In this document: one piece after another, positions 1-26,205 of the stretch
Layout: every line of letters starts with the position of its first letter
How positions within the stretch are numbered: the stretch's first letter is position 1
The notes under the pieces: model-generated
Told to the model about the DNA's origin: nothing
The model's database searches: none
The model's input: the letters and a program-made list of their open reading frames with translations, nothing else
Made by a program: the position numbers and the translations under genes
IMG/VR virus record: IMGVR_UViG_3300047121_000328
Coordinates: 1-26,205 of that record
DNA length: 26,205 bases
Strand: one strand, 5' to 3'
Source: a virus

Positions 1-2
1 CC

Positions 3-866
<864 letters not shown>

Positions 867-876
<10 letters not shown>

Positions 877-1118
877 TTTTCCTCGAGGACGTCATACGTT
901 GCGACCACGGCGAGCGGGTGAATCCGTACCGTCCCGACGTCGTCCAGGATCGTATCGGGGGTCGGGCCCTCAAGGGCGATCTGTCCGAGGCCCCTCGTGG
1001 TACCCCAGCGGCGAATGCACCGCGCTTCCGTGAGGACGTACCCCGCGGGGGGATCGTAGGACAGGCGGCCGATCCAGACCCAGCCGCGTTGACCGATCAC
1101 GATCCGGAGCGGGTTCAC
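867..1118 (-). CDS. Hypothetical protein, 83 aa
   Basis: I do not recognise this protein. It reads as a small soluble domain with a Trp-rich beta-like first half (QRGWVWIGRLSYDPPAGYVL), one cysteine and an Asp/Val-rich second half. Its GTG start overlaps the stop of the 60-aa gene upstream as GTGA, which supports the start and suggests translational coupling. It is the third gene of the small run that begins with the HTH gene at 1563. No function is inferred. Confidence 0.65.
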
Positions 1119-1297
1119 GGTTCACCGTCCACGGCGGCGGTGAGCCACTCGAGGCGCACCCAACCCGTCCCGGTCGGGGTCGCAGTCTGGCGAGCTCCGT
1201 CCGGGTAGATCGCGATCGAGGACCAGCCCTCGCGACACCGGGGGTCCTCGACGATCACGAGGTCGCTCTCCCGGACGTCGTCCACTTCGGGGCTCAT
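1115..1297 (-). CDS. Hypothetical acidic small protein, 60 aa
   Basis: The protein starts MSPEVDDVRESDLVIVEDP and ends with a Trp-containing segment (TGTGWVRLEWLTAAVDGEP). The middle part, CREGWSSIAIYPDGARQTA, looks like a small beta-structure. The ATG overlaps the HTH gene's stop as ATGA, so the two are probably co-translated. A longer upstream extension of this frame runs antisense-like through the HTH gene and is rejected. The function is unknown. Position directly after an HTH gene and acidic composition make it a possible part of the same accessory unit. Confidence 0.65.
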   Translation of the reverse strand: MSPEVDDVRESDLVIVEDPRCREGWSSIAIYPDGARQTATPTGTGWVRLEWLTAAVDGEP

Positions 1298-1563
1298 AGG
1301 TCGACCCCCGCGGCCTTTGCCGCTTTCGTCGCGACCGCCGACGGCAGAAGTACGGCGTGCATGGCGAGGTCCACGCGGAGGGCCGCCTCCGGCCCGAATG
1401 ACTCCGAGATCTTGGCGATCGTCGCTCGAGTCACGGCGATTGAGGTCGCCTCGAGGCACGCGACCGCGCCGCGCGAGATCCCCAGCGCATCGGCGAATTC
1501 CTGTTGCGTGAGTCCCGCCTCGCGGCGGAGGGCGACGATCGTACGATTGAGTGCGTTGCGCAT
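1294..1563 (-). CDS. Small Xre-type helix-turn-helix protein, candidate Aca-like repressor
   Basis: This is an 89-residue DNA-binding protein. Residues about 8-55 form a Cro/CI-type helix-turn-helix: LRREAGLTQQEFADALGIS followed by RGAVACLEA and a third and fourth helix through IAKISESFG. The remaining 35 residues are Ala-rich and probably help dimerise. The ATG at 1563 is chosen because it carries the conserved GAACGAACC-ATG start region seen at two other accessory genes. Upstream extensions of the frame run through a hairpin and the preceding gene. The gene lies 44 bp downstream of a small acidic gene and within 1.5 to 2.2 kb of three copies of a 19-bp palindrome, so it is the natural candidate to bind that operator. 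This matches the acr-aca arrangement but is inference. Confidence 0.85.
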   Translation of the reverse strand: MRNALNRTIVALRREAGLTQQEFADALGISRGAVACLEATSIAVTRATIAKISESFGPEAALRVDLAMHAVLLPSAVATKAAKAAGVDL

Positions 1564-1582
1564 GGTTCGTTCTCCGGTGAAA

Positions 1583-1600
1583 GGCCCCCTCGCGGGGGCC
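1583..1600 (-). promoter_or_regulatory. Hairpin between acidic gene and HTH gene
   Basis: In minus-strand RNA this reads as a 7-bp GGCCCCC/GGGGGCC stem closed by a GCGA loop (a GNRA-type tetraloop), followed by UUUC. It lies 8 bases past the acidic gene's stop and about 20 bases before the HTH start. It could attenuate read-through, protect the mRNA end or shape translation of the HTH gene. The short U-run makes full termination uncertain. Confidence 0.6.
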
Positions 1601-1607
1601 GGTAGGT

Positions 1608-1832
1608 TCAGTTGCGAATGTGACGGGGAACTCCCGTAAGGAGGATCTGCCATTCCCACCCTTCCGCGTCGGTCCCCCAATAGGTCCGCGTCGCGGCGTC
1701 CCTGTCGTCCGAGGAATCATCCGCGAGGCAGTAGAGTTCCTCGGAGATCTCGTGGTCCCATTCGATCTCGATCGTCTCGTGGGTGCGGGCGGAGTCCGAA
1801 GTCAACAGTTTCGCGTTCTGGGCCGTGTTCAT
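1608..1832 (-). CDS. Small acidic protein, candidate anti-defence (Acr-like by position)
   Basis: This is a 74-residue protein with about 16 Asp/Glu against 6 Lys/Arg, clustered as ETIEIEWDHEISEEL and LADDSSDDRD. A Trp-rich segment (TYWGTDAEGWEWQIL) follows. I know no family for it. The ATG at 1832 has a strong AAAGGAAC ribosome-binding site within a leader shared with the gene at 2835. Upstream lie a hairpin and a promoter with a 19-bp palindrome. The next gene downstream is a small HTH protein. Size, acidity, dedicated regulated promoter and the downstream HTH partner are the usual features of anti-CRISPR and other anti-defence genes. The role is inferred from context, not from homology. 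Confidence 0.7.
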   Translation of the reverse strand: MNTAQNAKLLTSDSARTHETIEIEWDHEISEELYCLADDSSDDRDAATRTYWGTDAEGWEWQILLTGVPRHIRN

Positions 1833-1851
1833 GGTTCGTGTTCCTTTCGGG

Positions 1852-1870
1852 CCGGCGCTTCGTGCGCCGG
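1852..1870 (-). promoter_or_regulatory. Leader hairpin of the acidic gene
   Basis: CCGGCGC-ACGAA-GCGCCGG in the RNA sense forms a 7-bp stem with a 5-base loop, 19 bases upstream of the ATG at 1832. It begins right at the expected transcription start. The segment between hairpin and ATG contains the 19-base GAAAGGAACACGAACCATG, which is identical upstream of 2835. It is probably a 5' stabiliser or translation element. Confidence 0.65.
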
Positions 1871-1877
1871 TCTCCCT

Positions 1878-1906
1878 TATGTAATGTCTGACGTTGCAAG
1901 AGTCAA
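1878..1906 (-). promoter_or_regulatory. Promoter with palindromic operator for the acidic gene
   Basis: The -35 is TTGACT (1901-1906), the spacer is 17 bases, and the -10 candidate is TACATA (1878-1883). The spacer and -10 hold a near-palindrome at 1880-1898, TGCAACGTCAGACATTACA on the minus strand (TGYAA-GTC-GAC-TTACA symmetry). This position would let a bound repressor block RNA polymerase. A near-identical 30-base element sits at 3092-3120. Confidence 0.75.
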
Positions 1907-1925
1907 GCACCGATCGAAAGAATCG

Positions 1926-2357
1926 TCATCGCCAGATCACAGCCCTTCGATGCCCCGAGGCGAACCGCGCCGCGGCGGTCCCGCCCTCGAGGTGGACGAC
2001 CCCCGCCCCGACATGCGCGAGGGCCGCACGGAGGGCCGCCCCGGTCACGAGGACGCACCGCGCCGGGCCGGACCAGCGAGAGCTAGGCGCGCCGGCGTAG
2101 ATGAGCTCCGCATCGCCCGAGAGGCGGTACCGCCCCGAGACGGGAGCGGCCTCCACGACGTCCGCCGGCCGCGCGAGCAGGATCCGGAGGCCGTCCTCCG
2201 ATCCGTACAAGAGGAACGCGCTACCGTTCGCCTTGCGCACGCGCGAGAGGGCGACGGCCGCAACGGAGAGCGTCTCAGACTCGGGGAAGAGCGCGGAGGC
2301 CCACGAGGGGGCCGCGACCCCGTCCACGAGGGACAGGGTCTCGACTTGGCGTTTCAA
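1926..2357 (-). CDS. Hypothetical protein, 143 aa
   Basis: I do not recognise this protein. It looks like a compact alternating beta/alpha domain: hydrophobic strands such as SAFLLYGSEDGLRILLA and AELIYAGAP alternate with Ala-rich helices, and it ends in a basic segment (GHRRAVIWR). The start is a TTG whose TGA overlap with the upstream stop (TTGA, 2354-2357) repeats the 4-base coupling used throughout the phage, so a TTG start is credible. There are no signal peptide, membrane segments or metal-binding motif. It is the last gene of the unit starting at 2835. The function is unknown. Confidence 0.65.
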   Translation of the reverse strand: MKRQVETLSLVDGVAAPSWASALFPESETLSVAAVALSRVRKANGSAFLLYGSEDGLRILLARPADVVEAAPVSGRYRLSGDAELIYAGAPSSRWSGPARCVLVTGAALRAALAHVGAGVVHLEGGTAAARFASGHRRAVIWR

Positions 2358-2551
2358 CGGCCCCCCTCGAGGCGGAGAGTGTCCAGAAGCGCCCGCGAAT
2401 TGCTAGGCACGGGGACCCATCCCCGTTGTGGGTTCAGGGTCCACCATTCCCCGTTAGGCGCGCTTCTCTCGGGGAGCGTCCACACGTAACCGTGTCCGTT
2501 CCCCACGCGAAGACCGACGATCTTGTCCCCGAAAGCGGTTTTGATCTTCAC
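2354..2551 (-). CDS. Hypothetical protein, 65 aa
   Basis: This small beta-rich protein starts MKIKTAFGDKIVGLRVGNGH, has a WTLPE segment and a WWTLNPQRGWVPVPS core, and ends in a basic helix (RALLDTLRLEGGR). I chose GTG at 2551 over the GTG at 2566 because it makes a GTGA overlap with the upstream stop, the pattern found at most junctions here, and because the residues upstream of it are less protein-like. The Trp-rich body suggests a small folded domain. No family is recognised. Confidence 0.6.
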   Translation of the reverse strand: MKIKTAFGDKIVGLRVGNGHGYVWTLPERSAPNGEWWTLNPQRGWVPVPSNSRALLDTLRLEGGR

Positions 2552-2835
2552 GCCGTCACCGAACACAGGGCGGACGCCAGGACCAGGATCCGCGCGCGGC
2601 CCTTGCCGCGGCGCTCCTCAGTCACGACGATCCCCGGGAGGGCCTCGAGGCGACGGACCAGGTTCGATCTCGAGGCCTTGTAATGCGAGCCCCACGAGGC
2701 TGCCTTGCCCGTCAGGGTCGACCCCGAGAGGGACTCGGAGCCGAGGACGATCCCGCGCTGGTAGTCGCCGCGGCACGCCTCGAGGCAGCGCTTGCGGTCG
2801 GCGGGGGAGAGGTGGGACAGATCGGAGTAGCTCAT
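2548..2835 (-). CDS. Small protein, possibly winged-helix-like
   Basis: This 95-residue protein has an N-terminal helical part (LSPADRKRCLEACRGDYQRG) and a segment ESLSGSTLTGKAASWGSHY followed by ASRSNLVRRLEALPG. It ends with a beta pair (IVVTEERRGKGRARILVLA). The helix, Ser/Arg-rich helix and basic beta-hairpin order resembles a winged helix, so DNA binding is plausible but unproven. The ATG at 2835 carries the shared GAAAGGAACACGAACCATG start region and a leader hairpin. The gene heads a three-gene unit (2835 to 1926) coupled by GTGA and TTGA overlaps. Alternative: an unrelated small phage protein. Confidence 0.65.
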   Translation of the reverse strand: MSYSDLSHLSPADRKRCLEACRGDYQRGIVLGSESLSGSTLTGKAASWGSHYKASRSNLVRRLEALPGIVVTEERRGKGRARILVLASALCSVTA

Positions 2836-2855
2836 GGTTCGTGTTCCTTTCAGTG

Positions 2856-2872
2856 GGGCGCATCGTGCGCCC
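2856..2872 (-). promoter_or_regulatory. Leader hairpin of the 95-aa gene
   Basis: GGGCGC-ACGAU-GCGCCC in the RNA sense has a 6-bp stem and 5-base loop, 20 bases upstream of the ATG at 2835. It has the same layout and loop style as 1852-1870, and the sequence from the ribosome-binding site to the ATG is identical. The stems differ in sequence but conserve pairing, which supports a structural role. Confidence 0.6.
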
Positions 2873-2881
2873 GGTTTTCCT

Positions 2882-2897
2882 TATGTACGGTCGTCAA
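2882..2897 (-). promoter_or_regulatory. Collapsed copy of the accessory promoter
   Basis: TTGACG (2892-2897) and TACATA (2882-2887) are present but only 4 bases apart, against 16 or 17 in the other copies, and only a partial operator half-site remains. A TCGACC about 18 bases upstream of TACATA could serve as an alternative -35. The upstream gene's TGA stop (2894-2896) lies inside TTGACG, as at two other copies. Confidence 0.4.
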
Positions 2898-3085
2898 GTC
2901 TCTTCGGTCGATTCTTCGTCCTCTTCGGCGATCGCGGCGTTGAGGTCCGCCGCGAACTTCGCGCTCAGGCGATCGTAGGCGACGAGCGCCGCGCCCGAGA
3001 ACTCCGCGCGGCGAGCTCGCGCGCGGTCCGCCGTCGAGGCTTTCGGGGCCCCAAGGTACTTCGTCCAGTTCGATGCGTTGCTCAT
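2894..3085 (-). CDS. Small protein, 63 aa, acidic C-terminus
   Basis: The sequence runs MSNASNWTKYLGAPKASTAD, a basic stretch (RARARRAEFS), a helix (LVAYDRLSAKFAADLNAAI) and an acidic tail (AEEDEESTEET). The bipolar charge suggests a small helical protein that binds nucleic acid or protein. I chose the ATG at 3085 because it follows AGAAGGAC directly after a promoter. Longer upstream versions of the frame run through the promoter and the 207-aa gene. It appears to be a single-gene unit with its own operator-bearing promoter. No family is recognised. Confidence 0.65.
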   Translation of the reverse strand: MSNASNWTKYLGAPKASTADRARARRAEFSGAALVAYDRLSAKFAADLNAAIAEEDEESTEET

Positions 3086-3091
3086 GTCCTT

Positions 3092-3120
3092 CTTGTAATG
3101 TCCGACGTTACAAGAGTCAA
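3092..3120 (-). promoter_or_regulatory. Promoter with best-conserved palindromic operator
   Basis: The -35 TTGACT (3115-3120), a 17-base spacer and -10 TACAAG (3092-3097) lie directly upstream of the 63-aa gene. The operator at 3094-3112 reads TGTAACGTCGGACATTACA on the minus strand: TGTAA-GTC-GAC-TTACA, symmetric at 16 of 19 positions. The -10 ends only 6 bases before the ATG, so the transcript would be almost leaderless. The upstream gene's TGA stop sits within the -35 hexamer. Confidence 0.75.
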
Positions 3121-3740
3121 GGCCGATCGTCAAAGATCTTCGTCGGCCGAGCGACCTCGATCCCTTCCTCCCGCTGGGGCAGGAACGTGAAACCCCCGCG
3201 GTGGGCCGGCGGACTGTGGGAGAGCGAGATCCGCGCCGGGCGGGGGACCGACCATCGGACCTCAAGCGTATGCGCATCGTACGAGGCGCGTTGCCCCCTC
3301 GAGAGGCGGAACACGGTCCCCCCTGGGAGGCGGAGGCCGAGCTCCCGGAGCCTCTTTCGCTCGACGGCGACCCCGAGGACGCGGACCAGTCGATCCTTCC
3401 CAGTTCCGATCCGGCGGAACTGCGCGGACGTGAGCTCGATCCATCGGTCGACCACGTAGCGATCGGGTGCGAACTCGACGGGCTCACGGGGCGGAGAGAC
3501 CCCGCTGATCTGCAGATCGCAGACGATCGTCGGGGGCAGTCTCGTCCAGCGCGCGGGGGTATACTCGACGTAGGCGTGACCCTTCGCGTCCGCGGCGTCG
3601 CCGAAGTGCCGTCGGAGGCGCGGGAGGAGCCAAGAGGGGACCCCGTCGACGGAGACGACGAGGCGGACCCATGGAACGGAAGGATCGAGGTGGGACGGCA
3701 GATCAGCGGGACACACTAGGCAGGCGGTAGGGTTCGACAT
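3117..3740 (-). CDS. Hypothetical protein, 207 aa
   Basis: I recognise no family. The N-terminus (MSNPTACLVCPADLPSHLDP) has a CxxC pair but no second metal pair nearby, so a zinc site is not established. The middle holds beta-rich segments (WVRLVVSVDGVPSWLL and HAYVEYTPARW), and the C-terminal half is basic (KRLRELGLRLPGGTVFRLSR). No signal peptide or membrane helix is visible. The ATG at 3740 follows AGGGTCG and lies 6 bases after a -10 element, implying a near-leaderless message. It is the first accessory gene after the tail module and a single-gene unit under an operator-bearing promoter. Confidence 0.65.
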   Translation of the reverse strand: MSNPTACLVCPADLPSHLDPSVPWVRLVVSVDGVPSWLLPRLRRHFGDAADAKGHAYVEYTPARWTRLPPTIVCDLQISGVSPPREPVEFAPDRYVVDRWIELTSAQFRRIGTGKDRLVRVLGVAVERKRLRELGLRLPGGTVFRLSRGQRASYDAHTLEVRWSVPRPARISLSHSPPAHRGGFTFLPQREEGIEVARPTKIFDDRP

Positions 3741-3746
3741 CGACCC

Positions 3747-3774
3747 TATGTAATGCCGCCATGTACAGTGTCAA
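3747..3774 (-). promoter_or_regulatory. Promoter with weaker palindromic operator, head of accessory region
   Basis: TTGACA (3769-3774), a 16-base spacer and TACATA (3747-3752) match bacterial consensus well. A 19-base element at 3749-3767 keeps the outer arms (TGTAC...TTACA on the minus strand) and the same placement as the other operators, but its centre is not symmetric. The TGA stop of the beta-propeller gene (3771-3773) is built into the -35 box. Confidence 0.65.
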
Positions 3775-4994
3775 GCCCCGCCGACGGAAAGGGCCTGTGC
3801 GACCTCGACGATCCCCGCGGCCCTGTAGCGCGCCGCGGCGAACCGCGTCCCCGCGAGGACGAGGACGTCAGGGGATCCCACGGGGGCGACGGCGAAGGCC
3901 CTCATGGGGTCCGGCGTCGTCGTCCACGCGACCCCGCCGTCGGTCGAGATCATGAGATCGGGCGCGTTCCCCCTCGCGGCGACGATCGTCGCGCCGCGGA
4001 CGGCCGCGACCGACCGCCCGGTGTTCCGCCACGTCACGCCGGGGAGCGTCGCGATCCTCGCGAGCGTCGTCGGGCCGTCGGTGGAGTAGACGTAGGCATT
4101 CGTCCCGTTGTCGAGGCCGACGAAAAAGAGGCCGTACTCGTCGGACCAGACGACCCACCGGACTTGATACGAGCCGAACGAAAGGAACGGGACGACCGGG
4201 GTCACCGCCGCGGAGACGCCCGGTTCCCAGTAGCCGATCTCCTGCGTCGCCGTCGCGCTCGCGGTGAGGCCGTATCTCGAGCCCACGGCAAGGTGACGGA
4301 TCGGTTCGGTCCCCGTCCGGACAATCACCGTCTCGACCGCGGCGGAGAGGTCCCCGGCAGCGTGGGTCAGTGTCCACACGGAGGGCCGGCCCAGTGTGTC
4401 GATCCCGCCTACGACGATCTCGGATCTCGCATCGTTGATCGCGGTGACGTTGGCCTCCGAGGCCCCCGCGAGCCCGGCGAACGAGTTCCACGCGAGGCCG
4501 TCCCCGCGGGCCCAAAGGTCGAAGTCCCCTGAGCTCCCCTGCGTCGCCGTCCCGGCGATCGCGTCCTCCCCGGAGGCGAGCGAGATCCAGTTACTCGCAG
4601 CGTCCGGGAGATCGAACTCGGTCGTCCACGAGTATCCCCCGTCCGCGGAGGCGTAGGCACGGCGATCGTTGCTCGCGAGCACCAGGCGTCGATCGCCGTA
4701 GGTCGCGCATGCGAGGCCCGTGACTCCGTTCGCGGGGGTCGTGTTCACCGTCGCGCGGTCCGTCCAGTTCCGCGCTTCGATCTCGTCTAGCAGTTGCAAC
4801 CATCGCGAGGTCTCCCACCGACGAAAGTTGTCCCGCTGCGGATCCAGCGGGGTCTCGGGGACGTACCCCGCGGCCTCCGCGCCGTCCGTCGGCTGGATCT
4901 TCGTCGGGGTCCCCGCCCACGGCTCGGGGCCGGCCGGATAGGTGGCGTTTGCGGCGAAGGTCCGGAGTCTCCCTCGGGGGCGTGCGGCGGTCAT
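3771..4994 (-). CDS. BNR-repeat beta-propeller tail protein, probable receptor binding
   Basis: This is a 407-residue protein. Residues about 30-75 (GYVPETPLDPQRDN, then WLQLLDEIEARN) resemble the short N-terminal attachment segment of phage tail-tip proteins. From about residue 90 there are regular beta-blade segments with two clear Asp-boxes, SADGGYSW (116-123) and STDGGVAW (350-357), plus a degenerate copy near YVYSTDGPTT. Asp-boxes are the hallmark of sialidase/BNR-type propellers, but no catalytic Arg triad is obvious, so binding to surface glycans or receptor is more likely than cleavage. The gene is the last of the tail module, after the DUF2612 gene, as expected for an adsorption protein. 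There is a 12-bp gap to the upstream gene and a promoter at its end. Confidence 0.75.
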   Translation of the reverse strand: MTAARPRGRLRTFAANATYPAGPEPWAGTPTKIQPTDGAEAAGYVPETPLDPQRDNFRRWETSRWLQLLDEIEARNWTDRATVNTTPANGVTGLACATYGDRRLVLASNDRRAYASADGGYSWTTEFDLPDAASNWISLASGEDAIAGTATQGSSGDFDLWARGDGLAWNSFAGLAGASEANVTAINDARSEIVVGGIDTLGRPSVWTLTHAAGDLSAAVETVIVRTGTEPIRHLAVGSRYGLTASATATQEIGYWEPGVSAAVTPVVPFLSFGSYQVRWVVWSDEYGLFFVGLDNGTNAYVYSTDGPTTLARIATLPGVTWRNTGRSVAAVRGATIVAARGNAPDLMISTDGGVAWTTTPDPMRAFAVAPVGSPDVLVLAGTRFAAARYRAAGIVEVAQALSVGGA

Positions 4995-5006
4995 CCCGCG
5001 AGTGTA

Positions 5007-5525
5007 TCACACCTCGATCGCGTGGCCCCATGTCCCCGTGGACCAAGCGCCCGAGGACCATAGCGCCGTTGGTGATCCGGGTAGGCCCACGACGATCACG
5101 AGGGTGATCGCGTTCCCGGTCGCCAGCGCTAGGTTTCCCACGAGGCCGGGGATCTCCTCGGGGGCGACCTCGAGGGCCCAGATCGTCGCGCTCGCGGGGG
5201 GCGTCTCGAGCAATGTCCACGTCACGCCTGGCGCGGAGAGTTCCGCGACATCGAGCAGATCGAACGTGCGCCCCTGGGACCTGTAGGCCCGGCCTCGAGC
5301 TCGAAGCGCGGCGCGGTACTCCGGATCGAGCGCCGTCCCGCGTCCGAGATCGAGGATTCCACCGATCTGGTCCAGGCCCGCCCCCGTAGCGGCGTCCGGA
5401 TCGAGCGCGACGTCACCGACCTCGATCGAGGCCCCCGCGACGTCGTCCCACGGTCGGAGCCATGACACGAGGACGGCCTCGAGGCGCGGCCGGCGGAACA
5501 TCGGGGGGAGCTTCGAGAGGTCCAC
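5007..5525 (-). CDS. DUF2612-like baseplate protein (gpI-like)
   Basis: The 172 residues fit the DUF2612 pattern. An N-terminal helix is followed by GAGLDQIGGILDLGRG around residues 48-63, then YRAALRARGRAYRSQGRTFDLLDVA, and a beta-rich C-terminal half ending in a Trp/Gly segment (LWSSGAWSTGTWGHA). Proteins of this type follow the gpJ-like wedge in simple contractile baseplates and link wedges to fibres. Here it is separated from gpJ by about 4.4 kb of lysis and fibre genes, which is unusual. The start is GTG at 5525, one base after the upstream TAG. The downstream neighbour is the beta-propeller, consistent with fibre attachment. Confidence 0.75.
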   Translation of the reverse strand: MDLSKLPPMFRRPRLEAVLVSWLRPWDDVAGASIEVGDVALDPDAATGAGLDQIGGILDLGRGTALDPEYRAALRARGRAYRSQGRTFDLLDVAELSAPGVTWTLLETPPASATIWALEVAPEEIPGLVGNLALATGNAITLVIVVGLPGSPTALWSSGAWSTGTWGHAIEV

Positions 5526-5526
5526 C

Positions 5527-6267
5527 CTACGAGCCTACCACGATCTCGGAGGGTCCGGCGGCGGACATGACCACGGACGTCGGGCCCGGGGACGTCGCAC
5601 GCGCGCCGCGCGCCGGAGGGGCCGTGAGGGCGACCGTGGACGCCGCGACCGGCCCGAGTGTCCAGGCCCAGACGATCGCGCCGCCACGGACGTTGACGGG
5701 GGCCGCCACGAGGGTCCCCCCGAGCGACGCAAGTCCGTCCCCGGACGCCGCCTCGAGGTCCGCGCGGACGTCGACGGAGGTCACGAGGAGCGCCGCACGG
5801 GCGAGGCCGTTCCCGAGCAGGGCGGGGCATACGCCCGCGGCGGACGCCCCCGGGGACCGCGTGACCGCGCCCGCCGCGACGGCGACGGACGCCACCCCCG
5901 AAGGGCCCGCGGACCTCAAGGCGGCCGCCCCGGCGACGGTGACGGACGCCACCGCCGAAGGGCCCGAGACACGCAAGGTCACCGCCCCGCTCGGCGCGGG
6001 GAGGGCCGCGACGGTCGAAGGTCCCCGGTCACGTGCGACGGCCGCCCCTTGGGGGGCGGGGAGGGCCGCGACGGCCGACGGGCCCGAACTACGGACCCCG
6101 ACGGACGCGAGCAACAGGAGGGACGCGCCGGCGTCGATCCACAGGGACCCCGGGGCCGGATCGGGGTCCCAAAATCCCGCGTCGAGGATCGCGGGCGCAC
6201 CTTGCCCCGGGGCCGTCGGGACGAACCCCGACGGCTCCGGGAGGACGAAGGCCGACCGGAAGATCAT
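5527..6267 (-). CDS. Virion or fibre-like protein with 19-20 residue repeats
   Basis: This is a 246-residue protein with an N-terminal region (MIFRSAFVLPEPSGFVPTAP, then a Trp/Asp/Pro segment) followed by degenerate repeats. GPSAVAALPAPQGA begins at residue 62 and recurs at 82, 102, 121 and 140 as GPSTVAALPAPSGA, GPSAVASVTVAGAA, GPSGVASVAVAAGA and GASAAGV. The small-residue beta-type repeats suggest an elongated or stacked fold as in fibres, though no family is recognised. The ATG overlaps the upstream stop as ATGA. It lies between a structural protein and DUF2612 in the host-contact block. Two more GP-S/T segments occur near the C-terminus. Confidence 0.6.
   Translation of the reverse strand: MIFRSAFVLPEPSGFVPTAPGQGAPAILDAGFWDPDPAPGSLWIDAGASLLLLASVGVRSSGPSAVAALPAPQGAAVARDRGPSTVAALPAPSGAVTLRVSGPSAVASVTVAGAAALRSAGPSGVASVAVAAGAVTRSPGASAAGVCPALLGNGLARAALLVTSVDVRADLEAASGDGLASLGGTLVAAPVNVRGGAIVWAWTLGPVAASTVALTAPPARGARATSPGPTSVVMSAAGPSEIVVGS
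5851..6084 (-). repeat. Degenerate 57-60 bp tandem repeats in a coding sequence
   Basis: Four units of 19-20 codons begin with Gly-Pro-Ser at residues 62, 82, 102 and 121 of the 246-residue protein, and a fifth weak unit begins at residue 140. The first two units are the most alike, sharing VAALPAP. Confidence 0.8.
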
Positions 6268-7067
6268 CCGTTCCGGAGCTCGATTTCGAGGTCGAAGATC
6301 CCCGTCGCCGTCGAGTCCGCGGCGATCATCGCGATCAGCGCGGAGTCGGCGAAGATCTGCGGGGCCTTCGTCTCGAGGAACGACTTCGTCCCAGCCGAGT
6401 TCGCGACCGGGACGCGGAGCGTCAGCAACGGCCGAAGTACGAGGACGTTAAACGTCCCCGCGGACGCGACCGTTCCGGCGACGTTGTTGATCTGCGAGAC
6501 GCCGCGATCGCCTGCCTCAAGGGGCAGTTGCCACATGCGCCCCACGGTCGGAGCGGCGCCGATCCCTACCGCGCCGGTCGTGGAGCTCGCGCCGTTCTCG
6601 TCGTTGTAGGTCACGTTCACCGCCTGGTTTCCCGTCGCTGCGGTGACCTGCTCGACCCAGATCTCAGTCTGTCCCGCCGTCGCGAGGGCCGTTCCGCCCG
6701 GGACGCGGCCGAGGAACGACGGTTGCGACGCGAGGGCCTGATTCGCGTTGAACGCGTACGCGCCGGCCTTGAAGAGCAGATCGCAGATCCGGATCCGGCA
6801 CGCCACGGAGGACCCGTACGAGATCCCGCCGAGGTACCCCTTCGAGCCCCCGCCGAACGCGTCGATCGTCGGGGTCCCCGCCGTCGCGTCCGTCGGGACA
6901 ACGCCGGCCGCCGTCGAGGTCCCCGCCAAGGTCCCCGCCCCGGGGGACCCGGCGAGATCGAACACCGAGAACCAGGTCGCGGCGATCGACGTCCTCGAGG
7001 CGGTTTTTTTGATCGCCACGTCCTGTCTTGCGGCTGCGATCCATCCGTCGACGCTAGTGATTGCCAC
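6264..7067 (-). CDS. Phage structural protein, probable tail or fibre component
   Basis: The 267-residue protein has long Ala/Gly/Thr-rich beta segments. Recognisable stretches include FDLAGSPGAG near residue 36, RVPGGTALATAGQTEIWVEQ, VNVTYNDENGASSTT and WQLPLEAGDRGVSQINNV. The order of a two-stranded sheet, an ExWxE-type strand, a YxNExG turn and a final GDxGV strand recalls a family of uncharacterised virion proteins. The exact role is unknown. The GTG start at 7067 lies within the end of the endolysin gene and follows GGAAGG, a good ribosome-binding site. There are no signal peptide or membrane segments. Located between endolysin and the repeat protein, it is probably part of the tail-tip set. 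Confidence 0.6.
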   Translation of the reverse strand: MAITSVDGWIAAARQDVAIKKTASRTSIAATWFSVFDLAGSPGAGTLAGTSTAAGVVPTDATAGTPTIDAFGGGSKGYLGGISYGSSVACRIRICDLLFKAGAYAFNANQALASQPSFLGRVPGGTALATAGQTEIWVEQVTAATGNQAVNVTYNDENGASSTTGAVGIGAAPTVGRMWQLPLEAGDRGVSQINNVAGTVASAGTFNVLVLRPLLTLRVPVANSAGTKSFLETKAPQIFADSALIAMIAADSTATGIFDLEIELRNG

Positions 7068-7746
7068 GGGCCACCTTCCTTCCGAAGTCTTCGCGGATCG
7101 CGGTCCTGGTCAAGGGGCCCGCGATCCCGTCCGCGACGAGGTCCGACCGCGAGCGCTGGTACTCCGTGACCGACGAGAAACCGAGCGCTGGGAGGAACGC
7201 GACGGGGAGCGATCGATCGAACCTGTTGAAGGCCGTCCTCAAGGCCCTTCGGTAGTCGGCCTCGGGGGCCGTGTAGTAACGAAGCCGCTTGAGGCCCGAG
7301 GCGAACCCCTCGGGGTCCCCGGCGAGGACCGAAGGCCACGCCCCGGCGAAGCGCCGGCGCATCCCCTCGAGGTAGTCCGCGACGCCGTCCGCGAGCGTCG
7401 CTAACGCCATGAAGTGCGTCTGCGGGTGCGGCGGATCGAACACGCAGCGGAACCCGGAGGCGTGCGGCTTGATCTCACGGACGCCGTCGGCGAGCGCGGG
7501 GGCCGTCGGAAGGATCTCCCACGTCCCGCGCAGCATCGTAAACGGCCGACCCTTGCGGCGCTTCTTGTTGCCGATGTTGAAATTCCAACAGGCCGCGCCG
7601 TCCGCCGTCTCGATCGACCACTGCGAGACGAGGACGATAACCGAGGACCATCCGAGCGACGGATCGATCCGATGGATCTCCGTTGCGAGCTCCGCGCCGG
7701 TGATCGCGGTCCGTCTCGCGGGGACGAACAGAGGATCGGTGATCAT
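7054..7746 (-). CDS. Endolysin, glucosaminidase/lysozyme-like with C-terminal binding segment
   Basis: The 230-residue protein cleaves peptidoglycan at the end of infection. Residues about 30-180 match the glucosaminidase/transglycosylase-like fold: VIVLVSQWSIETADGAACWN with the likely catalytic Glu46, then FNIGNKK, then LADGVADYLEGM, FAGAWPSVLAGDPEGFASGL and a YYTA motif. The C-terminus (VADGIAGPLTRTAIREDF) resembles the end of a peptidoglycan-binding repeat of the DGxxGPxT type. There is no signal peptide, so release needs a holin; candidates are at 9273-9401 and 9398-9952. The ATG overlaps the upstream stop as ATGA. The exact bond cleaved cannot be set from sequence alone. Confidence 0.85.
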   Translation of the reverse strand: MITDPLFVPARRTAITGAELATEIHRIDPSLGWSSVIVLVSQWSIETADGAACWNFNIGNKKRRKGRPFTMLRGTWEILPTAPALADGVREIKPHASGFRCVFDPPHPQTHFMALATLADGVADYLEGMRRRFAGAWPSVLAGDPEGFASGLKRLRYYTAPEADYRRALRTAFNRFDRSLPVAFLPALGFSSVTEYQRSRSDLVADGIAGPLTRTAIREDFGRKVARGNH

Positions 7747-8327
7747 GCTGCCACCATCACAGGCCGCTCTCGGACCACGACGACTTTCGTCGCGTAGTCC
7801 AAGTGCGCGTCATTGTGTTGCGGCCTCAACCCTTGTTGGATCCACGTGCCGTTGCGATCGCGCCATCCGCGGATCTTCCCCGCCCCCTTCGGTGTCGGTC
7901 CGATCCAAAGCTTGCCGAAGTTCGCCACGGGTTTCGTTCGGTCCCATCCCGCGAGCGCGCGCCAGCAAAGCGCATCGTGCCAGCGGAGCCACTCGAGGGA
8001 GGCCATGTTCCGGCGGATGCGGATCTCGTACGCCTTCGAGGTCTCGCCCTCGAGGCGCGGATCATCGCGTCGGAGTTTCGCATCGGGGAGGGTCACCGGA
8101 TCGATCCGAAACCCGATCCGGTCAAGGGCCGTCACATCGTCGAACGTCGGGAGAGCGCCCCCCAGGGCGCGCGCGACCTCGAGCGCATCGCGGGCGCTCC
8201 ATTGCCCGGAGGTCCCCGTCTCTTGGTCGTGGACGGGGACCGCGACGATCTCTCGCCGGCCGGGGAACGGGAGCCAGAGACCATCGCGGACGAAGGCCGC
8301 GGCGATCTTCGATCGGTAGATCGTCAC
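7743..8327 (-). CDS. Uncharacterised 194-aa protein next to endolysin, conserved His/Asp/Tyr motifs
   Basis: The protein has an N-terminal beta segment (MTIYRSKIAAAFVRDGLWLP) and a helical part with ARALGGALPTFDDV. A central SLEWLRWHDALCW and a C-terminal run, IRGWRDRNGTWIQQ followed by HNDAHLDYATKVVVV, complete it. The LPT motif, a mid-protein His and a terminal H-x-D-x-x-H-x-D-Y motif resemble an uncharacterised family found in bacteria and phages. The arrangement could form a metal or hydrolase site, but this is not established. The GTG start at 8327 overlaps the upstream stop as GTGA; a much longer version of this frame (to 9065) is rejected as a shadow of other genes. Adjacency to the endolysin suggests a lysis or cell-wall role. 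Confidence 0.6.
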   Translation of the reverse strand: MTIYRSKIAAAFVRDGLWLPFPGRREIVAVPVHDQETGTSGQWSARDALEVARALGGALPTFDDVTALDRIGFRIDPVTLPDAKLRRDDPRLEGETSKAYEIRIRRNMASLEWLRWHDALCWRALAGWDRTKPVANFGKLWIGPTPKGAGKIRGWRDRNGTWIQQGLRPQHNDAHLDYATKVVVVRERPVMVAA

Positions 8328-8956
8328 GGGAAGCGGAGCCTCACGTTCGCGATCTGCACAGTGGTCCCCGCGAGGATATCGCCCGAGTTCGACCCGATCG
8401 CGACGTCCGTGGACGCGAGGCAGATCCGCTGCACTGCGGTCCCCGTCCCGGTGAGGACGACGGCCGCCCCGCCCGGGGTCAAGGACAGTTCCAACGTCGA
8501 GCCCGAAGGGGCGCGGACGTAGTACGTCGTATCCTGGGAAAGGCCCGTCGTAAGGACGCCCCCCGGTTCGGCGAAGACGCGAACCGCAGTGCTCGCGGAC
8601 CAGCCGTGCGCGGCGTTCGTGGTGAGGACGTTCCCCGAGTTCGTGTAGCTGAACGATCCGCCGCAGGAGAGGTGGAGTACGCCGGTCGTTCCGTCGGACT
8701 GCGTCAACCTCGCGTGCGACGGCGTTCCGCCCGATGCGGCGACGGCGGACCCGACGGCGTTCGCCGTCGCGACCTTCGACGCGGCCGCGGCGAACGCCGT
8801 CGCGGACATCGTGTGCTCCGACACGAGGGTCCCCGAGGCCGCGGCGTCGGGCCCGTTGTCGGTCCCGGCGCGCAATTGCAGGCGTCCGTTGTTCGCGTTC
8901 GCGAGGATGTTGTCCAGCGCGGCGTTGGCGCGAGTCGTGGCGAGAACTACGGTCAT
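8324..8956 (-). CDS. Tail or fibre-like protein with an inserted beta domain
   Basis: The 210-residue protein starts MTVVLATTRANAALDNILAN, then NNGRLQLRAG, and ends AIGSNSGDILAGTTVQIANV. These two ends match phage proteins with a single short domain (helix, NNGxLxIxxG strand, C-terminal strand after a GDI/L motif). Residues about 100-178 are an extra segment (VLTTNAAHGWSASTAVRV, then LSQDTTYYVRAPSGSTLELS) of the aHGW/TYYV type seen in other tail proteins, apparently inserted in a loop. I chose the ATG at 8956 because it makes an ATGA overlap with the upstream stop; the ATG at 8968 is the alternative. The context is host-contact genes. Confidence 0.6.
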   Translation of the reverse strand: MTVVLATTRANAALDNILANANNGRLQLRAGTDNGPDAAASGTLVSEHTMSATAFAAAASKVATANAVGSAVAASGGTPSHARLTQSDGTTGVLHLSCGGSFSYTNSGNVLTTNAAHGWSASTAVRVFAEPGGVLTTGLSQDTTYYVRAPSGSTLELSLTPGGAAVVLTGTGTAVQRICLASTDVAIGSNSGDILAGTTVQIANVRLRFP

Positions 8957-9276
8957 GTCCCGATCCATCCTGTTGACGTCGCGTCAACTTCGAAAGAGCC
9001 CTCGTGATCGTCGATCCAGACGCCCCCGGCGTCCAGTGCGAAGAGCCGCAGATCGTAGCGCCCACCGACGGGGAAATCAGTTCCGTCGGGGGCGAACACG
9101 CGGAGGCCCGAGACGGACCCCGCGACCGCGATCACCGATGTAAGTTCCCACTCCGCGATCGTCCCGTCCGAGCGCCGGACACGAGCGACGAGACGCGTCG
9201 CCGTCGGGGCCGCGGCGCTCGAGGTCCTGAGTTCGAAGCGTGCGTACTTCGGCGCGCGGTCCCCGATCCGGATCAC
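8953..9276 (-). CDS. BppU N-terminal-like beta-sandwich protein
   Basis: This 107-residue protein is nearly all beta strands. Its core (RLVARVRRSDGTIAEWEL, then AGSVSGLRVFAPDGTDFPVG, then GRYDLRLFALDAGGVWIDDH) matches the layout of small baseplate-associated Ig-like domains such as BppU_N: a strand with RxxDGT, a turn, and a GxYxLxLxA strand before a final EVD strand. In phages these short proteins commonly precede fibre genes and help attach fibres or receptor-binding proteins. The GTG start overlaps the holin-like gene's stop as GTGA. The exact partner cannot be read from the sequence. Confidence 0.6.
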   Translation of the reverse strand: MIRIGDRAPKYARFELRTSSAAAPTATRLVARVRRSDGTIAEWELTSVIAVAGSVSGLRVFAPDGTDFPVGGRYDLRLFALDAGGVWIDDHEGSFEVDATSTGWIGT

Positions 9277-9401
9277 GGGTCCGGACCCCGGAGAGGCTTG
9301 TTTCTACGGCCGCGGACACGGACGCCAGCGGCGACGAGGCCGATCGAGATCGCCGCGAGGACGATCTCCCAGTTCTCCCCGAGCGAAGCGAGGGTGTTCA
9401 T
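9273..9401 (-). CDS. Small one-TM protein, holin or antiholin candidate
   Basis: This 42-residue gene is too short for usual ORF cutoffs but is framed by ATGA at its start (overlapping 9398-9952) and GTGA at its end. The sequence is MNTLASLGENWEIVLAAISI, then GLVAAGVRVRGRRNKPLRG. One hydrophobic helix spans residues about 11-27 and a strongly basic tail follows, so the tail should face the cytoplasm. A short single-TM protein beside an endolysin without signal peptide is a typical holin or pinholin-like candidate. The function is inferred from size, topology and neighbours; there is no sequence-level family match. Confidence 0.6.
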   Translation of the reverse strand: MNTLASLGENWEIVLAAISIGLVAAGVRVRGRRNKPLRGPDP

Positions 9402-9952
9402 CGGTCGCACCCCGTCTTGTCCTCTACGACGAGACAGAGCAGTGCGCCGACTTTCGCCCACGCGAGGTCCAAGAGGACCATCGTAGCCTCGAGCCGTTCG
9501 CGGACGGCCGCGCCCTCCGCCGGGGGCAAGGATCGGGAGCACTCCTTTACCGCGGACTCCAGTTGAAGGATCGCCGGTCGCGCGGCGTCCAGGCCGTCGC
9601 GGACGTCCTCGAGGCCCCTCGAGAGACCGGCCGCGCCGGCGCACCCCGAGAGTCCGAGGACGAGGAGCAGCGGCAACGTCGGGCCCGGGGGCACGGACGG
9701 TTTCGCCGTCGCACTCTTGAGGGCCCTCGAGGCTTCCTCCCGGGCTTCCTTCTCGGGGAGCTCCAGAACGGAGAGGGCGAGCCGCTGGACGGCCTCGCGC
9801 CACGAGGACGCACTGGACGCGGTGAGTGCGAGCGGGAGGATCTTCCCGAGGACGTCCGCCGCGCGCTCGTACCCGAGCCGTCGAAGGATGAGGATCGCGA
9901 CGTTCCCGAGGGCGACGGCGACCAGGATCGCGAGAGTGAGATCGGAAACCAT
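9398..9952 (-). CDS. Lysis-associated membrane protein with internal lipobox (spanin candidate)
   Basis: This is a 184-residue protein. Residues about 5-24 are a clear N-terminal membrane helix followed by RR. Residues 30-85 are a charged helical linker, including ELPEKEAREEASRALKSA. Residues 91-104 form a second hydrophobic run ending in the lipobox LSGC (Cys104). The C-terminal part has a helical segment and another hydrophobic stretch (about 157-176). A single frame therefore holds an i-spanin-like or holin-like N-terminus and a lipoprotein-like C-terminal half. An internal GTG at codon 87 could start the lipoprotein separately, but it has no strong ribosome-binding site. Position after gpJ and before the one-TM gene supports a lysis role. 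Alternatives: a holin with a regulatory domain, or a two-function fusion. Confidence 0.6.
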   Translation of the reverse strand: MVSDLTLAILVAVALGNVAILILRRLGYERAADVLGKILPLALTASSASSWREAVQRLALSVLELPEKEAREEASRALKSATAKPSVPPGPTLPLLLVLGLSGCAGAAGLSRGLEDVRDGLDAARPAILQLESAVKECSRSLPPAEGAAVRERLEATMVLLDLAWAKVGALLCLVVEDKTGCDR

Positions 9953-9965
9953 GGCCCCGAGGGTA

Positions 9966-11117
9966 TCACACCGGGGCCGGGCCGGCGATCACGTTCAATG
10001 TGATCGTCGCGTCCAGCAACGTCGCGACCGATACCGCGTCGATCGGAATATTCGCCACGGCCCACGGGGCGGCCGGTGAGAGGGTCTTCCGGAGGCGGAT
10101 CTCTTGGATCTCGGGGACCCCGTTCGCCGCGCAGATCGCCGCGAACCGGGAATAATAGACGTCCCGCCCGGGCCGCTGCGTCGCCTGGACATCGGCGAGG
10201 ATCGCCGCTTTGAGGGCCGCGGCGGAGTACCCCGCGGCGGACCATCCGAAGATCTCGACCTCGAAGGGGACCTCCAGGGCGCGGATCGCCCCTCCGGCGA
10301 TGCCACCTTGGCGCGAGTCCACGAGCGCCGCGGCGAGATCGTCAGGGTCCGCGCTCGCCCCCGGGCCGTCCCAATAGATGATCTGCCACGTCCGGCCCGG
10401 GAGGCCCGTCGCGGGGTCCTTGACGTCTAGGAGGTTCTCCCGGAATCGCACGGAGAGGACCCCGGGGACCTCGAGAAACCGCTGTTCCGTCGCTTTCGGG
10501 ATCACGGCCGCGGGCCGAAACAGGTCGGCCAACCGCAGTTGTCGGAGTTCTTCGTCCGTCGCCTCCGCCCGGCCCAGTGTCGCGGCGCCGGGGTTCGACG
10601 CCGCGGACCATCCGGCCGTCGGGGTCGCGATCGTCGTGAGCGTCGTAGGGTTCGCCGGGACAGGCCCTTCGGCGACGGCCTCGAAGATCAGCGGGTACGT
10701 CGCCGAAGGACCGACGGGCGCGGTGAACGACGAGACGAGACGAAAGAGGACCGCCGGGTCCGATCCGGTCACGCGGACCTGAGACGACAGGGCCGCGAGG
10801 GACGTCCCGCCCGCAAGGGTACAGTCGACGGTGACCGTCGATCGCGTCGCCGCGCGGCGAAGGGTCCCCGTGATCCGTGAGATCCGTTCGAGGCCCGCCC
10901 CTTCGGCGTCTCGAGGATCGTTCTCCCAAGCGGCGTCCTGTAGGGTCTCCCATGCCTCCCTTGCATGGGACGCGACGATCGCGTTCATCGTCCCGAGAAC
11001 GCTATCGGTGTCGTTCGCGAGGAGCGGATCGATCGCCGCGCGTTGCTCCGCGCCGATCGCGTCGCGGATCTCTTCGAGTGTCGGGATCTGCAGCCCGGTA
11101 GGATCGATGTACGTCAC
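9966..11117 (-). CDS. Baseplate wedge protein, gpJ-like
   Basis: The 383 residues match the baseplate J-like architecture. The N-terminal helix carries DPTGLQIPTLEEIRDAIGAE. A Trp-containing helix follows (REAWETLQDAAWENDPRDAE), then GAGLERISRITGTLRRAA. A beta-rich middle has a FRLVSSFTAPVG strand. A C-terminal part includes TDEELRQLRLADLF and RFLEVPGVLSVRFRENLLD. It is the main wedge scaffold around the hub. The GTG start makes a GTGA overlap with the gp25-like gene. In related phages the DUF2612 gene follows directly; here about 4.4 kb of lysis and fibre genes intervene. A 13-bp gap separates it from the lysis gene. Confidence 0.85.
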   Translation of the reverse strand: MTYIDPTGLQIPTLEEIRDAIGAEQRAAIDPLLANDTDSVLGTMNAIVASHAREAWETLQDAAWENDPRDAEGAGLERISRITGTLRRAATRSTVTVDCTLAGGTSLAALSSQVRVTGSDPAVLFRLVSSFTAPVGPSATYPLIFEAVAEGPVPANPTTLTTIATPTAGWSAASNPGAATLGRAEATDEELRQLRLADLFRPAAVIPKATEQRFLEVPGVLSVRFRENLLDVKDPATGLPGRTWQIIYWDGPGASADPDDLAAALVDSRQGGIAGGAIRALEVPFEVEIFGWSAAGYSAAALKAAILADVQATQRPGRDVYYSRFAAICAANGVPEIQEIRLRKTLSPAAPWAVANIPIDAVSVATLLDATITLNVIAGPAPV

Positions 11118-11557
11118 GTGACGGCCTCCGCGTTGAACCCCGAGCGTACCACGATGTCCGGTCCGCCGCGCGTCGACACGCGGAAGGTGACGCGAAGTTC
11201 GCGCCCGACGAGCGCCGCGGAGAACTCGAGGATCTCACGGACGCCGGGCGTCTCGAGGATCACGCGACGGAGGATCGCACGTGCGACGGCCGCGGACCCG
11301 CGTCGCCCGACGATGCGCTCCGCGTAGGGGATCCCGTCGTCGAGATCGAGGAAGTTCTCCCCGCGCCATCGTGAGAGGCGGATCCGAAGACGTTGCGCGA
11401 TCGCCTCGACTCCGCCGATGATCCTCGGGGGGACCTCGAGATCGCCATCGGGGGCCAATGCCAGATCCTTGATCGGCAGTAGATCGACATCGGCGACGCC
11501 GGACGCGTCCGCGATCGAGCTCGGCGGTTCGATCGTGTAGCTCCATTCGATCGTCAT
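11114..11557 (-). CDS. Baseplate wedge protein, gpW/gp25-like
   Basis: The 147-residue protein fits the gp25-like lysozyme-related wedge family. A central GGVEAIAQRLRIRLSRWRGE and FLDLDDGIPYAERIVG are followed by ARAILRRVILETPGVREIL and a beta-strand pair (GRELRVTFRVSTRGG). In this family the RLxxRWxGE...GIPYxE region is the most conserved. It nucleates sheath and wedge assembly at the tail end. The ATG overlaps the spike gene's stop as ATGA. Gene order spike, gp25-like, gpJ is the standard baseplate order. Confidence 0.85.
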   Translation of the reverse strand: MTIEWSYTIEPPSSIADASGVADVDLLPIKDLALAPDGDLEVPPRIIGGVEAIAQRLRIRLSRWRGENFLDLDDGIPYAERIVGRRGSAAVARAILRRVILETPGVREILEFSAALVGRELRVTFRVSTRGGPDIVVRSGFNAEAVT

Positions 11558-12183
11558 GGGACCACCTTCACCCTTGTCGAGTTCACGTCCGCGGGGACGT
11601 ACGCGGACCCGTAGGTCACCGGACCCCCGCCGTTCGGGGCGTTGGCACTGTTGAGGGCCGCGGCGATCTTGTCGAGCTCCCCGCGGACGGCCTCCGCGAT
11701 CGCGACATGAAACGACGCCGTCGCGCCGAGCTTGATCGTATCGGCGTCAAGGATCATCGTGTCCGGTTCCGTCGCGACGTCCAGGCTTTCCGTGTCCGGA
11801 TAGAGGCCCGGGATGAACACCGCGCTGGTCGGATGGTGCATCCTTAGATCCTCGGATCCGGTGACGTCGCCGGACTGCATCCACCCATGGATCGGCACGT
11901 CGAAGAACAACAGAAGGCCCTTCGTGCCCGGTTCGATGTCGACAACGATCCGCGCCCCTTGCGTCCTCAGCAAGAGGACGGGGACCGCCGGGAGAATCGG
12001 GACCTCGAGGTCACGATCGATCGTCCCGTCCTCGCGAGGCGACCAGCGCGTGACGCCGGGGCGGACGTCCGCCTTTCGCGCCGCGGGGTCGTAGCTCACG
12101 ACCTCACCGACGGAGGCCGTGAATATGTCCCGGATCCGGGACTCGATCGCGCGCTCGATGACGTCGGCGAAGTCCGTGGCCAT
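11554..12183 (-). CDS. Baseplate spike protein, Gp138 N-terminal type
   Basis: The 209 residues begin with a helix (DFADVIERAIESRIRDIFTA) and an OB-fold-like core (VGEVVSYDPAARKADVRPGV, VPVLLLRTQGARIVVDIEPG, then GLLLFFDVPIHGWMQSGD). A HHPTSAVFIPGLYP motif is typical of the Gp138_N/spike family. The C-terminus (DTMILDADTIKLGATASFHV) looks like a short repetitive beta segment that would trimerise, ending the membrane-piercing tip. It lacks the His-rich metal-binding tip of some gpV proteins. The ATG lies one base after the hub stop. It is the central puncturing device of the contractile tail. Confidence 0.8.
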   Translation of the reverse strand: MATDFADVIERAIESRIRDIFTASVGEVVSYDPAARKADVRPGVTRWSPREDGTIDRDLEVPILPAVPVLLLRTQGARIVVDIEPGTKGLLLFFDVPIHGWMQSGDVTGSEDLRMHHPTSAVFIPGLYPDTESLDVATEPDTMILDADTIKLGATASFHVAIAEAVRGELDKIAAALNSANAPNGGGPVTYGSAYVPADVNSTRVKVVP

Positions 12184-12184
12184 G

Positions 12185-12997
12185 TCAGTAGGGCTCCCCT
12201 GTGAGGTCGATCTCCCACTCCGCGCCGTGCGAGTCGCCCTTGTGCACGGTCTTCGTGATCCGATACTGCCCCCGAAGCGTTTCGGAGTCCACGACCACGA
12301 GACGCCCGGGGAAAACGTCCGGCTGCAACAGGCAACGGATCGAGGCCTCTCGCTTCGCGTTGGCGCTCGGCGCGCCGATCAGTCCGGTCTCCGGAGTGAG
12401 CTCCACGGCCGTTCCCTCGAGGGCCTTGCCGATCTCGAGGATCTGAAGCGCGCCATCCTGGACGCTCCACTCTAGGCCCAACGATCGACAGACTGCGGTC
12501 ATCTCCCGACGAGCGGGGCCGAAGATCACGCCCCCGGCGGGGAACAACTTCTTCGAGGCCACGAGGGCCGCGGCCGCGTCGACGTTCCCGGGATCCACGC
12601 CAAGGGCCTTGACGATCGCACGGAGGCCCGCGTCCGCGGCCGTCCCGGGGGCGAACGCAACGGCCGCGCGGGCCTTCCTGGTTTCGGCCTCTCCGTCACC
12701 GGCGCTCGCTTCGGTGACCCAACCGAGGCCGTCCTCCGTCGGCTTCGATCGGATGTCGCGGACCCTTCCGAGGAAGATCGTCGAGACCCCTTCGCGGTAG
12801 CCCGCATCGATCTGGATCGGCGCGCCCGTGAGACCCTCGAGGATCCTTCGGCGGCCGGGGGCGAGCCCCCAGACGCGTACCGCGGCCTTGTTCGCGGCCG
12901 GCGTAAGGGATCGTTCCACGACGAACGCGCACCGAAGATCCTCGATCAAAGTCTGGTTGATCATCACGGCGTACCGTCGCAGGAATTGCCGGATCAC
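12185..12997 (-). CDS. Baseplate hub protein
   Basis: This is a 270-residue protein. The N-terminal part (VERSLTPAANKAAVRVWGLA) and the C-terminal part (LLQPDVFPGRLVVVDSETLR, then GQYRITKTVHKGDSHGAEWE) match phage hub proteins of the gp27/protein-D type used in simple baseplates, in which an FPGxxVxVxS strand and a final HxGDSHGxxW strand are characteristic. The hub caps the tail tube and anchors the spike. The GTG start overlaps the plug gene's stop as GTGA. The gene sits between the plug and spike genes, as in cyanophage Pam3. Confidence 0.75.
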   Translation of the reverse strand: MIRQFLRRYAVMINQTLIEDLRCAFVVERSLTPAANKAAVRVWGLAPGRRRILEGLTGAPIQIDAGYREGVSTIFLGRVRDIRSKPTEDGLGWVTEASAGDGEAETRKARAAVAFAPGTAADAGLRAIVKALGVDPGNVDAAAALVASKKLFPAGGVIFGPARREMTAVCRSLGLEWSVQDGALQILEIGKALEGTAVELTPETGLIGAPSANAKREASIRCLLQPDVFPGRLVVVDSETLRGQYRITKTVHKGDSHGAEWEIDLTGEPY

Positions 12998-13326
12998 GGG
13001 GACGCCTCGATCTCCGCGAAGGTCGCATAGACGAGCGACACCGATCGTCCGAGGTCCCGCAGTCGCGGGCGTCCGTCCGTCGGTCCGGAGAACGTGAGTA
13101 CCCCTTCGCGTAGACGCAGTGCGTTCGCGGTATCCACGGCGATCGAAGATCCGACGAGGGCCTTTTGCCCTCGGATGATCGGGACGTTCGTCACCGCGTC
13201 GAACACCGACACCGCGAAGCGATCGGCCTTGCCTAGGTAGTCCAGTTCGATCCGAAAGTCTCGCCCCTCGAGGCGGACCACAGTCGACAGCAACGGAGAA
13301 TCCGCGGGGAGCGCGAAACGGATCAT
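12994..13326 (-). CDS. Baseplate plug protein, Pam3 gp18-like
   Basis: The 110-residue beta-rich protein begins MIRFALPADSPLLSTVVRLE. It continues with FRIELDYLGKADRFAVSVFD, a PIIRGQKALVGSSI segment and a final strand ending LGRSVSLVYATF. This matches the baseplate plug family named after cyanophage Pam3 gp18, which closes the tube lumen near the hub. The ATG overlaps the Dit-like stop as ATGA. Small size, position before the hub and the RG-x-x-L-x-x-G-S core support the call; sequence identity could not be measured. Confidence 0.7.
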   Translation of the reverse strand: MIRFALPADSPLLSTVVRLEGRDFRIELDYLGKADRFAVSVFDAVTNVPIIRGQKALVGSSIAVDTANALRLREGVLTFSGPTDGRPRLRDLGRSVSLVYATFAEIEASP

Positions 13327-13997
13327 AGTCCTAGGAAGGCCTTCCCGGCGGCGATCGCCTTATTCGCCGCGGCCTTCGCGTCCGAGATCAAGGCCTCTTG
13401 CGCTGGCACTGGTGTCCCGTCCTTCTTCGGGTCGCTCGCCGGGGCCTTGCCCTGGACTTTCTTGGACTGCGCTCGCGGTTCCGCCGGCCGCGGCGCGGAG
13501 ATCACCGACGTTGTCGCGGTCTTGATCTCGACGAACGAGAGCCGGAAGATCCCCTTCCCTCCCGAGTTCGGGGGCCTGTTGAGCTGGACGCTGGCGAGGA
13601 CCATCGAGGGAAACTCGAGAGTCGACGTGATCACCGTGCACGTCGTGCGCTCCCTTCGGAGGCGATCGAGCCGCTCATGCATCTCCGTCACAAGCGATCG
13701 TTGCGGCGCGCCGGAGACGCGCGGCGCGAGCACTTGCAAGGTGCCGCGGCCCTTCACCGGGATCGAGACGATCCCGCGTTGACCGTCGCCGTAGAAATTG
13801 GAATCGGAGGGGGTCTCCGTGACGAGGACCTCCGCGGAGATCTGGATCGGATCGACTCGAATGTCGTCGGTCACGGGCGCGCCGCGTTCGACGGGGTTCG
13901 CCGATACGGCCGCCGGAAGGACGGAGTCTTCCATCAGCGTGGCGTCGAAGCCGACGTCATCGAGCTCCGCGTCGGGGAGGATTACAAGGGTACTCAC
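13323..13997 (-). CDS. Dit-like baseplate/tail protein
   Basis: This is a 224-residue protein. Residues about 1-150 are beta-rich with ANPVERGAPVTDDIRVDP, ISAEVLVTETPSDS and PSMVLASVQLNRPPNSGGKG, then FRLSFVEIKTATT, matching the Dit-like N-terminal domain of myophage tail proteins. The C-terminal 70 residues are Pro/Lys/Ala-rich and probably disordered. In related phages this protein joins tape measure and tube end to the baseplate hub. The GTG start overlaps the tape measure stop as GTGA. The T-I-T-S-T-L-E-F strand after TTCTVI is typical of this family. Confidence 0.75.
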   Translation of the reverse strand: MSTLVILPDAELDDVGFDATLMEDSVLPAAVSANPVERGAPVTDDIRVDPIQISAEVLVTETPSDSNFYGDGQRGIVSIPVKGRGTLQVLAPRVSGAPQRSLVTEMHERLDRLRRERTTCTVITSTLEFPSMVLASVQLNRPPNSGGKGIFRLSFVEIKTATTSVISAPRPAEPRAQSKKVQGKAPASDPKKDGTPVPAQEALISDAKAAANKAIAAGKAFLGL

Positions 13998-15613
13998 GCG
14001 GTCGCCTCGAGTTGCGAGAGTGCGGCCTCGTTGGCGTCATCGATCCCCGCGCGGATGTCGCCCCGAGCGAACGGCCCTTCGGTGTTGATCGTCTGGTTGA
14101 TCGTCTGGTTGATCGTCGGGCCCGTCGTCCCCGTGGACGCGAACAGGGCGGACGCGGGTCCGGCGAGGGCCCGCGCGGCCGTCCCGAAGACCCCGGGGGC
14201 CGCGACGGTGGGTGATCCGTCCGCGTTGACGGACTGTCCCGAGAGATCGCCTCGAGGCCCGCCGAGGAAGTCCAACGATGGCACCTTGATCGCGCCGGCG
14301 AGGGCCTCGGAGAAGGCTTTCCCGATGTCCCCGGCGATCCCTACGACCCCTTCCGAGGTCGAATTCCGGAGCGTGTCCAGGAAGCGTTTCCCCGCGTCGA
14401 TCGCCGCGGTTGCGAAGTACACCGGCAACCCTAGGATCGCGGACTTCACGGACTCGACAAAGGTGATGATCGACTTCTGTCCCGAGGTCGCGATCCCGTT
14501 CGCCGCGGCGTCGTAAGCGTCGCGGACCCCCTGGGGGATCTCATCGGCGAAGAGCGTAACGATCGAGGCGCCCATCTCGGAGAACGCCTCTCCGAAGGCC
14601 TCCGCCGGGCCCTTGTCCCTCATGCGCTCCTGTAGTTGTTCGAGGTCCGCGCGGATCGCGGCGAAGACACTGGCCCCGGTCCCCTTGCCGAACAGCGTAT
14701 CCAGCAAGTCCTTCGATACGGCGTCTCCGCCCTTGAGGGCGACGACGAGATCATCGACGACCAGGTAGGCCGCCGTCAGTAGCGCGACCAATGGGAGCCA
14801 CGGCGCGAGCATCTGCAGTCCCGCGATCGCGCCCGCTGTACCGAGGATCCCGAGGACGATCTTCAGGCGGTCCGCGCCGCGCTCGCCCTTCGTGAACGCG
14901 GAGACGGTTTCGCCGATCTTCGTCGCGACCATCTCGAGCGCGGGGAAGAGTTCCCGCGCCAGCGCGCCCTTCACGGCGAGCGTGCGAACGTTCCATCGCA
15001 CCATGGCGTCGTCGTAGTCATTGATCGATCGGATCGCGTCCTCCGTGAGTCCACCGCCGAGCCGTTCGAGCTCCCCGAGCAGGGAGTCTAGTCCCTCCGC
15101 CCCGCCGGCGAACATCGGAGCGAGTTTCACTCCGGGCTTGCCGAGGGCTTCGAGCGCGCGCTTCGTGCGCTCCGACGGATCCTTGATCTTGCCGATCGCG
15201 AGGCCGACCTCCCGAAAGAGCTGCGCCGTGGGCTTCGCGTTGCCCGAAGCGTCCTCCGTCGCGACCCCGAGCGTACGGAACACATCGGCGCCGGCCTCCG
15301 CGTTCTGTTGCAGCTTCACGAGGCCGCGCGAGAGATCTTCGCCGCTGGACCCCGAGAGGTTCGCCGCGAGGCCCCACTGTTGGAGCTCGCGCGTAGAGAG
15401 GCCCAGTTGATCCGACGTGTCCTGAAGTTGCGTCGCCTGTTGAACGAGGCCGTCCACGAAGGAACGGGCCCCCTGGACGATCTCGGCGGAGCTGTAGAAC
15501 TTCGCGTACCCCTTCAGCTGATCCGCAAGCTTGTCGACGGCCTTCCCGCCCGCGGCGATCTTGGCCGTAGGGATCTGGACGTCGAAGACTGCGAGGAGTT
15601 CACGAAGGGCCAT
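13994..15613 (-). CDS. Tape measure protein
   Basis: The 539-residue protein sets tail length and passes through the tube. Residues 1-240 are mainly helical with heptad-like runs (QATQLQDTSDQLGLSTREL), and a GKPGVKLAPMFAGGAEGLDS segment is typical of tape measures. A strongly hydrophobic block lies at about 245-290 (GILGTAGAIAGLQMLAPWLP, then LVALLTAAYLVVDDLVVAL), which could insert into the host membrane. The C-terminus has a short INQT repeat. By the usual rule of about 0.15 nm per residue the tail would be near 80 nm. The ATG overlaps the end of the chaperone T extension. It lies between the chaperone and Dit-like genes, as expected. Confidence 0.85.
   Translation of the reverse strand: MALRELLAVFDVQIPTAKIAAGGKAVDKLADQLKGYAKFYSSAEIVQGARSFVDGLVQQATQLQDTSDQLGLSTRELQQWGLAANLSGSSGEDLSRGLVKLQQNAEAGADVFRTLGVATEDASGNAKPTAQLFREVGLAIGKIKDPSERTKRALEALGKPGVKLAPMFAGGAEGLDSLLGELERLGGGLTEDAIRSINDYDDAMVRWNVRTLAVKGALARELFPALEMVATKIGETVSAFTKGERGADRLKIVLGILGTAGAIAGLQMLAPWLPLVALLTAAYLVVDDLVVALKGGDAVSKDLLDTLFGKGTGASVFAAIRADLEQLQERMRDKGPAEAFGEAFSEMGASIVTLFADEIPQGVRDAYDAAANGIATSGQKSIITFVESVKSAILGLPVYFATAAIDAGKRFLDTLRNSTSEGVVGIAGDIGKAFSEALAGAIKVPSLDFLGGPRGDLSGQSVNADGSPTVAAPGVFGTAARALAGPASALFASTGTTGPTINQTINQTINTEGPFARGDIRAGIDDANEAALSQLEATA
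14084..14117 (-). repeat. 12-bp tandem repeat in tape measure gene
   Basis: A 12-base unit (gttgatcgtctg on the plus strand) occurs about 2.8 times, encoding Ile-Asn-Gln-Thr repeats near residues 500-510 of the tape measure protein. It could vary in copy number by slippage. Confidence 0.8.
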
Positions 15614-16156
15614 GACGGTCGAATGCGAGGGCGATCTCTGCGTAGTCTAGCACGTCCGAGAGGGACCAGTCTCTCTCGACCTCCGTCAGTGTCGCGCGGC
15701 GGTCCCAGACCGGACGCCAGATCCACCAGTCGATCGCCTCGGGGAGAGAGATCCGGGACGCGCCCTTCGGCGTCGGAAGGTGCGCGGCGCGATGGACGAT
15801 CTCTACTCCCCGGCGAGAAAATCCAGGACGTTGATCCGGATCAGGAGCTCCATGAGGGCCGCGGAGTCCTTGAAGCTCACGAGGTCGCCCTGTGTCAGTG
15901 GACGCCACGCGGACGCGACGGGGGCCCCTTCGTCGGTCTTCGCGACGAGTTCGACCTCCGATGCCGCGACCGCGAGATCGAAGATCTTCAGGAACGTCTC
16001 TTCGGGGAGCGCCCCGAGGGCGACGCCCCCGCCGGCCCCCGCGGGGGCGTTCGCGGAGACGAGCCGACGAAAGAGATCGGCCGCGTCGCGCGCGCCCAGT
16101 TGCTTCATTCGGACGCTCGCCCCACCGGGTAGCGTCGCCGTTGCCGTCGTCCTCAT
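15600..16156 (-). CDS. Tail assembly chaperone GT fusion by probable -1 frameshift
   Basis: A -1 shift within the TTT codon at 15818-15820 would join the first 113 residues of the short chaperone to a 72-residue extension that ends at 15600. The extension is protein-like: VEIVHRAAHLPTPKG, then LPEAIDWWIWRPVWDRR, then WSLSDVLDYAEIALAF, with the Trp-rich helical character of phage T domains. Its frame has no plausible ATG, GTG or TTG near the junction, so separate initiation is unlikely. G and GT products in a fixed ratio recruit the tape measure and tube in many phages. The 14-base overlap with the tape measure start also suits this role. The exact shift site is inferred. Confidence 0.75.
15803..16156 (-). 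CDS. Tail assembly chaperone, short form (G)
   Basis: The 117-residue product of the unshifted frame starts MRTTATATLPGGASVRMKQL and contains GARDAADLFRRLVSAN. A helical C-terminal half follows (PEETFLKIFDLAVAASEVEL, SFKDSAALMELLIRINVLDF), stopping at TAG 15803-15805. Small, helical, Ala/Leu-rich proteins between tube and tape measure are the standard location of the tail chaperone. The ATG overlaps the tube stop as ATGA. The protein is not in mature virions in model phages. Confidence 0.8.
   Translation of the reverse strand: MRTTATATLPGGASVRMKQLGARDAADLFRRLVSANAPAGAGGGVALGALPEETFLKIFDLAVAASEVELVAKTDEGAPVASAWRPLTQGDLVSFKDSAALMELLIRINVLDFLAGE
15817..15823 (-). promoter_or_regulatory. Candidate -1 frameshift slippery site GATTTTC
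   Basis: On the minus strand the frame is GAT-TTT-CTC, five codons before the short-form stop. A TTT tRNA can re-pair perfectly after sliding back one base because four T residues are present. The preceding GAT does not re-pair well, so this is not a canonical XXXYYYZ heptamer; efficiency may depend on the following G-rich sequence. It lies at the only junction where the two frames can join sensibly. Confidence 0.55.
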
Positions 16157-16563
16157 AGCGCGGTGTCCTGAATCTCACCGACCGCTTCGAAGGTCCACAC
16201 GCGATCGGTGGTCTCGGCGGTCGCGGTCCGGGTCGGCTCGAGCGCGAGCGTCGCCCGTCCGACGAATTTCTCCGTTGGGGTGATCACCGAACACGGGAGC
16301 TGAACGACCCCGGGGACCTTCGCGATCGCGGAGAGGATCACGGAGAACAGGGCCCCTTGCATCAGGGTCAGTTCGATCCGGTAGCTCCGCTGATTCGCGG
16401 GGGCGTTGCTGTGCACCACGACGCCCCCCTTGACGTCGACGTCCTTCGTGATCCTCTCACCGGCCGGTGTGATCGTGACGAAGCCGCCCTTGCCCGCTTC
16501 GGTGCACAGGCCCCCGAAGAAAAAAGTCGACTGTCGTAGGTCGTACGTTTTCGCGGTGGTCAT
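16153..16563 (-). CDS. Tail tube protein, DUF3277-like
   Basis: The 136-residue protein starts MTTAKTYDLRQSTFFFGGLC. It continues with TITPAGERITKDVDVKGGVV, then RSYRIELTLMQGALFSVILS and a C-terminal strand set ending TTDRVWTFEAVGEIQDTAL. The tube fold of two beta sheets plus a helix, size near 140 residues and position directly after the sheath gene fit DUF3277 tube proteins. It stacks as rings to form the inner tube. The ATG overlaps the sheath stop as ATGA, which would keep sheath and tube in proportion. Confidence 0.85.
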   Translation of the reverse strand: MTTAKTYDLRQSTFFFGGLCTEAGKGGFVTITPAGERITKDVDVKGGVVVHSNAPANQRSYRIELTLMQGALFSVILSAIAKVPGVVQLPCSVITPTEKFVGRATLALEPTRTATAETTDRVWTFEAVGEIQDTAL

Positions 16564-17954
16564 ACGCCGATCTTCCCTTCGATTCGCGCCGTGTGGATCG
16601 CGCCGGCGAAGCGCGCGGAGAACGTCAGCCCCCGAAGGTCACGGTTCGCGCGGTCCGTGGGACTCGTCGCGGAGAGCGCCGGCGCAGTGACGATCGGGCC
16701 CTCGGAGAGAAGGTTGCCCTGGTCGTCGTACTCTGCCCCCGCGAGGGCCCGCGCGGGGTCCGTCTCCGTCGCGGTGTTCTCGAGGAGGACCCCCTCGACG
16801 GCCGCGGCTAGGACGCCGATCCCTAGCCCGGTGAACGGGATCTTCGGAGCGTTCTTCTGGACGCCGAAAAGCCGCTCTTGGATCCTCGCGGCGATCAGAT
16901 CGGAGGCGATCCGAAGATCGATGAACTCGCCGTTGGGGGTGCGTCCGTCGTAGAGGTACGGAGTCGACCGTGCCGACGTGTAATAGCTCGCACGCTTGGC
17001 CCTGAGGGCCGTGACTTGCGCCGACGTCAGCCGATCGGCGGAGTCCCCCTCGAGGGTCTTGTAAGCCGCGGTGTACGTCCCCGGGTCGTAGGACAGGATC
17101 ACCGCGAGAGCCAAGAGGTCTCGGAATGTCGCCGTTCCCTGTTGGGCGTAGACGACGAAGCCGCAGTCATGCGCGAGCGTGATCAGATCCGAGGCGAGGT
17201 CCGTCGTGATCGCGCCGTCCGCGACCTCGGAATTCGTCGATCGGACGACACAGACGCGACCGTTCGCCTGGCACCAAGCGAACAGGGCCTTCGCCGCGGC
17301 CTCTCCGGCGATGTCCAGCGCGACCCCGTAGAACTCGAGCGCCGAGGACCCCTGTTCGGCCGCTTGCCCGATCGCCGCGAGGTCCGTAGCGAGGCCCGGA
17401 TCTGCCGTGGTCTCCTCGACGCGGAGCTCCGCCGGCGGGGGCAGTTCCGACAGTTCGAAGAACGTCCCGACGATCCCGGTGACGGTGATCACTCCGAGGG
17501 ACGCCGTTGCGGTAATGTCCAGCAACGGATCGATCAGCGCGGCGATCGCCGTGGCCTCCGCCGTCGTAGACGAGGCCGCGGGAACGGTCCGCGTGATCAC
17601 CGTCGCGAGTCCGTTCTTGTCGGTCACGACGAAGCGGTAGACGTGGCCTTCGGTCGCGACCAACGGGGAGAGACGGACGATCATCGTCGGGGCGAGCGCG
17701 CGCCGGCCGATCACGATCCGTTGGGGCTTCCGTCGGAGGGCCGCGACCTTGGAACAGGCCCGGTACACCGGGTGATGCACCGGGACCGAGAGGGCATCGA
17801 GCTCCGAGATCACCGATGCGACGTCGAACACGCGGAGGCGTTCGGGCCACAAGGTATGGAACGCCAGGAACATCGGCGTTCCGAAACCCGCTTGGGACGG
17901 GAAGCTTGTCTCGCGGGTAATGTCCACGCGGAAAACGGCGTCGAGGTCGGACAT
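16560..17954 (-). CDS. Contractile tail sheath protein, DUF3383-like
   Basis: This is a 464-residue protein. Its N-terminal region (VFRVDITRETSFPSQAGFGT, then MFLAFHT) and middle region (GSSALEFYGVALDIAGEAAA, KALFAWCQANGRVCVVRS) match DUF3383 sheath proteins. So do the C-terminal region (ARIQERLFGVQKNAPKIPFT) and the final AGAIHTARIEGKIGV. The sheath contracts to drive the tube through the envelope. A good Shine-Dalgarno (GGAGAA) precedes the ATG, 3 bases after the upstream stop, consistent with high expression. Its presence with the DUF3277 tube establishes myovirus morphology. Confidence 0.9.
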   Translation of the reverse strand: MSDLDAVFRVDITRETSFPSQAGFGTPMFLAFHTLWPERLRVFDVASVISELDALSVPVHHPVYRACSKVAALRRKPQRIVIGRRALAPTMIVRLSPLVATEGHVYRFVVTDKNGLATVITRTVPAASSTTAEATAIAALIDPLLDITATASLGVITVTGIVGTFFELSELPPPAELRVEETTADPGLATDLAAIGQAAEQGSSALEFYGVALDIAGEAAAKALFAWCQANGRVCVVRSTNSEVADGAITTDLASDLITLAHDCGFVVYAQQGTATFRDLLALAVILSYDPGTYTAAYKTLEGDSADRLTSAQVTALRAKRASYYTSARSTPYLYDGRTPNGEFIDLRIASDLIAARIQERLFGVQKNAPKIPFTGLGIGVLAAAVEGVLLENTATETDPARALAGAEYDDQGNLLSEGPIVTAPALSATSPTDRANRDLRGLTFSARFAGAIHTARIEGKIGV

Positions 17955-17957
17955 GGT

Positions 17958-18491
17958 TCAGGTTCTCCGGAGGTAGACACGATCGATCGGGTCCACGGTT
18001 CGAGTAACGAGGGACATCGTAGCGTGTAGCCCGACGTCGAGGAAGGCCACGGAACGATCTCGGCCGTCGAAATTCCACGGGAGGGCGGACGGCCCCGCGA
18101 GGACCCTTCGGAGTCCTAGGCCGTTCGCCTCGAGGACCTCGGACCCCATCGGCGAGCCTAGGCGCGCGGAGAGCTCCGCGAGCAGGATCAGCGGGACGTC
18201 GGACACCGTCGGGGAGAGGCAACGGACCCGCGCGGAGAGTTCCACGGCCTCCGTGACGCGTTCCTCGAGGTCCGGTGAGAGGCCCGGCGGGTCACCGTGG
18301 GCCGCTTCGTCCTCGGGGAGCTCGACGTAGCGCACCGCTGGGCGTACCGCGATCGGCGCGGAGGCCAACAGGGAGACCTCGATCCACGCGGACGGCGTCC
18401 CGAAGGTCCGCGGAGTCCCGTCGCGATAGACGGGGACGTCCACGAGGGCCCCGAGGGCGGAGACGAACCGTGAGAGCGGGGACGCCGTCAC
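17958..18491 (-). CDS. Neck/tail terminator-like protein (gp12-like)
   Basis: The 177-residue protein has an alternating beta/alpha layout: VDVPVYRDGTPRTFGTPSAW, a SLLASAPIAVRPAVRYVEL strand pair, LSARVRCLSPTVSDVPLILL and a terminal LDVGLHATMSLVTRTVDPID strand. This resembles the neck terminator family (gp12-like) that caps the tail and meets the connector. The GTG start overlaps the gp10-like stop as GTGA. Location just before the sheath gene fits a tail terminator. The family match is by pattern only. Confidence 0.6.
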   Translation of the reverse strand: MTASPLSRFVSALGALVDVPVYRDGTPRTFGTPSAWIEVSLLASAPIAVRPAVRYVELPEDEAAHGDPPGLSPDLEERVTEAVELSARVRCLSPTVSDVPLILLAELSARLGSPMGSEVLEANGLGLRRVLAGPSALPWNFDGRDRSVAFLDVGLHATMSLVTRTVDPIDRVYLRRT

Positions 18492-18931
18492 CGGACGCGC
18501 CCCCGGATCGCCGCGCGCTCCTGTCCGGTGTTGATCCTCGGGACGGAGGACCCTTTCCGGGCGATCGTCGCCGGGGAGTTCGGCGGGGGTACCCCGGCGG
18601 CGTACCTTTCTTGGATCTCTCCGGCCGCGACTTGCGCGACGACGTCCAGCGACTGCGCGATCGGAACGCCCTGCTTGAGGCCCGCGGCCGCGCGGTCCCT
18701 CATGAGGGCGACGAGTTCCGTCCCGCGTTGGTCGGCGTACACTGAGATCACCGGACGCGCTGGAACGCCTAGGCCGAACTCATTAATCTCCGCGACCTCC
18801 GCGATCGTAGGGCCCTGGGCTTTCCCCGCGGCCCCCTCTTCGGAATGGATCCCCACGGTGACCACGTGACGCGACCTCGCGGAGAGGGCCTGCATGACCT
18901 TCCGGTATCCCCGATCGACGTCCCTGGTCAC
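18488..18931 (-). CDS. HK97 gp10-like / virion morphogenesis protein
   Basis: This protein of 147 or 148 residues starts MTRDVDRGYRKVMQALS or one codon earlier. It has VVTVGIHSEEGAAGKAQGPT, a conserved VAEINEFGLGVPARPVI segment and a C-terminal RKGSSVPRINTGQERAAI. The VGI...AxxNEFG...PxRP and final P-x-I-N-T-G motif are typical of HK97 gp10-like tail completion proteins. It probably helps join head and tail. I list the GTG at 18931 (GTGA overlap with upstream); the ATG at 18934 is equally possible. Confidence 0.7.
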   Translation of the reverse strand: MTRDVDRGYRKVMQALSARSRHVVTVGIHSEEGAAGKAQGPTIAEVAEINEFGLGVPARPVISVYADQRGTELVALMRDRAAAGLKQGVPIAQSLDVVAQVAAGEIQERYAAGVPPPNSPATIARKGSSVPRINTGQERAAIRGRVR

Positions 18932-19206
18932 CATGATCGCATCCCGATCGCGGCGACGCCGCGCATCCGATCGAGCTGGACGGAGTACGTTGTCCGCGCA
19001 TCGTCGCCGGCGATCCGCGCCTCTTGCGCGTACGGCGACAACGCGAGCAGGTGCGCCGTCGCGAGGCCATGCGCGACGTCAAGGCGCGTCCCGAACGTAT
19101 CGGCGTCGACGTGCTCGAGCGCGTCCGCGAGCGCCCGATCGATCATCGCGGGGGGTGCCGCGAGGAACTCCGGGTAGGTCTCGAGGAAGCGCTCTCGGGA
19201 GATCAT
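18928..19206 (-). CDS. Head-tail connector protein, DUF4054-like
   Basis: The 92-residue protein begins MISRERFLETYPEFLAAPPA. It continues IDRALADALEHVDADTFGTR and LDVAHGLATAHLLALSPYA, the core of DUF4054: an N-terminal FLExYPEF and an AHxLAL helix. It is slightly short for the family because its C-terminal loop ends early. The ATG at 19206 makes an ATGA overlap with the upstream stop; longer upstream versions of the frame are rejected. It sits under the portal ring and seals the connector. Confidence 0.8.
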   Translation of the reverse strand: MISRERFLETYPEFLAAPPAMIDRALADALEHVDADTFGTRLDVAHGLATAHLLALSPYAQEARIAGDDARTTYSVQLDRMRGVAAIGMRSW

Positions 19207-19517
19207 CGGGGCACGAGGTCCACGGGAGCCGGCGGAGTCGAGGTCATCGCCGCGGAGACCCCGGCGGGCAAGAGTTTCACTTCGCCGGATTCGAGCGCCG
19301 CGCGATCGTCGTCGGAGAGGCCGCGCTTCGCGCGTGCCAAGATCGCCGCGGGGTCCGCGCCGAACTCGATCCCCGTACCCTCGCACTTCTTCGCGAGGGC
19401 CGGCGTGAACGTCTTGATCTCGACGTGCGCCAGCGGGGGGATGCGGAAGCCCTCGATATAGATCAGTCGAGCGGAGGTGTTCACGGCGTAAACGGCCTTC
19501 TTCGTGTCGGTAGTCAT
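19203..19517 (-). CDS. Hypothetical head-region protein, 104 aa
   Basis: I do not recognise it. The N-terminal half is beta-rich (AVYAVNTSARLIYIEGFRIP, then LAHVEIKTFTPALAKKCEG). The middle is helical and acidic/basic (FGADPAAILARAKRGLSDDD, RAALESGEVKL), and the end is Pro/Ala-rich (AMTSTPPAPVDLVPR). The ATG at 19517 is the first ATG of the frame after the strong hairpin; upstream extensions run into that hairpin. Position between capsid and connector genes suggests a head decoration or assembly factor. No function is assigned. Confidence 0.65.
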   Translation of the reverse strand: MTTDTKKAVYAVNTSARLIYIEGFRIPPLAHVEIKTFTPALAKKCEGTGIEFGADPAAILARAKRGLSDDDRAALESGEVKLLPAGVSAAMTSTPPAPVDLVPR

Positions 19518-19533
19518 CCCGTCACCGTAGCAC

Positions 19534-19566
19534 GAAGGCCCCGCGGAGGCGATCCGCGAGGCCTTC
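19534..19566 (-). terminator. Strong hairpin after major capsid gene
   Basis: In minus-strand RNA, GAAGGCC-UCGCGGA pairs with UCCGCGG-GGCCUUC, giving 14 bp with one G-U pair and a UCGCC loop. On the plus strand the same site has a C-A mismatch, so the minus-strand RNA is the better structure. It sits 23 bases after the capsid stop. No U-run follows, so it may be a partial terminator or a 3'-end stabiliser for abundant capsid mRNA. Confidence 0.6.
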
Positions 19567-19588
19567 AAGTGCGTCCGTGCGCGCTGGA

Positions 19589-20587
19589 TCAGTTCGCGCC
19601 GTCGAGGATCCCGTCGATGTACAGCCCGGCAAGGGGCCGTTGCCACACCGACCCTCCGAAGCGCGCCCGGAAGTAGTGCTCCATGGAGAAGCCCTGGAGT
19701 TGCGGCGCGAGCTCCTCATAGTCCACGGGGGCGATCTGTCGGACGACCGACGGATCGCGTCGGTAGAGGACCATCCGGGGGCCGTCCGAACCGGCGTCCG
19801 CGAGGGCGCACTCCGGAGTGATGACGAACTCGATCCCGTCGCGCTCGCGGAGGTAGTCCATCACTGACATGGACTCGTAGATGCTCGCGTTCTTCGTGCG
19901 CATCTGCGTCGCGATCGCCGGGCTGATCATCATCACGTAGGGCGGGGGGTGCCGCTCTTGCGACTGCTCTTGGATGACCGCCTGGAAGCGGCGAACGTCC
20001 TGGATGATCTGCGCGCCCGTGGTCGCGCCAGCGTCCCAGTTCCCCGTGTAGCCCGTGGTCACGAGGGGGACGCTCGAGTCGTTCAAGAACCCGGGGATCC
20101 CCAACGTGGCGTCCCCGCGGAGCTGCGTACGCTCGCGGAGCTGCTCGATCGACTCGAGCGCCGTGCGCGCGTTCTCCGCGTCCAGGGAGACGCCGGCCAT
20201 GTCGCCGGCCTCCATGTCCTGAAGCGAGGAGAGCCACATGCCGCCACCGTCGCGGATCGGAGTCGTGTACTCCGTCCCGACCACGGAAACGTTGGGGAAG
20301 TCCGTCGCGTAGTTGCTGAGCATCTTCGCCGCGCCGACCGGAGTCATGCGACGCCACGTGTACGTGCGAGCGCCTCGAGCGACGCCCCCGGCGACGGGGA
20401 CCGCGCGGCGGTTCACGTACTGCGGGAACTCGTCGCGAACGAGCTCGGCTTGCACCTGCTCGAGCTGGCGCGAGAAAAGGACGCTCTCTTGCGCGTCCGC
20501 GCGAGGGAACGCCGTCTGGTAGATCTGCGCCACGAGGCGATCACGGACCGCCCGGGGCAGGGTGTAGATCTTCGGATCGAGGCTCAT
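19589..20587 (-). CDS. Major capsid protein, DUF2184-like
   Basis: The 332-residue protein fits DUF2184. The N-terminal part has MSLDPKIYTLPRAVRDRLVA, then RADAQESVLFSRQLEQVQAE. The middle has GARTYTWRRMTPVGAAKMLS, then NYATDFPNVSVVGTEYTTPI. The C-terminus has GIPGFLNDSSVPLVTTGYTG, PYVMMISPAIATQMRTK and the final HYFRARFGGSVWQRPLAGLY. I chose the ATG at 20587 because GGAGGAACCTGATC supplies an excellent ribosome-binding site; the ATG at 20653 lies inside the cement gene and is rejected. It forms the icosahedral shell in an HK97-type fold. Position after protease and cement genes is standard. Confidence 0.9.
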   Translation of the reverse strand: MSLDPKIYTLPRAVRDRLVAQIYQTAFPRADAQESVLFSRQLEQVQAELVRDEFPQYVNRRAVPVAGGVARGARTYTWRRMTPVGAAKMLSNYATDFPNVSVVGTEYTTPIRDGGGMWLSSLQDMEAGDMAGVSLDAENARTALESIEQLRERTQLRGDATLGIPGFLNDSSVPLVTTGYTGNWDAGATTGAQIIQDVRRFQAVIQEQSQERHPPPYVMMISPAIATQMRTKNASIYESMSVMDYLRERDGIEFVITPECALADAGSDGPRMVLYRRDPSVVRQIAPVDYEELAPQLQGFSMEHYFRARFGGSVWQRPLAGLYIDGILDGAN

Positions 20588-20589
20588 GA

Positions 20590-21069
20590 TCAGGTTCCTC
20601 CGAGGTTGACGTAGAAGAGGCCGAGCCCGCCGATCCCCGCGCCGACGATGCATCGAACGCCGATCGCTCGATCGTTGGCGTCCACGACGTTCGTCAGGAG
20701 GCCCGCGTTACCGCCGGTCACGATCCACGACAAGGTAGCGTTGTCCGCCGGAGCGATCGCGACGGGGCACGTGAGCCAGATCGCGCCGCGCCGAAGGAGC
20801 GTGACCTCCGTGTTCTGCGGAAAGTCCGGCGTCGAACGCTCGCGCATCGGCTGACGGATCACGATCCCGTCGATGAGGGCCGAGTCCGCGTCCGCGGCGA
20901 AGAGTTCGCAGGTTCTCCCGGCGACGCTTCCACGGCGCACCGCGCGGCCGGTGTTGACGCCCGCGGCGGTCGCGATCACGCGGGTGATCGCCGATTCGAT
21001 CGGGCCTTCGAGCATTCCTGCGGCGGCGACGGCCATCGAGGACGGGATCACAGTTTGTCCGGGCATCAC
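20590..21069 (-). CDS. Head decoration/cement-like protein
   Basis: The 158- or 159-residue protein is beta-rich and Ala/Gly-rich: VAAAGMLEGPIESAITRVIA, RGSVAGRTCELFAADADSA, TEVTLLRRGAIWLTCPVAIA and a Gly-rich end (GAGIGGLGLFYVNLGGT). The pattern resembles the structural cement proteins that occur between protease and capsid genes in DUF2184 phages. The start may be GTG at 21069 or ATG at 21066; both lie in GTGATG, downstream of an AAAGGGG ribosome-binding site. It probably stabilises capsid lattice contacts. The family assignment rests on gene order and composition. Confidence 0.65.
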   Translation of the reverse strand: MMPGQTVIPSSMAVAAAGMLEGPIESAITRVIATAAGVNTGRAVRRGSVAGRTCELFAADADSALIDGIVIRQPMRERSTPDFPQNTEVTLLRRGAIWLTCPVAIAPADNATLSWIVTGGNAGLLTNVVDANDRAIGVRCIVGAGIGGLGLFYVNLGGT

Positions 21070-22196
21070 GCGCCCCCTTTCTTGTTCGCGCGGGCCTTGC
21101 GCTCAGCAAGAGCGGCCGCGATCGGATCGTCCTCGGAGTCCGTCCGAGGTGCGGGACCGTGGCGAAGTGCCTCGATCGAGTCTCGCGCGACGTCCGCCTG
21201 AGACGGGCTTCGCGCGGGGTCCGGCGTCGGTGCGGGCGGTTTCGCGTCCGCCGCGGGGGCCGGAGGCGAGGGGGCCTTCGCGCCGCCCGTCGCGACGAGC
21301 ATCGCGACGGCCCCGAGGAGGTAGTCCGAGCTCTTGCCGGCGGTGTCGAACTCAGGGGCCGCCATCTTGAGGATCGAGGCCATGACGTCCTCGGTGGACG
21401 TCGCCGCGGCCGCGGGGTCCGCCGCGTCGAGACGCCGCGGATCGCCGGTCATCGTACGCAGCGTGGCGATCATCGAGGCGCGGACGTGCGCGTCACGCTT
21501 CGCGTTCGCCTCGAGGGAATCCGCGCGCTGGCGTTCACGTTCCGCGCGAGCTTCGAGCGCGCGGACGTGCTCGGCGGATCCCTGGACGACTTCGAGGCCG
21601 TCGATCTTGATCATGGTCATGTCTGGGATCGTGGCAGGATCCGCGGCGTCGAGCAAGATCCGCACGTCGGGCCCCGCGCGGCCCTGTCCCGCACGCAACA
21701 GGGCAAGATGATTGTAGCGGATTCTCCGCTGGATCCCGTCGTACGGCTCACCCTCGGGGGTCGTCCCGGGGGTCGGATCGTAGTCCGCGAGGTATCCCGC
21801 CGAGACCTCGCGGCCGATCTCCTTCGCGAGGACCCCGCCGACGGCGTCCGCGTCCGAGACGACCACTGCGACGCGGACGAACCGCGGATCCTCGGGGTCC
21901 ACTGCGCCTGCCCCGGAGACATGACCGACGGCCTCGGCGGACCACGTCGACGCGGTGACCAAGGATCCGTCCTCGGGGTGCGCCACGGTGACGGGGACGT
22001 CCGCCCACGTCGCGAGAGACTCCGGCGCGTGGACTTCCTCCGGGGGGCGATATTCGCGGCGCTCCGTGCCGTCCGCGAGGCGATAGACGAGGACCCCCGT
22101 ACGAGTCGATCGCGCCTCGAGGCGGACGCCCCCGCCCGTCGTCGTAGTCCACTGGTCGGTGCGCTCGAGGCGATCGACCCTCGTGATCTCTTCCAT
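21066..22196 (-). CDS. DUF2213 capsid protease fused to scaffold-like tail
   Basis: This is a 376-residue protein. Residues about 25-185 match DUF2213: GVLVYRLADGTERREYRPPE, VPVTVAHPEDGSLVTAST with His73, EVSAGYLADYDPTPGTTPEG with probable nucleophile Ser132, and RRIRYNHLALLRAGQGRAG with probable catalytic His163. Residues about 208-250 are a coiled coil (VRALEARAERERQRADSL). The C-terminal third is Pro/Ala-rich and ends in a basic helix, as in scaffolding regions. The protease should cleave scaffold and capsid precursors during head maturation. The ATG lies 4 bases after the upstream stop. Confidence 0.85.
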   Translation of the reverse strand: MEEITRVDRLERTDQWTTTTGGGVRLEARSTRTGVLVYRLADGTERREYRPPEEVHAPESLATWADVPVTVAHPEDGSLVTASTWSAEAVGHVSGAGAVDPEDPRFVRVAVVVSDADAVGGVLAKEIGREVSAGYLADYDPTPGTTPEGEPYDGIQRRIRYNHLALLRAGQGRAGPDVRILLDAADPATIPDMTMIKIDGLEVVQGSAEHVRALEARAERERQRADSLEANAKRDAHVRASMIATLRTMTGDPRRLDAADPAAAATSTEDVMASILKMAAPEFDTAGKSSDYLLGAVAMLVATGGAKAPSPPAPAADAKPPAPTPDPARSPSQADVARDSIEALRHGPAPRTDSEDDPIAAALAERKARANKKGGA

Positions 22197-22200
22197 CGCC

Positions 22201-22935
22201 CTAGTCTAGTACGGGGATCGCGACGCAGCGACACTGAAAGTCGCCGCCCGGATGGTGCCTGTTGCCCTTCGCGTCCGTGATCGGACCGTCCCCGGACCAC
22301 TCGAAGATCTGTCCGTCGAGCTCCGCGTGTCGAGGGCGGACGCGCTCGTCCCGCGACGTGGACCACTTGTAGCGTCGGATCCCCGACTGCGTCTGTCGGG
22401 CCTTCGTGACTTGCCCCGAGAGCTTGAGAGTCTGATCACGGGCCAAGAGATCGGCGTGCCTTCGTGCGACCCCGAGGCGATCCTGGATCTCACGGCGGAC
22501 CGTCTCGACGCGCGCGCCGCGGCGCTCCGCGTCCACGAGGAGATCCCGCAGTGAGGCGACCTCGGACCGTGCGAGGGTTCGAATGAGTTTCAGGTTCTCC
22601 CGACGGAACGCCGCGACCCTCCGCCGCGTCACGAGATCCGAAAGGTCCACCGTCGGGAGCCTCGGGAGGCCCAATTCCCGAAGGGCGCGACCGACGTCGA
22701 ACGCGGCCCCTTGCTCGGTCGCGACGGCCGATCGATCGATCTCCGTCACGAGACCCCGAGAGGTGACGGAGGTCTCGACTTGCGCCCGGAACGCGGCGAC
22801 CTTCGCGCGGATCCATTCCGAGGCGTCCGCCCGTGATTCGTACGCATCGGCGAGATCCTGCCAGGGCCATGAAGCGACCAAGGCACGATAGACCCGCAAC
22901 AGGCGCGGGAGGCCCGCGACGCGACGCTCGGTCAC
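22201..22935 (-). CDS. MuF-like/SPP1 gp7-like head morphogenesis protein
   Basis: This is a protein of about 244 residues. Its C-terminal part (KWSTSRDERVRPRHAELDGQ, IFEWSGDGPITDAKGNRHHP, GGDFQCRCVAIPVLD) carries the SPP1 gp7/MuF pattern: a DxRVRPxHxxLDG, an HPGxxxxCRC motif and terminal strand. The preceding region is helical and basic (VRREIQDRLGVARRHADLLA). I chose GTG at 22935 because it makes a GTGA overlap with the portal stop; the ATG at 22995 adds 20 Arg-rich residues that overlap the portal gene. It attaches to the portal and is usually a minor capsid or injected protein. Confidence 0.85.
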   Translation of the reverse strand: MTERRVAGLPRLLRVYRALVASWPWQDLADAYESRADASEWIRAKVAAFRAQVETSVTSRGLVTEIDRSAVATEQGAAFDVGRALRELGLPRLPTVDLSDLVTRRRVAAFRRENLKLIRTLARSEVASLRDLLVDAERRGARVETVRREIQDRLGVARRHADLLARDQTLKLSGQVTKARQTQSGIRRYKWSTSRDERVRPRHAELDGQIFEWSGDGPITDAKGNRHHPGGDFQCRCVAIPVLD

Positions 22936-24308
22936 GACGCGCGCCAAGTCCCGCGGTAGGCGATCGCGCCGGACGCGTCCCGCTCGACGGCCCATTCACG
23001 CTCGACACCGCACAATGGGCAACGGTTCGACCTTCCGTGAGGGCACCGATCGGCGCCGAGCTCGGACATTCTCACGGCGAGCACCGACGGGGCGGAGATC
23101 GCCGGTTCGGCTTCGTCCGTCGCGACGTCGATCGGATCGTCGAACGTCGTCGGCGGTTCGGCGACGCCGGTCCGGATCTCTTCCGGGGTCGCGAGGCCCG
23201 CATTGACCCGAACGGCGTCCGTGTCCGCCTCGAGCTTCCGGAGTTCGGCGAGTTCCTTCGCCGTCGGTTCCCGCATCGGGGGCCACTCGTTCACGGCTTC
23301 GGGCCAGCCGATCGAGAGAAGGCGCGCCAGCGGCTCGTCCAGCGTATCGCGTCGCCACGCGGTGACTTCTTCGTCCCATGTCCCGCGCGAGGCCTCGCCC
23401 GTGGCATTGAGTCCGCCGGGCGAGTCTCCGAAGAGGATCTGCACGGGGATCCGAGACTCCGCCGAGACGCGAGTCATGGCCCGATCGAGGATCTCCGGGA
23501 GCCCGGCGAACGAAGGCGAGACGTACTGATACGTTTCACCTTCCTCAAGCAGGGTGATCCCCGCCGCGGATCGACCCATCCGGAGGGCCGCGGCGCGCGC
23601 CGCGACGAGACGGGAATCGGTCGACAGTGCGTCCAGCAAGTGCTTCATCGTGAGGACCCCTTCGGAGGCCCGTTGCACGAGTGCACCGACGGAAGCACAG
23701 GCCGCGGCGTAGTCCCGGAGGGAGCCCCAGCAAGTTTCGAGGACGGGGACGTCCCATCCGTTGCGCCGGTCGCGTTCATCGTCCGTGGTTTCGATCCCCC
23801 GGACGACGAGGACCCTCGATCGGTGGACGGTGAACCCCCCGCGCCCGCGAACTCCGCGGAGGATGCGGAAGCGCTCGCAGTCCTCGAGATCGCGCCAAGC
23901 GCCGACACGATGGACGTACCTGCAGTCGTAGACGCGAAGCCAACGGACTTCCCGAGGGCCGGGCGCCATCGGTTCCGAGGCGGGGACATGAACGTCATCG
24001 GTGCCCACGACGATCACGGCCCCGCCGTGGAGCCTCGCGAGTTTCCCCGCCCGAGCGAGCGCCCCGAGGGCGCGGACCTTGGCGAGGCCCGCCGCGGTCG
24101 CGGGGTCCGTTCCGAACCCGCGCCGAAGGGCGTGATCGGGGAACGAATCGACGATCGCCCTGGCGATGCCCCCGCCGTTATAGATCGATTCGAGGACGTG
24201 CTCCCCGAGGATCGATCCTCCGGTCCACGTCATCGAGGACGCGGCGTCCGTCGCGCCCCCGAGGCCCGTTGCGAGGTTCTCCCATGCGTCCGCGCGAGTA
24301 TTAGCCAC
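22932..24308 (-). CDS. Portal protein, DUF1073-like, with C-terminal Cys/His motif
   Basis: The 458-residue protein matches DUF1073 portals. The N-terminal part has YNGGGIARAIVDSFPDHALR, then RGFGTDP and GGAVIVVGTDDVHVPA. The middle has RVLVVRGIETTDDERDRRNG. The C-terminal region has VSPSFAGLPEILDRAMTRVS and ESRIPVQILFGDSPGGLNAT with GEASRGTWDEEV. It forms the ring through which DNA enters and leaves. Residues 422-433 (CPHGRSNRCPLC) form a possible zinc motif near the end, which is unusual for a portal. The GTG start at 24308 overlaps the terminase end by 8 bases. Its C-terminus abuts the MuF gene through GTGA. Confidence 0.85.
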   Translation of the reverse strand: MANTRADAWENLATGLGGATDAASSMTWTGGSILGEHVLESIYNGGGIARAIVDSFPDHALRRGFGTDPATAAGLAKVRALGALARAGKLARLHGGAVIVVGTDDVHVPASEPMAPGPREVRWLRVYDCRYVHRVGAWRDLEDCERFRILRGVRGRGGFTVHRSRVLVVRGIETTDDERDRRNGWDVPVLETCWGSLRDYAAACASVGALVQRASEGVLTMKHLLDALSTDSRLVAARAAALRMGRSAAGITLLEEGETYQYVSPSFAGLPEILDRAMTRVSAESRIPVQILFGDSPGGLNATGEASRGTWDEEVTAWRRDTLDEPLARLLSIGWPEAVNEWPPMREPTAKELAELRKLEADTDAVRVNAGLATPEEIRTGVAEPPTTFDDPIDVATDEAEPAISAPSVLAVRMSELGADRCPHGRSNRCPLCGVEREWAVERDASGAIAYRGTWRAS

Positions 24309-25713
24309 GGCCCAAGAGTGCCATGAGACGGGCCGTGTAACCAGCGCCGCGCGACAAGTAGCGAAGCGCTTGGCTCGCGGCGTCGATGTCGTCGTCCCTC
24401 GCGATCCGCGGGAAGCGTGGCCACTCCCGGCGCATGCGCTCGACGTGAGGCCCGTCGATCACGTGGACTCTTCCGGATCGCCATAGCGGCGTCGTCCCGA
24501 CGAATCGCGCCTCCTTCGAGCCTTCGGGGTTCACGAGTTCGATCCCGCCGACGGCGTCCCGTAGGACGTCCTCGCATGCGGGGCCGTTGGCCTTGTCCTC
24601 AATGAGGACCCTCGAGGCGGGCCACGCCGAGGAGTGTTCCGCGATCGTCGCGACCGTCTCCGTGAACGAGGCACGACGGAACACGGGCGGGGCCGCCATG
24701 AAAAAGTGGTCGTCCCTCGAGCGGATCCACCACTGGCCCGCGATCCAGTCCGAGGCTTCGTTGCCCTTGAAGGTCAGATCCCACGACTGGATCGCGGACC
24801 CGTCGGCGTAGGGGATCGAGTCCTTCGGGACGACGTCGATCCACGCGGGGTCGAACGAGGTTCCCTCGGTCCGGACGGGCCGTTGCTGATACTGCGCTTC
24901 CCATGTCCCTAGGAGGCGCAACGTAGATTCGAGCTCCGCGAGAACCGGTTCCGGGAACCGCGAGGGGAACAGCGGCTCGCCCTCCGCGGTACGGCGATCG
25001 CACGCCGCGGCCTCCGAATCGTGGACGTACCGCATCGGCAGTGACAGGCGCGACCATCCGGCGTCCACGGCGCGCGCGGTGACGTCGTCCGACGAGAGAC
25101 GTTGGCCTATGATCAAGCGGCCGAATGTCGCGGGATCCGTGGTCCGGTTGCTGAACGTCGTGTTGATCGCGGTCCAGGCGAACTCAAGGTTCGCCGGACT
25201 AGCAAAGGCATCCTGCGCCTTATTCGGATCGTCGACGACCAGAGTGTGACAGTGCCATCCGGTCCCTTTGCCTCGGATCGACGTATTCAACCGTCCCCCG
25301 CCGGCGACGGTCACGAGGTTCCCGACCGCGGTCGGTCCGGGGGCGAGGACGTCACCCCAGTGACGGCGGTACCATTCCGATCGAAGGAGGCCCGCGAGGG
25401 TCCCGGAGTCCCTATTCAGTAGCGCGGCGTCATACGAGACGTAGATGAACCGATGCGACGGATCCTTGGACCAGATCCACGCGGGGTAGAAGACCCCGGA
25501 GAACAGGCTCTTTCCGGTCGCCGGGGGGACGTTGATCACGAGGTCCCGAGGCTCGCGACGGTGGAACGATTCGATCGCTCGACAGAGTTCCTCGAGGTGC
25601 CACGACCCCGCGAACGGCGTCCCGCCGGGGATCTCCGTGTGCCTCCACGCGAGGCGCGCGAACCGATAGAGGCTCGAAGCCGCGGCCGCTCGCGTGAGGT
25701 CCTCGGGGGTCAC
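24301..25713 (-). CDS. terL: Terminase large subunit
   Basis: The 470-residue packaging motor has an N-terminal ATPase. The Walker A-like motif is VPPATGKS (residues 62-69), the Walker B is TLVVDDP (157-163), and IIGQRLSSDD (about 201-210) is typical of the motor's coupling region. The C-terminal nuclease starts with IQSWDLTFKGNEASDWIAGQ (about residues 308-327), where Asp311 should bind the catalytic metal, and continues to VLIEDKANGPACEDVL. It drives DNA into the prohead and cuts concatemers. The GTG start overlaps the Mom-like stop as GTGA. No small terminase is visible, so it may lie beyond the right edge. Confidence 0.95.
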   Translation of the reverse strand: MTPEDLTRAAAASSLYRFARLAWRHTEIPGGTPFAGSWHLEELCRAIESFHRREPRDLVINVPPATGKSLFSGVFYPAWIWSKDPSHRFIYVSYDAALLNRDSGTLAGLLRSEWYRRHWGDVLAPGPTAVGNLVTVAGGGRLNTSIRGKGTGWHCHTLVVDDPNKAQDAFASPANLEFAWTAINTTFSNRTTDPATFGRLIIGQRLSSDDVTARAVDAGWSRLSLPMRYVHDSEAAACDRRTAEGEPLFPSRFPEPVLAELESTLRLLGTWEAQYQQRPVRTEGTSFDPAWIDVVPKDSIPYADGSAIQSWDLTFKGNEASDWIAGQWWIRSRDDHFFMAAPPVFRRASFTETVATIAEHSSAWPASRVLIEDKANGPACEDVLRDAVGGIELVNPEGSKEARFVGTTPLWRSGRVHVIDGPHVERMRREWPRFPRIARDDDIDAASQALRYLSRGAGYTARLMALLGRG

Positions 25714-26205
25714 GGATTAACCCCGCGGAACATCCGGAAAGCGTCGGCGCGTGACCTCACGGGTACGCCTCTCCGCCATGTAGGCTCTTGGTACCCTGCC
25801 CACGGGTAGCGTCGGGCTAGCGTCGCGTCGCGCAATGCTAGGAGCGCACCGCGCCGATCGTCTGGACGCAGTAGGTACACCCATCGGTGTTTCGCCGCTT
25901 GGCGCTTCCCTCCGCGGGTCCCCGCGCCCGTGGGAGGGGGCCGTAGCACGTGCCACGTCGGTGCCCACCACCAATTGCAGGCCCGATACAGGGCGCCATC
26001 GTGACCGACGGACGGATCGGAGTAGCTCACTACCGTCGTGCACGTTGGCGCGTTCGAGCGGAGCCATTCGACGGCGGAGGCCCAATGCTGAGATCCAACG
26101 CCGCTGGTGATGCACCATCGGGAAAGCTCGAACCAGTCCGCGGGAAGCCGACGTGACGACGGGCCGGAGAAAGTCATTGTACAGCCGGGGGCCTCGAACA
26201 CCAAG
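25710..26205 (-). CDS. Mom-like DNA adenine modification protein, 5'-partial
   Basis: At least 164 residues are present and the frame is open to the right edge. The apparent TTG start at 26204 is probably not the real start. Residues about 28-80 (LSRWCITSGVGSQHWASAVE, WLRSN, then VVSYSDPSVGHDGALYRACN) match the Mom family signature SYxDPxxGHxGxxYxAxxW. KRQAAKHRWVYLLRP follows. Mom is a GNAT-fold enzyme that converts adenine in DNA to a carbamoylmethylated form and so blocks restriction. This protein would protect phage DNA before packaging. It is coupled to terL by GTGA, which suggests timing with packaging. Some phage proteins of this family are annotated only as hypothetical, and function should be tested. 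Confidence 0.75.
   Translation of the reverse strand, partial: LVFEAPGCTMTFSGPSSRRLPADWFELSRWCITSGVGSQHWASAVEWLRSNAPTCTTVVSYSDPSVGHDGALYRACNWWWAPTWHVLRPPPTGAGTRGGKRQAAKHRWVYLLRPDDRRGALLALRDATLARRYPWAGYQEPTWRRGVPVRSRADAFRMFRGVNP

Follow-up and report, generated by a model that had tools for sequence, protein, structure and literature searches.

The window analysed here, a stretch of 26,205 bases that forms one IMG/VR virus record, carries on its minus strand what is most likely a regulatory operon, ordinary in kind and with an unexplained acidic partner, of a phage with a contractile tail. Observed in the DNA are the genes of this operon, the repeated operator with its surrounding promoters and the presence of just one HTH_3 gene. 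Judging from these sequence features, we think it probable that the 89-aa product of the HTH_3 gene is a Cro-like autoregulator that controls an operator regulon extending across the phage. The protein, made from the operon itself, would most likely bind the operators as a dimer and there block RNA polymerase, repressing its own operon and, in the manner of Cro, turning down the other operator-headed units together. If so, the operator within these promoters defines a regulon in a phage group that is uncultured and has very few known relatives, and it provides a sequence handle on which orphan genes switch together.

The phage and the acidic/HTH operon

TerL, portal, head protease, sheath and baseplate genes are all found on the minus strand of the window, as are nearly all genes of this phage; the original prediction had pointed out that the locus lies entirely on one strand, which is true but uninformative. 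Two records, G001 and G002, are 99.9% identical to the window over its right 18.7-18.9 kb, and G002 (whose coordinates are also given as L012) runs 15.4 kb upstream past the window's end, where the replication genes are located. The left 7.3 kb of the window, including the 89-aa HTH gene, was found in one record alone. More remote are G003 (L014), a relative with a TerL that is 67% identical, and G005 and G006, distant relatives of 45-46 kb (hub 44%). Profiles of TerL and of the baseplate hub, searched against genome contigs, found no host or provirus, and no integrase is present in any of the phage records examined; a lysogeny switch is therefore not indicated.

The promoter of the operon, identified from the sequence, occupies positions 1878..1906 (minus strand), with a -35 box TTGACT at 1901-1906, a 17-nt spacer and a -10 box TACATA at 1878-1883. 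Between the two boxes lies operator copy 1, TGCAACGTCAGACATTACA (1880..1898, minus), a 19-bp near-palindrome in which 7 of the 9 positions pair. Unlike those of the other three operator copies, which are probably leaderless, the transcript starts with a 39-nt leader; upstream of its ribosome-binding stretch this contains a stable stem-loop (1852..1870, minus; RNA fold -19.2 kcal/mol, z -4.0). Five genes follow in this order, all on the minus strand, the last four of them overlapping: the gene for the acidic 74-aa orphan protein (1608..1832; net charge -10, pI 4.4), that for the 89-aa Xre/HTH_3 DNA-binding protein (1294..1563), a 60-aa orphan (1115..1297) whose ATG overlaps the stop codon of the HTH gene, an 83-aa protein (867..1118) with a match to DUF6948 that falls below threshold (E 0.004), and a 97-aa Gly/Asp-rich protein (583..876), the operon's last overlapping gene. 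Both the acidic and the HTH open reading frames look coding: their third-position GC is 0.80-0.81, and each has an ATG and a Shine-Dalgarno-like stretch rich in purines. Thus the two genes and the near-palindrome within the promoter, as originally predicted, are all present. The strength claimed for this promoter is putative: the -10 of copy 1 is weak and a strict sigma-70 scan misses it, whereas the same scan accepts, with 9/12 matches, two of its sisters, at L012:148 and L012:15105.

Between the acidic and the HTH genes, RNA folding places a GC-rich hairpin (1583..1600, minus), followed by a tail that is merely TTTC; it is possibly an attenuator. Such a hairpin could set the ratio of acidic to HTH protein, and this, with the adjacency of the two genes and their opposite charges (-10 and +2), would suit a two-part module in which the acidic protein relieves repression by binding to the HTH protein. 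We found no homology or structural support for such an antirepressor, however, and with adjacency as its sole evidence we hold it to be quite improbable.

Beyond these features, the regions 360-510 and 583-876 of the window contain a CCCGTA/CCCGTC/CCCGGA array that encodes a peptide repeat on the minus strand, and the open reading frames around 341-620 and 583-876 have the appearance of tandem paralogues.

A repeated promoter-operator

The operator of the acidic/HTH operon is not confined to it: across the window and the near-identical record G002, four promoter-embedded copies of TGYAAYGTCNGACRTTACA are found. A longer element of 27 nt, TTGACTCTTGYAACGTCNGACATTACA, is present at 1880-1906 and 3094-3120 of the window; two more copies, each differing from it at three positions, lie at G002:148-174 and 15105-15131. 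On its own the palindrome at 1880-1898 means little, since 122 of the 26,187 19-mers in the window pair at 7/9 or more, that is, as well as copy 1 or better; its weight comes from recurrence at four promoters. Allowing up to 6 mismatches, the window and the upstream part of G002 contain these four copies and 30 Markov shuffles contain none. The four sites also score between 27.5 and 31.8 with a matrix whose best score in 20 shuffles was 16.0, although the matrix was trained on those same sites and so favours them. Symmetry is kept within the spacer, where every copy pairs at 6 to 8 of its 9 positions; a 17-nt spacer is not normally constrained by sigma-70. Other likely promoters of this phage (before window positions 4994 and 9952, and at G002:13276) lack the palindrome, which makes it an added element and not part of the promoter consensus. 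When public viral contigs were scanned for the operator pattern, in a scan that may leave out records near the window, only records of the window phage were recovered.

The four copies head four units: (i) the acidic/HTH operon. (ii) A 63-aa gene (2894..3085, minus), which stands behind operator copy 2, TGTAACGTCGGACATTACA (3094..3112, minus; 8 of 9 pairs, within the promoter 3092-3120), and has its start codon at the predicted transcription start. (iii) A 78-aa gene behind the copy at G002:148, followed by a hairpin resembling an intrinsic terminator, so that this looks like a single-gene unit. (iv) A packaging/virion operon behind the copy at G002:15105, which begins with an 82-aa gene (L012:15140-15388) overlapping a Mom-like gene that in turn overlaps TerL, and continues into virion genes. 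A degenerate half-operator (3749..3767, minus) in the promoter of the gene at 3117-3740 reaches a matrix score of 9.3, within the noise.

In three of the four operator-headed units an ATG sits at the expected transcription start, and for this reason their messages are probably leaderless. The same arrangement extends beyond the operator: the motif TANNNT stands exactly 6 nt before the start codon at 6 of the 49 gene starts checked in the window and L012, against about 0.14 expected from its frequency in the genome, and the genes so preceded probably also give leaderless messages. These starts (for example window 4994, 5525 and 22196; L012:183, 13276 and 15140) have no Shine-Dalgarno sequence.

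The HTH protein as candidate operator binder

With 32.2 bits against the Pfam HTH_3 model (E 1e-7; curated cut-off 23), the 89-aa protein is clearly assigned to this family; a six-frame search also finds it, and it matches PHROG transcriptional regulators. Three observations make it the first candidate for the protein that binds the operators: (i) it is the sole HTH_3 match in the window, a profile search of G002 gave none, and the distant relatives G005 and G006 have exactly one each. (ii) G003 has a repeated palindrome of a different sequence, TTGACCCGGTCAA, which overlies the -35 box of three promoters in its accessory region and fits a phage-encoded regulator with its own specificity; in a scan of viral contigs this palindrome was recovered from G003 alone. 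(iii) The promoters without the palindrome, described above, set the operator apart from the promoter itself. In parts of G005 and G006, a long-repeat search revealed no repeated promoter operators.

In other respects the relatives weigh somewhat against this assignment. The G003 record stops before any HTH gene, and G005 and G006 have their HTH_3 gene in a location different from that in the window, between the tail-fibre and primase genes and directly preceding the latter, with an orthology that is merely putative. BLAST of the related records found no relatives of the HTH protein; the genes of G005 and G006 came from the profile search. Two further candidate relatives, L003 and L004, were rejected: they are longer CI-type proteins with only the HTH domain in common.

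The binder could also be another protein, either of the phage (the 95-aa or the 82-aa protein) or of the host, with the repeated promoter-operator being real and the HTH gene acting elsewhere; we regard this as possible but rather doubtful. An operator copy immediately precedes the 82-aa gene, and the 95-aa basic protein (2548..2835, minus), modelled as helices and a beta hairpin, has relatives in other phages and a predicted shape that may be winged-helix-like. However, fold searches with the 95-aa model returned nothing significant, and in G003 a homologue of this protein occurs alongside an operator of another sequence, which would not be predicted for a conserved binder; among the tested genes below 3741, the 95-aa gene is the only one with a G003 homologue. 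The HTH protein stays our first candidate. Stem-loop leaders comparable to that of the acidic/HTH operon stand before the 95-aa gene (2835) and before genes of G003. In the latter record (L014:386-1965, minus strand) the leaders downstream of the repeated promoters contain a stem-loop, and two of them, read by eye, seem to encode a short leaderless uORF that runs into the main gene's start codon and ends there.

The order of the two genes also recalls toxin-antitoxin pairs, here in a reversed HigBA-like arrangement with the first small gene as toxin and the HTH gene as autoregulating antitoxin. Indeed, the HTH domain weakly matches antitoxin models (couple_hipB, E 6e-8; PezA; HigA). These matches score far under the curated cut-offs, though (32.5 against 71.65 bits for couple_hipB), the 74-aa protein matches no toxin family in the four profile libraries searched, including those of type II, and other operons carry the operator as well, all of which makes such a pair very improbable.

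The closest likeness of the HTH protein is to the Cro/CI-like Xre (HTH_3) regulators of tailed phages (PHROG 7241, 1373 and 2328), which resemble it in size, in the HTH_3 domain and in being phage-encoded, and which act, as would be expected here, on palindromic operators in promoters. Homology is limited to about 55 residues of the HTH domain, and in the window phage we saw no integrase, cleavable C-terminal domain or divergent cI/cro switch. Mycobacteriophage stoperators, the sites of the cluster A immunity repressor, are likewise spread over the genome, but they are asymmetric and numerous (PMC9283540), whereas those of the window phage are few, palindromic and inside promoters.

The anti-defence question

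According to the original prediction this was an acr-aca or other anti-defence locus, with the acidic protein as inhibitor of a host defence and the HTH protein as its Aca-type repressor. We consider this unlikely. What stands of it is the layout: a small gene precedes an HTH gene, and an inverted repeat lies within the core promoter of the operon (1880-1898), as in the acr-aca operons of PMC9410906; AcrIF1-Aca1 of JBD30 and AcrIF8-Aca2 of ZF40 have this same order and a core-promoter inverted repeat. Autoregulation of the acr-aca type, by an HTH regulator behind an operator-bearing promoter, is thus plausible. Several differences argue against the remainder: (i) the same operator stands before three further units, the packaging/virion operon among them, so that virion genes lie behind it. 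(ii) The operon extends past the HTH gene. (iii) By sequence, the 89-aa protein is not a recognisable relative of Aca1 or Aca2: it aligns with Aca1 over 24 residues of generic HTH (E 0.002, with four proteins in the set searched) and gives no meaningful match to Aca2. (iv) Searches of four profile libraries, phage records, viral contigs and the PDB revealed no Acr homology. Moreover, in a published survey only 15% of Aca-like genes adjoin known acr genes (PMC9410906), and finding a small gene with an HTH gene after it is for this reason weak evidence for an acr. More generally, a small gene, an HTH gene and a palindrome together are weak evidence for an anti-CRISPR, and the genome-wide recurrence of the palindrome needs checking first.

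Nor did the searches lend support to a counter-defence role for the product of 1608-1832. The acidic protein has no match at E <= 1 in Pfam, PHROGs or PADLOC, a single meaningless match in NCBIfam (E 0.09), no homologue among phage records and viral contigs and no meaningful match in the PDB, and its AlphaFold model, with a pLDDT of 51, is too poor for a fold search or for judging a DNA-like layout of acidic residues. Its acidity, which had been taken as a possible sign of a DNA mimic, is not particular to it within the operon: the charge of -0.14 per residue is equalled by the 97-aa gene and nearly so by the 60-aa gene (-0.12), both of the same operon. We propose that the acidic 74-aa protein is one among several small orphan accessory proteins under shared operator control.

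A wider version of the anti-defence reading would make the small orphans behind the operator (74, 63, 78 and 82 aa) and the Mom-like gene a co-regulated early anti-defence set whose timing is set by the HTH protein. For archaeal viruses, an enrichment of anti-defence genes has been described among small genes with a common early regulatory sequence, and in SIRV2, much as in the window phage, one such sequence stands before several small orphans with one HTH-type regulator, Aca8 (PMC11065993). The window phage differs in its bacterial-type promoter and in having one copy at the head of a packaging/virion operon, while the early timing and the anti-defence role are putative here; by analogy with the archaeal case such a set is conceivable, but we judge it distinctly unlikely. 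If it were true, the operator could be used as bait for counter-defence genes.

Apparent anti-restriction genes are also carried by the window phage, which both anti-defence readings can call upon, the more so as one of them, the Mom-like gene, lies in an operator-headed operon. They comprise a C5 methyltransferase, a Dam-like gene and, immediately upstream of TerL (window 25710-26204; L012:15385-15942), the gene that matches a Mom-like DNA modification PHROG with an E of 2e-11; all three seem to act against restriction. These recognisable candidates are DNA-modifying enzymes and are located elsewhere in the genome than the acidic/HTH operon.

Two further observations concern G002 and the ends of the records. 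Before the primase gene, the region L012:420-1130 is AT-richer, with a GC down to 0.43 and no convincing gene, and is a candidate replication origin. In addition, the window and G002 break near the same place, and window 3-344 (plus strand) and L012:1-107 (minus strand) may be two halves of one small-terminase-like gene.
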